A stretch of 56,047 nucleotides of DNA, taken from positions 1 to 56,047 of the forward strand of contig CAIVPR010000036.1 of assembly GCA_903907865.1 (NCBI GenBank), in the 5' to 3' direction. The notes under the pieces are model-generated. The model was given only the letters and a program-made list of their open reading frames with translations. It was not told the DNA's origin and made no database searches. The stretch is from an uncultured Acidobacteriia bacterium (GTDB lineage Bacteria; Acidobacteriota; Terriglobia; Bryobacterales; Bryobacteraceae). The first letter of the stretch is position 1; each line of letters starts with the position of its first letter. Of this stretch, positions 1 to 56,047 are shown piece after piece. The position numbers were made by a program, and so were the translations under genes.

Positions 1-125
1 AAGGCATCAACAGCCTCATTCAAGCCGCCAAGGCCAAAGCGCGCGGCTACCGCTCCGACAAGAACCTCATCACCATGATCTACCTCATCGCCGGCAAGCT
101 CGACCTGAAGGTCCTACCCACATAA
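1..125 (+). CDS. ISL3-family transposase, C-terminal fragment (cut by window edge)
   Basis: The reading frame is open from the first full codon at base 3 and ends at TAA 123-125, giving about 40 residues. The peptide contains NSLIQAAKAKARGYRS and TMIYLIAGKL, the pattern seen at the very end of ISL3-family DDE transposases (my recognition, no search run). The rest of the gene lies outside the window. A matching N-terminal ISL3 fragment sits at the right edge of the window on the same strand, so both edges are in IS DNA. The stop lies about 14 bases before the likely end of the element. Confidence 0.7.
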   Translation, partial: GINSLIQAAKAKARGYRSDKNLITMIYLIAGKLDLKVLPT

Positions 126-139
126 AACAGCGAAGAACC
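121..139. repeat. Candidate right terminal inverted repeat of the ISL3 element
   Basis: Read on the minus strand, the 19 bases ending at 139 begin GGTTCTTCGCTG. The sequence upstream of the right-edge transposase begins GGCTCTGCGCAG at 55367. The first 12 positions agree at 9. ISL3 elements usually start with GG and carry imperfect repeats close to the transposase stop. Two fragments of possibly different copies are being compared, so this is only a candidate. Confidence 0.3.
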
Positions 140-163
140 ATAGAAAAACGTGAAAAATAAGTC

Positions 164-192
164 TTGACACGACCTATTCTGGAGTGTATCGT
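164..192 (+). promoter_or_regulatory. Candidate sigma-70-type promoter for the PEP-CTERM gene
   Basis: A perfect -35 hexamer TTGACA (164-169) is followed after 17 bases by TATCGT (187-192), which matches the -10 consensus at 4 of 6. The expected transcription start is close to 199, the first base of the ATG, so the mRNA may have almost no leader. The heptamer TTGACAC is repeated at 192-198. Confidence 0.45.
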
Positions 193-198
193 TGACAC

Positions 199-864
199 AT
201 GAACACAAGACTCTGTTTGTTGTACTTGGTGGCCGCATCGTCGATGTTCGCCGCAACGGTCCATGTCGATTTCTCAGGAACAATCATCGGGATGGTCGAT
301 ACCTACGGGTATTTCGCAGCACCGGGCACGACCTACGCTGCGGGAACCGCCTTTTCCCTCAGCATCGCGTACGACCCAACCTTGTGCAGCGGGAGCAGCT
401 CTTCCACCTCCGAGTCCCGCAGTTTTTGTTCTGCGGGCTCGGCGTCCAGCCTGACCATTGGTGGAGCCACCGTCTCGGACACCTTTGATCCCCCGAACTC
501 CGCCAACGGTTTCGGCTTCTCGCAATTCGTCGGAGGCGGTACGCCTGCAACCCCGGTCAACTTTGAATGGCGTTATGGCGGACCAAACTATCAAATCATC
601 GCGCTGCTGCGCTCAACCGGCTACGTCCCAGGATCAGTTGACGCCGGACTGATCGCCCAGGTTGTTTCCGCCGAGATGTTTGTCTGCCTCGCCAACAATA
701 CCCATTGCGACCAGACCGACACCCAGAGCCTGACTTTGGCCGCGACACCGGAACCTTCGTCCGTCGTGTTGGGTGGAGGCGGCGTGTTGGCCTTCTTCGT
801 CCGTCGCCGCCGCCACCTGTTCCGTTCCCGAAACTCCGCCGCACCAACATTCACCGCACTGTAG
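199..864 (+). CDS. PEP-CTERM sorting domain protein
   Basis: A 221-residue exported protein of unknown function. It starts with a signal peptide (about residues 1-18, ending MFAA) and ends with a PEP-CTERM sorting signal: the TPEP motif near residue 183, a short hydrophobic stretch, then the basic cluster RRRRH. In the known PEP-CTERM/exosortase pathway such proteins are cleaved and placed in the envelope or exopolysaccharide layer; no exosortase gene is in this window. The middle is Ser/Gly/Thr-rich with four cysteines (CSG, SFCS, VCLA, HCD), which might form disulfides. The ATG is chosen because it sits directly behind the promoter-like elements at 164-192 and gives a full signal peptide; there is no clear Shine-Dalgarno site. 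About 20 residues follow the basic cluster, slightly longer than usual. Confidence 0.75.
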   Translation: MNTRLCLLYLVAASSMFAATVHVDFSGTIIGMVDTYGYFAAPGTTYAAGTAFSLSIAYDPTLCSGSSSSTSESRSFCSAGSASSLTIGGATVSDTFDPPNSANGFGFSQFVGGGTPATPVNFEWRYGGPNYQIIALLRSTGYVPGSVDAGLIAQVVSAEMFVCLANNTHCDQTDTQSLTLAATPEPSSVVLGGGGVLAFFVRRRRHLFRSRNSAAPTFTAL

Positions 865-909
865 TAGCGGTGTGGCGCGACACTGCTATACCTTGGAGAG
901 CGGACGACG

Positions 910-1152
910 ATGCGCCCCTGCGAGACTGGAGCCACGGCCAACCAGATGCATCGGGCCGATCTCGAGATCCTTGGACGTGCTATGAAGGCTTTCGTGGCTA
1001 GCGGCGCTTCGGGCGTGGCGGCGTTTTTCGTGTATGGTATGGACAAAGACTCACAGCAGGAATTCTGGGCGTTCGCATGCGACTTGGCGGCACGGAGCGA
1101 AATGCATCCTGCTTGGCTCCGATTGGCTCCCAGCAGGAAGTCGCTTCGATGA
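910..1152 (+). CDS. Small hypothetical protein
   Basis: An 80-residue open frame with GGAGAG nine bases before its ATG and a TATACC -10-like box further upstream (889-894). I do not recognise the product. It looks soluble; the middle (AMKAFVASGASGVAAFFVYGM) is hydrophobic enough for an amphipathic or buried helix but has no clear membrane segment. It stands alone between a PEP-CTERM gene and the ilv leader. It could be a chance frame; the ribosome site is the main argument for it. Confidence 0.35.
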   Translation: MRPCETGATANQMHRADLEILGRAMKAFVASGASGVAAFFVYGMDKDSQQEFWAFACDLAARSEMHPAWLRLAPSRKSLR

Positions 1153-1209
1153 TCCGGCTTGCGGGCCTCCCGTCATCCCCTCATAAGAAAATCTAATCCT
1201 CGCCCCCGC

Positions 1210-1238
1210 TTGCATTCGTCCCGGTTTATCGCTACACT
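1210..1238 (+). promoter_or_regulatory. Promoter of the ilv leader and operon
   Basis: TTGCAT (1210-1215) and TACACT (1233-1238) are separated by exactly 17 bases. The expected start of transcription is near 1245, seven bases before the leader peptide ATG, so the leader peptide would be translated from a very short 5' end. Confidence 0.55.
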
Positions 1239-1251
1239 AGAACTTCTGGCA

Positions 1252-1347
1252 ATGCTCTCCAGCTTCACAGGCCGAATCATTACCGCCCAGGTAGTCCCTG
1301 TAGTGGTCGTAGGGATTATTGCGGTAGTAGTATCCGTCCCCGTCTGA
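1252..1347 (+). CDS. ilv operon leader peptide (Val/Ile-rich)
   Basis: A 31-residue peptide, MLSSF...VSVPV, whose last 23 residues hold 11 Val and 4 Ile, in runs VV, VVVV, II, VVV. The run begins with II directly after an Arg. Such runs are the sensor in ribosome-mediated attenuation of branched-chain amino acid operons: scarce Val- or Ile-tRNA stalls the ribosome here. The stop TGA falls just before a strong terminator and inside an alternative stem, which is the required geometry. A longer frame extends upstream to 1159, but the promoter at 1210-1238 argues for the ATG at 1252. The product itself probably has no function. Only one Leu codon is present, so the peptide appears tuned to Val and Ile. 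Confidence 0.85.
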   Translation: MLSSFTGRIITAQVVPVVVVGIIAVVVSVPV

Positions 1348-1390
1348 GGCCTCGGGCAGTACCAAGATTTTCCGAAGGCCACCGACGGGG
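1338..1390 (+). promoter_or_regulatory. Antiterminator stem of the ilv attenuator
   Basis: CCCCGTC (1338-1344, the last leader codons) is perfectly complementary to GACGGGG (1384-1390) inside the terminator. The pairing is extended by GGCC (1348-1351) with GGCC (1377-1380) and CGG (1353-1355) with CCG (1372-1374). Forming this stem would remove both arms needed by the terminator. A ribosome that reaches the leader stop covers 1338-1344 and blocks it; a ribosome stalled at the upstream Val/Ile codons leaves it free. Confidence 0.7.
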
Positions 1391-1416
1391 TTCCAACCCC
1401 GCAGGTGGCCTTTTTT
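1375..1416 (+). terminator. Intrinsic terminator (attenuator) before ilvB
   Basis: AAGGCCACC (1375-1383) pairs with GGTGGCCTT (1404-1412), and inside it CGGGGTT (1386-1392) pairs with AACCCCG (1395-1401). Six T follow (1411-1416). This is a textbook rho-independent terminator, placed between the leader peptide and ilvB. Confidence 0.9.
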
Positions 1417-1450
1417 AGTTTTCGATCAAACAGGAGTCAACCGAAACACA

Positions 1451-3265
1451 ATGTCACACGACGCCCACACCGCCACCCCCACGCCCCACAAGCCTGTACA
1501 CAAGCCCGTCGTACACGGAGCCGCGGCAGGCGAAACCGGCAAGCTCATGAGCGGCTCTGAAATGCTGCTCGAATGCCTCGCCCGCGAGGGCGTCGACGTA
1601 TTCTTCGGCTATCCCGGCGGCGTCACCATCCCCTTCTATGACGCCTTGGTGGACCACCATATCCGCCACGTGCTCGTGCGCCACGAGGAGAATGCCTGCT
1701 TCGCCGCCGAGGGCTACTCCAAGGCGACCGGCAAAGTCGGCGTCTGCTGCGCCACCTCCGGCCCCGGTGCCACCAACTTGGTCACGGGCCTCGTGGACGC
1801 CATGATGGACTCCATCCCGATAGTTGCCATCACCGGCCAGGTGCACTCCAAGCTCATCGGTAGCGACGCCTTCCAGGAAGCCGACACCTTCGGCATCACG
1901 CGCCCCGCCACCAAGCACAACTTCATGGTGAAGACGGTAGCCGAACTCCCGCAGATCATCCATGAGGCGTTTTACATCGCCGCCTCCGGCCGTCCCGGTC
2001 CCGTGCTGGTCGACATCCCGAAGGACGTCTTCCAGGCCAAGGGCCACTACACGCCGGTCGACACGATCCACCTGCCTGGCTACAAGGTGTTCACGGAAGG
2101 CCACACCGGCCAGATCCGCCGCGCCGCGCAGTTGGTTCTCGAAGCCGAGCGGCCGCTGGTCTACGCCGGCGGCGGCATCGTGCTCGGCAACGCGTCCGCC
2201 GAACTGACCGAATTCGTGGAAGCCTCGGAAGCCCCCACTGTCTGCACCCTCATGGGCCTCGGCGGCCTGTCCTCCAAGCACCCCAACTTCATCAGCATGC
2301 CCGGCATGCACGGCAGCTACGCCGCCAACATGGCGATGACCGACTGCGACCTCCTCATCGCCCTCGGCACCCGCTTTGACGACCGCGTCACCGGCCAGCT
2401 CCAGACCTTCGCCCGCGGCGCCCGCGTCATCCACGTGGACATCGACCCGGCCGAGGTCGGCAAGAACCGCAACCCCGACATCCCCATCGTCGGCGACGTC
2501 AAGCGCGTCCTGCAGAAGCTCACCAAGGTTCTCCTGGAACTCAAGCCCGAGTTCGGCCCGGTCAAGGACGCAGCCCGCACCGCGTGGCGCAAGCAGGTCC
2601 GCGGCTGGATGGACGAGCATCCCTATGACCGTCTGCATGACGACCACGTGATCCGCCCCCAGCACTTGATGGACGAGATCGACCGCCTTTCGAACGGCCA
2701 AGCTATCGTCTGCTCCGACGTCGGCCAGCACCAGATGTGGGCCGCCCAGCTCATCGGCTTCAACGAGCCGCGTCTCTGGATCAACTCCGGCGGCCTCGGC
2801 TCGATGGGCTTCGGCGTTCCCTCTGCCATGGGCGCGCAAATGGCCCGTCCCGACAAGCTCGTCTTCGCCATCTGCGGCGATGGCGGCTTCCAGATGTCGA
2901 TCCCGGAACTCGCCACCATCGCCAGCCAAGGCCTTCCGGTCAAGATCATCTGCATGAACAACGGCTACCTCGGCATGGTACGCCAGTGGCAGACATTGTT
3001 CTACAACAACCGCCTGAGCGCGGTGACGCTGGACTCCTTCCCGGACGCCGAGAAGCTCGCCAACGCCTACGGCTTCAACGGTCGTACCATCGACAAGCCG
3101 TGGCAGCTGACCGACGCCCTCATGACGGCCATCAAGGACCCCGGCCCGTACCTCCTGAACGTGATGGTTTCGCCCATGGAGAACGTTTACCCGATGGTTC
3201 CGGCCGGCGCATCGATCTTCGAAATGGTGCTGGGCGAGAAGAAGCCGCAATTGGTGGGCGCGTAG
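1451..3265 (+). CDS. ilvB: Acetolactate synthase large (catalytic) subunit
   Basis: A 604-residue ThDP-dependent enzyme that condenses two pyruvates to 2-acetolactate (valine/leucine route) or pyruvate with 2-oxobutyrate to 2-aceto-2-hydroxybutyrate (isoleucine route). The order is N-terminal ThDP-binding domain (from about residue 33, with YPGG and catalytic Glu79 in RHEENACFAAEGYS), central FAD-type domain, and C-terminal ThDP domain with the GDGG motif near residue 475 and NNGYLGM near 502. About 30 extra His/Pro/Thr-rich residues precede the usual start. AGGAG lies 14 bases before the ATG, a rather long spacing. It is the first structural gene after the attenuator; ilvN follows 31 bases later. 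Catalytic versus biosynthetic type is settled by the adjoining regulatory subunit. Confidence 0.96.
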   Translation: MSHDAHTATPTPHKPVHKPVVHGAAAGETGKLMSGSEMLLECLAREGVDVFFGYPGGVTIPFYDALVDHHIRHVLVRHEENACFAAEGYSKATGKVGVCCATSGPGATNLVTGLVDAMMDSIPIVAITGQVHSKLIGSDAFQEADTFGITRPATKHNFMVKTVAELPQIIHEAFYIAASGRPGPVLVDIPKDVFQAKGHYTPVDTIHLPGYKVFTEGHTGQIRRAAQLVLEAERPLVYAGGGIVLGNASAELTEFVEASEAPTVCTLMGLGGLSSKHPNFISMPGMHGSYAANMAMTDCDLLIALGTRFDDRVTGQLQTFARGARVIHVDIDPAEVGKNRNPDIPIVGDVKRVLQKLTKVLLELKPEFGPVKDAARTAWRKQVRGWMDEHPYDRLHDDHVIRPQHLMDEIDRLSNGQAIVCSDVGQHQMWAAQLIGFNEPRLWINSGGLGSMGFGVPSAMGAQMARPDKLVFAICGDGGFQMSIPELATIASQGLPVKIICMNNGYLGMVRQWQTLFYNNRLSAVTLDSFPDAEKLANAYGFNGRTIDKPWQLTDALMTAIKDPGPYLLNVMVSPMENVYPMVPAGASIFEMVLGEKKPQLVGA

Positions 3266-3296
3266 TTCGCACGCCGACACCCAAGGACATATATAG

Positions 3297-3830
3297 ATGC
3301 TGCAAACGATATCCATCCTCCTCGAGAACAAGCCCGGCGCGATGATGCGCGTCACCGGCGTTCTCTCGGCCCGCGGCTACAACATCGAGACCCTGACGGT
3401 CGCCAAGACCATCGACCCCGAGCTTTCGCGCATGACCATCACGGTTGCCGTGGAAGACCGGCTGCGCGGCCAGGTGGTCAAGCAGATGAACAAGCTGATC
3501 AACGTCCTGCAGGCGACGGATCTGACCGACGCTCCCGGCGTGATCCGCGAAATGGTGCTGCTCCGCGTGCGCTGCGCGCAGGAAAGCCGTACCGCCGTCC
3601 TCAAGGAAGCGGAGATCTTCCACGCCCGCGTGGTGGATTCCTCCATTGAAGGCTTCGCGCTGGAGGCCACCGGCCTGCCCGAGAAGCTCGACGAATTCAT
3701 CGACGTGATGGGCAGCTACGGCGAGATCGAAATCTCGCGTTCGGGCTCGGTCGCCATGTCGCTCGAAACGAAGAAACTGCGCCTGCAGCCGCCGGTTCCC
3801 ATGGCAGTGCCCCAGGCGACAACGTACTAA
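3297..3830 (+). CDS. ilvN: Acetolactate synthase small (regulatory) subunit
   Basis: A 177-residue regulatory subunit of acetolactate synthase. Residues 1-75 form an ACT domain ([27 protein letters not shown]), the site where valine binds for feedback inhibition in known enzymes; residues about 85-165 form the C-terminal small-subunit domain. Size matches the IlvH/IlvN family. AAGGA lies nine bases before the ATG. It sits between ilvB and ilvC in one operon, so its synthesis is coupled to the catalytic subunit and shares the attenuator. Gene naming ilvN versus ilvH is a matter of convention. Confidence 0.95.
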
Positions 3831-3859
3831 GACCCCCCAGAAACCCCGAAGGAATTTCC

Positions 3860-4879
3860 ATGTCAAAACGCTACTACGAGAAGGACGGGAGCATCGCCCC
3901 CCTCCAGGGCAAGAAGATCGCCATTATCGGCTACGGCAGCCAGGGCCACGCGCACGCGCTCAACCTGCGCGATTCTGGGCTTGACGTGGTTGTGGGCCTC
4001 CCGGCCAACAGCAAGAGCCGCGCCAAGGTCCAGGCCGCCGGTCTGGCCGTCCTCGAGACCGCCGACGCCGTCAAGGCCGCCGACATCATGATGATCCTCG
4101 TGCCGGACCACATCCAGGGCCCGCTGTACGAGACCGACATTGCCCCGAACCTCTCGGCCGGCAAGACCCTCATGTTCGCCCACGGCTTCAGCATCCACTT
4201 CGGCGCGATCAAGCCCCCGGCCGACGTTGACGTCAGCATGGTTGCCCCCAAGGCTCCCGGCCACCGCGTCCGCGAAGTGTTCACCGAAGGTTCGGGCGTC
4301 CCCGGCCTCGTCGCCGTTGCCCAGGATGCCTCGGGCCACGCGCTCGAGACCGCCCTCGCCTACGCCACCGGCATCGGCTGCATGCGCGCCGGCGTCATCG
4401 AAACCACCTTCCGCGAAGAGACCGAAAGCGACCTCTTCGGCGAACAGGCCGTCCTTTGCGGCGGTGCCGCCGAACTGATCCGCGCGGGCTTCCAGACCCT
4501 CGTCGAAGCCGGTTACGCCCCCGAAATCGCCTACTTCGAGTGCCTGCACGAACTCAAGCTGATCGTCGACCTCATCTATGAGGGCGGCCTCAACTACATG
4601 CGCTTCTCCGTCTCGGACACCGCCGAATACGGCGATTACACCCGCGGCCCGCGCATCGTCAACGACCAGACCCGCGCCGAGATGAAGAAGATCCTCGCCG
4701 AAATCCAGCAGGGCGACTTCGCCCGCGCCTGGATCGAGGAGAACCGCTCCGGCCGCCACGGCTTCCTCGCCATGCGCGAATCGCAGCACGGCCAGCAGAT
4801 CGAAACGGTCGGTGCCGAGCTCCGCTCGATGATGACCTTCCTCAAGAAGAAGAAAGAACAGGGGATACCGGAGGCGTAA
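3860..4879 (+). CDS. ilvC: Ketol-acid reductoisomerase (class I)
   Basis: A 339-residue enzyme that isomerises and reduces acetohydroxy acids to 2,3-dihydroxy acids, the second common step of Val/Ile synthesis. The Rossmann motif GYGSQG is at residues 24-29; AHGFSIHFG near 107 and the metal-binding acidic clusters DLFGEQ (about 191-196) and FECLHELK (about 225-232) are intact. The length is that of class I enzymes with a single helical domain. The cofactor loop around GLPANSKSR contains Ser and Arg/Lys as in NADPH-using forms, though this cannot be settled by eye. AAGGA is 6-7 bases before the ATG. It follows ilvN by 29 bases. Confidence 0.97.
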
Positions 4880-4896
4880 GCTTCCGACCAAAAACC

Positions 4897-6495
4897 ATGC
4901 GCATTCAAACGTTCGATACCACTCTCCGCGACGGCACGCAAGGCGAGGCCGTTTCCTTCTCGGTGGAGGAGAAAATCCTCATTTGCCAGAAGCTGGACGA
5001 GCTCGGTATTGACTACATTGAAGGCGGATGGCCCGGTTCCAACCCGAAGGACAGGGATTTCTTCGCCAAGGCGCGAGGCCTCAAGCTCAAGCACTCCAAG
5101 CTGACGGCTTTCGGCTCCACGCGCATGGCGAAGAACCCTGTCCATGAGGACCGCAATGTGCGGGAGCTGGTGGACGCGGGCACCCCCGTGGTCGCCATCT
5201 TCGGCAAGACTTGGGATTTGCACGTCCACCGCGCCCTCGGAATCACGCTGGAGGAAAATCTGGCGCTGATCTCCGAGACGGTGGCGTATCTGAAGGCGCA
5301 CGGCAAGGAAGTCGTTTACGACGCCGAGCACTTCTTCGACGGCTACATCCACAATTCCGACTACGCCATCCAGACCCTGGCCGCCGCCAAGGACGCCGGG
5401 GCCGACGTGCTCTGCCTCTGCGACACCAACGGCGGCACCATGACCGACCTGCTGACGGAGATCGTCGGCGTGGTCCGGGCCCGGTTCGAGGGCGAAATCG
5501 GCATCCATGTGCACAACGACGGCGACGTCGCGGTGGCCAATACGCTGGCTGCGGTGAAGTCCGGCGTGACGCACGTCCAAGGCTGCATCAACGGCTATGG
5601 TGAGCGTTGCGGCAACGCCAATCTTGCGAGCGTGATCGCGAATCTGGAGTTGAAATTCGGCTACCTGACCATCGGACCGGACAAGTTGCAGTTGCTCACC
5701 CCGACCGCGCGGTTTATCGCGGAACTTGCGAACCTGCAGATCCCGCACGGCCAAGCCTATGTCGGCTCTGCGGCGTTCGCGCACAAGGGCGGCATCCACG
5801 TCTCGGCCGTGCTGAAGGATTCGCGCACCTACGAGCACGTTTCGCCGCACCTGGTGGGGAACCGGCAGCGGGTGCTGGTGAGCGAGATGTCCGGGCGCAG
5901 CAACATCGATTATTTGCTGAAGGACTACCCGGAATTGGCGGGTCGTCTGGACCCCGACGCTCGCCGTCGACTGGTGGACCGCGTCAAGAACGCCGAGTTC
6001 GAGGGCTACGACCTCGAGGCGGCGGACGGCACCGTCGAGTTGTTCCTACGCCAGGAGTTGCACCCGAATGCGAAGTTTTTCGAATTGCACGGGTACGAGG
6101 TCATGGTGGTTGGCGGGCGTGCCAAGGCGACGAGGGCGACCGCGACTGTCAGCATCGGCACGAAGGCTGGCGATTTGGTGGAAACTGCCCACGGGCATGG
6201 ACCCGTCCACGCGCTGGACCAGTGCCTGCGGCGGTGTCTGGCGGATACGCCAGGAATTTCCGACGTGCACCTGATCGACTACAAGGTGCGGGTGCTGGAT
6301 TCCAAGATGGGGACGGCGGCCAAGGTGCGGGTGCTGGTCGAGTGGTCGCACGGGGATCATGCCTGGACCACCGTGGGCGTTTCCGAGGACGTGATCGAGG
6401 CCAGCTGGGAAGCGTTGGTTTCAGCGCTGAAGCTGGAATTGATGCGGTTGCTGGAGACTGGGACGAACGTGGCGGAGTATTGCTGGACGGCGTGA
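4897..6495 (+). CDS. cimA: Citramalate synthase
   Basis: A 532-residue member of the DRE-TIM metallolyase family that joins pyruvate and acetyl-CoA to (R)-citramalate, opening the threonine-independent route to isoleucine. Residues about 4-260 are the TIM barrel, with TTLRDGTQGEA at the start and the metal motif GIHVHND; residues about 385-525 form the LeuA-type allosteric/dimer domain. The long linker, AEHFFDGY and NGYGERCGNANL are typical of the TIGR00977 citramalate synthases rather than of 2-isopropylmalate synthase. It follows ilvC by 17 bases and is the last gene of the operon, which fits an operon serving Val and Ile. A nearby Shine-Dalgarno site is not evident. A leuA function is less likely but not excluded. 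Confidence 0.9.
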   Translation: MRIQTFDTTLRDGTQGEAVSFSVEEKILICQKLDELGIDYIEGGWPGSNPKDRDFFAKARGLKLKHSKLTAFGSTRMAKNPVHEDRNVRELVDAGTPVVAIFGKTWDLHVHRALGITLEENLALISETVAYLKAHGKEVVYDAEHFFDGYIHNSDYAIQTLAAAKDAGADVLCLCDTNGGTMTDLLTEIVGVVRARFEGEIGIHVHNDGDVAVANTLAAVKSGVTHVQGCINGYGERCGNANLASVIANLELKFGYLTIGPDKLQLLTPTARFIAELANLQIPHGQAYVGSAAFAHKGGIHVSAVLKDSRTYEHVSPHLVGNRQRVLVSEMSGRSNIDYLLKDYPELAGRLDPDARRRLVDRVKNAEFEGYDLEAADGTVELFLRQELHPNAKFFELHGYEVMVVGGRAKATRATATVSIGTKAGDLVETAHGHGPVHALDQCLRRCLADTPGISDVHLIDYKVRVLDSKMGTAAKVRVLVEWSHGDHAWTTVGVSEDVIEASWEALVSALKLELMRLLETGTNVAEYCWTA

Positions 6496-6873
6496 GCGGT
6501 TAGTTGCCGGTGTTGGGCGTCAGCGAGGTCGCTGGTCAACCTGCCTGCCGTCTAGGCTGTGCAGTTTACCGAAAGAACGATGGCCGCGCTTTCCGTGCAG
6601 TTTCTGACACTTGGCGAATCACCTGCGCGCAATCAAGTACGAACGCATCATCGACTTCAATGAGCGTCGCGATTTCCGAGAGGTACAAGTCTCGAAGATG
6701 TCGTGATGGACGTTCAGTCCTTGGCCCCGCCCCCCCGATGGTTGGGGAAACAGGATCGAGACAGGCACACGGCCCATCGGAACGCGCTAACTCAGGCAAG
6801 GCGTCGGGGCGCTGGCATCGCTAGGATTGTCCACGCCACACGCGAGATTGCTCGGGACACGAAGGCAGCGTGA
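6496..6873. other. Intergenic stretch without a supported gene
   Basis: About 380 bases follow cimA. Short frames exist on both strands, including a minus-strand one of 77 codons (6799-6566) with a helical-looking C-terminus (LRDLYLSEIATLIEVDDAF), but none has a convincing ribosome site or a family I recognise. A small hairpin, CAGCG-AGGT-CGCTG, lies at 6521-6534 soon after the cimA stop. This may be decayed coding sequence. Confidence 0.4.
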
Positions 6874-6894
6874 TATCCTCCGCACAAGAGGATA
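6874..6894 (+). promoter_or_regulatory. Hairpin enclosing the Shine-Dalgarno site of the hydrolase gene
   Basis: TATCCTC (6874-6880) and GAGGATA (6888-6894) form a perfect 7-bp stem with a 7-base loop. GAGGA in the right arm is the ribosome site, eight bases before the ATG at 6901. If the left arm is transcribed, the site is masked. Alternatively TATCCT is simply the -10 box and the stem never forms in RNA. Confidence 0.4.
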
Positions 6895-6900
6895 CCGTCC

Positions 6901-7815
6901 ATGGAAACAAACAACTCCAAGGTGCCCAGCGGCGCCGTAAAGCTTTACAACCTATTCATCCACGGTGAGATTGACAGGCGCTCGTTCTTTGACGGGCTGC
7001 AGAAGTTCGCCACGGGAGGCGTCGCAGTGGCGGCCCTGGCGGAGGCGCTGTTGCCGAACTATGCGGCCGGGCAGCAGGTTTCGAAGACCGACGAGCGGAT
7101 CAAGACCGGCTACGAAGTGGTCCAGTCGCCGCAGGGAAATGGCACGATCAAGGGTTATCTGGTGCGGCCGGTGAGTGCCGACACGCGCGACGCCAAGCCG
7201 GCGAAGCTGCCCGGAATCCTGGTGGTGCACGAGAACCGGGGCTTGAATCCGCATATCGAGGATGTGGCGCGGCGTTTCGCGCTGGCCGGTTTCATGGCGT
7301 TCGCGCCGGACGGGTTAACGTCGGCGGGCGGCTTTCCGGGCGACGATTACCGGGGCGGCCAAATGTTCAGCAAGATCGACGGCAAGAAGATGTTTGAGGA
7401 CATGGTGGCGGCGGCGCAGTGGCTGAAGGGTCGGGCCGATTGCACGGGCAAGATCGGGGTGACCGGGTTCTGCTACGGCGGGGGCGTGTCGAACAACTTG
7501 GCGGTCCGGCTGGGTGCGGATTTGTCGGCTGCGGCACCGTTCTACGGCGGAGCTCCGGCGGCCAAGGAGGATGTGGCCAAAATCAAGGCGGCGATCCTGG
7601 TGCACCACGGTGCGAACGACGCCCGCCTCGCGCAGGCATGGCCGACGTACGATGCCGCGCTCAAGGATGCCGGTGTCACCCACGAGGGCTATCTGTACGC
7701 CGGTGCCGGGCACGGGTTCCATTGCGATGCGACGCCGGAGCGGTATAACAAGGTTGCGGCGGAGTTGGCTTGGGGCCGGACAGTGGACTGGTTCAACAAG
7801 TACGTGCGGGGGTAG
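6901..7815 (+). CDS. Dienelactone hydrolase family protein, exported
   Basis: A 304-residue alpha/beta hydrolase. An N-terminal cytoplasmic-looking segment is followed by DRRSFFDGLQKFA and a hydrophobic Ala-rich stretch (about residues 25-50), a twin-arginine-type signal or anchor. The catalytic triad of the family is visible: Cys191 in GFCYGGG, Asp240 in GANDARL and His271 in GAGHGFHCD. Known members cleave dienelactone; many YghX-like proteins of this size have no defined substrate, so none is assigned. GAGGA is eight bases before the ATG, within a perfect hairpin. It is a single gene, convergent with the pst-phoU operon across a strong hairpin. Confidence 0.88.
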   Translation: METNNSKVPSGAVKLYNLFIHGEIDRRSFFDGLQKFATGGVAVAALAEALLPNYAAGQQVSKTDERIKTGYEVVQSPQGNGTIKGYLVRPVSADTRDAKPAKLPGILVVHENRGLNPHIEDVARRFALAGFMAFAPDGLTSAGGFPGDDYRGGQMFSKIDGKKMFEDMVAAAQWLKGRADCTGKIGVTGFCYGGGVSNNLAVRLGADLSAAAPFYGGAPAAKEDVAKIKAAILVHHGANDARLAQAWPTYDAALKDAGVTHEGYLYAGAGHGFHCDATPERYNKVAAELAWGRTVDWFNKYVRG

Positions 7816-7851
7816 TGGCGGGATTGGCCGCTTCGATACGCACACTCTTGG

Positions 7852-7874
7852 GGGGACTCCTGACGGGAGTCCCC
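7852..7874. terminator. Bidirectional hairpin between the hydrolase gene and phoU
   Basis: GGGGACTCC (7852-7860) pairs perfectly with GGAGTCCCC (7866-7874) over a TGACG loop. It lies in the 80-base gap between two convergent stop codons, so it probably ends both transcripts. There is no T run on either side. Confidence 0.55.
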
Positions 7875-7895
7875 GGCGAACGACTCGGTGGGAGA

Positions 7896-8555
7896 CTATT
7901 CGGGCAGGTTCCGGTGGCGGACGTCGATGCCCTTCACCATGAAGATCACGTCCTCGGCCACGTTCGTGGCATGGTCGGCGACGCGCTCCAAGCGGCGTGC
8001 GATGAGGATGTAGTCCAAAGCGCGTTCCACCGAGGTCGGATCCCGCTTCATCAACTCGATCATCTGCTTGGTTATGGTGTTGCGAAGCTTGTCGACCGCG
8101 TCGTCGGCGGCCAGAACGGTACGCGCCAACTGGGCGTCACGCTTGACGAACGCGTCCAAGCTGGTGAGCACCATCGATTCCACCAGATTCCCGATCTCGG
8201 TGAAGCCGACTTCCAATGGTAGTTCCGGTTGTCGCATCGCGGCCAGCGAACGTTCGACGATGCCGACGGCCATGTCGCCCATGCGCTCCAAGTCCGTGTT
8301 GATCTTGATCGCGGTCACGACGAACCGCATGTCGCTGGCAACAGGGGCTTCGCGCGCGATCAGCGTGGTGGCCAGATCGTCGATCTGCATTTCCAGCTGG
8401 TTGATGCGCGCTTCGTCGCGCAGCACCTGGTGGGCGTAGTCCTCGTTCTTCTCGACGAGGGACATCACGCTGCGGTGGATCGACTGCGCCACGAGCGAGC
8501 CCATTTCCTGGAGCGTTTCGTTGAGGGTTTTGAGCTCTTCTTCCAATTGACGCAT
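7896..8555 (-). CDS. phoU: Phosphate transport system regulatory protein PhoU
   Basis: A 219-residue all-helical protein made of two PhoU repeats, each with the E/DxxxD metal-binding pattern (TDLERMGDMAVGI and RRLERVADHATNVAEDV). In known systems PhoU links the PstSCAB transporter to the PhoR kinase and keeps the Pho regulon off when phosphate is ample. It is the last gene of the operon, 45 bases after pstB, with GGAG ten bases before the ATG. No phoB/phoR pair is in the window. Length is normal. Confidence 0.96.
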   Translation of the reverse strand: MRQLEEELKTLNETLQEMGSLVAQSIHRSVMSLVEKNEDYAHQVLRDEARINQLEMQIDDLATTLIAREAPVASDMRFVVTAIKINTDLERMGDMAVGIVERSLAAMRQPELPLEVGFTEIGNLVESMVLTSLDAFVKRDAQLARTVLAADDAVDKLRNTITKQMIELMKRDPTSVERALDYILIARRLERVADHATNVAEDVIFMVKGIDVRHRNLPE

Positions 8556-8600
8556 GTTGTTGGTCTCCGGGTTGTTCGGTTCGAGGGCGGACAGCGCGGT

Positions 8601-9452
8601 CTAACCGAAACGGCCCGTGATGTAGTCTTCCGTCTCCTTGCGGGACGGATTCTTGAAGATTACCTCAGTCTTGTCGTGCTCGATCAGCTTGCCCAACAGG
8701 AAGAAGCCCGTGGTGTCGGCGACGCGGGCGGCCTGCTGCATGTTGTGCGTCACGATCACGATGGTGCACTGGTGCTTGAGGGTGATCAGCAGGTCTTCGA
8801 TCTTGGACGTCGCAATGGGGTCCAGCGCCGAACAGGGTTCGTCCAGCAACAGGACTTCGGGGTTCACCGCCAGAGCGCGGGCGATGCAGAGGCGCTGCTG
8901 CTGGCCACCGGAGAGCGCGTAGGCCGATTCGTTGAGCTTGTCCTTGGTCTCTTCCCAGAGGGCCGCGCGGCGGAGGCTGGTTTCCACGATCTCAGCGGCG
9001 TTCTTGCCCTTCAGCATGCCGTTGATCTTGGGTCCGTAGATGATGTTCTCGAAGATCGACTTGGGGAACGGGTTGGGGCGCTGGAACACCATGCCGATGC
9101 GGCGGCGGACGGCGGTCACGTCCTGATCGAGGATATTCTCGTCGTCGAGGGTGATTTCGCCCTCGAGGCGCGTGTCGCGGAGGGTTTCGTTGATGCGGTT
9201 GAGGTTGCGCAGGAAGGTCGATTTGCCGCAGCCGGAAGGTCCGATCATTGCCGTGACCTTGTTGGTGGCGAAGTCGAGGTTGATGTCGTAGAGCGCCTGG
9301 AACGAACCGTAGTAGAAGTTGACGTTCTTGGCCCGCATCTTGACCGGGGCTGTTTGGGGCTTGGTGGGCTCGGGCATAGCGTGTTGGAGGGCTTCCAGTT
9401 GCTGGGATGTGCTGGACGATTGCTTTGTAGACACTTGGGATGGGGCGCTCAT
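8601..9452 (-). CDS. pstB: Phosphate ABC transporter ATP-binding protein
   Basis: A 283-residue ABC ATPase that powers phosphate import through PstCA. Walker [10 protein letters not shown] is at residues 71-79, the signature LSGGQQQR near 184 and Walker [14 protein letters not shown] near 202. The family-specific RPNPFPKSI and NLNRINE are present. An N-terminal extension of about 38 residues precedes the usual beginning ([12 protein letters not shown]); a later ATG at residue 26 or 39 is possible, but the frame is open and the gap to pstA is then only 12 bases. It is the fourth pst gene. Confidence 0.96.
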
Positions 9453-9464
9453 TTGTTCGGGCCG

Positions 9465-10325
9465 CTACTTGGGTAGCGACGCTCCTCTCGAAACGATGGT
9501 CCGGGCAAGGATGTTGGCCACGAATACGAGGCCGAGCAGGACGAGACCGGCGGCCCAGGCTTGGCGGTGCCAATCCTCGTACGGCGCGGTCGCGTGGGTG
9601 AAGATCATGACCGGAAGGGACGCGGTCGGTTCATTGAGGCTGGTTGCCCAATACTGGTTGCCGAGGGCGGTGAACAGGAGGGGCGCAGTCTCTCCGGAGA
9701 TGCGGGCGACGCCGAGGATCATCGACGTCATGATGCCTTTCCGCGCTGCCGGGACGATCACGGTGGCGATGGTGACCCACATCGGCGCTCCGAGGGCCAA
9801 GGCACCTTCGCGCATGGTGCGCGGGACTTCCAGAAGGAATTGCTCGGTGCCGCGGGCCGTGATCGGGATCAGCATCAGGCTGAGGGCGAAGCCGCCAGCG
9901 AGGGCCGAGAAGTGGTGCATGTTGTGAACGATCAAGCCCCAGGCGAAGATGCCGATGACGATGGACGGGACGCCGTTGAGCAGATCGGCCGTGTATCGGA
10001 CGAGGAAACCGAAACCTTTCGGGCTGAATTCGGCGAGGTAGACCCCGGCGAGGAAACCGATGGGGAGGCCGATCACCGAGGCGAGAGCCACGACAGTGGC
10101 GCTGCCGACAATCGCGTTGGCCATGCCGCCGCCGAGTTCGCCCGGCGATTTGGGCAGTTGGGTGAAGAAATTCAGATCGACCGACTGGCCGCCGTTCTTC
10201 AGGAGGTACATCAGGATCAGGAAGAGCGACGAGACCGTGATCACGGCGCAGATGGCGGTCGCCGAAAGCATGATGTTGTTCACAATCAGCCTGCGGCGGT
10301 TGCGGGGAGTCATCTTGATGGCCAT
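9465..10325 (-). CDS. pstA: Phosphate ABC transporter permease PstA
   Basis: A 286-residue inner-membrane permease with about six hydrophobic segments. The N-terminus (MTPRNRRRLIVN) is cytoplasmic and basic; the permease (BPD) domain covers about residues 65-270, with ITARGTEQFLLEVPRTMREGALALGAPMW as the EAA loop that contacts PstB. It starts one base after the pstC stop, which suggests translational coupling. Length and motifs are standard for the family. Confidence 0.95.
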   Translation of the reverse strand: MAIKMTPRNRRRLIVNNIMLSATAICAVITVSSLFLILMYLLKNGGQSVDLNFFTQLPKSPGELGGGMANAIVGSATVVALASVIGLPIGFLAGVYLAEFSPKGFGFLVRYTADLLNGVPSIVIGIFAWGLIVHNMHHFSALAGGFALSLMLIPITARGTEQFLLEVPRTMREGALALGAPMWVTIATVIVPAARKGIMTSMILGVARISGETAPLLFTALGNQYWATSLNEPTASLPVMIFTHATAPYEDWHRQAWAAGLVLLGLVFVANILARTIVSRGASLPK

Positions 10326-10326
10326 C

Positions 10327-11295
10327 TTAGGACTTCGCCGCCCCCTTCTTGGTGGTGAGGACGATCATGAGCTGAGCAAAACCGTTGATGAGCATTGTCA
10401 GGGCGAAGAGGACGAGGCCAAGTTCCACCAAGGCCGAGGTAAACATCTTGCCCGACGCCTCGGCGAAGTTGTTGGCAATGACGGCTGCGATGGTGTAGCC
10501 GGGGGAGATGATCGACTGGTGGATGGCCTCGCTGTTACCGATCACCATGGTGACGGCCATGGTTTCACCGAGGGCGCGGGCGAGTCCCAAGAAGACCGAG
10601 CCGAGGATGCCGAGTTTGGCGTAAGGCAGAACGATCTGCCAAGTGGACTCCCATTTGGTGGCGCCGAGCGCCAGTGCCGCCTCGCGTTGTTCGCGGGGGA
10701 CGGCCATCAGGGCCTCGCGGGAGACCGAGATGATGAAGGGGAAGGTCATTACGGCGAGAATGATGCCAGCAGTTAGGTAGCCAACTCCGAAGGTGGGGCC
10801 GTCGAAGAAGGGCGCGAGGGGCTGGAAGCTGAAGATTTTTTGCAGGGCGGGCTGCACGTAGTCGCGCATTGCCGGCACCAAGGTGAAGATTGCGAGCAGG
10901 CCGAAGATGACGCTCGGGACGGCGGCAAGGAGTTCGACCAGGAAGGTGAGGGCGTTGGAAACTCTGGGGAGTGCGAGTTCCGAGAGGTAGATCGCGGCCC
11001 CGACGCCGAGGGGCACTGCGATCAGGAGGGCCAGGAACGAGGTTAGGACGGTGCCATAAATGAACGGCAGGGCACCGTATTCGTCGGTCACCGGGTTCCA
11101 CAACTGGGAAGTGAGGAACCCGAAACCGAACTTTTCCTTGGCGGGAGACGAGGTGCGCCACAACTCCAGAACCAGCAGCACGGTCACAACCAAGATGAGG
11201 GCAGCGAACAGAAATGTAAATGCTTTGGCCAGCTCGTCGCCGCCGATGAGGGCTTTCTTGTACTTGGGCCGCAGGTCGGCGGCGGGAGTAGCCAT
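10327..11295 (-). CDS. pstC: Phosphate ABC transporter permease PstC
   Basis: A 322-residue inner-membrane permease that pairs with PstA. A first membrane segment lies at about residues 25-47; the permease domain has the EAA loop SREALMAVPREQREAALALGATKW. The conserved FGFLTSQLWNPVTDEYGALPFIYGT after the first segment is typical of PstC. The gene is 20 bases downstream of pstS and directly abuts pstA. Confidence 0.95.
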   Translation of the reverse strand: MATPAADLRPKYKKALIGGDELAKAFTFLFAALILVVTVLLVLELWRTSSPAKEKFGFGFLTSQLWNPVTDEYGALPFIYGTVLTSFLALLIAVPLGVGAAIYLSELALPRVSNALTFLVELLAAVPSVIFGLLAIFTLVPAMRDYVQPALQKIFSFQPLAPFFDGPTFGVGYLTAGIILAVMTFPFIISVSREALMAVPREQREAALALGATKWESTWQIVLPYAKLGILGSVFLGLARALGETMAVTMVIGNSEAIHQSIISPGYTIAAVIANNFAEASGKMFTSALVELGLVLFALTMLINGFAQLMIVLTTKKGAAKS

Positions 11296-11315
11296 GGCAG
11301 TTTACGGGTTCTTTC

Positions 11316-12326
11316 TTACTTGATCTCGGCGATCTGGGCGAGGGCCAGCTTTGCGACGCCCGCGGGCAACGGGGCGTAGCTCAGACCTTCCGCCTGCTTC
11401 TGACCATCGGCGAGAGCCCACTTGAGGAAGCCCGTGATGGCAGCCTTCTTACCGGCGTCGTCGATCTTGCTCGGGATGAGCAGCCAAGTGTAGGTGGAGA
11501 GGGGGTAGCTCTTGGCACCGGGAGCATTCACGATGGAACCTTTGAGGTCCTTGTCGAGGCCCTTGGAGGCGGCAGCGGCGGCGGTGACGGACTCGAAGGT
11601 CGCCTTGACGTACTTGCCGGCGGCATTCTTCAGGTCGGCGAAAGCCATCTTGTTCTGCACTGCGTACAGGAGTTCGACGTAGCCGATGGAGTTCGGGGTC
11701 TGCTTCACCATGCCCGCGACACCGTCGCTACCCTTTTGGCCGAGGCCGGTGGGCCACTGGACGGCGGTGTTGGCACCGACCTTGGACTTCCAGTCGGCAC
11801 TGACGTTGGAGAGGTAGTCGGTGAAGACGAAGGAGGTCCCGGAGGAGTCGGACCGGTGAACTACAACGATGTCCTTGTCGGGGAGGGCGGCCTTTTTGTT
11901 GTCGAGCTTGATCTTGGGGTCGTTCCACTTCTTGATCGTCCCCATGAAGATGCCCGCGACGACGTCGCCGGAGAGCTGGAGGCCGGTCTCAACTCCGGGG
12001 ACGTTGTACGTGAGGACCACGCCGCCGAGGACGGTCGGGAAGTGCAAGGGCTTGACCTTGACTTCGGCAACCTGCTTTTCGGTCATCGGCATGTCGGAGG
12101 CGCCGAAGTCCACGGTGCCGTCGGTCAGCTGCTTGATGCCGCCGCCGGAACCGATGGCTTGGTAGTTGATCTGGACGGAGGAGTGGGCGGCTTTGTAGTC
12201 GGCAAACCACTTCTGGTAGATGGGGGCCGGGAAGGTTGCACCGGCACCGGTGATGTTTTGGGCGGAAGCCGCGCCGGTGAAGATGGCGGCTGCTGCGATT
12301 GCCCCTGCGATAAGAGTCTTTTTCAT
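11316..12326 (-). CDS. pstS: Phosphate-binding periplasmic protein PstS
   Basis: A 336-residue periplasmic receptor that delivers phosphate to PstCA. The start MKKTLIAGAI gives a clean signal peptide ending ASAQN (cleavage near residue 22) and has GAGGG upstream, so the 24 codons before it in the open frame are left out. Binding-site patterns include GAGATFPAPIYQKW, GSGGGIKQLTDGTVDFGASDMP and HRSDSSGTSFVFTDYLS, matching the phosphate-coordinating Ser/Thr/Arg/Asp residues of the family. A stem-loop separates it from the upstream porin gene. Confidence 0.96.
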   Translation of the reverse strand: MKKTLIAGAIAAAAIFTGAASAQNITGAGATFPAPIYQKWFADYKAAHSSVQINYQAIGSGGGIKQLTDGTVDFGASDMPMTEKQVAEVKVKPLHFPTVLGGVVLTYNVPGVETGLQLSGDVVAGIFMGTIKKWNDPKIKLDNKKAALPDKDIVVVHRSDSSGTSFVFTDYLSNVSADWKSKVGANTAVQWPTGLGQKGSDGVAGMVKQTPNSIGYVELLYAVQNKMAFADLKNAAGKYVKATFESVTAAAAASKGLDKDLKGSIVNAPGAKSYPLSTYTWLLIPSKIDDAGKKAAITGFLKWALADGQKQAEGLSYAPLPAGVAKLALAQIAEIK

Positions 12327-12387
12327 ACGTTTTCCCTCGTTTGGTTGCTGAAGCTGGATGCTAGGTGGCTCGTCTGTTCCATGCACG

Positions 12388-12420
12388 AGGGTGGCCAACC
12401 ATCTCTGAGTCTGCCACCCT
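12388..12420 (-). promoter_or_regulatory. Stem-loop between the porin gene and pstS
   Basis: AGGGTGGC (12388-12395) and GCCACCCT (12413-12420) are perfectly complementary with a 17-base loop. The structure sits in the 120-base gap between the porin stop and the pstS start, both on the minus strand. No T run follows, so a processing or stability element, or a partial terminator, is as likely as full termination. Confidence 0.4.
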
Positions 12421-12446
12421 TGTGTTTCAATCGCGTTACGAACAGG

Positions 12447-14147
12447 TTAGAAGTTTGGCATGGACCCCGGCAGGGTGTACCGGAGGTTCATATAGATGGT
12501 GTTGTCGTGCGCATTGGAGAGGCCGCCGGGGGCGACGGACCACGGATTGCGCTGCAGGTACTCGTACTGGCCCATCAAATTGAGCGCCCCGTATCGGGCG
12601 TTCTTCCAGAGAGTCTGGTTGACGCCTAAGGTGAACTCGTTGATAGCGCGGTTCTGGCTGGAGCCGGTGTAGCCGTAGCCGACCGGGGTCTTGCCGTTGG
12701 TGTCGAGGACCACGTTGCGACCGACGTAGATCGCGCCGTAGTAGGCATAGAGCAGGGTGTTCTTGACCGTGGCTTCGAAGCCGTCGACCGTGCCGCCGGC
12801 ATGGATCGGGCTCAGGCTGCCGTCGGTACGGACAACCACGTCGGGGGCTTGGCCGAAGAGGTAGCGGCCGCCGCCGTCGCTCCAGTAGTTGGTGGTGACG
12901 AAGCGGAAGTTCTTGACGATCTCAGCGTTGAAGCCGAACTGGACGCCGCCGCCGGTCTTGGTGAAGTGCTGGTTGGTGCCGAGGTTGTAGCTCTTGAAGG
13001 TGCGTGCGATACCCGCGACATCGGCGTGGAAGCGCGAACTCGGGTCGAAGGCGACCTTGACGATGACGTCAGGCATCACGTTCGGGGTGCTGAGGTAGCT
13101 CGAGGAAGTGTCGTCCAACTGGCCGCCGAGGAAGGCCGCGCAGGATGCGGCGCCGGTCGGGGTGTTGCAAGCGCCGGTGCCGGTCGGGACAGCAATCTTC
13201 GGACCGCCGGCTTGGCCGCCAGCGTATTGGTTCGGGTTTTCGAGGGAGACGCCGGCGGTGACGGTCTTGTTCGGGTGGAACAGGACGCGGATGCCCGGCT
13301 GACGGGTCCAAGTGAGGCCGGCCATGTAGTTCACGTCGATCACCTGCGAGTAGAACAGGTCGCCCGGGAGGGCCGAGATGCCCTTGCGGTTCGGGGTCAG
13401 CATGCTCCAGCTCTGGCCGGCGAGGACTTCCCAATCTCCCTTGCGGACATCAATCCAGAAGAGGCGGAGGCGGGGAACGAAGGCGCCGTTGGTGACGCCG
13501 ATGCCGTTGGAAGCGCTGGTGCCGAGGAAGTCGAATTCGTTGTAGCCCATGAAGTGGGCGCCCTTCCAGTCGCCGTCGGCGCGGAAGCCGAGGCGCGAGT
13601 TCTGCGGGGTGAAACGGAATTCGGAAAGGTTGCCGGCAACGGCGTTGGCGAAGGGCACGCTGCCGAAGTTGGAGCCGAGGCTCGACCCGGCGTTCTTGTC
13701 ACGCCACACGGAGGTGAAGTCCATGAAGCCGACCGGCATCACGCAGGTGCTGCCGATACGGAGGTACGGGGGAACCTGGTTAGCGTCCGGAGGAGCTTCG
13801 CAGGGGTTCTTCGAGACCGGCGCCGCGGCCTTCGAGGGGGTCTGGGCGGGCGGGATGGCCACTGCGGCGACCGGAGCGACCGGGATCACCGGCGCGAGGC
13901 TGGCGACAGTACCGAGTGTGTTCCGTTGCGGCTGTTGGCCGTTGAGCGCCTTGTCCAACAGTTGTTGCTGCTGCTCCAAAACGTGCTGGAGGGTTTCCAA
14001 TTGCTTTTGTTGGGCGGCAAGCGCGGCTCGAAGCTGTGCGACTTCGTCGTTCTGGATGGCCGGGTCGGCGGCGAAGATGCTGCCGCTGAAGAGGCCGAGC
14101 GCCAGCAACGTGGACAAGCCGCGTACGTGGGTTCGATTCAAGATCAT
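12447..14147 (-). CDS. Coiled-coil porin, probably for phosphate uptake
   Basis: A 566-residue outer-membrane protein. It has a signal peptide (about 1-23, ending IFAAD), a coiled coil (about 30-65, rich in Gln/Leu, e.g. QKQLETLQHVLEQQQQLL), a Pro/Ala-rich linker, and a long segment of alternating strands (about 125-566) with Gly/aromatic girdle patterns, ending with Phe as barrel proteins do. The ATG is chosen because GGAG lies 6-7 bases upstream; a TTG four codons earlier is the open-frame alternative. It lies 120 bases upstream of pstS on the same strand, so a role in bringing phosphate across the outer membrane is inferred, as for OprP/OprO in pseudomonads, but the sequence is of a different type. 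No convincing Pho box was seen upstream. Confidence 0.7.
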   Translation of the reverse strand: MILNRTHVRGLSTLLALGLFSGSIFAADPAIQNDEVAQLRAALAAQQKQLETLQHVLEQQQQLLDKALNGQQPQRNTLGTVASLAPVIPVAPVAAVAIPPAQTPSKAAAPVSKNPCEAPPDANQVPPYLRIGSTCVMPVGFMDFTSVWRDKNAGSSLGSNFGSVPFANAVAGNLSEFRFTPQNSRLGFRADGDWKGAHFMGYNEFDFLGTSASNGIGVTNGAFVPRLRLFWIDVRKGDWEVLAGQSWSMLTPNRKGISALPGDLFYSQVIDVNYMAGLTWTRQPGIRVLFHPNKTVTAGVSLENPNQYAGGQAGGPKIAVPTGTGACNTPTGAASCAAFLGGQLDDTSSSYLSTPNVMPDVIVKVAFDPSSRFHADVAGIARTFKSYNLGTNQHFTKTGGGVQFGFNAEIVKNFRFVTTNYWSDGGGRYLFGQAPDVVVRTDGSLSPIHAGGTVDGFEATVKNTLLYAYYGAIYVGRNVVLDTNGKTPVGYGYTGSSQNRAINEFTLGVNQTLWKNARYGALNLMGQYEYLQRNPWSVAPGGLSNAHDNTIYMNLRYTLPGSMPNF

Positions 14148-14453
14148 TCTTTTCTCCAAGAGATTTCCCAGCCGTTGTTCCCCCGTGGGGCGGCTTGCGT
14201 TGACTGCTTATAAGTACTGAAGACGGGCCCGCAGCCTCGGTCTTCGAACGATGAGATCCAGTAATACCGCCTACCAGTCTAGGGATGGATGGTTTCGATT
14301 CGATGATAGGCCTGTAATGAACGGATTACGTCTGGTCACATTCATGGAGTTCATCGACATTCCACGGTCGCGTCCGCATACCTCGGGCAAAGAATCCGGT
14401 GGTATTCCCAGGCCGGACTAGGACTTCCAGTACTATCGAAGCGCAAAAATGGC
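14148..14453. other. Divergent intergenic region
   Basis: About 300 bases lie between the porin gene (minus) and the DUF3291 gene (plus). It should hold the porin/pst promoter. TTATAA occurs on both strands near 14210, but I could not find a good -35 partner or two Pho-box half sites at the usual 11-base spacing. No gene is supported here. Confidence 0.4.
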
Positions 14454-14912
14454 TTGTACCATGGTTGGATGCACCACCACCTCGCGCAGATCAACATCGC
14501 CCGGCTCCTGGCACCTGTGGACGATCCCTTGATCGCGGAGTTTGTCGCCCAGATCCCGGCGATCAATGCCTTGGCGGAGGGGAGTCCGGGATTTGTGTGG
14601 CGGTTGCAATCGGATGCGGGCAACGCGATCGACGTGAGCTACGATGACGATCCGTTGATCATCGTGAACATGTCGGTGTGGGAATCGGTGGCGGCTCTCA
14701 GGGAGTTCTCGTACCGGTCGCAGCACGCGGGAGTATTCCGGGAGCGGGGGAAGTGGTTTGAAAAGATGGAGGCCGCCCATATGTGCTTGTGGTGGATTCC
14801 GGTCGGCTCGGTGCCAACGGTACCGGAGGGCAAGGCACGGCTGGAGCACTTTCGAAAATTCGGACCGACAGCGATGGCGTTTTCGTTCGCGCGGGTTTTC
14901 GAGCCGGAGTAG
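14454..14912 (+). CDS. DUF3291 domain-containing protein
   Basis: A protein of about 150 residues of the DUF3291 family (antibiotic biosynthesis monooxygenase-like fold), function unknown. Family patterns are clear: HLAQINIARL near the start, FVAQIPAINALAEGSPGFVWRLQ, NMSVWESVAALREFSYRS, and the C-terminal WWIPVGSVPTVPEGKARLEH. Two starts are possible; the internal ATG at 14469 (MHHHLAQ) fits family starts equally well and neither has a strong ribosome site. The 3' part overlaps, on the opposite strand, the long tail of the SEC-C gene. Confidence 0.85.
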   Translation: MYHGWMHHHLAQINIARLLAPVDDPLIAEFVAQIPAINALAEGSPGFVWRLQSDAGNAIDVSYDDDPLIIVNMSVWESVAALREFSYRSQHAGVFRERGKWFEKMEAAHMCLWWIPVGSVPTVPEGKARLEHFRKFGPTAMAFSFARVFEPE

Positions 14913-15309
14913 GCGGCGGAACACGATTCGAAAATTCAAAGCCGTTCTGGAAGCAAGTGCCTTGTTTTGAATTGGTTGCGGTCGGAGGAGCCCAACCGTG
15001 GCAGCGCTTGTACTTGAGGCCGGAACCGCAGGGGCAGCGCGCACCGCGTGGGGTGTGGGGAATGATTGGCTGCTGGGGCTGCACGGGGCCGGGCTGGTCC
15101 TTTTGGGCGTCGCGCAACATCTTCATCGCACGGCGCAGGGAGATGAAGGCCCGGTCGCGGTCACGGTCGTTCGCGGCGCGGAGTTTGAGGTCCGGTTGGG
15201 GACCGAGCGCGGTCTCGCGTGCCTCGCATTCGGCGATGCGGGACATGCAGCGGAGGATTTCGCGATCAAGGATGGCAGCGAGTCCGTGGGTTATCGTAGT
15301 TTGGAGCAT
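14698..15309 (-). CDS. SEC-C zinc-motif protein with an unusual C-terminal run-on
   Basis: The open frame from ATG 15309 gives 203 residues: a helical N-terminal part (about 1-75, with CMSRIAECEARETALG and LRRAMKMLRDAQ), a Pro/Gln linker, then the SEC-C motif CPCGSGLKYKRCHG (about 98-111), which binds zinc in SecA and many small proteins. Such proteins normally end soon after the motif. Here the frame continues for about 90 Pro/Thr-rich residues, the last 70 antisense to the DUF3291 gene. One extra base in the four-T run at 14965-14968 would bring a stop near 14940. The N-terminal part is credible; the tail is probably not real. Confidence 0.6.
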   Translation of the reverse strand: MLQTTITHGLAAILDREILRCMSRIAECEARETALGPQPDLKLRAANDRDRDRAFISLRRAMKMLRDAQKDQPGPVQPQQPIIPHTPRGARCPCGSGLKYKRCHGWAPPTATNSKQGTCFQNGFEFSNRVPPPTPARKPARTKTPSLSVRIFESAPAVPCPPVPLAPSRPESTTSTYGRPPSFQTTSPAPGILPRAATGTRTP

Positions 15310-15517
15310 AGGGGTTCCTAACGGTGTCCATGGTACGGGCGAGGGTGGCGTTTTCGAACTGCCAGTTTTGGAAGTTGTTGATTCTGTTGGAAAGATTGGA
15401 TGAAAATAGTTGTCACCGGTGAAGGCTGCCGGGGCTGGCGGACATAGCAATGATTGGTGCGCCACGAATCTCGCCACGACGCAGTACAATGAAAGTTTCA
15501 GCGCCCCGGTAGCCGAC

Positions 15518-16024
15518 ATGAACAGACAGAGCAGGGTATCCGCAATCTACCCTGGATCGTTCGACCCCATCACCAATGGCCATCTCGATGTCATCGAGCG
15601 GGGGTCGCGGTTGTTTGACAGGCTCATCGTTTCGGTCCTGCACAACGAATCGAAGTCTCCGCTGTTCTCTGTGGCCGACCGCGTCGCGATGCTCCAGGAG
15701 ACCGTGGCGCAGTTTCCCAACGTGGAGGTGGACAGCTTCCACGGGCTACTGGCGGACTACGCGCTCAAGCGCGAGGCGACCGTTATCCTGCGCGGCATCC
15801 GCGCCATTTCCGACTACGAGAATGAACTGCAGATGGCGCTGATGAACCGCCGTTTGCAGCCTGGTCTCGAAACCGTATTCCTGCTCGCGGGCGAAGCCTT
15901 CTCATTCATCAGCTCCAGGCTGGTGAAAGAGGTGATTTCGCTCGGGGGCAATATCTCCGGCCTGGTCCCGCCGATCGTTGAAGAACGTCTGCGGGTGCGT
16001 CTGTGCCACAGCCAAACGACATGA
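15518..16024 (+). CDS. coaD: Phosphopantetheine adenylyltransferase
   Basis: A 168-residue nucleotidyltransferase that makes dephospho-CoA from 4'-phosphopantetheine and ATP, the fourth step of CoA synthesis. AIYPGSFDPITNGHLDVI carries the TxGH nucleotide-binding motif, RGIRAISDYENELQMALMNRRL is the family signature, and ISSRLVKEV is the second ATP motif. The ATG at 15518 matches the normal N-terminus; the open frame reaches further upstream without support. A TACAAT -10-like box lies at 15485-15490. Its stop overlaps the next start in ATGA. Confidence 0.96.
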   Translation: MNRQSRVSAIYPGSFDPITNGHLDVIERGSRLFDRLIVSVLHNESKSPLFSVADRVAMLQETVAQFPNVEVDSFHGLLADYALKREATVILRGIRAISDYENELQMALMNRRLQPGLETVFLLAGEAFSFISSRLVKEVISLGGNISGLVPPIVEERLRVRLCHSQTT

Positions 16025-17232
16025 CACCTGAAAGCACTCTTGAAAAGATGGCCCCAAAACCAACGTCCGACCGTATTTCGCTCATCAGCGTCTCCTCGAC
16101 CATGAAGGTCATGAACGACGCCGACGTGCTCCGTCGCGAGGGAGTCGACGTGGTCGACTTCTCGGCAGGCGAGCCGGACTTCCCCACCCCCGACAACATC
16201 AAGCAGGCCGCGATCCGCGCGCTAGATGCCAACTTCACCAAGTACACTCCCGCCGGCGGCACCGTGGAGACCAAGAAGGCCGTGGTGGACCGCCACAAGG
16301 CCGAGTTCGGCACCGACTACAAGACGTCAGAGTGCATCATCACGGTGGGCGGCAAGCACGTGCTGTTCAACTACACGCAGGCGCTGCTGAATCCGGGCGA
16401 CGAAGTCATCATCCCCGTGCCGTATTGGGTGACCTATAAGGACATCGTCAACTACGCGGGCGGCAAGTGCGTTTTCGTGGAAACGGACGAGGCGGAAGGC
16501 TTCACGCTGACCGCGGACATGGTGGCCAAGCACTTCACCGACAAAACGCGGATCGTGATCGTGAATTCGCCGAGCAACCCGTCCGGCGCGGTGATGGCGA
16601 ACGACGAGTTCGAGAAGCTGTACCACCTGACGGCCAAGCGGGGAATCTACCTGCTGACCGACGAGTGCTACTCCCACTTCCTGTATGAGGGCAGCCCGTA
16701 CTCGGTGGCGTCCGTGCCTAGCTCCAAGCCGACGGTGCTGGTGGCGGGCACGGTTTCGAAGACGTATGCGATGACCGGATGGCGGATCGGCTACGGCCTG
16801 GCTCCGGAACCGATCATTCAAGCAATGATGAAGCTGCAGAGCCATTCGACGTCGAACCCGACCTCGATCGCGCAGAAGGCGGCGGTGGAGGCACTCAACG
16901 GGTCGCAGGATTCGGTGCCGCAGATGCTGGCGGAATACCGTCGGCGGCGGGATTTCGTGATTCCGCGGTTGCGGCAGATTCCGGGCGTGACCTGCTCGAA
17001 TCCGGCGGGCGCGTTCTACGCGTATCCAAATCTGCGCGGGGCGCTGGACAAGGGCGGGATTAAGACGCCGCTCGAGTTCGCCAACCGGTTGCTGAAGGAA
17101 GCGCACGTGGCGGTGGTTCCGGGCGAAGCTTTCGGCACGGACGACCATGTCCGGTTGTCGTACGCAACCTCGATGCATGAGCTGGAACGCGGGCTGGACC
17201 GCATTCACAAGTTCATTGAGAGCCTCGGGTGA
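16021..17232 (+). CDS. aspC: Aspartate aminotransferase (class I, PLP-dependent)
   Basis: A 403-residue fold-type I aminotransferase, close in pattern to the Thermus-type aspartate aminotransferases (SAGEPDFPTPDNIKQAA, TKYTPAGG, VGGKHVLFN, SPYW-like PYWVTY). The PLP lysine is Lys247 in SKTYAMTGWRIGYG; NSPSNPSG and LTDECYSHF hold the Asn and Asp that position PLP, and RLSYATS the substrate-binding Arg. The ATG at 16021 shares bases with the coaD stop (ATGA), indicating coupling; a later ATG (MAPKPTS, 16048) would also give a family-like start. It likely interconverts aspartate/oxaloacetate with glutamate/2-oxoglutarate; related enzymes act on prephenate or aromatic substrates. Confidence 0.88.
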   Translation: MTPESTLEKMAPKPTSDRISLISVSSTMKVMNDADVLRREGVDVVDFSAGEPDFPTPDNIKQAAIRALDANFTKYTPAGGTVETKKAVVDRHKAEFGTDYKTSECIITVGGKHVLFNYTQALLNPGDEVIIPVPYWVTYKDIVNYAGGKCVFVETDEAEGFTLTADMVAKHFTDKTRIVIVNSPSNPSGAVMANDEFEKLYHLTAKRGIYLLTDECYSHFLYEGSPYSVASVPSSKPTVLVAGTVSKTYAMTGWRIGYGLAPEPIIQAMMKLQSHSTSNPTSIAQKAAVEALNGSQDSVPQMLAEYRRRRDFVIPRLRQIPGVTCSNPAGAFYAYPNLRGALDKGGIKTPLEFANRLLKEAHVAVVPGEAFGTDDHVRLSYATSMHELERGLDRIHKFIESLG

Positions 17233-18038
17233 AAACACCCCGTCGGCTGGGCACCAAGGTTTTGATCAAGCCTTGGGGTACGCCCCTGACGAATCCGTGG
17301 TTGGAGAATCCGGCGGGCCAGATGGTGGGGGAGGTGTGGTTCACGCCTCCCCCGGCCGTCCCGATTCTGGTGAAGTTTCTATTTACGACGGGGAGACTGT
17401 CGATCCAAGTACATCCGAACGATGAGTACGCCCGTGGGCACCATTCGTCGAACGGGAAGACCGAGATGTGGCATGTGCTTCGGTCCGAATCGGACTCCAC
17501 GGTCGGGCTAGGTTTACGCGCGGGTGTCACGCGGGAGCAGTTGGTTGCGGCGGCGGGCACGGCGGAGTTGGAAGGGCTGCTCGATTGGATGCCGGCACGG
17601 GTCGGCGACACGTTCTTCACCGAGGCGGAGACGATCCACGCGGTGGGTAAGGAACTGGTGATCTGCGAGGTGCAGCAGATTTCGGACGTCACTTACCGGC
17701 TGTGGGATTACGGCAGCGATCGGGAACTGCATTTGGCGGACGGCATGAGGGTTTCCCGACTGACGACCGGGAGCGGTCGGCGGGAGCCGGTGGCGCTCGG
17801 CGGGGGGCGGGAATTGTTGGCGGAGTGCGCGTATTTCCGGACGGAACGGGTCACGGTGGAGGGGACCGGGGTGGTTCCGGGTCAGGCGCAGTCGATGATT
17901 TGCGTGGCGTTGGCGGGCTCCGGGGAATTGGAAGGCGTGGCGTTCGGGCCGGGGGTGGCCTGGGAATTGCCGGGGGGGCAGGGGGACTGGAACGTGGTCG
18001 GGGAGCGGGTGGTTTTGTTGACTACGATGGTGCCGTAG
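17229..18038 (+). CDS. manA: Mannose-6-phosphate isomerase, class I (short form)
   Basis: A 269-residue cupin-type isomerase interconverting mannose-6-phosphate and fructose-6-phosphate. Zinc ligands are visible: Gln60 and His62 in QVHPND, Glu79 in KTEMWH and His137 in IHAVG. Typical flanking text is KPWGTP near the start and ISDVTYRLWDYG. The short length fits the Bacillus/Thermotoga type without the extra helical domain. The start is GTG sharing bases with the aspC stop (GTGA), so coaD-aspC-manA appear translationally chained. Its last 17 bases overlap the convergent DHFR-like gene. Confidence 0.9.
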   Translation: MKTPRRLGTKVLIKPWGTPLTNPWLENPAGQMVGEVWFTPPPAVPILVKFLFTTGRLSIQVHPNDEYARGHHSSNGKTEMWHVLRSESDSTVGLGLRAGVTREQLVAAAGTAELEGLLDWMPARVGDTFFTEAETIHAVGKELVICEVQQISDVTYRLWDYGSDRELHLADGMRVSRLTTGSGRREPVALGGGRELLAECAYFRTERVTVEGTGVVPGQAQSMICVALAGSGELEGVAFGPGVAWELPGGQGDWNVVGERVVLLTTMVP

Positions 18039-18594
18039 GACGGACGTCGTAGCGCAGCGCCACCATGCCGCTTGTGTAGGCTTTGACTTCCGACAGGTGG
18101 AGCGGGATGTCCTTGTCGAGTCGGCCGAAAAAGGGAATGCCGTCGCCGATCAAGACGGGCAGAATCGAATAACGGACTTCGTTGGCGAGGCCGAGACGAA
18201 GACAGTCGCCGGATAGCGCGCCGCCAACGACGAACCAAATGGAACGGAACTTGGGCCGTAGCTGTTCGGTGACGAAACGCGCGAGGTCGCCGGAGTGGAA
18301 TGCGACGGTGTCGCGATGTCGCGGCAAATCGCGGGTCGTGAGGACGAAGACAGGTTTGTCACCGTAGGCCCACCCAAAGCCCTTGGATTCGAAACCGAGG
18401 GCGGTTTGATAGGTTCGCGATCCCATGACGTAGCAGTCGATTGTCTTGAGGAAGGCCTCAACGAACTCGGGGTCGAGGGTGTCCCCGGCGGGGAATTCGT
18501 CCGGGGTCTCCATCCAGTCGACGCTGCCGTCTTTTCGTGCGATGAAGCCGTCGAGGCTCGCCACCATGTGGATTGTGACGCGGGAGTCATGCAT
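18022..18594 (-). CDS. Dihydrofolate reductase/RibD C-terminal family protein
   Basis: A 190-residue protein of the RibD C-terminal/DHFR-like fold. The N-terminal strand VTIHMVASLDGFIARKDGSVDWM, the NADPH-binding YVMGSRTYQTAL and the VVGGALSGDCLRLGLANEVRYSILPVLIGDG segment are characteristic. Proteins of this group are reductases of mostly unknown substrate (true FolA and RibD differ in active-site residues). Its start overlaps the end of hipA by eight bases, so it is probably the third gene of the hipBA transcript; its 3' end overlaps manA. No toxin-antitoxin role is known for it. Confidence 0.85.
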   Translation of the reverse strand: MHDSRVTIHMVASLDGFIARKDGSVDWMETPDEFPAGDTLDPEFVEAFLKTIDCYVMGSRTYQTALGFESKGFGWAYGDKPVFVLTTRDLPRHRDTVAFHSGDLARFVTEQLRPKFRSIWFVVGGALSGDCLRLGLANEVRYSILPVLIGDGIPFFGRLDKDIPLHLSEVKAYTSGMVALRYDVRPTAPS

Positions 18595-19828
18595 GGCGAG
18601 ATCGTAGCATAGCAGTCATTTGGATACGCGCATCGATGGCTGAACGCAGGTCTGCGGGCAGGATGTCCTTGTGATCCAGTGTTCTCCATGCCTCAATGGT
18701 CCGTTCCCTGACTTCCTCGAACAGGCGTTGGGCAGGGCGGGCTGGAATCCGGGCTTTGTCGGCGAAGCGACGGAGTTGCTCGGGGCTGATTTCGGCGAGG
18801 CTGCGGCTGCCTCCGAAATCGAGAGCTAGCTTGTCGCCGGGGATATAAGGGAAAGTTGCAAGGAAGTCGTAGGCCGGGGACAGCGTCGGGGTGCGCCCGT
18901 CCTGGTAGAGCAGCGACCAGTTCTTCAAGTGCATGTCGCCGTTGCCGATGAGGATCGAGAAGGCGAGGCGGCGGACGAATTCCTCGACGCCCGCTTCGCC
19001 GGCTTCGGCGGCTAGGACGAAGGCGATGTTGGCGTAGCTGCGGGCACCGTATTTGTCATCGGGGAAGAGGCCGAAGATCTGGGCGAAGTCCTCCATGTGG
19101 ATGCGGGTGCCGCTTTCGTGGCGGTCGAAGCGGCGGACGACGAAAGCGTTGCCAGGGAGTCGGGCGGCGGCTTCGGGGAGGCCGGAGATTTCGGCCACGG
19201 GCACCAAGCGGGTTTCGGGAACGTCGATGCCGATGGCGCGGGCGAGCTCGAGCATGACGAATTCGTTTTCGGGGACGTGGGCGAACTGGGTCGAGGGGAG
19301 TTTGACGATCCAAGAGCCGCCCATGCCGTGGACCGGGATGGTCAGTCCGCCGTGGGCCTCGATGACAGCCGAAAACTTCAGTTGGACTCCGGCGAGGGAG
19401 AAGCGCAGGATGCCGTCGGTCCGGGGCGGCTCGGCGACCGGACGTGGCTCTTCGACGGGGAGACCGTCCATGCCGAGGGGCGAGACCGTGACGCCGCCGG
19501 GTAGGTCGTCGCCCAGGAGCGCAAGGAGGAAGAACTCGCGGTCGGTTTTGACCCCTGCGCGGTCGGCCAGGTAGGTGCGGAGGTTGCCCTCGGGGAGGAG
19601 GTTGGAGAAGAACGGTGGGATCTTGCGGGCGGTGGGACGCGTGGCGGTGACGATTCCGCCCGCCCCGCCTTTGAAGGAGAGGCTGAGGATGTGGCGGTTG
19701 GGGTCGTCGAGGTACTCCTCGTCGAAGGAGAACAGGTGACGTTCGCCGTTGAGGCGGTTCAGGACGCCGATGCGTTGACCGTGGAGGTGGACGGCGAGGG
19801 CGCTGAGCTTGGGGTCGGGCGTGGTCAC
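18587..19828 (-). CDS. hipA: HipA-type Ser/Thr kinase toxin
   Basis: A 413-residue HipA-family kinase. The N-terminal subdomain (about 10-110) contains RHLFSFDEEYL and PPFFSNLLPEGNLRTYLA; the kinase core follows, with SLAGVQLKFS as the phosphate-binding loop, WIVKLPS holding the ATP lysine, GNGDMHLKNWSLLY with the catalytic Asp and metal-binding Asn, and SPAYDFLA as the DFG-like element. E. coli HipA phosphorylates glutamyl-tRNA synthetase and drives persistence; the target here is not known. hipA starts in ATGA with hipB, the usual order of antitoxin first. All catalytic residues look intact, so the toxin should be active. Confidence 0.94.
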   Translation of the reverse strand: MTTPDPKLSALAVHLHGQRIGVLNRLNGERHLFSFDEEYLDDPNRHILSLSFKGGAGGIVTATRPTARKIPPFFSNLLPEGNLRTYLADRAGVKTDREFFLLALLGDDLPGGVTVSPLGMDGLPVEEPRPVAEPPRTDGILRFSLAGVQLKFSAVIEAHGGLTIPVHGMGGSWIVKLPSTQFAHVPENEFVMLELARAIGIDVPETRLVPVAEISGLPEAAARLPGNAFVVRRFDRHESGTRIHMEDFAQIFGLFPDDKYGARSYANIAFVLAAEAGEAGVEEFVRRLAFSILIGNGDMHLKNWSLLYQDGRTPTLSPAYDFLATFPYIPGDKLALDFGGSRSLAEISPEQLRRFADKARIPARPAQRLFEEVRERTIEAWRTLDHKDILPADLRSAIDARIQMTAMLRSRHA

Positions 19829-20145
19829 TGCGCTTCCCCTTGCTCATCGTCAAATACGTAGAGGGGCCGTTCGTCCTCATCGATGTTGGCGGTGCCGCGT
19901 ACGAGGGCTTGGATGGCGGGGACCAAGGCGCGGGGCACAAGAATGAGGTCGTGGCCGAGGACGCGGACCAGTTCGAGCATGGTGTCGTAGCGCGGGATGA
20001 CCTTGCCGGTTTCGATGCCGGAGATGTGGGCCTGGGGGAGCCCGACACGTCGGCCGAGTTCGGCTTGGCTCCAGCCGCGCTCGTGGCGGGCGGCTTGGAG
20101 GGCTTGGCGGAGGTCGTCTACGGAGGTGTCCATATGCGATGACAT
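19825..20145 (-). CDS. hipB: HipB-type Xre antitoxin and repressor
   Basis: A 106-residue DNA-binding protein with an Xre helix-turn-helix at about residues 18-70 (WSQAELGRRVGLPQAHISGIETGK). It neutralises HipA and represses its own operon in known systems. Start choice is open: ATG 20145 (MSSHMDTS) or the internal ATG at 20133; GGAAAA lies before the first. The last 35 residues are acidic, a possible tail that inserts into HipA. A large imperfect palindrome overlaps its start and promoter. Confidence 0.93.
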   Translation of the reverse strand: MSSHMDTSVDDLRQALQAARHERGWSQAELGRRVGLPQAHISGIETGKVIPRYDTMLELVRVLGHDLILVPRALVPAIQALVRGTANIDEDERPLYVFDDEQGEAQ

Positions 20146-20175
20146 ATTATTTTCCGCGTTTTATATAGTATCGCA
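20135..20175. promoter_or_regulatory. Candidate HipB operator
   Basis: TGCGAT (20135-20140) and ATCGCA (20170-20175) are perfect inverted repeats, and the 13-base arms agree at 10 positions (TGCGATGACATAT against the complement of ATATAGTATCGCA). The AT-rich centre supplies TATAAA/TATATA, suitable as a -10 for hipB. The first hipB codons lie in the proximal arm. Confidence 0.55.
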
Positions 20176-20232
20176 GATTCCCTGAGGTGGTTTCGGTACC
20201 CATTGGGCCACGACCGCTAAAATTGGAGTTCC

Positions 20233-21558
20233 ATGGCCTATCCCCCATTTCTCGATCTCGCACCGTTCCAGCACGCGGAGGGCGTGGTGGAACTGCCGGG
20301 GTCGAAGAGCATTTCCATCCGGGCGCTGCTGTTGGCGGCGCTGGCTGACGGCACGACGAGCCTTTCGGGCCTGCTCGATTCCGATGACACGCGGGTGATG
20401 CTGGGGGCGCTGGAACAACTCGGGGTACCAGTGGCGCGCGTGGACGGGGAGGTCGTGGTGACCGGCGTCGGCGTGGTTCCGAACGCGGCGGCGGAGATAT
20501 TTGTCGGGAATTCGGGCCTGTCGGCGCGCACATTGGTCGCCCTGCTGGGGTTGACCGGCGGCGACTACCGGATCCACGGCGTCCCGCGCATGCATGAACG
20601 GCCCATCGGCGACCTGGTGGACGCCCTCAACGCGGTCGGTGCGGGGATCTCGTACGAATTGGCGCAGGGGTACCCGCCGTTGCGGATCGGGACTGCGAAC
20701 ATTGACCGGTCGCGGCCGTTCCGGGTACGCGGCAATGTTTCGAGCCAGTTCCTGACCGGCATCCTGCAGGCCGCACCGCTGCTTTCCGGGCGTGGGCCAG
20801 TTGTGGTCGAAGTGGAGGGCGAGCTGATCTCGAAACCGTACATCGAGATCACGCTGGGGATGATGGCGCGGTTCGGCATCGAGGTTGAGCGCGACGGCTG
20901 GGCACGGTTCACAGTGCCGGCGGGGAGCAGGTACCGGAGTCCGGGGCGGTTCGCGGTGGAGGGGGATGCGTCGTCGGCATCGTATTTCCTTGCGGCGGGG
21001 GCGATTGCGGGCGGACCGGTGCGGGTGACCGGAGCGGGTCGGGCGAGTGTGCAGGGCGACGCGAAGTTTGCCGAGGCGCTGGCGGCGATGGGGGCGCGGA
21101 TCGAGTACGGGGAGGATTGGATGGAGGCGCGGGGACCGGAGTCGGGTCGGCTGCGGGCGTTCGACCTTGACTTGAACCACATCCCGGATGCGGCGATGAC
21201 GCTGGCTGTGTGCGCGCTGTTCGCGGAAGGAACGAGCGTGCTGCGGAATATCGGGAGCTGGCGGGTAAAGGAGACGGACCGGCTGGCTGCGATGGCGACG
21301 GAACTTCGGAAGACGGGGGCGGTGGTGGAAGAGGGGGCGGACTACCTGCGGGTGACACCGCCGGTGCGCGTTCTGCCGGATGCGGCGATTGACACGTATG
21401 ACGACCATCGCATGGCGATGTGTTTTTCGTTGGTGGCGGTTGGGGGCGTGCCGGTGCGGATCCATGAGCCGGGGTGCGTAGCGAAGACGTTCCCGGATTA
21501 TTTTGAGCGGTTGGCGAAGCTTTCGAAAAGCAACGGTAGCGTGGCGGGCTCGGAATAG
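20233..21558 (+). CDS. aroA: 3-phosphoshikimate 1-carboxyvinyltransferase (EPSP synthase)
   Basis: A 441-residue enzyme of the shikimate pathway joining phosphoenolpyruvate to shikimate-3-phosphate. [16 protein letters not shown] (about 19-34), the NSGLSARTL loop in the place of the NAGTAMR motif, [28 protein letters not shown] and [14 protein letters not shown] are all family signatures. The NSG-L-SAR loop differs from NAG-T-AMR but keeps its Gly and Arg. GGAG lies four to five bases before the ATG, and TAAAAT directly precedes that. It is divergent from hipB, whose operator lies 60 bases upstream, and is followed by an ankyrin gene after 14 bases. Confidence 0.95.
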
Positions 21559-21572
21559 GAGAGATTTGGCTC

Positions 21573-22298
21573 ATGGAAATACGAACTTCCGAACGGTTGG
21601 CTCAGGATCTGGTGGGTGCGATTCATGCCGGTGATGTCGGGGCGTTGAGGCGGTTGCTGGACGAAAACCCTCTAGTTTCCACGGCCCGCATCATCGACCC
21701 GCACGGGACAAGCCGCACCTTGCTCCATATTGCAGCCGATTGGCCCGGTCACTTTCCCAATGTGTCGCAGACCATAGGGCTGCTCATCGAGCGAGGTGCC
21801 GACCCGGATGAACCCTTGTTGGGGGGTACCGCTCCGGAAACGCCTCTCCACGGGGCGGCCAGTTCCAATGACGTGGACGCTCTCGACGCGCTGCTCGATG
21901 GCGGGGCCGATATTGAAAGCCCGGGAGCGATCTTCACAAACGGCACTGCCATGTCCGACGCCGTCATCTTTGCAAATTGGAACGCGGCACGCCGGTTGCT
22001 GGATCGGGGGGCGAAGACCACTTTTACGCAGTCGGCGGGCCTGGGCCTGACGGACCGTTTGGCCGCAGACTTCGAAATGGAGCCCAAGCCGGCCAGCGAC
22101 CAAGTCACCGCCGCGCTTTGGCACGCCTGCCGGGGCGGGCAATTGGAAACGGTCCAGTATCTCGTCGGGAAAGGCGCAAACATAAATTGGGTGGGCTGGG
22201 ACCACATCGCCCCGCTCGATGGTGCGCGGCAGAGCGGCAATCAGGACCTCGTTGCCTGGCTACGAAACCAAGGCGCGAAACCAGCCCGGGAACTCTAG
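21573..22298 (+). CDS. Ankyrin repeat protein
   Basis: A 241-residue protein made mostly of ankyrin repeats. Repeat-like units include TLLHIAADWPGHFPN...LLIERGADPDEP, TPLHGAASSNDVDALDALLDGGADIESPG, and LWHACRGGQLETVQYLVGKGANINWVG. No signal peptide or catalytic domain is seen, so it is likely a cytoplasmic binding protein with unknown partner. A good GGAGAG site precedes the ATG; it may be co-transcribed with aroA, with which it has no obvious functional tie. Confidence 0.88.
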   Translation: MEIRTSERLAQDLVGAIHAGDVGALRRLLDENPLVSTARIIDPHGTSRTLLHIAADWPGHFPNVSQTIGLLIERGADPDEPLLGGTAPETPLHGAASSNDVDALDALLDGGADIESPGAIFTNGTAMSDAVIFANWNAARRLLDRGAKTTFTQSAGLGLTDRLAADFEMEPKPASDQVTAALWHACRGGQLETVQYLVGKGANINWVGWDHIAPLDGARQSGNQDLVAWLRNQGAKPAREL

Positions 22299-22428
22299 CC
22301 CGCTTGTGAACTGGGAGCCAACCAGCCCTACAACCGGTACCTGCACGGTAAAACTGTTGTAAAAAGCACGCCACGTGCCGCCCACCCCTATCCCCGGCAC
22401 CCATATTCGCGCTAAAATCGCGGTGCCG

Positions 22429-23103
22429 ATGCAAACCATTCTCGTTATCGACGACGACGACAGCCTACGCGACACGATCGGGGTTCTGTTCGAACGCGAG
22501 GGCTTCCGCGCCATCCTCGCCCCCGACGCGCGCACCGGCCTCGACCAAGCCGTCCTCGCCAAACCCAGCCTCATCGTCACCGACCTGCGGCTGCCCGACC
22601 TCTCCGGTGTCGAAGTCTGCAAGCGCCTCCGCACGTCCGGAATCACCACGCCCATCATCGTCCTCAGCGCCGTCGGCGAGGAGATCGACAAAGTGCTGCT
22701 GCTGGAAATCGGGGCGGACGACTACATCGTAAAACCCTTCGGCACCCGTGAACTGCTGGCGCGCGTGCGGGCGGTGCTGCGGCGTTCCCCGTCGGAGCCG
22801 CACAAGGTTCTAGCCTTTGCCGATGTGGAAGTGGACTTGGAACGACGGATCGTGCGGCGCAAGGGGGTCGACATCAAGTTCACTCCGGCGGAATACAACC
22901 TGCTGACGTTCTTCCTGAACAATCCGGACCGGCCGTTGTCGCGCGATATGATTCTGAACTCGGTCTGGGGTTACGAATCGTTTCCCAACACCCGCACCGT
23001 GGACGCCCACGTTGTGCGCCTGCGCCAGAAACTGGAGGCCGACCCGGTCTGCCCCCGCCACTTTCTAACGCTGCACAAGGTGGGATACCGGTTCCTCCCG
23101 TAA
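22429..23103 (+). CDS. OmpR-type response regulator
   Basis: A 224-residue transcription regulator. The receiver domain (1-118) has the acidic pocket VIDDDDS, phosphoacceptor Asp52 in VTDLRLPD and Lys102 in VKPFG. A winged-helix OmpR/PhoB DNA-binding domain follows (about 128-224: KFTPAEYNLLTFFLNNPDRPLSRDMILNSVWG and TVDAHVVRLRQKLE). It is KdpE-like in overall look. The ATG at 22429 begins the receiver exactly; a GTG two codons earlier is possible. TAAAAT at 22413-22418 is a -10-like box very close to the start. It is the first gene of a five-gene operon ending with a histidine kinase, its likely partner. Confidence 0.93.
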   Translation: MQTILVIDDDDSLRDTIGVLFEREGFRAILAPDARTGLDQAVLAKPSLIVTDLRLPDLSGVEVCKRLRTSGITTPIIVLSAVGEEIDKVLLLEIGADDYIVKPFGTRELLARVRAVLRRSPSEPHKVLAFADVEVDLERRIVRRKGVDIKFTPAEYNLLTFFLNNPDRPLSRDMILNSVWGYESFPNTRTVDAHVVRLRQKLEADPVCPRHFLTLHKVGYRFLP

Positions 23104-23118
23104 CCGTTGGACACCCCA

Positions 23119-23484
23119 ATGCCACGCCTTGTCCTAATCGTCGAAGACAGTGCCGCCTGTGCGGAGACGCTCCAGATCGCCCTCGAGGGGATCCGGGACA
23201 TCGAAATACGGATTCTGCCGAGCCCCAAGGCTGCGATGGCGCTCGCGCGGACGGCCACAGTTTCCGCAGTTATCACCGACCGCCATCTGCCGCACGCGGA
23301 TGGCTTCGACTTCATCCGCCAACTGCGCGCCGACCCCAAGTTCCAATCGCTGCCGGTATTATTGATTAGCGGCGATAGCGATCCGAGGCTCCCGGCCGAG
23401 GCGATCGCGGTCGGGGCAGACGCGTTTTTCGCAAAGCCGTACTCGCCCGCAGCCGTCCGCCGCAAATTGGAGGAGCTCCTTTGA
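23119..23484 (+). CDS. Single-domain (CheY-like) response regulator
   Basis: A 121-residue receiver domain without output domain. VEDS, phosphoacceptor Asp54 in ITDRHLPHADG, the Ser in LLISGDSD and Lys106 in AKPYSP are in place, so phosphotransfer should work. It may act as a phosphate sink or intermediate for the kinase encoded three genes downstream, or bind a protein target. It follows the OmpR-type regulator by 15 bases, and its stop overlaps the TTG start of the next gene in TTGA. A TTG four codons upstream is the alternative start. Confidence 0.9.
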   Translation: MPRLVLIVEDSAACAETLQIALEGIRDIEIRILPSPKAAMALARTATVSAVITDRHLPHADGFDFIRQLRADPKFQSLPVLLISGDSDPRLPAEAIAVGADAFFAKPYSPAAVRRKLEELL

Positions 23485-24821
23485 GCAAGGTTTTCAGCGC
23501 ACGAGTTGCTGGATGGGTGCTTGTTTTCGCCGTGCCCGCCTTGGCGGCCCAAACTACACCCGATATGCGCGCCGTGCTGGATAGACTGGACAAGCTGGAG
23601 AAGCAGAACCGCGAGTTGCAGGCCGAGATCGAAGCGTTGCGGAAGGAATTGGGGACTGTGGCCGCACCGCAGACAGTCCCGCCCGTCACGGAGCGCCTTG
23701 ATGTACAGGAAGCCCGCACCGAGGAGTTGGCGCAGGCCAAAGTGGAGGCGTCGCAAAAACAGCCGGTCGCCCTAACCGGCATGCTGCTGTTCAACGCGTT
23801 CGCCAACACGCGTTTCGGGGGTACGTTGCAGGAACCCGTGACGGCGTCGGCGACACCGGGAACGAACAATACCGGCGCGACCTTCCGGCAAACCGTGCTG
23901 GGCCTGAAGTTCAACGGCCCCAACCTTGCGGGCGGAGGCAAGGCCAGCGGGTCCTTCTATATGGACTTCTGGGGCGGCACGTTTGCCCCTTCGAACAATC
24001 TGTTCCGCATCCGACTGGCGACCATCGATCTTGCTTGGAAGGACACGACCATTTCCGCCGGCCAGGACAAACCGCTCGTCGCGCCGCGGGAACCGACGAC
24101 TTTGGCCGCCGTCGGACTGGCTCCGTTGACCGGTGCCGGCAATCTGTGGGACTGGAATCCGCAGGTACGGGTGCAACAACGGTTCCACCTTTCGGCAAAC
24201 ACCGGCGTCAGCGCCGAAGTGGGAGTCTTCCAAACTACGGAAGCAGCTGGGACGGGCATCCCGGTGAACATCGCCGCCACTCTTGAAAAGGCCCGCCCGT
24301 CGTGGGAAGGCCGCTTCAACCTGCACCATGAATCCGGAGAGCGGCAATACGCTTTCGCGCCGGGCTTCCACACCTCGGTCACGCACGTGGGCGGGAGAGC
24401 AATATCGTCGAATCTGTTCACGGCGGATTGGCTCGTGAAACCAGTCTCGTTCTTTCAGATTGACGGGGCGTACTTCCATGGCACCAACGCCGCAGGGCTG
24501 GGGGGACTGCGGCAGGGATTCAGCGTACTCTCCAACGGTTCCATCATTCCGGTCCATACGACCGGCGGCTGGGCCCAAGCGAGTTTCTTCGCCACCCCCA
24601 AGCTTTCGTTCCACCTCTACGGCGGCGAGGAGGCCGACCGCGGAGCCGACCTTACCGGCAACGCCGTGCGCCGAAATCTCATCTATGCCGCAAACGCGAT
24701 CTACAAACTGGCCCCGAACGTTATTGCGGCCATCGAGATATCGCAAAACCGCACTGCCTACATTGTTTCGGGAACCAGGCTGAACAACCACTATGACTTG
24801 GCGATCGCTTACCTTTTCTAG
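23481..24821 (+). CDS. Outer-membrane beta-barrel protein with N-terminal coiled coil
   Basis: A 446-residue exported protein. The signal peptide (about 1-23, ending LAAQ) is followed by a heptad coiled coil (about 28-60: LDRLDKLEKQNRELQAEIEALRKEL), a linker, and from about 98 to the C-terminal Phe446 a barrel-like series of amphipathic strands (GSFYMDFWGG, IDLAWKDTTISAGQDKPLVAP, SFHLYGGEEADRG). The plan resembles the porin at 12.4-14.1 kb, but the sequence is different. The TTG start overlaps the preceding stop and has GGAGGAG just upstream. Encoded inside a two-component operon next to a cupredoxin, it may pass the cupredoxin's ligand or electrons across the outer membrane; that is inference. 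Confidence 0.75.
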   Translation: MSKVFSARVAGWVLVFAVPALAAQTTPDMRAVLDRLDKLEKQNRELQAEIEALRKELGTVAAPQTVPPVTERLDVQEARTEELAQAKVEASQKQPVALTGMLLFNAFANTRFGGTLQEPVTASATPGTNNTGATFRQTVLGLKFNGPNLAGGGKASGSFYMDFWGGTFAPSNNLFRIRLATIDLAWKDTTISAGQDKPLVAPREPTTLAAVGLAPLTGAGNLWDWNPQVRVQQRFHLSANTGVSAEVGVFQTTEAAGTGIPVNIAATLEKARPSWEGRFNLHHESGERQYAFAPGFHTSVTHVGGRAISSNLFTADWLVKPVSFFQIDGAYFHGTNAAGLGGLRQGFSVLSNGSIIPVHTTGGWAQASFFATPKLSFHLYGGEEADRGADLTGNAVRRNLIYAANAIYKLAPNVIAAIEISQNRTAYIVSGTRLNNHYDLAIAYLF

Positions 24822-25512
24822 CCTCGCGATCGCGCTGGCGGTTTCCATCCTCCAAGCGGCGGACGTGTCGGGGACCGTGCAAATCCGCGATTCCCGGAAC
24901 GGCAAGGCCGCCAAGCGCAAAGACTTTTCCGGTGCCGTGATCTCCTTGAAGCCCGTCGGACAGCCGTCGCCGGCACCCCCGGCCAAACACGCCGTGATGG
25001 AGCAGCGCACCAAGACCTTCACCCCGCACGTGCTTCCCGTGGTGGCGGGAACGGCCATCGACTTCCCTAACTTCGACCCGATCTTCCACAACGCCTTTTC
25101 CCGCTTCAGCGGCCAGGTGTTCGATGTGGGACTGTACCCGCCGGGGACTTCGCGCACCGTCCGTTTCACCCGCACCGGGGCCGTGCGCGTGTTTTGCAAC
25201 ATCCATTCGGACATGACGGCCGTGATCCTGGTGCTGAACACGCAGTACTTCACCACTACGGTCAAGGACGGCGGCTTCCACCTCGACGTACCGCCGGGCA
25301 ACTACGATCTGGCGGTCTTCCACGAACGGGCTACGGACGAGATCTTGCAGGGCCTGTCACAACGGGTGGTGGTGGGGGGAGACGGCATCAAGCTGGCCCC
25401 GATCACCATTTCCGAGGCGGGCTATCTGCTTGCGCCCCACAAGAACAAGTACGGGCAGGAGTACGGACCTCCGCCGGACGACAAGGTTCTCTATCCGGGT
25501 GTTAGGAACTAG
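24793..25512 (+). CDS. Exported cupredoxin-like protein (type 1 copper site)
   Basis: A 239-residue protein with signal peptide (about 1-22, ILQAADVSG) and a plastocyanin/azurin-like fold. The full type 1 copper ligand set is visible: His99 in DPIFHNAFS, Cys135 and His138 in FCNIHSDM, and Met141. A second part (about 145-239) looks like a carboxypeptidase-regulatory/transthyretin-like strand set (YFTTTVKDGGFHLDVPPGNYDLAVFHE). Proteins of this look are often labelled methylamine utilization proteins, but no methylamine genes are here. It overlaps the barrel gene by 29 bases and precedes the histidine kinase by four, so it may be the sensor's periplasmic partner. Confidence 0.8.
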   Translation: MTWRSLTFSSLAIALAVSILQAADVSGTVQIRDSRNGKAAKRKDFSGAVISLKPVGQPSPAPPAKHAVMEQRTKTFTPHVLPVVAGTAIDFPNFDPIFHNAFSRFSGQVFDVGLYPPGTSRTVRFTRTGAVRVFCNIHSDMTAVILVLNTQYFTTTVKDGGFHLDVPPGNYDLAVFHERATDEILQGLSQRVVVGGDGIKLAPITISEAGYLLAPHKNKYGQEYGPPPDDKVLYPGVRN

Positions 25513-25516
25513 CGCG

Positions 25517-27238
25517 ATGAACCGGCTCGCGCGCCCTTCCCTGCTCTGGAAAATCGGCCTCTCAACGTCGATTGCGATCACGCTGCTGCTTGCGATCGCC
25601 GGGTATTTCGTGCAGGAGCGCACGCGGACGCAGCTCGCGGAGAACCTCGAAACCCAGCTGCGCGGCAATTTCAAGGCCTACGAGTCGCTGTGGAGCGCCC
25701 GGGCGGATTGGCTGCGGTCGCTGAGCCAAGTGCTGAGCGGCATGTCGGACGTCCGTGCGGCATTCCAGACGAACGACAAGGCCACGATCCGCGATGCGGC
25801 GGGGGAGATCTGGAAGCGGGTGTCGCGGTCCAGCGCGATCTTCCTTGTGACGGATCCGCATGGCGAGGTGATCGCGTCTCTCGGGGGCCAGTTCGCGTCG
25901 CGTCGGCGGCTGGACGTGGTCCGCGACGCCCTGCCGCATTTTCCCGAACAATCCGCAGGCTTCGCGCTCCAGGACGACGGGCTGTATGAATTTGTGGTCA
26001 CGCCGGTCTACGTGCAAGTCCAGACGGGTCCCGAACTGCTCAACGTGCTGGTGACGGGCTTTCCGGTGGACCAGGATGTCGCGGCGGACCTGCGTGAACG
26101 CACCGGGGGCAGCGATTTCGTGTTCCTGGCGATGGGTCGCGCCGTTTCCTCCACCCTGAAGCCGGAAGAGACGGCCAGGCTGGCCCGCGAATACCGGCGG
26201 GGCACGGGGTTGCAGCGGATTCGGCTCTCGGGCCGCGAATTCGCCGTCCTCGGGACCCCACTGCATGATATTTCGGGGGCACCGGCGGGCGACCTGCTGA
26301 TCGTGCACAACTTCGACGCCATCACACGCGACCTCAACTCGCTGCAAAACCAGTTGGTGGTGATCTGGGCGGCCGCTGTGATCGCGGGGCTGGCGCTGAG
26401 CCTGTACCTAGCGGGCCGGATCCTCAAGCCGATCGGCCAGTTGGACCGGGCCGCAACCCTGATCGGCCGCCAGCAGTACGACACCCGGGTGCCTGACAGC
26501 GGCAACGACGAGCTGGGGCGATTGGCGCGCACCTTCAACGACATGTGCCTGTCGATCCAGTCGGCCCGCGATGAACTGATCCGGCAGGAGCGCATCGCGA
26601 CCATCGGGCGACTGTCCAGTTCCATCGTCCACGATCTGCGGAATCCGCTCGCGTCCATCTATGGGGGCGCGGAGATGATGATGGACGGCGACCTGAGCCA
26701 AGGGCAGTTGCAGCGGCTGGCGGGGAATATTTACCGGTCGTCAAGGGTGATCAAGGACATGCTGCAGCAGTTGGTGGACGTATCCCGCGGGCGCATGCAG
26801 GCTCCGGAATGCTGCAACCTGGCCGAGGTGGTGGGGGCGGCGGTGGATTCGCAGATCGCGGCGGCGGAAACGCAAGGAGTCGACATCCAATGTTCGGTGG
26901 ACGCGTCGATTGAGATCCCGCTGGAGCCCGGGCGGATGGAGCGCGTGTTCGTGAATCTGATCGCGAATGCGGTGGAGGCGATGCCGGAGGGCGGGGAGAT
27001 TCGGATTTCGGCCGAGCGCGGGGAATCAACGGTCGAGGTTCGGGTGGATGACACGGGACCCGGGATTCCGACGCCGGTGCGGGAACGGTTGTTCCAGCCG
27101 TTTGTGACGTCGGGGAAGAACGGGTTGGGGTTGGGGCTGGCGCTCTCGCGGCAGACGGTGCTGGACCATGGGGGCGATTTGTGGATCGCGGATGACGCTG
27201 GTCCGGGGGCGCATTTCCGGTTGCGGCTACCGGGGTAG
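25517..27238 (+). CDS. Membrane sensor histidine kinase
   Basis: A 573-residue kinase. A first membrane segment (about 11-32), a periplasmic sensor of about 245 residues of the Cache/CHASE type (AIFLVTDPHGEVIASLGGQF), a second membrane segment (about 279-300), a HAMP domain (to about 355), HisKA with phosphoacceptor His372 in SSIVHDLRNPL, and the ATPase with NLIANAVEAMPEGG, DDTGPGIP and GLGLGLALSRQ. The ATG at 25517 lies four bases after the cupredoxin stop; upstream codons in the same frame are cupredoxin sequence read out of phase. It is the last gene of the operon and the natural partner of both response regulators. Confidence 0.94.
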   Translation: MNRLARPSLLWKIGLSTSIAITLLLAIAGYFVQERTRTQLAENLETQLRGNFKAYESLWSARADWLRSLSQVLSGMSDVRAAFQTNDKATIRDAAGEIWKRVSRSSAIFLVTDPHGEVIASLGGQFASRRRLDVVRDALPHFPEQSAGFALQDDGLYEFVVTPVYVQVQTGPELLNVLVTGFPVDQDVAADLRERTGGSDFVFLAMGRAVSSTLKPEETARLAREYRRGTGLQRIRLSGREFAVLGTPLHDISGAPAGDLLIVHNFDAITRDLNSLQNQLVVIWAAAVIAGLALSLYLAGRILKPIGQLDRAATLIGRQQYDTRVPDSGNDELGRLARTFNDMCLSIQSARDELIRQERIATIGRLSSSIVHDLRNPLASIYGGAEMMMDGDLSQGQLQRLAGNIYRSSRVIKDMLQQLVDVSRGRMQAPECCNLAEVVGAAVDSQIAAAETQGVDIQCSVDASIEIPLEPGRMERVFVNLIANAVEAMPEGGEIRISAERGESTVEVRVDDTGPGIPTPVRERLFQPFVTSGKNGLGLGLALSRQTVLDHGGDLWIADDAGPGAHFRLRLPG

Positions 27239-27257
27239 TGCAAGGCTAGAAGAAAGG

Positions 27258-27387
27258 CGGTTCGCGCAAAGCTCGCCAAGGCAGACGCGGAGCTCGCCAA
27301 GAAACACCAGAGAGACGCTGCAGGGCCAACCGGCCGTGGTTCTTTGCGGCCCTTGCGGTTCCCACTTGGCGAGCTTTGCGCGAACCG
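27258..27387. repeat. Long inverted repeat upstream of the GxxExxY gene
   Basis: A perfect 23-bp arm (27258-27280, beginning CGGTTCGCGC and ending GCTCGCCAAG) is repeated in reverse complement at 27365-27387. The 84 bases between contain AGCTCGCCAAG a second time (27291-27301) and a smaller nested stem (GCAGGGCC with GGCCCTTGC). The right arm ends 18 bases before the ATG of the next gene. Confidence 0.8.
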
Positions 27388-27405
27388 TTCTCAGACGGAT
27401 TCTCC

Positions 27406-27789
27406 ATGACAGAAAACGCCATAGCCAAAGAAATTGTTGACGCGGCCTACCACCTGCACGTCCGACTCGGTCCCGGCCTTTTGGAATCGGCCTACGAAAC
27501 CATCTTGGAGTACGAACTCGGCAAGCGGGGCCTCGGCGTCGTTCGACAGCCGGTCGTTGCCGTAAACTACGATTCCATCACCGTAGAGTCAGCCTTCCGC
27601 GCCGATCTGATCGTTGAGGGCAAAGTGATTGTAGAGGTCAAGTCCCTCGAAACCGTGCTCCCGGTTCACAAGAAGCAACTCACTACCTATTTGAAGCTCA
27701 CCGGCCTTCACCTAGGCCTACTCATCAACTTCAACGTCGTGCTCCTAAAGAACGGAATAACGAGGCTCGTGAACGGCCTCGACGAGTAG
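27406..27789 (+). CDS. GxxExxY protein (PD-(D/E)xK-like)
   Basis: A 127-residue protein of the GxxExxY family (TIGR04256). The name-giving motif is Gly24-Glu27-Tyr30 in LGPGLLESAYE. A nuclease-like core is seen: Asp67 in RADLIV, then Glu77 and Lys79 in IVEVKS, followed by QLTTYLKLTG, as in the PD-(D/E)xK superfamily. The cellular role of the family is unknown. A single gene, preceded by a striking inverted repeat. No strong ribosome site is seen, and ten more codons upstream are open but start inside the repeat. Confidence 0.9.
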   Translation: MTENAIAKEIVDAAYHLHVRLGPGLLESAYETILEYELGKRGLGVVRQPVVAVNYDSITVESAFRADLIVEGKVIVEVKSLETVLPVHKKQLTTYLKLTGLHLGLLINFNVVLLKNGITRLVNGLDE

Positions 27790-27808
27790 CGACGTCGGGG
27801 CTGAAAAG

Positions 27809-29500
27809 TTATTGTCCTCGGAAATCCTTCCGCAGAAACCCAAAATCGCACCCCTCGTCCGCCTGGTTCACATGCTCCAGGAACAACCACCCGTACCCGC
27901 GTTCATAGTGCGGCTTGTGCGCCGGACATTCCGCCAACCGCCGGGCGATCTCCTCCTCCGGCACATGCAGAGTGATCTTCCGCCCCGCCGTGTCCAGTTC
28001 GATCTCGTCACCCGTCCGCACCGCCGCCAATGGTCCGCCCGCGGCCGACTCCGGTGCCGTATGCAGCACCACCGTTCCGAAACTGGTCCCGCTCATGCGC
28101 GCGTCGCTGATCCGCACCATGTCGTTGACGCCTTGGTCCAGCAGCACCCGCGGCATCGGGATCTGCCCCCATTCCGGGAACCCCGGCGCGCCCTTCGGAC
28201 CGCAGTTCTTCATCACCAGCACCGTGTCCTTGGTCACGGGCAAGTCCAGCGAATCGATCACCGCGTGCATTTCCTGGTAGGTTTCGAACACGAACGCCGG
28301 ACCCCGGTGCTGCAGCAGGTGCGGCGACGCCGCCGTATGCTTGATCACCGCGCCCCTCGGCGCGAGGTTCCCGCCCAGCACCACCGTGCCGCCTTCGGTC
28401 GAAATCGGATCCGCCGCCGTCCGGATCACATCCCGGTTCCAGCACTGCGCGCCTTCCACGTTCTGCCGCACGGTCTTGCCGTTCGCCGTCACCGCGTCGG
28501 CATGGAGCAGGGGCAGCACCTCGTTCATCACCACCTGGATGCCGCCCGCCGCGAACAAATCCTCCATCAGGTACTGCCCCGACGGCTTCACGTTCACGAT
28601 GCACGGCGTCCGGCGCGAAATCCGGTCGAACTCGTCCAGCTTGAGGTCGATGCCGAGCCGCCCCGCGATCGCCAGCAGGTGCACTACCGCGTTCGTGGAC
28701 CCGCCGATCGCCATGTTCACCGTGATCGCGTTCTCGATCGCCTCGCGCGTCATGATGTCGGATGGCTTCAGCCCTTCGCGCACCATCTCGACCATCCGCT
28801 TGCCGGACTCCTCGGCCAGCGTCAGCCGCCGCGAATCGGGAGCCGGAATCGCCGCGCAACCGGGCAGCGTCATGCCGAGCGCCTCGGCCACCGACGCCAT
28901 CGTGCTCGCCGTGCCCATCACCGTGCAATGGCCCGCCGACCGCGCCAGTCCGCCTTCAATCTCGCAAAGTTCGCCCTCGGTCAGCCGACCACCTCTATAG
29001 AGGTCGAATAGCTTGCGCCCGTCCGTGCCCGCGCCCAGCTTGCGGTCGCGCCATTGCCCGCTCAGCATCGGACCGCCTGTCACCACGATGGCGGGGATGT
29101 CGGCGCTCGCCGCGCCCATGATCTGCGCCGGGGTGGTCTTGTCGCAGCCGCACAGAAGGACCACTCCATCCACCGGGTTGGCCCGGATCGACTCCTCCAC
29201 GTCCATCGCCATCAGGTTGCGGAAGAGCATCGACGTGGGCTTCATGAACATCTCGCCCAAGGAAATCGTGGGGAATTCGAGCGGGAAACCGCCCGCCCGC
29301 CACACGCCGCGCTTCACCGCCTCCGCCACGCCCTTCAAATGCGCGTTGCAATTATTCAACTCGCTCCAGGAATTGCAGATCCCGATCACCGGCCTGTTGT
29401 CGAAAACATCCGCCGTGAACCCCTCGGAACGCAGCCATGCCCGCCGCGAAAAGTTGTAATATTCCTTGCCCGACCACCAGCTCTGACTACGTAGCGCCAT
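27809..29500 (-). CDS. IlvD/Edd family dehydratase, probably for sugar acids
   Basis: A 563-residue iron-sulfur dehydratase. Cluster cysteines are visible: Cys51 in SWSELNNCNAHL, Cys117/Cys119 in LLCGCDKTTPA and one in SAGHCTVMGTAST (about 191). The N-terminal pattern SWWSGKEYYNFSRRAWLRSEGF and GGFPLEFPTISLGE point to the aldonate branch (arabinonate/xylonate/fuconate-type dehydratases) rather than to true dihydroxy-acid dehydratase, so the substrate is left open and no symbol is given. The ATG at 29500 has GGAGGGG upstream; the longer frame to 29584 is rejected. It is divergent from the PHP gene. Confidence 0.85.
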   Translation of the reverse strand: MALRSQSWWSGKEYYNFSRRAWLRSEGFTADVFDNRPVIGICNSWSELNNCNAHLKGVAEAVKRGVWRAGGFPLEFPTISLGEMFMKPTSMLFRNLMAMDVEESIRANPVDGVVLLCGCDKTTPAQIMGAASADIPAIVVTGGPMLSGQWRDRKLGAGTDGRKLFDLYRGGRLTEGELCEIEGGLARSAGHCTVMGTASTMASVAEALGMTLPGCAAIPAPDSRRLTLAEESGKRMVEMVREGLKPSDIMTREAIENAITVNMAIGGSTNAVVHLLAIAGRLGIDLKLDEFDRISRRTPCIVNVKPSGQYLMEDLFAAGGIQVVMNEVLPLLHADAVTANGKTVRQNVEGAQCWNRDVIRTAADPISTEGGTVVLGGNLAPRGAVIKHTAASPHLLQHRGPAFVFETYQEMHAVIDSLDLPVTKDTVLVMKNCGPKGAPGFPEWGQIPMPRVLLDQGVNDMVRISDARMSGTSFGTVVLHTAPESAAGGPLAAVRTGDEIELDTAGRKITLHVPEEEIARRLAECPAHKPHYERGYGWLFLEHVNQADEGCDFGFLRKDFRGQ

Positions 29501-29588
29501 CGATTCCGTCCCCTCCCAGAATACTCCCCGCACATACCTTACCAGGCAACATTCGGCTTCACAATTGTTTCGCGCATCAATCACCCAT

Positions 29589-29611
29589 TTGTAACGGGGA
29601 AAGTTTTACAA
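29589..29611. promoter_or_regulatory. Inverted repeat TTGTAA-N11-TTACAA before the PHP gene
   Basis: TTGTAA (29589-29594) and TTACAA (29606-29611) are perfect inverted half sites, eight bases before the ATG at 29619. Near-identical arrangements lie upstream of the macroglobulin gene and of the TonB receptor gene. Confidence 0.35.
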
Positions 29612-29618
29612 CCAATAC

Positions 29619-30479
29619 ATGAGGTGCGACCTCCACGTCCATACCAAGCACTCCGGCATGTGCAACGTCCCCGTGCTCTCCCGCGTTTGCCGGGAGTCGT
29701 ACAACGACGCGCTCGAAGTCTACGAGACCTCGAAGCGCCGCGGCATGGACCTGGTGACCATCACGGACCACGATTCCATCGGAGCCGTCGAGGAACTTCG
29801 GAGATTCCCCGACTTCTTCCTCAGTGAGGAAGTGACCTGTACGACACCGAGCGGCACGGAGATGCACGCCGGTGTCTATGGAATCGACGAACGCGACCAC
29901 ATCGAACTGCAGCGCCGCCGGACCGACATCGAAAGCTTCCTCGCCTACGCGTCCGAACGCAGACTGTTCGTGACCGTAAACCACCTCTATTCCAGCCTGA
30001 CCGGGAATCGAACGGACAACGATTTTGAACTGTTCGCCTCGGCCTTCCACGGCGTCGAAACGCTGAACGGCCAGATGCTGGCCACGGCGAACCGCATGGC
30101 ATCCGAGTTTGCCGCCCGCTATCGGAAGCCGGCCATCGGCGGCAGCGACGCGCATTCGATGGCGTCAGTCGGACGGACTTACACCCAAGTCAAGGGTGCA
30201 ACCAACGTACAGGAATATCTGGCGGGACTGGCCGCTGGACACACGCTGCCGGGCGGTGAATCGGGCAACTACTTCAAGCTGACGAGCGCCGTGCTTGCGA
30301 TTGGACGCCATTTCATCACCGAGAAGCCGTGGATGCTGCCGCTGTCGGTTCTTTTCGCCGCCGTCCCGCCCATCATCGTCTTCAACTACCTCAAGGAATA
30401 CACCTTCGCGATGCACTGGGGCACCAAGCACCGTGCCGCGAACGCACTCCCGGCGGTGGGAATGGAGATGCTTCCGTGA
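29619..30479 (+). CDS. PHP-domain phosphoesterase with C-terminal membrane segment
   Basis: A 286-residue protein with a PHP metal-dependent phosphoesterase domain (about 1-215). Metal-site residues include Asp4, His6 and His8 (CDLHVHT), the TDHDS motif, EVTC and the GGSDAHS motif. One likely membrane segment lies near 240-258 (PWMLPLSVLFAAVPPIIVF), followed by about 25 residues. The substrate is unknown. Its stop overlaps the GTG start of the PAP2 gene (GTGA), suggesting that the two phosphohydrolases act together, possibly on a membrane substrate; that is inference. Confidence 0.85.
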   Translation: MRCDLHVHTKHSGMCNVPVLSRVCRESYNDALEVYETSKRRGMDLVTITDHDSIGAVEELRRFPDFFLSEEVTCTTPSGTEMHAGVYGIDERDHIELQRRRTDIESFLAYASERRLFVTVNHLYSSLTGNRTDNDFELFASAFHGVETLNGQMLATANRMASEFAARYRKPAIGGSDAHSMASVGRTYTQVKGATNVQEYLAGLAAGHTLPGGESGNYFKLTSAVLAIGRHFITEKPWMLPLSVLFAAVPPIIVFNYLKEYTFAMHWGTKHRAANALPAVGMEMLP

Positions 30480-31009
30480 CCCTGGCCCGCGCCAAATCGA
30501 CGCTTTCCATGCCGGATCACACGGTGATGCGCCGCGTGAACCGCTGGCGCGCGCCGCGTTGGTTCCGCACGTGGATGATGCTCGCGACCCGCGCCGGCGA
30601 CGGCTGGTTGTGGGCCCTGATCGGCATCGCCGTAATGCTCTCGCCCGCGCCGACCCGCTTCCGCGCCGTCGAATCCGCCGCGTGCGCAGTGACTGGTGGG
30701 GTTGTCCTGTTCCTCAAGGTGAAGAAAGTGTTCTGCAGGCTGCGTCCGCGCGACATCGAGCCGCATTGCTGGGCGCATATTGTCACGCGCGACAAGTTCT
30801 CGTTCCCGTCGGGCCATTCGACCACCGCGTTTGCAGTGGCGCTGTCCCTCGGGTCGTTCTACCCCGAAGCTATGCCCGTACTTCTGATTCTGGCCACCAA
30901 TGTGGCCGTCTCCAGGGTTATTGTCGGCATGCACTTCTTGAGCGATGTGCTGGTTGGATCCGGCATCGGGTCCCTGCTTGGCTACATCGCCTACCGGTTC
31001 GCCGTCTGA
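30476..31009 (+). CDS. PAP2-family membrane phosphatase
   Basis: A 177-residue membrane protein with the three PAP2 motifs: KKVFCRLRP (Kx6RP), FSFPSGHSTTAF (PSGH) and SRVIVGMHFLSD (SRx5Hx3D), with the catalytic His in the last two. About four to five hydrophobic helices are present. Family members remove phosphate from lipid phosphates or undecaprenyl pyrophosphate. The GTG start overlaps the PHP stop; an ATG 11 codons later is the alternative. The small size fits the bacterial core family. Confidence 0.9.
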   Translation: MTLARAKSTLSMPDHTVMRRVNRWRAPRWFRTWMMLATRAGDGWLWALIGIAVMLSPAPTRFRAVESAACAVTGGVVLFLKVKKVFCRLRPRDIEPHCWAHIVTRDKFSFPSGHSTTAFAVALSLGSFYPEAMPVLLILATNVAVSRVIVGMHFLSDVLVGSGIGSLLGYIAYRFAV

Positions 31010-31060
31010 GAGACGCCGGGCACATGTCCCGGGTAGCTCGGATGGTGCTGGCGCAAAGAC

Positions 31061-31085
31061 GGGAGCCCCCAACCACGGGGCTCCC
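31061..31085. terminator. Hairpin after the PAP2 gene
   Basis: GGGAGCCCC (31061-31069) pairs perfectly with GGGGCTCCC (31077-31085) around a 7-base loop. It lies about 50 bases after the PAP2 stop. A T run is absent (ACTTAG follows), so termination is probable but not certain. Confidence 0.5.
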
Positions 31086-31126
31086 TACTTAGCCCGCTGC
31101 GCCTCCGTAACGGCAACTTTGGCTGA

Positions 31127-31704
31127 AACAGATTGCCTCCCCGGCTCTGGCGGGCACCATCACCGAAAACGTCACTTGGAGCAGCCTCAGCTTGTCCCCC
31201 CCAATGACGCAACCAACTATGCCAGCAATGCCATCCCCTGCTTCGGCAGCGCAGGCGCACCTGCCGGCCCCACGCTGATCGGCGTGACACTGCAAGTGGT
31301 ACTGACCGATACCGCGTCAGCCCTCTCATGCTTCAATTCGAGTCCTGGTAGTCAGACTGCGAAGAGCACCGTTTCCGTTTTTTCGACATCGGGGATTCGG
31401 CCAACAGCAGCGATGGCACCGCGCTCAACGCCGTTGTTACGGTAACGAATTCACCATCCTAACTACTGGGTTTCAGACCCTACCGAGCGGGCTCACCGAC
31501 TATAGTGGCGTCCCCCAGCACGCCACCGCGGACACCGGCATAATAAACGGCACGACGGCTTCGTATGCGGGGACGGGCACCGTGATCTACACCTACTCCG
31601 ATCCCGTTTCCTCCTCGACACCGGAACCGGCTTACGCCTTCCGCTTGGGCGGCGGCCTGCGGGCTGTCGTGGCAGCCGGACGCAAGAAGCTCGCCCGCAA
31701 CTAA
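31127..31704 (+). pseudogene. PEP-CTERM protein with three frame breaks
   Basis: Four consecutive frames join into one coherent protein: SPALAGTITENVTWSSLSLS, then NDATNYASNAIPCFGSAG...STVSVF, then DIGDSANSSDGTALNAVV, then NEFTILTTGFQTLPSG...SSTPEPAYAFRLGGGLRAVVAAGRKKLARN. The end is a PEP-CTERM signal, and the middle looks like choice-of-anchor proteins. Each break needs one extra base: at the C7 run (31196-31202), the T6 run (31378-31383) and near GG (about 31434). A start codon and full signal peptide could not be found; only PALA-G remains. Either a decayed gene or homopolymer deletions in the sequence. Confidence 0.7.
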
Positions 31705-31710
31705 CCCCTC

Positions 31711-31740
31711 GGGGCGCTGGTCCACCCGGTCCCGCGCCCC
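31711..31740. terminator. Hairpin between two convergent gene ends
   Basis: GGGGCGC (31711-31717) and GCGCCCC (31734-31740) form a perfect stem with a 16-base loop, in the 50-base gap between the PEP-CTERM remnant (plus) and pbpC (minus). No T run. Confidence 0.4.
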
Positions 31741-31755
31741 ATCCCCCCTACCAAC

Positions 31756-34056
31756 CTACCGCGCGAACTGCACCATCACGTCCCGTTCCGCGGACCTCCC
31801 GTGATCGTCGATCACCCGGATCAGATGGCTGCCGTCGCGTTCCGGTTTCCAGCCCAAAGCCCCGTTCTTCACCGGAGTATTCCCAATCAAGGACGCGCCG
31901 TCAAACCAATAGACACTCCCCACATCCGCCGCCACGCTCGCCTCCAGAGCGACCACTTGGGTGATCTCGGAACGCCGCATCGTATAGGTCACGCTCCGTA
32001 GCGGCGAGACAATCCGGGGCACCTCGCCCGCGTCCTCGGCCGCGCAGTCCGGCAGGTGCGGGGGAGTGCGCCGCGGCATTCCGGCTTCCCGAAAGAGCTT
32101 CAGCATGTCCGAAGGCCAGAACTCGAACACCTCGAAGCGCGTGTCGTCCGCCGGATAGGGCGGACAGACCGGTCGCCCGGTCCGCGCATCCAAGGCCACC
32201 GCGCGGTGCAGCTGGCTGACGCGGATCGGCGACTTCCCCGGTATGTACCAAGTCTCGACCGTCTGCGGACACCAGGCGTTGGGCAAATCGCCGCTCGCCG
32301 CGCAGACGGCCACCTTGCGGACCCCCGGCGGCGGTGTGAACGGCGGAACCGGCTCCTGCGCCCGCGCCAGGTTGAGCGCGTCGGCGATACGGAAGAACAG
32401 GGGCGCAGCGGCCTCCACGCCAATGAAGCTGGCATTGCTCTTTCCGCTGAAGTCGCCGATCCACACCGCCAACACATAGGGACCGACCACGCCCGCCGAC
32501 CAAGCATCGCGGAATCCCCACGACGTGCCGGTCTTCCACGCCACCGGCCAACGGGTACGGACAGGCACCGACCCGTCGTCGTCCGGCCTCGGGTTCCGCC
32601 GCAGCATGTCGAGCGTGATGAAGGCTGCCTCGGGACTGAGCAGGCGGATCCCCTCGTCGCGCGGCTGATTGCGTTCCACCCGCAGACGGTGCAGCGTGCC
32701 CTGGTTCGCCAGCATCGTGTACATGGACGCCAGTTCCTCCATGGAAACCTCGCCGCCGCCCAGCGCCAGCGCCAAGCCGTAGAACTCCTCGGACCGCAGG
32801 CGGGCCACCCCGGCACTCTGCAGGAATTGGTAGAGCGACGGTTGCCGCAGTTGGGTTGAGACCCACACCGCCGGAATGTTGCGGCTGCGGACCAGCGCTT
32901 CCTCGGCGGGGACCGGGCCGAAGAACTTGCCGTCGAAGTTTTCCGGCGTGAAGGGACCGAAGGAGGTCGGGGAGTCCTTCAGGATTGTTCGGGGATGTAA
33001 CACGCCTTGGTCGAGGCCCAGCGCGTAGACGAACGGCTTCAGGGTAGAGCCGGGCGAGCGCCGGGCCAGCACGCCGTTCACCTGGCCGTCAATGTGGGTG
33101 TTCCGGTAGTCCGCCGAGCCGACCCACCCTTTGACGGCGGAATCGCGGGTGTCCACCAGCAGCGCCGCCACGTTTTCGATGCCCCGGTCGCCGACTTGGG
33201 CGATGTAGCGGGCGATCTGCCGTTCGAGGAGGCGCTGGAGTTCGGCATCCAGCGTGGTGTCGATACGACCGGACCGGCCCGACCGGTCGCCCAGCAGCGC
33301 GTCGACGAAATGGGGAGCGAGTTGGGGCAGGGCGGAACGGGTGAAATCCGGCGGGCTGTCGTCCTGGGATGGGACGGTGCCGCCAAACTTCGTGACCCAC
33401 TGGCGCGCCAACTGGACCCGGGCTGTGTCGACGGCGTTCGTGGCGAGGTTTCGGCCCGCCCGCGCTGCCGGATGCTGGGGGATTACGGCGAGCGTGATGG
33501 CTTCGCCGGTGGTGAGGCGGTCGGGCGGCTTACCGAAATAGAGTCGGCTGGCCGCGCCCGCGCCTTGGACGTTGCCGCCGAAGGGCACGAGGTTGAGGTA
33601 GGCCTCCAGGATTTCGCGTTTCGAGTAGCGCAGTTCCAGCCAGAGGGCGGCTCCCAGTTGGCGGAGCTTTCCGGCGGCGGTGCGGGTCCGCATCCGGTAG
33701 AGCAGCCGGGCCAACTGCATGGTCAGGGTCGAGCCGCCTTGCCGCACACCGCCACGCAGGTATGTGCGCGATGCAGCCCGGACCAGCGCTATCGGATTTA
33801 CGCCCGGATGCCAGTAGAACCAGCGGTCTTCCTTTAGTAGGAAGGCCTCGGATAGCGTCGGGGGTAGTTCCGAAAGCGGAGTCCAAAGGCGGAATTGGTC
33901 GTCCGACGCCAAGGTAACGCGCAGGAGTTCGCCGTCGGCGGACCAGACGGCGGTGGATAGCGGCACCAATTTCGGCAACGGGGCGTGGGGCCAGACGCGC
34001 AGGAGGATGAGGGTCGCGACGACTACGACTCCGGCCCGCCTCCTACGGTTTCCCAA
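31756..34056 (-). CDS. pbpC: Penicillin-binding protein 1C
   Basis: A 766-residue bifunctional peptidoglycan synthase. A membrane anchor (about 9-24) is followed by the GT51 glycosyltransferase (EDRWFYWHPGVNP, RQGGSTLTMQLARLL, ILEAYLNLVPFGGNVQG), the transpeptidase (active Ser in GSTLKPFVYALG, the SRN motif in RSRNIPAV, KTGTSWGF) and a C-terminal BiPBP-type domain. The TTG start overlaps the macroglobulin stop by 14 bases; codons upstream in this frame are antisense-like text of the overlapping gene. Fusion with the upstream macroglobulin partner is known from other bacteria (yfhM-pbpC), where PBP1C may repair the wall after damage. Confidence 0.93.
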   Translation of the reverse strand: MGNRRRRAGVVVVATLILLRVWPHAPLPKLVPLSTAVWSADGELLRVTLASDDQFRLWTPLSELPPTLSEAFLLKEDRWFYWHPGVNPIALVRAASRTYLRGGVRQGGSTLTMQLARLLYRMRTRTAAGKLRQLGAALWLELRYSKREILEAYLNLVPFGGNVQGAGAASRLYFGKPPDRLTTGEAITLAVIPQHPAARAGRNLATNAVDTARVQLARQWVTKFGGTVPSQDDSPPDFTRSALPQLAPHFVDALLGDRSGRSGRIDTTLDAELQRLLERQIARYIAQVGDRGIENVAALLVDTRDSAVKGWVGSADYRNTHIDGQVNGVLARRSPGSTLKPFVYALGLDQGVLHPRTILKDSPTSFGPFTPENFDGKFFGPVPAEEALVRSRNIPAVWVSTQLRQPSLYQFLQSAGVARLRSEEFYGLALALGGGEVSMEELASMYTMLANQGTLHRLRVERNQPRDEGIRLLSPEAAFITLDMLRRNPRPDDDGSVPVRTRWPVAWKTGTSWGFRDAWSAGVVGPYVLAVWIGDFSGKSNASFIGVEAAAPLFFRIADALNLARAQEPVPPFTPPPGVRKVAVCAASGDLPNAWCPQTVETWYIPGKSPIRVSQLHRAVALDARTGRPVCPPYPADDTRFEVFEFWPSDMLKLFREAGMPRRTPPHLPDCAAEDAGEVPRIVSPLRSVTYTMRRSEITQVVALEASVAADVGSVYWFDGASLIGNTPVKNGALGWKPERDGSHLIRVIDDHGRSAERDVMVQFAR

Positions 34057-37000
34057 TCTCCAGCCTTCCCGCCGTCCCCAAGCCCCCCACCTTCCGGTCG
34101 TACATGCCCTCCGCAAACGCCGGCGGAGCCTGGAACACCCCCGGATTCGTCGCCCGCACCCGGTAGCTGAACGTCCCCGTGTCCCGACTGACGGTTCCAT
34201 ACAGCACCAGCCGGTCGTCGCGGACATCGACATGGTCCGGCACCCAATTCGACTTCGCCGCCACGCCGATCGGCAACGCGCCGTAGCCCGACGGTTTCGC
34301 CGACGCCGGATCCACCCCCGGAGTGCTCGAATCGGCCACCGGCTGCAGTTCCAGCACGGACTCCACGCCGCCCGGCAGCAGGTCCACCACCGCCACCTGC
34401 TCGACCTTGTCCTTCTTTGTCGCCCGCAAGCGCAACCGTATCAGGAACTCCTGGCCCACCTTCGCCTGCGTGATCGTGTTGCCGTTCATGTCTGTAAATT
34501 CGCGGATGATCTCGATACCCTGGCTGGTCGGTACCGGCGCGTTGCGGTCGAAGCCGGATTCGTTCACCGTGTAGTACCCCGCCACCCGGCCTTCCTTGCT
34601 GAAACGCACCTTGGCGGCACCCATCGGAATCGCCACCTTCGGCATCGACCCCGCCGGGAGCGTCAAACTACGGTCCACGCCGTCTTTGCCGATCTGCCCG
34701 ATGCCGAATTTCCCGGTGGTCCCGACCGCCTTCGCGTACGCATCCAGCGCGTAGAGCGCCCAAGCCGCGGAAAGCGACGTCGTCTGCCCGCCGCTCACGG
34801 CCCCGGCGATCCCCTGCAGCGGAGCCGCCGGAATACCGCCGACCCGGTTGGGGAAATGGCGGGCCGTCAGGTAGAGCAGTTCCGCATCGTGAATCGCGGC
34901 ACCGTAATAGACCTCGTCGCCCCAATCGTGCTTCTGCTGGGCCCACGGGACGTCGCGGATCGCCCGGTCTGCGTCCTCATTGCGTTGGAGCAACCGGTAA
35001 GTGGACGCAAGATACGCGGCGGTTAGATCCTGCTGCCAGACCTTGGGATAGCGGTTTTTCGCCTCCTGCTCCACGTTCGAGAGGACGGCGCGTGGGTTGA
35101 TCCCCTGCCGCGCCAGCAAATAGGCGGCCTCGGCGCGCTGCCGCTGCCCTTCCAAATTCGACGCCGGCGTGCCCGCGAAGCGCACAAGCCAATTGTTCGT
35201 GTTTGCCAGCAAGCCGTTGGGCGTTCGGACACCCCGCTCCTGCGCCTCCACTAGGAATTGGGCCGCGTACACAGTGGGCACCTCCGCCGTCACCGGCGAT
35301 GACGCCCAAAGTCCGTACCCGCCTTGGTCGTTGGCCCTCGACTGTAGCGTTGAAAAGACCGCCGCCAACGGTTGGGCCTCGCGCGAATGGACCGTCCCGA
35401 ATTCCGGCCGCGACGCGGTAATCAGCGCCGCGACTCCCTTGCTCACCAGCTGCTCGGTGCAACTGTACGGATAGTCGCCCAGCCACGCGACCAGCCCCTG
35501 GCCCCAGACCAGCGGCACGGCCGACACTGCCGCGTCCACCTGCCGGTTTTCGGCGTACAAATCGCGGGTCAACGGCACGGACGTCGAGCCCCCGTCGAAA
35601 CTCCCCAACGTCAACTGCGTCCGATACGCCACCGCCGGGCGCACGCTCACGGATTCCTCCAAATGCGACTCCGCATTGCCCCGCCGCGCCACAAACTTCA
35701 TCGACGCCGACCCCAGCACCGCGTTCGCCATCAACCGGAAGTCCGCCGTGCCCTCCTTTTTCGTCGCAATCTGCAGATCGACGCCGCTTGCGCCCTGCAA
35801 CGACAGTTCCCGCCCCGCCTGCAACTCCACATGCACCGGGCCGCTGCCGGGCAGGTTGTTGAACACGCCGACGCTGACCGAAAACTCGTCGCCCGGGGCC
35901 ACCATGTTCGGAACATTGGGCGTCAGGATGAAGTTGCCCTTGATCTCCGTGCCCGCCTCCGTCACCCCGACCTTGCGCGAATTGACCGCAATCGCGACCA
36001 GCCGCAGGTGCCCGTTGAAGTAGTCCGGTACCGCATATTGGAACTCCTTGCCCTCGGGCCCCACATCGACCACGCCCGACCACCACGCCACGGGCGGCTT
36101 TCGCTTCTTCGCAAACGGATTCAGATGGCGCGCGAAACCGCCATCGGCGTCGCCGCCCGGTGCCGCCAGCGCCAGGAACTTCTTGAACTCCGGCAGGATC
36201 AGGTCCAGAATCTGCGACGTGTCCACCTCCAGCATCTTCTTCTGGAAGAAATAGCCCAACGGGTCGGGGTTCTTGTACCGCGCGACCTGCAGAATCCCCT
36301 CGTCCACGGCCAGCACCGCCACCCGCGACGCCTCGCCGGGTGCGACCCGGATCGACAGCGTCGTCCCGGGCTTCACCTCCTTGGCTGCGGTCAGTGCTAC
36401 GGGCTGCGTGCGCGCCGCGAGGTCCGCCGCGAACGGCGCCACCCCGTAGGACAGCGGACTGACGAAAATTTCGTCCGACGACGGGTCGCGCACAAACTGC
36501 ACGCACACGTAGCCGTTGCCCTCGAAATCCTTCGGCAGTTGGATCTTCTGGACGGTGCTGGTGGTCGAAGTCTTGAACCATTGGGACTGGAAGACGTGGT
36601 CGCGTTCGATGGTGATCAGCCCTGCCCCGACGTACGGGGCGCGGATGCTCACGGAAATCGTGTCGCCCCCGGCATACCCAGGCTTGTCCAAACGCACTTG
36701 CAGTTCGGCGTTTTTGTCCATGGCGGCGGCAAGGTTGGCCTCGCCCGCCACGCTGTAGTTGAGCTTGTTGAGTTCCGCACCGTTGGCGTCGCGCAGGACG
36801 AGTAGGAAGTCCCCGGGCTCGGTCGTCGGCAGCGGGATGTTGGTGCCGCCGGGCGAGATCCGCACTTTGCGGCTGTTCCGCACCGTCTCTTTCAGCCGCG
36901 AGACGTAGCGGAAAGTCTTGTCGCCCTGCTCGGTCAACACCGAGACGTACTTGCGCTGCACCCACTCCAAATTCAAGCCGTCCGCCGCGACGGGATTCAG

Positions 37001-39865
37001 CGCTTGGTCAACCGCCAGCCAGTGCGCCTGGCGGGCGGTATTGCGACCCACGAATCCAAGGTCGCCGTCGGCCTTGACGCCGACCAGATAGGCGGCGTCA
37101 GAAATGATGGCCGAATTCTGAGCCGCCACATTCCGACCACCCTCGGCCTCGAAAGCGCGGGCCAGCAGGTTGAGCCGATACGCTCGGCCGACAAAGCGGG
37201 TCAGATCGATTTGGAACTCCGCGACGCCCTTGTCGTCGGTCACGGCGGGCTTCAAGGTTTCGTGGAAGGGCTCGGTCAGCGTTTCACCCGTCTGGAATCG
37301 GTATTCCGGATAGCGGGCAAACCTCGGCAGCACCGCCGTCAGGCTCAGTTCGCCCTCCACGCGGCGGCCCGTTGCAGGATCGCCGAACAGATGGGCGACG
37401 GTCGCCCGCGCTTTCACATCGCCAGGCTTCAACCACCCTTCGGCCGGCTTTTCGGCCAAGTCCAGCCGCACCTTCATGCGGTCGGGCTCGAACTCCTGCA
37501 CCTTGAAGGTGGTGCTGCCGATGATCTCCTTGTTCTTTTCGTCCTTGACCAGCACGGCGGAGGCCTGGTAGATCCCGGTGGGCGACGACACCTGGCTGGT
37601 GTAGGCCACCTCGTCGAAGGCCATGGCGGAGAGCTTGACCGGAGTCCGGCTGACCATGGAGCCGCGCGAATCCGTAATCTCCACCTCGATGGGCAGACCG
37701 GCGACGTTCCCCTTCCAGTCCGCCGTGCGCACAATCAGACCCAGATGCGCGGTTTCGCCGGGCCGGTATATGCCTCGGTCGCTGAACAGGTAGGCCCCCA
37801 GTTGCTGCGCCGACCCCGCGTTTTCCACGCCGCCGGTATCGAAGCGCGAAAGATCGACGCCCCGGTACATGTCGAGCGGCATGAAGGAGAAATCGGCGTC
37901 CTTCTGGGCCACGATCATGAGCGGATTCTTCTCGCGCCGAGCCCGTCGGGCGTCAATCGGGGGGATCTGGGCGCGTCCGTTCCCGTCCGTTGTGGCTGCG
38001 GCGACGGGCTGGCCGTTCTGGCCCGAAAGTTCGACGCGCGCCCCGGCTACCGGCAGACCGGTCTGGATCGACTGGACGAAGACGTCGCGGCCGCCGTCCT
38101 TGCCGCGCTTGACGATGAATCCGAGGTCGGTGACGAGGACGAGGCGGGTGTCTTCAGGGCCGCCGCCGTTGGCATCCTCGTTGTTGTTGTCGTTGTCGTC
38201 CTGCTTGGGCGGGGCTTGGCGGACGCGCACCACGAACAGGCCCCGGTTCTGGCCGCCTGCGCGTAGATACTGGCCGAGGTCGATGCTGTCATACGTCGGC
38301 TTGCCCGGATCCTTGCCACTGTAGTCGCGAACCGCGAGGAAGCGCTCGGCGATCTTGTCCTGGAGGTCGGGCCAGAGGTTGGGGCGAGTGTAGTTCCCCA
38401 TGACCGGTGCCAGATGCTGCACCTGGCCGGGGAGAACGCGGGCCACTTCGACTTGGACGCGGTCGACGTCCCGAGCCAGGAAGCCGATCTTCTTGTCGCC
38501 GGAAAGCGACAGCAGCGAGCCGTTGCCGAGGAACGTCAGTTTCTGCGGATAGGGGGCGATGGCGAACGTGGCGATGTAGGGTTTTCCAGAAATGTAGCCG
38601 CCGATGCCGTCCACACCCGCTTGCACCACGAGGAAAACATAGCGCCCGACCGGCCCGCGGAATTTAAAACCGTGGGAGGTTTCGCCGCCGGATTCCGACG
38701 CCACGTAGGTCAGCGGCATCGCCGTGCACTTGGGCAGGATGTCGTTGCCGATCTGAGCTGGATCGTCCCAACGGTAGGGCTCCAACTGTTCCTTAGGTTG
38801 CCGAGGGTGGCGCTCCGGCAAAACGCAGGCCGCGACCTTCCCCGCCAACGACTTCTCCGCCACAGGCGACGAACTGTTCAGCATCAGGATCTGTTCCGGC
38901 TCGTACTTCGCGTTGTCGACCACCGTCATGAACGCATTGCTGAACTTGAGGCTGGTGCGACCGGGAACCGTGACCGTCGCCGTCAATTCCTCCTTCGTCG
39001 TGTTGCCGCCCCGCGCCGCCCGGATGCCCTTGCCAACATGGACCGTCAACTTGGTGTCGTCGCGCGGCATCTCCAAGGCCGCCGAATGGATGCTGGCTTG
39101 AAGCTTGAATTTGTCGTACGAAACCGTGAAGTGGCTGCTGCCCGACTTCAGCCCCAGATACTCCGCGTCCGACGCGGCTTCGAGGGAAACGCGCTCCTCG
39201 AAGGCCTGGGTATCTACCGGGTGGCTGAATGCGACAGTCGAGACAACCTTCTTAAGGGACGGATTGCGCGGATCCTGGTAGAACCGACTTTCCTGGAGTT
39301 TGGCGGTGAACGGAGCGCTGCGGAAGTCGAAGTCGTAGTCCTCGAGTTGCACCCCCGGTGCCAGAAAGTGCTTCTTCTCCATGCGGACGGAGAACGCGCC
39401 GTCAACCGGCCAGTCGTTCTTGGGGGTGAACTGGAGTTTGCGGTCGCTAACCCAGAACCACCTGCCCGGGACGTTCGGCGACAGGCCGACCCCCGCCGTC
39501 ACAGGCTTTTCGATCTGCTGCAGCGGCGCGACCGCCTCGGCAAATTCCACGTCGAGCGGGAAGATCGTCGCGATGCCGTTCTCGTCGAACACTGTGGCAC
39601 CGGGCGCGGTTACGGTATAGCCGGCGTAGTTGGGGACCGGGCGGTGCCGATACCAGTAGCCCCCGGCAACGAGGACGACAAGGACCGAGGCCAAGGCGAT
39701 CCAGCGACGCCGGTCCGCAAGAAGCCACTGCCATCCGGTCGCGAGGCGCTGCTTGGTCCAACCGATCCACTTGGGCGGCTGCCATGCCACCCGCCCAACG
39801 ACGGGTTTCGCCGCGTCCGCGATGAACTCCCCGAAATCCCGCCACCACTCCGACACTGGTCCCAT
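34043..39865 (-). CDS. Alpha-2-macroglobulin family protein with thioester motif
   Basis: A 1940-residue bacterial macroglobulin, thought to trap attacking proteases in the periplasm. An N-terminal basic segment and one membrane helix (about 56-73, ALASVLVVLVAGGYWY) replace the lipoprotein signal found in E. coli YfhM. MG-type beta domains follow (e.g. YLFSDRGIYRPGETAHLGLIVR near 700), then the thioester motif CTEQ at residues 1469-1472 in YPYSCTEQ, and the alpha-helical thioester domain and C-terminal receptor-like domain. Length is slightly above the 1650-1900 usual. The thioester motif is intact, so covalent trapping should be possible. Its stop overlaps pbpC. Confidence 0.93.
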   Translation of the reverse strand: MGPVSEWWRDFGEFIADAAKPVVGRVAWQPPKWIGWTKQRLATGWQWLLADRRRWIALASVLVVLVAGGYWYRHRPVPNYAGYTVTAPGATVFDENGIATIFPLDVEFAEAVAPLQQIEKPVTAGVGLSPNVPGRWFWVSDRKLQFTPKNDWPVDGAFSVRMEKKHFLAPGVQLEDYDFDFRSAPFTAKLQESRFYQDPRNPSLKKVVSTVAFSHPVDTQAFEERVSLEAASDAEYLGLKSGSSHFTVSYDKFKLQASIHSAALEMPRDDTKLTVHVGKGIRAARGGNTTKEELTATVTVPGRTSLKFSNAFMTVVDNAKYEPEQILMLNSSSPVAEKSLAGKVAACVLPERHPRQPKEQLEPYRWDDPAQIGNDILPKCTAMPLTYVASESGGETSHGFKFRGPVGRYVFLVVQAGVDGIGGYISGKPYIATFAIAPYPQKLTFLGNGSLLSLSGDKKIGFLARDVDRVQVEVARVLPGQVQHLAPVMGNYTRPNLWPDLQDKIAERFLAVRDYSGKDPGKPTYDSIDLGQYLRAGGQNRGLFVVRVRQAPPKQDDNDNNNEDANGGGPEDTRLVLVTDLGFIVKRGKDGGRDVFVQSIQTGLPVAGARVELSGQNGQPVAAATTDGNGRAQIPPIDARRARREKNPLMIVAQKDADFSFMPLDMYRGVDLSRFDTGGVENAGSAQQLGAYLFSDRGIYRPGETAHLGLIVRTADWKGNVAGLPIEVEITDSRGSMVSRTPVKLSAMAFDEVAYTSQVSSPTGIYQASAVLVKDEKNKEIIGSTTFKVQEFEPDRMKVRLDLAEKPAEGWLKPGDVKARATVAHLFGDPATGRRVEGELSLTAVLPRFARYPEYRFQTGETLTEPFHETLKPAVTDDKGVAEFQIDLTRFVGRAYRLNLLARAFEAEGGRNVAAQNSAIISDAAYLVGVKADGDLGFVGRNTARQAHWLAVDQALNPVAADGLNLEWVQRKYVSVLTEQGDKTFRYVSRLKETVRNSRKVRISPGGTNIPLPTTEPGDFLLVLRDANGAELNKLNYSVAGEANLAAAMDKNAELQVRLDKPGYAGGDTISVSIRAPYVGAGLITIERDHVFQSQWFKTSTTSTVQKIQLPKDFEGNGYVCVQFVRDPSSDEIFVSPLSYGVAPFAADLAARTQPVALTAAKEVKPGTTLSIRVAPGEASRVAVLAVDEGILQVARYKNPDPLGYFFQKKMLEVDTSQILDLILPEFKKFLALAAPGGDADGGFARHLNPFAKKRKPPVAWWSGVVDVGPEGKEFQYAVPDYFNGHLRLVAIAVNSRKVGVTEAGTEIKGNFILTPNVPNMVAPGDEFSVSVGVFNNLPGSGPVHVELQAGRELSLQGASGVDLQIATKKEGTADFRLMANAVLGSASMKFVARRGNAESHLEESVSVRPAVAYRTQLTLGSFDGGSTSVPLTRDLYAENRQVDAAVSAVPLVWGQGLVAWLGDYPYSCTEQLVSKGVAALITASRPEFGTVHSREAQPLAAVFSTLQSRANDQGGYGLWASSPVTAEVPTVYAAQFLVEAQERGVRTPNGLLANTNNWLVRFAGTPASNLEGQRQRAEAAYLLARQGINPRAVLSNVEQEAKNRYPKVWQQDLTAAYLASTYRLLQRNEDADRAIRDVPWAQQKHDWGDEVYYGAAIHDAELLYLTARHFPNRVGGIPAAPLQGIAGAVSGGQTTSLSAAWALYALDAYAKAVGTTGKFGIGQIGKDGVDRSLTLPAGSMPKVAIPMGAAKVRFSKEGRVAGYYTVNESGFDRNAPVPTSQGIEIIREFTDMNGNTITQAKVGQEFLIRLRLRATKKDKVEQVAVVDLLPGGVESVLELQPVADSSTPGVDPASAKPSGYGALPIGVAAKSNWVPDHVDVRDDRLVLYGTVSRDTGTFSYRVRATNPGVFQAPPAFAEGMYDRKVGGLGTAGRLEIGKP

Positions 39866-39883
39866 GAGTCTGATCCGAACTTA

Positions 39884-39905
39884 TTGTAAAGGAAAAATAT
39901 TACAA
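39884..39905. promoter_or_regulatory. Inverted repeat TTGTAA-N10-TTACAA between divergent genes
   Basis: TTGTAA (39884-39889) and TTACAA (39900-39905) lie 18 bases upstream of the macroglobulin ATG (minus) and about 110 bases before the TIGR03435 gene (plus), in an AT-rich patch. A binding site for a dimeric regulator is one reading. Confidence 0.35.
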
Positions 39906-40017
39906 AATGGCGGACCCGCTGGAATATTGGGCAAATGGGGGGCAGGACGACGCGCACCTCGATCCTGCCGCATTGCTTGACACCGGCGTTGCCCCAGGCG
40001 ATGCTGGTCACAATCCA

Positions 40018-40875
40018 ATGAAAACGCTTCCCGCGCTCCTGTTGGCGGTGCTGCCCCTGCTTGGGCAATCGCTGGAATTCGAGGTCGCTTCGATCAAGCC
40101 CGTTGCGAACGATGTTCCGATGCGATACACGGGCGGTGCCGCCACCGGGCGCGCGTCGTGGACACGGGTCACCGTCCGTTCACTGATCTCCTCGGGCTAC
40201 CCTGCGTACGCCGCGCACCGCGAGAGAATTTCGGGCGCATCCGCGCTCGACCATGAATATGCGTTGGAGGTGCGCTGCTCGGCGGGAACCACCGATGCCG
40301 ATTTTCGGCAGATGATCGCAACCCTCCTCGCAACGCGGTTCGGGTTGAGGTTCCACGAAGTCACAAAGGAGGTCAAGGCCTTCGCCATCGTGGCCGCCCC
40401 AAGCGGACCAAGGCTGACGGCATCCCAGCCGCAGCCCGATGCGCCTCAAGCGCCAACGACGGGCGGGCCGATGATCGGCGGCAGGGATTCCGCCGGATTT
40501 CCCGTGCTCCTTCCCGGTTCCACATATCAAGTGGCATTCGGCGAGGACGAGGCCAAGATGACTTTCCGCGGCGCGTCGATGGGATTTCTGGCCAACCGAC
40601 TGGGTGACCTGTTCCGGGACGATCTGCTTGTGGACCAGACGGGGCTGCCGGGCAAATTCGACTTCCACTTGGCAGTGCCCGCCTCGCGTCCGACACTGCC
40701 TCCGGGATTCGTGCCGGGTGGAGGCGGTCCCACACCGATCCGGAGCCCGGGTATGGACGCCAAAGCTGTCTCCTCCGCGCTGGAGAAACAGCTGGGACTA
40801 CGGCTCGTTCCGGTCAAGGAGACGATTCAATTGATGGTTGTGGACCACTTGGCCTCCGAGCCGACGGGGAATTAA
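40018..40875 (+). CDS. TIGR03435 family protein
   Basis: A 285-residue exported protein of the TIGR03435 family, found mostly in soil acidobacteria and of unknown function. The signature FEVASIKPVAND near the mature N-terminus is diagnostic; GTTDADFRQMIATLLATRFGLRFHEVTKEVKAFAIV and DQTGLPGKFDFHL are further family text, and the C-terminus SALEKQLGLRLVPVKETIQLMVVDHL is typical. The ATG at 40018 gives a compact signal peptide (MKTLPALLLAVLPLLGQS); the open frame upstream reads into intergenic sequence. Known in many copies per genome; this is one lone copy. Confidence 0.92.
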   Translation: MKTLPALLLAVLPLLGQSLEFEVASIKPVANDVPMRYTGGAATGRASWTRVTVRSLISSGYPAYAAHRERISGASALDHEYALEVRCSAGTTDADFRQMIATLLATRFGLRFHEVTKEVKAFAIVAAPSGPRLTASQPQPDAPQAPTTGGPMIGGRDSAGFPVLLPGSTYQVAFGEDEAKMTFRGASMGFLANRLGDLFRDDLLVDQTGLPGKFDFHLAVPASRPTLPPGFVPGGGGPTPIRSPGMDAKAVSSALEKQLGLRLVPVKETIQLMVVDHLASEPTGN

Positions 40876-40898
40876 CCCAAAACGCAACCGCAAACCGT

Positions 40899-41171
40899 TC
40901 ACGCCGACTCCATCGATGCGCAGCGCACCGCTGGAACGGGAGCATTGAGGATCGCATCGGCCCAGCGAATCTCGTCCGGTGTCAACGGCCCGCCGGTCTC
41001 CCGCAACGCCTCATCCAGCATCTCGCGCCAGCCTGCGGCATCGGATAGGCCCACCACGACGGCGTGCTTCGCGAAAGCGGAAATACTGGGGGCTCTTCCG
41101 GCCGCCACCAGATCACGAATTTCCTGGAGTTGGCTGTCGGGGAGAGTGACAGTGACTTTGGCGGTAGCCAT
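40899..41171 (-). CDS. Ribbon-helix-helix antitoxin-like protein, without toxin gene
   Basis: A 90-residue protein resembling VapB-type antitoxins of the ribbon-helix-helix class: the strand AKVTVTLPDSQLQEIRDLVAAG is followed by SISAFAKHAVVVGLSDAAGW and LDEALRETGGPLTPDEIRWADAIL. Such genes are normally followed at once by a PIN-domain toxin gene. Here the stop is followed after 23 bases by the end of the convergent TIGR03435 gene, so there is no room for a toxin. The ATG at 41171 is preferred to one three codons upstream. It may be an orphan that regulates another locus or a relic. Confidence 0.75.
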   Translation of the reverse strand: MATAKVTVTLPDSQLQEIRDLVAAGRAPSISAFAKHAVVVGLSDAAGWREMLDEALRETGGPLTPDEIRWADAILNAPVPAVRCASMESA

Positions 41172-41245
41172 ACCAATCAAAATACCGCAACCCCCTCGCG
41201 CACGGTTCGGCTCCCCGTGTTACTTTCAGGTTTACCGACCCCGGA

Positions 41246-42517
41246 ATGAGCCCACGCCCAGCCACCTTCAAAGAAAACTTTGTCCTTGCGCGCCACGTGT
41301 TCCTGGTCGCCGCGCCAGTGGGGGTTTTGGTCGGGGCCGCAATCGCGGCTTACGACTACCTGGTCAACGTCGTCCTCTGGGAACGCTTCCTGCACACGTT
41401 TTCGCCGACGGTACTCTGCCTGTTGCCGATTGCGGGGATGTTCCTCGCGGGGCTGATTCTGAGTGCATTCCGGGTGCCGTCGTCATCCATGGCGGACGAG
41501 GTCGTCCGCGCCTACCACCGGCCGGAAGCGGGTATCGACTACGCGTCCGCGATCCCGAAGCTCGCGGCATCTGTCGCCACGATGGGATTCGGGGCCAGCG
41601 CAGGCATGGAGGGAGCGAGCAAATGGCTCGGCGGGACGATCAGTTCCTTCATCCAGAAGATGCTGAACCGCTTCCCGGCGCTCCAATGGCTGCACGGCGC
41701 GGTTGAAACCACGCTCATCGCCGGGGCGGCGGCGGGGATCGGGGCGATCTTCCGCGCACCGCTGACGGGCGCGATCATGGGAATCGAATCGCCGTACAAG
41801 CGGGATTTGGCCCACGACGCGCTAGTCCATGGCCTGGTGGCCTCAGCAACCAGCTACGCCACGTTCGTGTTCTTCCGTCCGGCGACGCCCTATTTCCCCA
41901 TCCATTTCGCCTACCAGCTGGACGGCCGCGACCTGCTCATCTGCGTGCCGCTGGGGATTGCGGGCGGATTGGCGTCGCACGTGTTTCTAGGGTTGCTCGG
42001 CTGGGTGAAACTCGTGTGGGCTGGCTGGGGTGCACCCCGTTTCCTCAAAACGCTGGCTGGCGGCGTGATCGTAAGTTTGATAGCGTTCAGCGTGAAGGCA
42101 CTGCTGGGGGCACCGGTGACGCTGCATTCGGGGCTGCCTGTGGCGAACCAGTTGCTGAACGGGAAGTGGGCGCTGGGGGCGATCGGGATCATCTTTATCG
42201 CCAAGCTGCTGGCGACGGTGTTCACCTTCGGCAGCGGGGGGGTCGGCGGGCTGTTCGTACCTTCGGCGACGATCGGGGCTGCACTGGGGGCTGGCTTCGA
42301 CGCCGTGTTCCATCCGAGCCATCCGGGGGTGTTCACGCTGATCGGGATCGCGGCGTTCACCGGGGCAAGCTACAACAGCCTGCTCTTCGCGGCAGTGTTT
42401 GTGGCGGAGGCCAGCGGGAGTCCGGCACTGGTGGTGCCGTCGTTGATCGCGTCGTGCACGGCGTTCCTGGTGTCGGCGGGGATTTCCAATTCGGAATCGC
42501 AGCGGCACCAGCGGTAG
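41246..42517 (+). CDS. ClC family chloride channel or transporter
   Basis: A 423-residue membrane protein with about ten to twelve hydrophobic helices of the voltage-gated chloride channel family. Selectivity-filter regions are recognisable as GFGASAGMEGAS (in place of GxxGxEGP), GIGAIFRAPLTGAIMGIE and GSGGVGGLFVPSATIGAALG. The first is divergent: Pro is replaced by Ala after Glu-Gly. It has no CBS domain. Whether it is a channel or a chloride/proton exchanger cannot be told by eye. Its stop lies three bases from that of the convergent rhodanese gene. Confidence 0.9.
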   Translation: MSPRPATFKENFVLARHVFLVAAPVGVLVGAAIAAYDYLVNVVLWERFLHTFSPTVLCLLPIAGMFLAGLILSAFRVPSSSMADEVVRAYHRPEAGIDYASAIPKLAASVATMGFGASAGMEGASKWLGGTISSFIQKMLNRFPALQWLHGAVETTLIAGAAAGIGAIFRAPLTGAIMGIESPYKRDLAHDALVHGLVASATSYATFVFFRPATPYFPIHFAYQLDGRDLLICVPLGIAGGLASHVFLGLLGWVKLVWAGWGAPRFLKTLAGGVIVSLIAFSVKALLGAPVTLHSGLPVANQLLNGKWALGAIGIIFIAKLLATVFTFGSGGVGGLFVPSATIGAALGAGFDAVFHPSHPGVFTLIGIAAFTGASYNSLLFAAVFVAEASGSPALVVPSLIASCTAFLVSAGISNSESQRHQR

Positions 42518-42520
42518 GGG

Positions 42521-42886
42521 CTACTCGAGTTCGAGGCCGGATTCCTTCAACGCCCGCCAGCCGCCGTCAAGGGAAATGGCCCGGGTGTAGCCCATCTTGC
42601 CCAGATTGTCGGCCACCAGCGCGGAACGGAAGCCGCCGCCGCAGTAGAGGACGAGGACGGTGTCCTTGCCGGGCACGCGGGTTTCGATGTCGCGCTCCAC
42701 GATCCCCTTGCTCAAGTGGACGGCTCCCTTGACGTGGCCGGCGTCGAACTCGCGGTCCTCGCGCGTGTCCACGAGGATGTGGGGCTGGCCCTCGGCCACC
42801 ATTTTCTTGTAGCCTTCGATGTCGGTTTCTGCGACGCGGGATTTGGCGTCTTGCACGATAGCGAGGAATCCGGGATTGTGCACCAT
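42521..42886 (-). CDS. Single-domain rhodanese-like protein
   Basis: A 121-residue rhodanese domain. Asp40 in ILVDTRED and the active-site loop YCGGGFRS with Cys82 are present, so it can carry a persulfide; possible roles are sulfur transfer or cyanide/thiosulfate handling. There is no signal peptide, so it is cytoplasmic. The loop contains three Gly, as in the small GlpE/PspE-like proteins. It is a lone gene, convergent with the ClC gene. Confidence 0.92.
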   Translation of the reverse strand: MVHNPGFLAIVQDAKSRVAETDIEGYKKMVAEGQPHILVDTREDREFDAGHVKGAVHLSKGIVERDIETRVPGKDTVLVLYCGGGFRSALVADNLGKMGYTRAISLDGGWRALKESGLELE

Positions 42887-43092
42887 GTTTCTACTTTAAC
42901 CGGGAAACGGCAATTGGCCGCGCCACGGCGCATTTGGCCGTTGCAAACGACGATGTCGCACATTTCCGGGCCCAACCGGCTCTCCAGCGCTTCGGACACG
43001 CCCGCGGCCCTTCAGCATCGCAAGAAGAGCCCGGCGTTTTCGTGGTGTGGTAAGCTTCGCCTACGGCGTGCAAGGCCGCCATGGAGGATAGA

Positions 43093-44283
43093 ATGCCGAG
43101 ACTGCTTTCGATTGGCTGCGCTCTGGGGCTGATGGCCCCGCTGCTGTGCTCTGGAGGGGCGGTTGGGCTACTGTCGCTAACAAGCGACGGGAGCAACGGC
43201 AGCTTCGACACCTACCTTGCCACCCACAACTACGACGGGACCAACTTCTTCCTGAACACCGACAACGGAAGTATGATCGCCGGGCACTACAACTCCAGCT
43301 ACGGCACCATTTTCGGATATTCGCTGGACGGAATCACCCCGACCACCGTTGTCACCACGAACGGGACCGTCAACGTCTTCAATTTCTCCTCGTTCAATCT
43401 GCCGCAGGGTTACGGACTGACGCTTTACGGGAATTCCGCCGCGGCGATCCTCGCCAACGGAAGCATGTCCATCGCGGGCGACCTTGAAGTGTGGAGCAAC
43501 GCGGGCGCAGCGGGAAGTGGCGGACCTTCGGGCTTCAGCGTCCAGACAGGGGCGACGGGCGGCGGCGGTTCGGGCGGCGCGGGAGCGGGCGGCTTTGGCG
43601 CGGGCTACCGCGGGGTCAACGACTATGGCACCGCTGGAAGTGGCGGCGGCGGCGGGATGGTCACGGCCGGCGGCGATGGCACTTCGGGGAATTCGGGCGG
43701 TGGCGGTGCCGGAGGCGCTGCGGTCGACTTGTCGATTCTCCAGGGCGGCGGCGGTGGCGGCGGTGGTGGTGGCTGCGGCGCTTATTGCAATGATGCCGGA
43801 AGGAACGGCGGACAAGGCGGCGGTGCGGTCTTCTTTGGCGCGACCACCGATTTCACCATTACTTCGACCGGCATCATTGCCGCCGATGGCTGGGGCGGAT
43901 CAAGTGACGTTTACACGGCATCGGGTGCGGGTGGGGGTGGCGCGGGCGGCGCCCTGTGGTTCCGCGCGGCCGGCACCTGGGCCAACTACGGGACCGTGAG
44001 CGCGCAGGGGGCAGCCGGCGGCTACATCGGCGGCACGTACCCCAGCCAGGCAGGAAATGGAGCCGGCGGGTATGTGAGTATCGACCCGACATCGATCATC
44101 AACGACGGCACGATAAACGTGAGCAACGGGCTGGGTGGCACGGGCGGCCTCGTGGTGTTCGATGGTCCGCTAAGCGGGACGGGCAGCGTGCAAGGGAACA
44201 TCAGTCCCGAGCCGGGCACCGTGCTGCTGGCGCTGGGCGGTGTGGCCGGGATCCTGCTGGCACGCGCACGAAGATCTTCTTGA
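43093..44283 (+). CDS. Glycine-rich PEP-CTERM protein
   Basis: A 396-residue exported protein. A signal peptide (about 1-23) is followed by a beta-rich part, a Gly-rich region (about 140-310) with many GGGG runs and GAGGFGAG-type repeats, and a C-terminal PEP-CTERM signal: SPEPGTVLLALGGVAGILLARARRSS. The ATG at 43093 has GGAGG five bases upstream, which decides against the ATG at 43081. Function is unknown; Gly-rich text of this kind suggests a flexible surface or matrix protein sorted by an exosortase. Three Cys-containing spots (CSGG, GCGAYCND) lie near the Gly runs. Confidence 0.85.
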   Translation: MPRLLSIGCALGLMAPLLCSGGAVGLLSLTSDGSNGSFDTYLATHNYDGTNFFLNTDNGSMIAGHYNSSYGTIFGYSLDGITPTTVVTTNGTVNVFNFSSFNLPQGYGLTLYGNSAAAILANGSMSIAGDLEVWSNAGAAGSGGPSGFSVQTGATGGGGSGGAGAGGFGAGYRGVNDYGTAGSGGGGGMVTAGGDGTSGNSGGGGAGGAAVDLSILQGGGGGGGGGGCGAYCNDAGRNGGQGGGAVFFGATTDFTITSTGIIAADGWGGSSDVYTASGAGGGGAGGALWFRAAGTWANYGTVSAQGAAGGYIGGTYPSQAGNGAGGYVSIDPTSIINDGTINVSNGLGGTGGLVVFDGPLSGTGSVQGNISPEPGTVLLALGGVAGILLARARRSS

Positions 44284-44284
44284 G

Positions 44285-44297
44285 GGAGCAAGGCTCC
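44285..44297 (+). terminator. Short hairpin after the glycine-rich PEP-CTERM gene
   Basis: GGAGC (44285-44289) pairs with GCTCC (44293-44297) one base after the stop codon. The stem is short and has no T run, so this is weak. Confidence 0.25.
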
Positions 44298-44330
44298 ACC
44301 CTCCGAGTCGCGCAGACGCAACTCCCGGTC

Positions 44331-44345
44331 GTTTCGTAACGAAAC
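44331..44345. promoter_or_regulatory. Palindrome GTTTCG-TAA-CGAAAC upstream of the S41 protease gene
   Basis: A perfect 6-bp inverted repeat with a 3-base centre, about 125 bases before the protease ATG. It could be an operator; no family is assigned. Confidence 0.3.
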
Positions 44346-44436
44346 CCACCCCCTCGGCGTCCAACGCTGTAAGCACCGTTTTCTCCCGAATTGCGATGCA
44401 GCACACGCGAGGCACAGATGCAAGTGCAGGCGGCGC

Positions 44437-44442
44437 TATACT
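44437..44442 (+). promoter_or_regulatory. Candidate -10 box for the S41 protease gene
   Basis: TATACT matches the -10 consensus at 5 of 6 and lies 28 bases before the ATG, giving a short leader that includes AAGGA (44451-44455). No good -35 hexamer is seen at 16-18 bases upstream. Confidence 0.35.
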
Positions 44443-44470
44443 TTTAGGATAAGGACGGTCCAAACCCGCC

Positions 44471-46066
44471 ATGGCCTTACATCGTCGTTCCATCTTCGCT
44501 GTCCCTTTCTTTGTCCTGCTCTGCGCGCTGGTCGGCGGAGTCTACGGGCCCAAGGTCCAGGTAGCTTCTGCCGCGTCCGCCGACGACGATCTGAACAAGG
44601 ACATGAAGTCCTTCACCACGGTGTACTCGACCGTCGAGCAGAACTTCGCCGAACCCGTCAGCGCCGACAAGGCCATCTACAAGGGCGCGATCCCCGGCAT
44701 GCTCCGGACCCTCGACCCACACTCCAACTTCTTCGATCCAAAGGACTTCGACGGTCTCCGCGAAGACCAGCGCGGGCGCTACTTCGGCGTCGGCATGGTT
44801 GTCCAGGGCCGCAACGGCAAGACCATCGTGATGGCGCCGTTCGTCGGTTCCCCCGCCTATCGCGCCGGTCTACGCCCCGGCGATGTGATCTCTGAGATCA
44901 ACGACAAGCCAACCGAGGGCCTCGATTCCACCAAGGTGGCCGAGATGCTCAAGGGACCGAAAGGCACCAACGTCCAGATCAAGGTGCTCCGCGAAGGCTC
45001 CGAGAAGCCGCTCGTGTTCGACATCATCCGCGACGAGATCAACCGCAAGAGCGTCCCAGAGATCTTCGCCATCAAGCCCAATATCGGCTACATCCGCGTC
45101 GAGCAGTTCAACGAGACCACGGGCCGCGAATTCGAAGACGGCATGAAGGCTCTCGATGAAGACCACCTGAAGGGCTTGGTCCTCGATCTGCGCAGCAATC
45201 CCGGCGGCCTGCTCACCGAGGCGGTCTCGATCGTTGACCACTTGGTCGGCAAGGGCGACGTCATTGTTTCCCACAAGGGCCGCAATTCCCCCGAGCGCGT
45301 CTACACCGCCCGCACCGGCAACCGCGGCCGCATGTATCCAATTGTCGTTCTGGTCAATCGGAACTCCGCCTCCGCTGCGGAGATCGTGTCCGGCGCGCTG
45401 CAGGACCACGACCGCGCTTGGATCCTCGGCGACAACACCTTCGGGAAGGGACTGGTCCAGACCGTGTACCCGCTGATCGAAAACACCGGCCTGACCCTGA
45501 CCACCGCCAAATACTACACACCCAGCGGTCGCCTCATCCAGCGCGACTACAGCAACGTGTCGTTCTACGATTACTACTACCGCAACAACACTGCGGCGCG
45601 GAACCCGGCCGACGTCAAGATGACCGACGGCGGACGCACCGTCTACGGCGGCGGCGGCATCTCGCCGGACGAGAAATTTACGCCCGAGAAGCTGACCCCG
45701 TTCGAGATCCAACTTCTCGTCAAGTTCGCCTTCTCCGACTACACCAAGCACTTTTTCGCCGTCCACAAGGAGAAGCTGTCCAGCGGCTGGAGCCTCGACA
45801 CCAAGACCCTCGACGACTTCCACAACTGGCTGCTGGAGAAGAAGATCGAGTTCACCGAGGCCGACTTCACCCGCGACCACGAGAAGGTCCGCCGCCGTTT
45901 GCAGTCCGAGATCTACAAGACCGCTTTCAGCGTCGACGAATCAACCAAGTACGACATCATGACCGATCCCGAGGTCGAGGCGGGTATCAACGCCCTGCCC
46001 AAGGCCCAGACGCTTCTTTCCACCGCCCGCAAGATGGTGGTTGAGCGCATGCAGCAACAGAAGTAG
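44471..46066 (+). CDS. S41 carboxyl-terminal processing protease
   Basis: A 531-residue periplasmic protease of the CtpA/Tsp type. A signal/anchor (about 9-25, FAVPFFVLLCALVGGVYG), helical region, PDZ domain (about 93-175, FGVGMVVQGRNGK...GLRPGDVISEIN) and the S41 core follow. The catalytic Ser301 in NRNSASAAEI and Lys326 in DNTFGKGLVQ are 25 residues apart, as in Tsp. It degrades or trims proteins from their C-termini. A C-terminal extension of about 110 helical residues, past the core, resembles that of other acidobacterial/deltaproteobacterial members. It is followed after 21 bases by guaA. Confidence 0.93.
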   Translation: MALHRRSIFAVPFFVLLCALVGGVYGPKVQVASAASADDDLNKDMKSFTTVYSTVEQNFAEPVSADKAIYKGAIPGMLRTLDPHSNFFDPKDFDGLREDQRGRYFGVGMVVQGRNGKTIVMAPFVGSPAYRAGLRPGDVISEINDKPTEGLDSTKVAEMLKGPKGTNVQIKVLREGSEKPLVFDIIRDEINRKSVPEIFAIKPNIGYIRVEQFNETTGREFEDGMKALDEDHLKGLVLDLRSNPGGLLTEAVSIVDHLVGKGDVIVSHKGRNSPERVYTARTGNRGRMYPIVVLVNRNSASAAEIVSGALQDHDRAWILGDNTFGKGLVQTVYPLIENTGLTLTTAKYYTPSGRLIQRDYSNVSFYDYYYRNNTAARNPADVKMTDGGRTVYGGGGISPDEKFTPEKLTPFEIQLLVKFAFSDYTKHFFAVHKEKLSSGWSLDTKTLDDFHNWLLEKKIEFTEADFTRDHEKVRRRLQSEIYKTAFSVDESTKYDIMTDPEVEAGINALPKAQTLLSTARKMVVERMQQQK

Positions 46067-46087
46067 CGGTAACAACCGCAAGAACGA

Positions 46088-47871
46088 ATGGAGACCCAGC
46101 CTCGCCTTCCCAAATAGCCGTACTCGACACCGGCGGTCAGTACTGCCACCTGATCGCCCGCAAGATCCGCGAAGCCGGAGTCTCCTCCGAGGTTTGGCCG
46201 AGCGATACGCCAGCCGCAAAGCTGCATGGCGTGAAGGGTATCGTCATTTCGGGCGGGCCTGCGAGCGTCTATGACGACGAGAGCCCGACTTTGGACCGTT
46301 CCGTTCTCGAAGCTTGCGTTCCCGTCCTTGGAATCTGCTACGGCCAGCACCTCCTGACCCATCTCCTGGGAGGCGACGTGCGCAAGGGCGACAAGGGCGA
46401 ATTCGGATTGGCCCTCCTTGACCTCGCCGAGGCCGGTTCGCGACTGCTGAACGGCGTAGAGACCCACCAGCAAGTCTGGATGTCGCACCGCGACGTAACT
46501 GTAGCCCCGCCGCTTGGATTCCAGATCACGGCGACCACGTCCACCTGCACCACGGCGGCCATCGAGGACGCGGTCCGCAACTTTTACGCCGTGCAGTTCC
46601 ACCCGGAAGTGGTCCACACCCTTCAGGGCCAGAGAATCCTCGCCAACTTCCTCTTTGATATCTGCGGCTGTGCCAAGGACTGGGATGCCGGACAGCGGAT
46701 CAACCTTGTCCAGGACCAGATCCGCCAGCGCGCGGGTGACCGCAACATCTTCTTCTTCGTCTCCGGCGGCGTCGATTCCACGGTCGCGTTCATGCTGTGC
46801 CTCGACGCCCTCGGTTCCGAACGCGTGCGCGGCGTCTATGTCGATACCGGCCTGATGCGCGAAGGCGAAACACAGTTCGTGCGCGAAACCTTCGCCGGTT
46901 TCGGCCTCGTGCGCATCGAGGAGTGCGAGGAAGAGTTCCTCGGGGCACTGGAAGGGGTCCGCGAGCCCGAACTCAAGCGCCACATCATCGGTGAGCAGTT
47001 CGTCCGCGTCCAGGAGCGGATCATCGAGCAACAGGGTCTGCTGAACGGGCGCTGGATCCTCGGCCAAGGAACAATCTACCCCGACACCATCGAATCCGGC
47101 GGCACCGCCCGCGCGGCCACCATCAAGACGCACCACAACCGCGTGCCCGGCATCCAGAAGTTGATCGACGCCGGCCTGATCGTGGAACCTCTGGCCGATT
47201 TCTACAAGGATGAAGTGCGCGCCATCGGCCGCGAGCTCGGCCTTGGCCCGCAACTCCTCGACCGCCACCCCTTTCCGGGACCGGGACTTGCCATCCGGTG
47301 CCTCTGCGCCGAATCCGACCAGCACTCCACCCGTACACCCGACGGTTGGCTCCTGCCGATCCGCTCGGTCGGAGTCCTTGGAGACTCCCGCAGCTACGCC
47401 CCGGTGCTCGCGCTCGACGCCTTCCCCACCGAAGACGGCCAACTCCAGGCCGAGGCCACCGAGTTGGTCAATCGCGGCAGCGGTCCGTCCGGCTTCAACC
47501 GGGTGGTGGCCCGCGTCGCCACGCGCGAGCCCCTCGAACACCAGCGGGTTTTCTCCAGCAGCATCACCCACGGCCGGGTGGACCTGCTGCGTGCCGCCGA
47601 CGCCATCGTGCGGGAAATGTCCCTCGAATCCGGCTTCGACAAGGAAGTCTGGCAGTTCCCGGTCGTCCTGATCCCCCTCGGCTTCGGGGAGGCACGGGAT
47701 TCCGTTGTGCTCCGCCCCATCCGTTCGGTGGACGGCATGACCGCCGACTCGGTCCCCGTACCCTCCGACTTGCTCCACGGCATGGCCGCCCGACTGATGG
47801 CTATCCCCGAAATCGCCGGGGTCTACCTCGACCTGACCCACAAGCCGCCCGGCACCATCGAGTGGGAATAA
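46088..47871 (+). CDS. guaA: GMP synthase (glutamine-hydrolysing), with an apparent frameshift near the start
   Basis: Makes GMP from XMP, ATP and glutamine. The amidotransferase domain has the nucleophile Cys in GICYGQ; the ATP-pyrophosphatase domain has SGGVDST; the end is KPPGTIEW. In the main frame the first usable start is GTG 46231, which would remove the first strand of the domain. Yet the same frame upstream reads IAVLDTGGQYCHLIARKIRE, the correct N-terminus, with no start. ATG 46088 opens METQPRLP in another frame and stops at 46115; one more C in the CCC at 46109-46111 joins the two as METQPRLPQIAVLDTGG. The restored protein would have about 594 residues, longer than the usual 510-530. 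Confidence 0.88.
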
Positions 47872-47912
47872 CCCACTTCGTAAAACTCTGTAACCTCTTG
47901 ATGTGTATGGAT

Positions 47913-47934
47913 TTGTAAGACCAAGTCCTTACAC
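47913..47934. promoter_or_regulatory. Inverted repeat TTGTAA-N10-TTACAC upstream of the TonB receptor gene
   Basis: TTGTAA (47913-47918) and TTACAC (47929-47934) form an almost perfect pair; the core TGTAAG/CTTACA is exact. It lies about 85 bases before the receptor ATG. TTGTAA may also act as a -35 with TATCTA (47936-47941) as -10, spacing 17. Confidence 0.35.
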
Positions 47935-48017
47935 TTATCTACACACAATCCGCCTGCATCCAACTAACAATGGAAGTAGGCGGACGTCTCACCAGACAGC
48001 CGAATCGAAGAATTGTC

Positions 48018-51000
48018 ATGAAGAACAAATACACCAAATCGTCATTGAGCGTGGCAGCCGTGCTGCTAGCCGCATTGTCGGCGACCACCGCGTTTGCGCA
48101 AAACGCGGGCACGGTCAAAGGGCAAGTCACGGATCCCTCCGCAGCAGTCGTCCCCGGCGCTACCGTCCAGTTCCTGGGTGCCAGCGCCTCGCGCAGCGCC
48201 AAGACCGACGGTCAGGGCCGCTACCAAATCACCGTCCCTCCGGGCAAGTACTCGGTCCGTGCCGACGCCAAGGGCTTCGTCACGTTCACCCAGCAGGTTG
48301 TTGAAGTGTCCCAGGGCGCGGGCAACGCGCTCGACATCGCGCTGCAGATCGCCGCACAGGCACAGGAAGTTCAAGTGAACGACCAAGCGGTCGGCCAGGT
48401 CAGCACCGACTCGTCCGCCAACGTGGGCGCACTGGTCCTGAAGGCCGAAGACCTCGACGCGCTTCCCGACGACCCCGACGACTTGCAGTCCGACCTGCAG
48501 GCCCTCGCCGGTCCCGCCGCGGGCCCCAACGGCGCGCAATTCTTCGTCGACGGTTTCAGCGGCGGCCAGTTGCCGCCCAAGAGTTCCATCCGCGAAATCC
48601 GCATCAACTCCAACCCGTTCTCCTCCGAGTTCGACCGGCCCGGTTTCGGCCGCATCGAGATCTTCACCCGCCCCGGCAGCGACAGCTACCACGGCGGCGG
48701 CTTCTTCAACTTCGGCGACAAGGTCTTCGATTCGCGCAACCCGTTCCTGACCACCGCGCCGCCCGCCTACAGCTCCAAGATGGGCTCGTTCAACTTCGGC
48801 GGCCCGATCAACAAGAAGGCGTCGTTCAACTTTGACTTCATGCGCCGCGACGTGACGGAGCAGGCGCTGATCAACGCGCAGAGCCTCGATTCGAGCTTCA
48901 ACGTGGTTTCGCAGAACGGCACCTACGACACGCCGCAGAAGCTGACCTCCATCGGCCCGCGCATCGACTACGCCATCAACCAGAACAACACCCTGGTGAT
49001 GCGCTACAACTTCTTCGATTCCTCGAACGTGTCCGGCGTGGGCGGCTTCAGCCTCGCCTCGCAGGTGCAAGGCATCGAGTCGAAGAACCACATCGTGCAG
49101 ATCACCGAAACCGCGATTCTCGGCACCAAGGCCGTGGATGAGACCCGGTTCCAGTTCCGCGACAGCCACACCGACCAGAGCGGCTCGAAGGCAACCGGTC
49201 CGACGATCAATGTCGCCAGCGCCTTCACCTCCGGCGGCTCCCCGCTGCTGACCAACTTCAGCGACAACAAGGGCATCGAAATCCAGAACAACGTGACGAT
49301 GTCGCAAGGCGCGCATGCACTGAAATTCGGCATCCGCTTCCGTCACGACTCGCTCGGCAGCCAGTCGACGTCGAACTTCAACGGCACCTATACCTTCACG
49401 ACGCCGAACACGCTGGCGACCACGCCGGCCTGCCTCGCAGGTATCGGCAACCCGACCTCACTCGACGTTTACCGCCAAACGCAGCTCCTGCTCTCGAAAG
49501 GCACCCCGATGGCGACCATCATCGCCCAGGGTTGCGGCCCCACGCAGTTCACGCTGAACAGCGGCATCCCGTTCCAGTCCGCCAGCCAGATCGACCTGGG
49601 CTTCTTCGTGCAGGACGATTGGCGCATCCGGCCCAATTTGACGATCAATGCCGGTCTCCGGTACGAGACGCAGACGAACATCTCCGACCATGCCGACCTG
49701 GCACCCCGCCTCGCCATCGCGTGGGCCCCGGGTTCCAAGGGCGGCAAGCCGGGTAAGACGGTTGTCCGGACGGGCGCGGGCATCTTCTACGACCGCTTCC
49801 AGGTCAACAGCGTCCTCAACACCCAGCGCTACAACGGGACCTCGCAGTTGAACTACAACATCAACTCGACCCAGAACCCCACTGCGGCAGCAGCGGCGTT
49901 CGCGGTGTATCCGGGCATCCCGTCCACCTCGTTGCTCGCCCTGCAAAACCAGGCGATCTACAAGACCGATTCGAACTTCAAGGCCCCGGTCATGATTCAG
50001 TACGCGGCCAGCGTCGACCGGGCCTTGCCCGCACGCACGTCGCTTTCGATCAATTTCGTCCACACCCGCGGGGTGCACGACTTCCGCACGGTCAACATCA
50101 ACGCTTACCTGCCGGGCACATACGACCCGATTAGCCGCACCGGTGGCGTCCGGCCCTTCACGGGGCAGGGCGACCTTTATGACTACCAGTCGACCGGCGT
50201 CTACCGGCAGACGCAGTTGGTCATCAACGTCAACAACCGGCTCAACAGCCACCTCAGCCTTCAGGGCTATTACACCTTGGGCAAGGTGGAGAGCAACGTG
50301 AACGGCTTCCCGAGCAACCAGTACAACACCGCGCTCGACTACGGTCGCGCCGGATATGACGTCCGCCATCGCGGCTTCATCGGCGGCACTGTCGGCCTGC
50401 CATTCAAGATCTCGGCGGCACCCTTCGTCACGATCAGTTCCGCTCCGCCGTTCAACATCACGACCGGCACGGACTACAACGGCGACGGCATCATCAACGA
50501 CCGTCCGTCGATCGCGACCTCGGCGGACAATCCGAAGAACGTCAAGGTTACCAAGTACGGCACCTTCAATCTGGCCCCGCTGCCGGGTGAAACGATCATC
50601 CCGATCAACTACGGCCAGGGCTTCGGCCAGTTCAGCACCAACCTTCGGCTGAGCCGCACTTGGGGCTTTGGCGAGCGCAAGGGTGCCAATAATCCGCAGG
50701 CGGGTGGCATGGGTGGCCCCGCCGGTCCCGGCGGCGGTGGTCCGATGGGCGGCGGCGACCGTGGCGGTGGCGGCGGACGCGGCGGTGGTGGCGGCTTCGG
50801 CGGCGGCATGGGCGGCATGATGGGCGGCTTCGGCGGTGGAAGCACCGGCAAGCGCTTCAACCTGACGGCCACGATCTCAGCCCGCAACGCTCTGAACCAC
50901 GTGAACTATAGCGCTCCGGTGGGCACCTTGAACTCGCCGTTCTTCGGCCAGTCGCTCTCCTCGGCGGGTGGCGGCGGCGGTATGGGTGGACCCGGCGGTG

Positions 51001-51074
51001 GCGGTCCCGGCTTTGGCGGCGGCGGCGCTGCTGGAAACCGGAAGGTTGAATTGCAGCTTCGGCTCCAGTTCTAA
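48018..51074 (+). CDS. Oar-like TonB-dependent receptor with carboxypeptidase-regulatory domain
   Basis: A 1018-residue outer-membrane receptor. The signal peptide (about 1-27, TTAFAQN) is followed by a carboxypeptidase-regulatory-like beta domain (about 30-110, GTVKGQVTDPSAAVVPGATVQFLG), a plug (about 130-250, AQFFVDGFSGGQLPPKSSIREIRIN) and the barrel to the terminal Phe. These proteins are abundant in acidobacteria and thought to import complex organic matter. Two Gly/Met-rich inserts lie near the C-terminus (about 895-945 and 978-1006), in presumed external loops. The ATG at 48018 gives a proper signal peptide (MKNKYTKSSLS). No TonB/ExbB genes are nearby. Confidence 0.93.
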   Translation: MKNKYTKSSLSVAAVLLAALSATTAFAQNAGTVKGQVTDPSAAVVPGATVQFLGASASRSAKTDGQGRYQITVPPGKYSVRADAKGFVTFTQQVVEVSQGAGNALDIALQIAAQAQEVQVNDQAVGQVSTDSSANVGALVLKAEDLDALPDDPDDLQSDLQALAGPAAGPNGAQFFVDGFSGGQLPPKSSIREIRINSNPFSSEFDRPGFGRIEIFTRPGSDSYHGGGFFNFGDKVFDSRNPFLTTAPPAYSSKMGSFNFGGPINKKASFNFDFMRRDVTEQALINAQSLDSSFNVVSQNGTYDTPQKLTSIGPRIDYAINQNNTLVMRYNFFDSSNVSGVGGFSLASQVQGIESKNHIVQITETAILGTKAVDETRFQFRDSHTDQSGSKATGPTINVASAFTSGGSPLLTNFSDNKGIEIQNNVTMSQGAHALKFGIRFRHDSLGSQSTSNFNGTYTFTTPNTLATTPACLAGIGNPTSLDVYRQTQLLLSKGTPMATIIAQGCGPTQFTLNSGIPFQSASQIDLGFFVQDDWRIRPNLTINAGLRYETQTNISDHADLAPRLAIAWAPGSKGGKPGKTVVRTGAGIFYDRFQVNSVLNTQRYNGTSQLNYNINSTQNPTAAAAAFAVYPGIPSTSLLALQNQAIYKTDSNFKAPVMIQYAASVDRALPARTSLSINFVHTRGVHDFRTVNINAYLPGTYDPISRTGGVRPFTGQGDLYDYQSTGVYRQTQLVINVNNRLNSHLSLQGYYTLGKVESNVNGFPSNQYNTALDYGRAGYDVRHRGFIGGTVGLPFKISAAPFVTISSAPPFNITTGTDYNGDGIINDRPSIATSADNPKNVKVTKYGTFNLAPLPGETIIPINYGQGFGQFSTNLRLSRTWGFGERKGANNPQAGGMGGPAGPGGGGPMGGGDRGGGGGRGGGGGFGGGMGGMMGGFGGGSTGKRFNLTATISARNALNHVNYSAPVGTLNSPFFGQSLSSAGGGGGMGGPGGGGPGFGGGGAAGNRKVELQLRLQF

Positions 51075-51096
51075 TCCAACCCGAGAGTGTTGTTCC

Positions 51097-51136
51097 GAAA
51101 GCGGCCCGTGGACGTTACTGTCCCCGGGCCGCTTTC
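51097..51136. terminator. Hairpin after the TonB receptor gene
   Basis: GAAAGCGGCCC (51097-51107) pairs perfectly over 11 bp with GGGCCGCTTTC (51126-51136), 23 bases after the receptor stop. The right arm lies inside the last codons of the convergent small gene. There is no T run. Confidence 0.55.
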
Positions 51137-51375
51137 AGTTCCGCCATCACACTGGCGATCAAATCCTTGGCGTCGACGATCTGCTTGGTGATGATCTGGA
51201 TGTCCATCGCGGGCTTGCCCGGCTGCCGGGCGCTTTGGCAGTAGACACCGTGCTGCCCGACCAGGACCAAGGCGTCGGTCAGGACATCGAGCGTCACGGC
51301 AAGCCTCCCGCGCGATACCCCCATCATGAATTCGTGCTTTTCGAGTTCTTCGCGGCGTTCTTGGAGTACGTTCAC
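51115..51375 (-). CDS. Small hypothetical protein
   Basis: An 86-residue protein from a GTG start (GGAACA upstream). It appears mainly helical: the start LQERREELEKHEF is charged, the middle LTDALVLVGQHGVY is mildly hydrophobic, and the end IITKQIVDAKDLIASVMAEL is amphipathic. I do not recognise a family. It is convergent with the TonB receptor gene and its 3' end carries one arm of that gene's terminator. Confidence 0.5.
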   Translation of the reverse strand: MNVLQERREELEKHEFMMGVSRGRLAVTLDVLTDALVLVGQHGVYCQSARQPGKPAMDIQIITKQIVDAKDLIASVMAELKAARGQ

Positions 51376-51463
51376 TGTTCCATCGTAGCGGGCGGATAGC
51401 AGAAGCTAGGCCTGTACGTGCGACCGTTCGTCTATGGCATCGCCTAAAGCTTGGCAATCGCCC

Positions 51464-51880
51464 TCAGATGAAGAGTTCCACTCCCGTGTTGAAGAAGGCC
51501 GCCAGCTTCTTCGCCTGGGCCTTGCTGATGCCGCGCTTGCCTGTCACCACATCGGACACTTGGGCGCGGGAACCCAACAGGGGCACCAAGTCGGCTTGCT
51601 TGAGGCCTCGCTGGTCCATGAAGAATTTCACCATTTCGTTGGGAGGAGCTTCGGGGAATTCGCAGGTCTGGTCGTAGGCTTCCACCAACGCAGCCAGAAC
51701 GTCCCGGTACGCTTCCTCTTCGGGCGTCAGCGGACGGTCCATGAAGTCGAGAGCTTCCAGTTTTCCCGCCATCGCTTCCAGTTCTTGGTCGTTCCTGATC
51801 GCGCGGGGTGATTCGACCGCCAACAGTTGGCTGTAGACCGCTGGGTTGAACACGCTGGCGGCTGATTCGTTCAGTTCCAT
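51464..51880 (-). CDS. higA: HigA-type antitoxin
   Basis: A 138-residue antitoxin. The C-terminal half is an Xre helix-turn-helix (about 84-130, FFMDQRGLKQADLVPLLGSRAQVSDVVTGKRGISKAQAKKLAAFF); the N-terminal half (MELNESAASVFNPAVYSQLL) is the extension typical of antitoxins paired with HigB_toxin-domain proteins. The ATG at 51880 is chosen because AAGGA stands nine bases before it; an ATG three codons upstream abuts that site. It overlaps the higB stop by 10 bases. It should bind HigB and repress the pair. Confidence 0.88.
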   Translation of the reverse strand: MELNESAASVFNPAVYSQLLAVESPRAIRNDQELEAMAGKLEALDFMDRPLTPEEEAYRDVLAALVEAYDQTCEFPEAPPNEMVKFFMDQRGLKQADLVPLLGSRAQVSDVVTGKRGISKAQAKKLAAFFNTGVELFI

Positions 51881-52164
51881 TTCATCCATTCCTTTCGGTC
51901 GTATTCGCCGTGGTTGAGAAATGCTTTGACGTATAGGCGCTGCGTCCGGTACGAGATGCGGACGATGAGCCGGTAGCTGCCACCCATGATGTTGAAGATC
52001 AACAACTCCCCGACTTGGTCGACGGACGGAAAGTCCGCGCGGATCTGGTGGAAGCCGCCCCACGACGCCCGCCTCACAGCCCGATACCACGCAAGCACGG
52101 CATCCCTCGCACCCGGATGACGTTTCACCAGTTGCATTAGCCCGATCTTGGTGACCACGTTCAC
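51871..52164 (-). CDS. higB: HigB-type mRNA interferase toxin
   Basis: A 97-residue toxin of the HigB_toxin family, a RelE-fold enzyme that cuts mRNA on the ribosome. Family text includes LAWYRAVRRASWGGFHQIRADFPSVDQVGELLIFNIMGGSYRLIVRISYRTQRLYVKAFLNHGEYDR. The toxin gene precedes the antitoxin, as is normal for hig loci. The start is GTG. The palindrome AGCA-AAA-TGCT (52177-52187) lies 13 bases upstream, a possible operator. Confidence 0.9.
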   Translation of the reverse strand: MNVVTKIGLMQLVKRHPGARDAVLAWYRAVRRASWGGFHQIRADFPSVDQVGELLIFNIMGGSYRLIVRISYRTQRLYVKAFLNHGEYDRKEWMKWN

Positions 52165-52198
52165 AAGACTGATGATAGCAAAATGCTGGCAAACTCGG

Positions 52199-53596
52199 CT
52201 ACGCCAAGATCGGCTTTACCACTTCTCCCGCCACATCCGTCAATCGGAAGTCGCGGCCTTGGAAGCGGTAGGTGAGGCGCTTGTGGTCGATACCCAGGCA
52301 GTGCATGATGGTCGCCTGCAGGTCGTGGACATGGACCGGATCCTTGACGATGTTGTAGCCGTAGTCGTCGGTCTCTCCATACGTGACGGCCGGCTTCATG
52401 CCGCCTCCGGCCATCCAGACGGTGAAACAGCGACCGTGGTGGTCGCGACCGTAGTCGGTCGCAGTCAGGCGGCCTTGGCAGTAGACGGTTCGACCGAATT
52501 CCCCGCCCCAAACCACTAGGGTGTCGTCGAGCATGCCGCGTTGCGCTAGGTCTGTGACGAGGGCAGCGGAAGCTTGGTCGACGTCCTTGCAGCGCTTCGG
52601 CAGATTCGCCGGGAGGCCGCCGTGATGGTCCCAGTCGCGGTGGTAGAGCTGGATGAAACGCACCCCGCGTTCGGCGAGGCGGCGGGCCACCAGGGCGTTG
52701 GCTGCGAAGGTGCCGGGTTTCTTGGCGTCGTCGCCGTAAAGTTCGAAGGTGCTGGCGGGCTCCTTCGAGATGTCGGTCAGTTCCGGCACCGAGGACTGCA
52801 TGCGGAACGCCATCTCGTACTGAGAGACGCGGGCGTTGGTTTCGGGGTCTCCGAATTCGTCGAAGGTCAGCTTGTTGAGCTCACCGAGGGCGTCGAGGAA
52901 ACCGCGCCGATCATCCTTCGTGAAACCGGGGGGATTCGAGAGGTAGAGGACGGGATCGGCTCCGGACCGGAATTTGACGCCTTGGTAGCGGCTGGGGAGA
53001 AACGCCGAGCCCCAGAGTCGGTCGTAAAGGGGCTGGCCGCCGCCGTTGGTCGAGATCATGACGCAGAACGCGGGCAGGTTCTCGGATTCCGAGCCGAGGC
53101 CATACGAGACCCATGCTCCCATGCTGGGACGTCCACCGAGCCTGAAGCCGGTCTGGATCATGGTGACGGCGGGGTCGTGGTTAATTTCCTCGGTGTTGAC
53201 GGTCTTGATGAAGGTGAGGCGGTCGGCGATCTTCGCAGTATAGGGGAGGAGTTCGCTCATCCACGCGCCGGATTGGCCGCGCTGTTCGAAGGCGAATTTC
53301 GAGGGGACCACGGGGAAGGTCGACTGGGTGGCCGACATGCCGGTGAGGCGCTGGCCGTTGCGGATGGATTCGGGGAGGTCCTTGCCTTGGAATTCGAGGA
53401 GGCGGGGTTTGTGGTCGAAGAGGTCGAGTTGGGAGGGGCCGCCGGACTGCAATAGGTAGATGACGCGCTTGGCCTTGGGAGCGAAATGCGGGATGCCGGG
53501 GAGACCGGGTTGCCCTGCGGCTTTGAGGTCGAGCGCGGCAAGAGCGGCCAAGCCGACGCCGGTGGAGTTGAGTCCGAAGAAGTGGCGGCGGGTCAT
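52199..53596 (-). CDS. DUF1501 domain-containing protein
   Basis: A 465-residue protein of the DUF1501 family (sulfatase/alkaline-phosphatase-like fold). A twin-arginine signal, [21 protein letters not shown], directs it outward. Family text: [69 protein letters not shown] and [17 protein letters not shown]. In planctomycetes and acidobacteria it usually lies beside a DUF1549/DUF1553 cytochrome-type protein; no such gene is next to it here. Substrate is unknown. A large hairpin sits ten bases before its ATG. Confidence 0.93.
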
Positions 53597-53605
53597 TGGA
53601 ATGGT

Positions 53606-53645
53606 GGTGCCTCGGCAACCAGTTTACTGCAATTGCCGAGGCACC
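53606..53645 (-). terminator. Large hairpin between the PEP-CTERM gene and the DUF1501 gene
   Basis: GGTGCCTCGGCAA (53606-53618) is perfectly complementary over 13 bp to 53633-53645; the loop itself contains the palindrome CAGT-TT-ACTG, and TGG/CCA pairs extend the outside after one mismatch. It follows the PEP-CTERM stop (minus) by about 12 bases and ends about ten bases before the DUF1501 ATG, so it may also control DUF1501 translation. No T run. Confidence 0.6.
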
Positions 53646-53656
53646 GCCATCGGTGA

Positions 53657-55087
53657 CTAGCGGGACATGCGGCGGCGGGCGAGGAGACCACCTACGCCGA
53701 GGGCGAGGAAGGCGAAGGTGGACGGTTCGGGTGTCGGTGCGAACGAGATGCCCTTGAAGTTGGAATCCGCTGGGGCGGTGGCAAGGGTGGTGAAGCTCTC
53801 GGTGCCGGCGGTGGTCGCATTCAGGGCATCCGTGATGCCGTATAGATAGGTCTGGTCCAAGTCCTGAATGGTGTAGTTGGTTGCATACAGCATCACTTGG
53901 TTGCCAACAACCGTTCCCGCGAGGCCATAAAGACCGGTCGTGCCGCTGGAGGCGTTGTTGTGGACGAAGTTGTTGAGACCCGAAGTGATGGTGTATTGAA
54001 GCGTCCAAGTGCCGGTGCCATCCGCCTTGGAGTTGGTCCATTTCTGCAAGCCGCCGTCGCCCAAGGCGCTGGTGCCCGAATTGTTCTTGGGGCTGCCGGT
54101 ATCGGCGATGTAGAGCGTGGACGGATTGGCGAAGAAATAGCTCTCCGGGCTCAGGTTGAGGGTAGTCCCGCTGGTGACGATGCCGTTGGTGTTCGAGCCT
54201 GCCGTGATGCGCCCGGCACCGGTGCCGGTGCCGGCGAGTTGCGTTGGACCCGCGCTGCTGTTGGCAGTCGAGGTGGGGAGGCTGCCTGCGGAACCCAGCG
54301 TGCCAACGAAGTCGCGGTTCGTGGTGCCGGACTTGCTGTCGGCGGAGACGTACAGACGGCCATTGTAGATCTGGACAATGCGGGTGTCCTGGGAAACGTT
54401 GGACGCGCCGGTGGCATCGTTGCCCGTAATGCTCGTCGCGGATGAGGCACCGCGTTGGGCGTAGAAGACACCACCCGTGTTGTCCGGGTAATTGCCTTGG
54501 CCGGAGACGTAGAGGGAAGATCCGTCCGCTGTAAAGGCGCTACGCGGATTGTTGCCGTTGAAGATGTTGAACAGGGCGGTAGTCGTGTCGACGTTGCCAT
54601 CCCCGTCGATTAGCGCAATGACGCGCGCGACTGGCGTGTAGGTACTCTGGTTGGTCATGCTGCCCGTCTGGGCCAAGGCCGTGTTGGCCGAATTGATGCT
54701 GTAAGTTCCGGGACTGTTGTTGAACGTGGTGGCGTTGATGCCGTAGCCCATGACCGCGAGGTACTGGCCGTTGCTGGAGAGCTGGATGGAACCTTCGGAG
54801 GATGATCCGTATTCCGCCGAGATCGCATAGTTGGAGCCGACCTTAGTCTGTGGCAGAACGAGGGAATTCACGTATGTTGCCGAGGAGGTGCCAGTCGGCT
54901 GGTATTGGAAGAGTGTCAGGGGGGAAGCCTGGTTATCGGTGTAGCTTCCCGATGACGCGCCGACCACGCCATTCCCGGAGACGCTCACGATGAGATTCCC
55001 AGGCAGGAACAAGGGGCCGGCAATCGCGTGTCCGGCAAGCAGTGCGCAGATGGCGAACCCGGGAATAGTTCTCTTAAAGGTTTTCAC
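53657..55087 (-). CDS. PEP-CTERM protein, probably beta-propeller-like
   Basis: A 476-residue exported protein. A signal peptide (about 1-23, LLAGHAIAG) precedes Ser/Thr/Asn/Gly-rich repeats of short strands (SIQLSSNGQYLAVMGYG, SAFTADGSSLYVSGQG, DTRIVQIYNGRLYVSADS, SPESYFFANPSTLYIADTG), each like one propeller blade. The C-terminus APTPEPSTFAFLALGVGGLLARRRMSR is a clear PEP-CTERM signal. Function is unknown; a secreted or surface role is inferred. It is a single gene transcribed toward the DUF1501 gene with a strong hairpin between. Confidence 0.9.
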   Translation of the reverse strand: MKTFKRTIPGFAICALLAGHAIAGPLFLPGNLIVSVSGNGVVGASSGSYTDNQASPLTLFQYQPTGTSSATYVNSLVLPQTKVGSNYAISAEYGSSSEGSIQLSSNGQYLAVMGYGINATTFNNSPGTYSINSANTALAQTGSMTNQSTYTPVARVIALIDGDGNVDTTTALFNIFNGNNPRSAFTADGSSLYVSGQGNYPDNTGGVFYAQRGASSATSITGNDATGASNVSQDTRIVQIYNGRLYVSADSKSGTTNRDFVGTLGSAGSLPTSTANSSAGPTQLAGTGTGAGRITAGSNTNGIVTSGTTLNLSPESYFFANPSTLYIADTGSPKNNSGTSALGDGGLQKWTNSKADGTGTWTLQYTITSGLNNFVHNNASSGTTGLYGLAGTVVGNQVMLYATNYTIQDLDQTYLYGITDALNATTAGTESFTTLATAPADSNFKGISFAPTPEPSTFAFLALGVGGLLARRRMSR

Positions 55088-55366
55088 GTAGTTTCCTTGG
55101 CAGGTTGAAATGCACTACCACGGTACCCGGGAATTGTTTCTGGAGTATGAATTCGCGGGGAAATGTTCATTCCTTGTTCATGGTCTCGTCTAGGTTGAGG
55201 AAGAGGGTCTCCCGCACATTTAAGGAATGAGCGGACGGCTGGATCTACTGAAAACAGCCACGGTGTTTGGAGTCCAGTCGGACACCATAGCACGCCGCTC
55301 TGGCGCAATTCCGAGCGCCAACACGACTCGACAATGGTGACCGCAGATCCATTCCAAGCACTATTC
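55088..55366. other. Intergenic stretch before the right-hand IS element
   Basis: No gene is supported. It should contain the promoter of the PEP-CTERM gene on the minus strand. TCATTCCTT (55167-55175) and AAGGAATGA (55222-55230) are perfect 9-bp inverted repeats 46 bases apart. Confidence 0.4.
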
Positions 55367-55385
55367 GGCTCTGCGCAGGAATTCG
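55367..55385. repeat. Candidate left terminal inverted repeat of the ISL3 element
   Basis: The sequence beginning GGCTCTGCGCAG matches, at 9 of the first 12 positions, the complement of the bases ending at 139 next to the other ISL3 fragment. It lies 88 bases before the transposase start, a normal distance for ISL3. Confidence 0.3.
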
Positions 55386-55454
55386 GCAAGGGCCCTGAGA
55401 ACATTGGACTTGGCGGTTGGGGCGTTTTGGGGGCCGGGCGGGTAATCTGGTGGG

Positions 55455-56047
55455 GTGGAAACCGGGAAGGAACTGACAAAGATACTGAGGTGGCCGGGGT
55501 ACGCGGTGTACCGGCACCGGATAGACGAGCAGGCGGGGGTGCCGGAGTTGTGGGTGCGGCGGAAGGGCGGGAACCGGAAGCTGGTTTGCCCGGGCTGCGG
55601 GGGGAAGTCCGGGGAGGTGCACGACTTCACGGAGCGGTGCGTGCGGGACCTCCCATGGGGCGTGTTCCGCACGACGGTGCACATCGAGGTGTACCGGGTG
55701 AAGTGTCCCAAGTGCGGGGTGAAGACGGAAAAAGGTGCCCCTGCTGCCCTCCAAGGCCCCGTTCAGCGAGCGTTTCGAGGACGCGTTGGGCGTCCTGTGC
55801 TCCGGCTCTTCGGTCCGGAGGGTGGCGAAACAGGTCGGGCTGCCGGAATCGACGGTGCGCGCGATCGACCTGCGGTTCCCGGAGCGTTGGGAGGCAAGGC
55901 GGTCCAAGCCCGCGCTGCGGCAAATCGGGGTGGACGAGATTTGCCTCGGGCGCAAGCAGGGGTTCGTGACGGTTGTCTCGAACCTGGAGACGGCGGAACC
56001 GGTCTGGTTCGGGCGGGGGCGGCAGACGGCGACGCTGGACGGGTTCT
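55455..56047 (+). CDS. ISL3-family transposase, N-terminal part (frameshifted, cut by window edge)
   Basis: From GTG 55455 the product begins METGKELTKILRWPGYAVYR (GTG read as Met) and has a zinc-ribbon, CPGC near residue 44 and CPKC near 83, then VKTEK. After the A5 run at 55729-55733 the coherent sequence moves to another frame: VPLLPSKAPFSERFEDALG, a helix-turn-helix segment SSVRRVAKQVGLPESTVRAID, and IGVDEICLGRKQGFVTVVSN, the beginning of the DDE domain with its first Asp. Removing one A restores a single frame. TAA stands just upstream (55443), so the start is the first possible. The rest is beyond the window. Confidence 0.85.
   Translation, partial: METGKELTKILRWPGYAVYRHRIDEQAGVPELWVRRKGGNRKLVCPGCGGKSGEVHDFTERCVRDLPWGVFRTTVHIEVYRVKCPKCGVKTEKGAPAALQGPVQRAFRGRVGRPVLRLFGPEGGETGRAAGIDGARDRPAVPGALGGKAVQARAAANRGGRDLPRAQAGVRDGCLEPGDGGTGLVRAGAADGDAGRV

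Follow-up and report, generated by a model that had tools for sequence, protein, structure and literature searches.

Promoter, leader and terminator upstream of ilvBNC-cimA

The window, that is the whole 56,047-nt stretch of DNA analysed here, belongs to a 7.5-Mb genome whose IlvB is 69–74% identical to its nearest named relatives, which are acidobacterial bins, two of them titled Bryobacterales, and which suggest that the host is an acidobacterium of this sort. On its forward strand it carries ilvB (acetolactate synthase large subunit, 1451–3265, TIGR00118), ilvN (acetolactate synthase small subunit, 3297–3830, NF008864), ilvC (ketol-acid reductoisomerase, 3860–4879, NF004017) and cimA (citramalate synthase, 4897–6495, TIGR00977), all of which passed the NCBIfam cut-offs. 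The succession of ilvC and cimA recurs in three of four related named contigs (L031 in part, L032 and L034, not L033). The Bryobacterales-titled L033 has neither a leader before ilvB nor cimA within the ~800 nt read past ilvC. Two further genes of the window scored below their model cut-offs: a YghX-like hydrolase directly after cimA (6901–7815, 350.7 bits vs. 460) and a second IlvD-type dehydratase on the reverse strand (27848–29446, 464.7 bits vs. 618.15 for ilvD).

Four parts precede these genes on the same strand, namely a promoter, a leader of 31 codons, an antiterminator and an intrinsic terminator. The promoter (1210–1238) comprises a −35 box TTGCAT (1210–1215), a 17-nt spacer and a −10 box TACACT (1233–1238). 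As simple scans reported neither the promoter, whose hexamers by eye share only 7 of 12 bases with the consensus, nor the terminator, whose stem is broken by an interior loop, both calls rest on conservation: 16 of the 17 genus members (all but L014) have TTGCA 41–43 nt upstream of the leader ATG, and all 17 have a TANANT hexamer starting 18–19 nt upstream of it. An A/T-rich stretch (CATAA...TCTAATC-like, at about 1180–1200), some 10–30 nt upstream of the −35 box and alike by eye in genus members, is a possible UP element or regulator site. Transcription is expected to start about 7 nt past a −10 box, which predicts a start near 1245. The leader ATG lies 13 nt downstream of the −10 box, the mRNA is therefore nearly leaderless, and its predicted 5′ UTR of some 7 nt is too short for a Shine-Dalgarno site.

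The leader open-reading frame (1252–1347, 31 codons and a TGA stop) encodes MLSSFTGRIITAQVVPVVVVGIIAVVVSVPV, with 11 Val, 4 Ile and 1 Leu. Its promoter and its 31 residues rich in Val and Ile had been described in an earlier note on this DNA, and both can be read directly. Val and Ile make up 15 of 31 residues, compared with 14.0% in the operon proteins (binomial P 4.9e-6), thus the leader is rich in the amino acids of its own operon. The frame is kept in 17 genus members between a start fixed to the −10 box and a stop fixed to the antiterminator, across seven different leader lengths of 26–37 codons, and we infer that the leader is translated.

Mutually exclusive hairpins

The region 1245–1420, which the note had proposed for folding, reached −73.3 kcal/mol (z −4.47), a value equalled by none of 200 shuffles. 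The terminator hairpin (1375–1412) has a 9-pair outer stem (1375–1383 with 1404–1412) and a T6 tract at 1411–1416, as previously read, whilst the inner stem (1386–1391 with 1396–1401) has six pairs around a 4-nt loop rather than the seven first given, since a seventh would leave a 2-nt loop. Similarly, the exact complementarity of CCCCGTC (1338–1344) to GACGGGG (1384–1390) stands, yet the antiterminator extends well beyond these seven pairs. Nascent RNA ending at the terminator 5′ arm folds into one 20-pair hairpin (−29.3 kcal/mol, z −3.8, 0 of 200 shuffles), in which segment 2 (1338–1360, including the last leader codons and the stop) pairs with segment 3 (1367–1390, overlapping the terminator 5′ arm). 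It consists of the seven pairs CCCCGTC/GACGGGG, then GGCCT/AGGCC, then an apical stem from the spacer, and most of the leader stop codon falls in an internal loop. This hairpin uses the 5′ arms of both terminator stems and overlaps the end of the leader, the two structures are thus mutually exclusive. A further hairpin within the leader coding region (1276–1331), present in the minimum-energy fold, is a possible pause hairpin and leaves segment 2 uncovered.

Conservation of the element within the order

Within the order we compared 55 loci (L001–L030, L032, L033 (placed by title and identity), L111–L127, L129–L132, L135 and L136), having dropped L031, L034 and genomes G005, G017, G021, G034, G037 and G055, where the gene 5′ end or upstream DNA was missing. 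Leaders and terminators were picked by eye, and nine terminator arms and the L112 leader stop were set by hand in the duplex test. The earlier note had staked its reading on homologous operons keeping the peptide or the two stems, and they largely do: an open-reading frame containing BCAA codons, whose last codons can pair with the 5′ arm of a hairpin further on, precedes ilvB in 53 of 55 loci, a leader being found in neither L033 nor L123. BCAA residues among the last 18 of the leader range from 13 to 5. Counting its seeds, a covariance model built from 36 sequences had matches in 180 of 200 order genomes, which represent 71 of 74 genera.

Covariation was sought in an alignment of these 36 family sequences from the leader end to the T tract, as the note had suggested. 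In the terminator, 8 of 13 pairs were changed on both sides, and no shuffle of 500 was as high. In the antiterminator, 7 of 11 pairs were changed on both sides (a count that none of 500 shuffles reached), whilst the count of both-sided cells was reached by 3 of 500 shuffles, the only observed value to be reached; slid antiterminator controls paired less (at most 56.6% vs. 76.0%), but one had more both-sided pairs (8 vs. 7) and three more both-sided cells, and the RNAalifold consensus had only 6 pairs for the family and 11 for the sister set. The co-change of the two arms is visible directly, as CCCCGTC/GACGGGG here, CCCCGCC/GGCGGGG in other genera, GCCCCGG/CCGGGGC in a sister family, TTCGCC/GGCGAA in L023 and CCTCGCC/GGCGAGG in L136.

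Statistics were drawn from 61 loci (52 inside and nine outside the order, with L119, whose leader was recognised later, left out of them), in which related loci are not independent. The nascent antiterminator had z below −2 in 54 of these 61 (the exceptions being L019, L021, L022, L026, L030, L143 and L146), and in 2164 of 2734 swaps between clades a leader end paired better with its own arm than with the foreign one. Of the 61 loci, only 31 have a duplex between segment 2 and the arm that is better than 95% of those formed by base-shuffled leader ends; against synonymously recoded ends, only seven of 61 exceed 95% and 49 of 61 exceed the mean. By these modest scores, Pro-Val/Ala codons in a GC-rich genome account for much of the complementarity. 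By a crude rule, T4 or longer follows the terminator in 33 of the 36 loci of the family and in 9 of the 16 of the sister clade. Seven loci of sister family f3, genus g21 (L118, L120, L121, L124, L126, L127 and L129) keep leader and antiterminator and have no T4 run past the terminator arm; transcripts there may acquire their 3′ end in another way, or the element may be degenerating. Overall, sequence and comparison show which parts the element has, how they are arranged, that they can pair in two alternative ways and that they are conserved.

In the host genome the covariance model gave a single full-length strong match (97.5 bits), the next being the opposite strand of the same hairpin, and no second copy was found among the matches inspected. 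Weaker matches include C85 (E 0.009), and another on C155 (E 6e-4) was rejected as a second copy, being by eye an ordinary terminator. No leader was found in the about 600 nt read before ilvD of this genome. The about 600 nt read before leuA contain one open-reading frame whose final 18 residues include 8 BCAA; a longer frame lies opposite it on the other strand.

Modelled switching by a leader ribosome

To relate ribosome position to folding, we barred bases covered by a ribosome of assumed footprint from pairing and folded the nascent RNA at equilibrium. The probability of the antiterminator was 0.93–0.94 while any of codons 9 to 25 occupied the A site, then fell to 0.84 at codon 26, 0.55 at 27, 0.28 at 29 and 0.03 at 30, and was 0.00 with the ribosome at the stop. 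In all 17 genus members the drop began at codons −6 to −4 (counted back from the stop), with ≤0.29 remaining at the stop. As the antiterminator falls only over the last codons in this model, the Val/Ile run lies mostly just upstream of the occlusion boundary. The arrangement claimed in the note, in which stalling at Val/Ile codons frees the antiterminator, is thus reproduced: a stall at the control codons frees it and the stop position blocks it, in folding with an assumed footprint only. On the complete RNA the terminator dominates (0.83–0.99), therefore the switch must be kinetic.

Taken with the sequence evidence, the modelling makes it very probable that the element is a ribosome-mediated transcription attenuator sensing charged tRNA-Val and tRNA-Ile. 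A ribosome would load at once on the nearly leaderless transcript and trail RNA polymerase. When Val and Ile are ample it would reach the last codons and the stop, covering about 1328–1357 and blocking the antiterminator, so that the terminator would form and transcription would stop near 1416. When Val or Ile is short, the ribosome would stall no later than codon 27, in most cases on a GTA or ATT codon, leaving segment 2 free to take 1367–1390, and the polymerase would continue into ilvBNC-cimA. We infer both the stalling and the response to amino acids.

The trp attenuator is known to possess an anti-antiterminator, in which segment 2 is sequestered by an upstream segment as long as no ribosome is present, and loss of leader translation then raises termination. 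Such a three-hairpin arrangement has been proposed for Corynebacterium glutamicum ilvBNC, whose expression dropped by 80% when the leader start codon was lost (PMC11857589), and in our full-length fold GCUUCA (1262–1267) is paired with UGAGGC (1345–1350). Against this, in ribosome-free nascent RNA extending to the terminator 5′ arm the antiterminator forms at a probability of 0.93 here and 0.83–0.99 in 17 of 17 genus members, albeit in an equilibrium model only, and no anti-antiterminator hairpin hiding segment 2 without a ribosome was predicted by this thermodynamic model in any of the 17. Since nascent RNA is predicted to adopt the antiterminator even when free of ribosomes, termination should depend on a ribosome having reached the leader end, unlike in trp. 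We therefore consider a trp-like attenuator rather unlikely, and on the modelling somewhat favour a logic carried by the ribosome alone, in which the terminator would win only with a ribosome at the leader end and no separate hairpin would hide segment 2.

Proposed sensor codons of the leader

Codon choice in the leaders is far from that of the genes which they precede. Within the last 18 codons of 36 family leaders, GTA makes up 120 of 208 Val codons, compared with 76 of 1450 in 30 ilvB genes, and ATT 59 of 95 Ile codons, compared with 209 of 996. Third bases are A/T in 130 of 187 leader Val codons (316 of 1450 in ilvB), but also in 43 of 144 four-fold degenerate non-BCAA leader codons (1007 of 6044 in ilvB), thus a general bias exists and explains only part of the GTA excess. 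Past the occlusion boundary, at −1 to −4, GTA is rare, being used for 1 of 21 Val, compared with 119 of 187 at −5 to −18 (P 1e-7), which is no independent proof, as the last codons are also fixed by pairing.

By codon counts and the occlusion model, three GTA codons of our leader (V25–V27, 1324–1332) would be the final sensor codons before the occlusion boundary. Codon −5, counted from the stop, is GTA in 46 of the 52 order loci, which makes it the most constant GTA site; codon −5 is not an ideal stall site in the model, since it sits on the boundary (0.55). The best 30 of 46 tRNA matches include three tRNA-Val genes, whose anticodons are UAC, CAC and GAC. In the theory of selective charging, codon bias follows the sensitivity of isoacceptors and not their rarity (PMC1183508).

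The proposal that the leader answers to Val and Ile and hardly to Leu carries over to the family in codon content, with 187 Val, 91 Ile and 34 Leu in codons −5 to −18 of the 36 leaders, and the low Leu content would fit an operon ending in cimA. Tentatively, these data can be combined into a reduced attenuator run by the ribosome alone, with no anti-antiterminator, termination that needs translation, and rare GTA codons at a fixed distance from the stop as the sensor order-wide; we regard this as plausible but less likely than not. If it were true, the GTA-rich and differently built leaders of other Acidobacteriota would represent a sensor that has arisen or been kept repeatedly.

The same data bear on two further explanations. 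A plain conserved terminator next to a translated small protein that acts on its own, with no switching, would account for the conservation of the open-reading frame in the genus, including its N-terminal SF(T/S)GR-like stretch, but the central part of the peptide differs among leaders in length and order whilst the BCAA codons and the RNA complement persist, and codon choice in the leaders is extreme; we consider this highly improbable. Still less credible is a riboswitch containing an open-reading frame by chance, for example for ppGpp, of which a riboswitch controls ilvB in some bacteria (PMC10272879), since no Rfam 15 family reached its gathering cut-off within the window, the better of two matches at E up to 10 in 1150–1500 (isrD, 18.8 bits vs. 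a cut-off of 37) lies on the terminator, and the 36-sequence alignment shows no further domain between leader end and T tract.

Comparison with known attenuators

The E. coli ilvBN and ilvGMEDA attenuators have a leader and hairpins that differ from those of the element described here. They share its targets and logic (both are named in PMC1183508). The closest known system is the C. glutamicum ilvBNC attenuator (ilvL; the ilvB-II RNA motif), which likewise has a Val-run leader before ilvBNC and an overlapping antiterminator and terminator (PMC11857589, PMC10272879), a transcript starting one nucleotide from the leader ATG (PMC11857589), and GUA as a conserved control codon named in Corynebacterium, as with the GTA sensor codons here (PMC11857589, PMC10272879). 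It differs in its 15-residue leader MTIIRLVVVTARRLP with Leu codons and in the proposed anti-antiterminator, and its operon is described in these sources without cimA. We saw no sequence relation to ilvB-II, for which there was no Rfam match here. The ilvB-OMG motif similarly comprises BCAA-codon-rich uORFs before ilvB in various phyla, for which attenuation was suggested, but these are also rich in Thr (PMC10272879); no match to our element was found among the Rfam 15 families, which may not include ilvB-OMG. The Sinorhizobium meliloti trpL mRNA also encodes a leader peptide without a 5′ UTR, but senses Trp and has the ATG itself as its 5′ end (PMC7298713). In Streptomyces coelicolor, mutated leader codons before ilvB were without effect (PMC1262725), which counts against the attenuator reading proposed here.

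Among the open-licence papers listed for this subject we found no description of an attenuator of this kind in Acidobacteriota, although one could be mentioned in the comparative study that Lopatovskaya and others published in 2010 (cited in PMC4833913), and in a broad survey almost no predicted Acidobacteria attenuator had an assigned function (PMC2965389). Here an acidobacterial case of a known kind of attenuator is given its parts, a proposed sensor and a target operon, and it recurs through an order. A little-studied soil bacterium and its relatives seem to keep a long-known RNA switch for Val/Ile genes. The fixed GTA codon raises the general question of what sets codon choice in attenuator leaders, and the missing anti-antiterminator that of whether a hairpin hiding segment 2 is needed.

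Loci outside the order

Outside the order we read 57 loci (L128, L133, L134 and L137–L190, the last 54 chosen by hand). Nine of these (L137, L143–L146, L153, L158, L169 and L190) possess their own BCAA-rich leader and terminator, with the leader end complementary to the arm (12 pairs in L153) and with GTA as 22 of 29 Val codons. In many others a longer open-reading frame, often presumably an IlvD-like end, runs close to ilvB, hence these loci say little on attenuation further upstream. Genome G069 has two ilvB genes (L144 and L145), each with a strongly BCAA-rich leader and a terminator.
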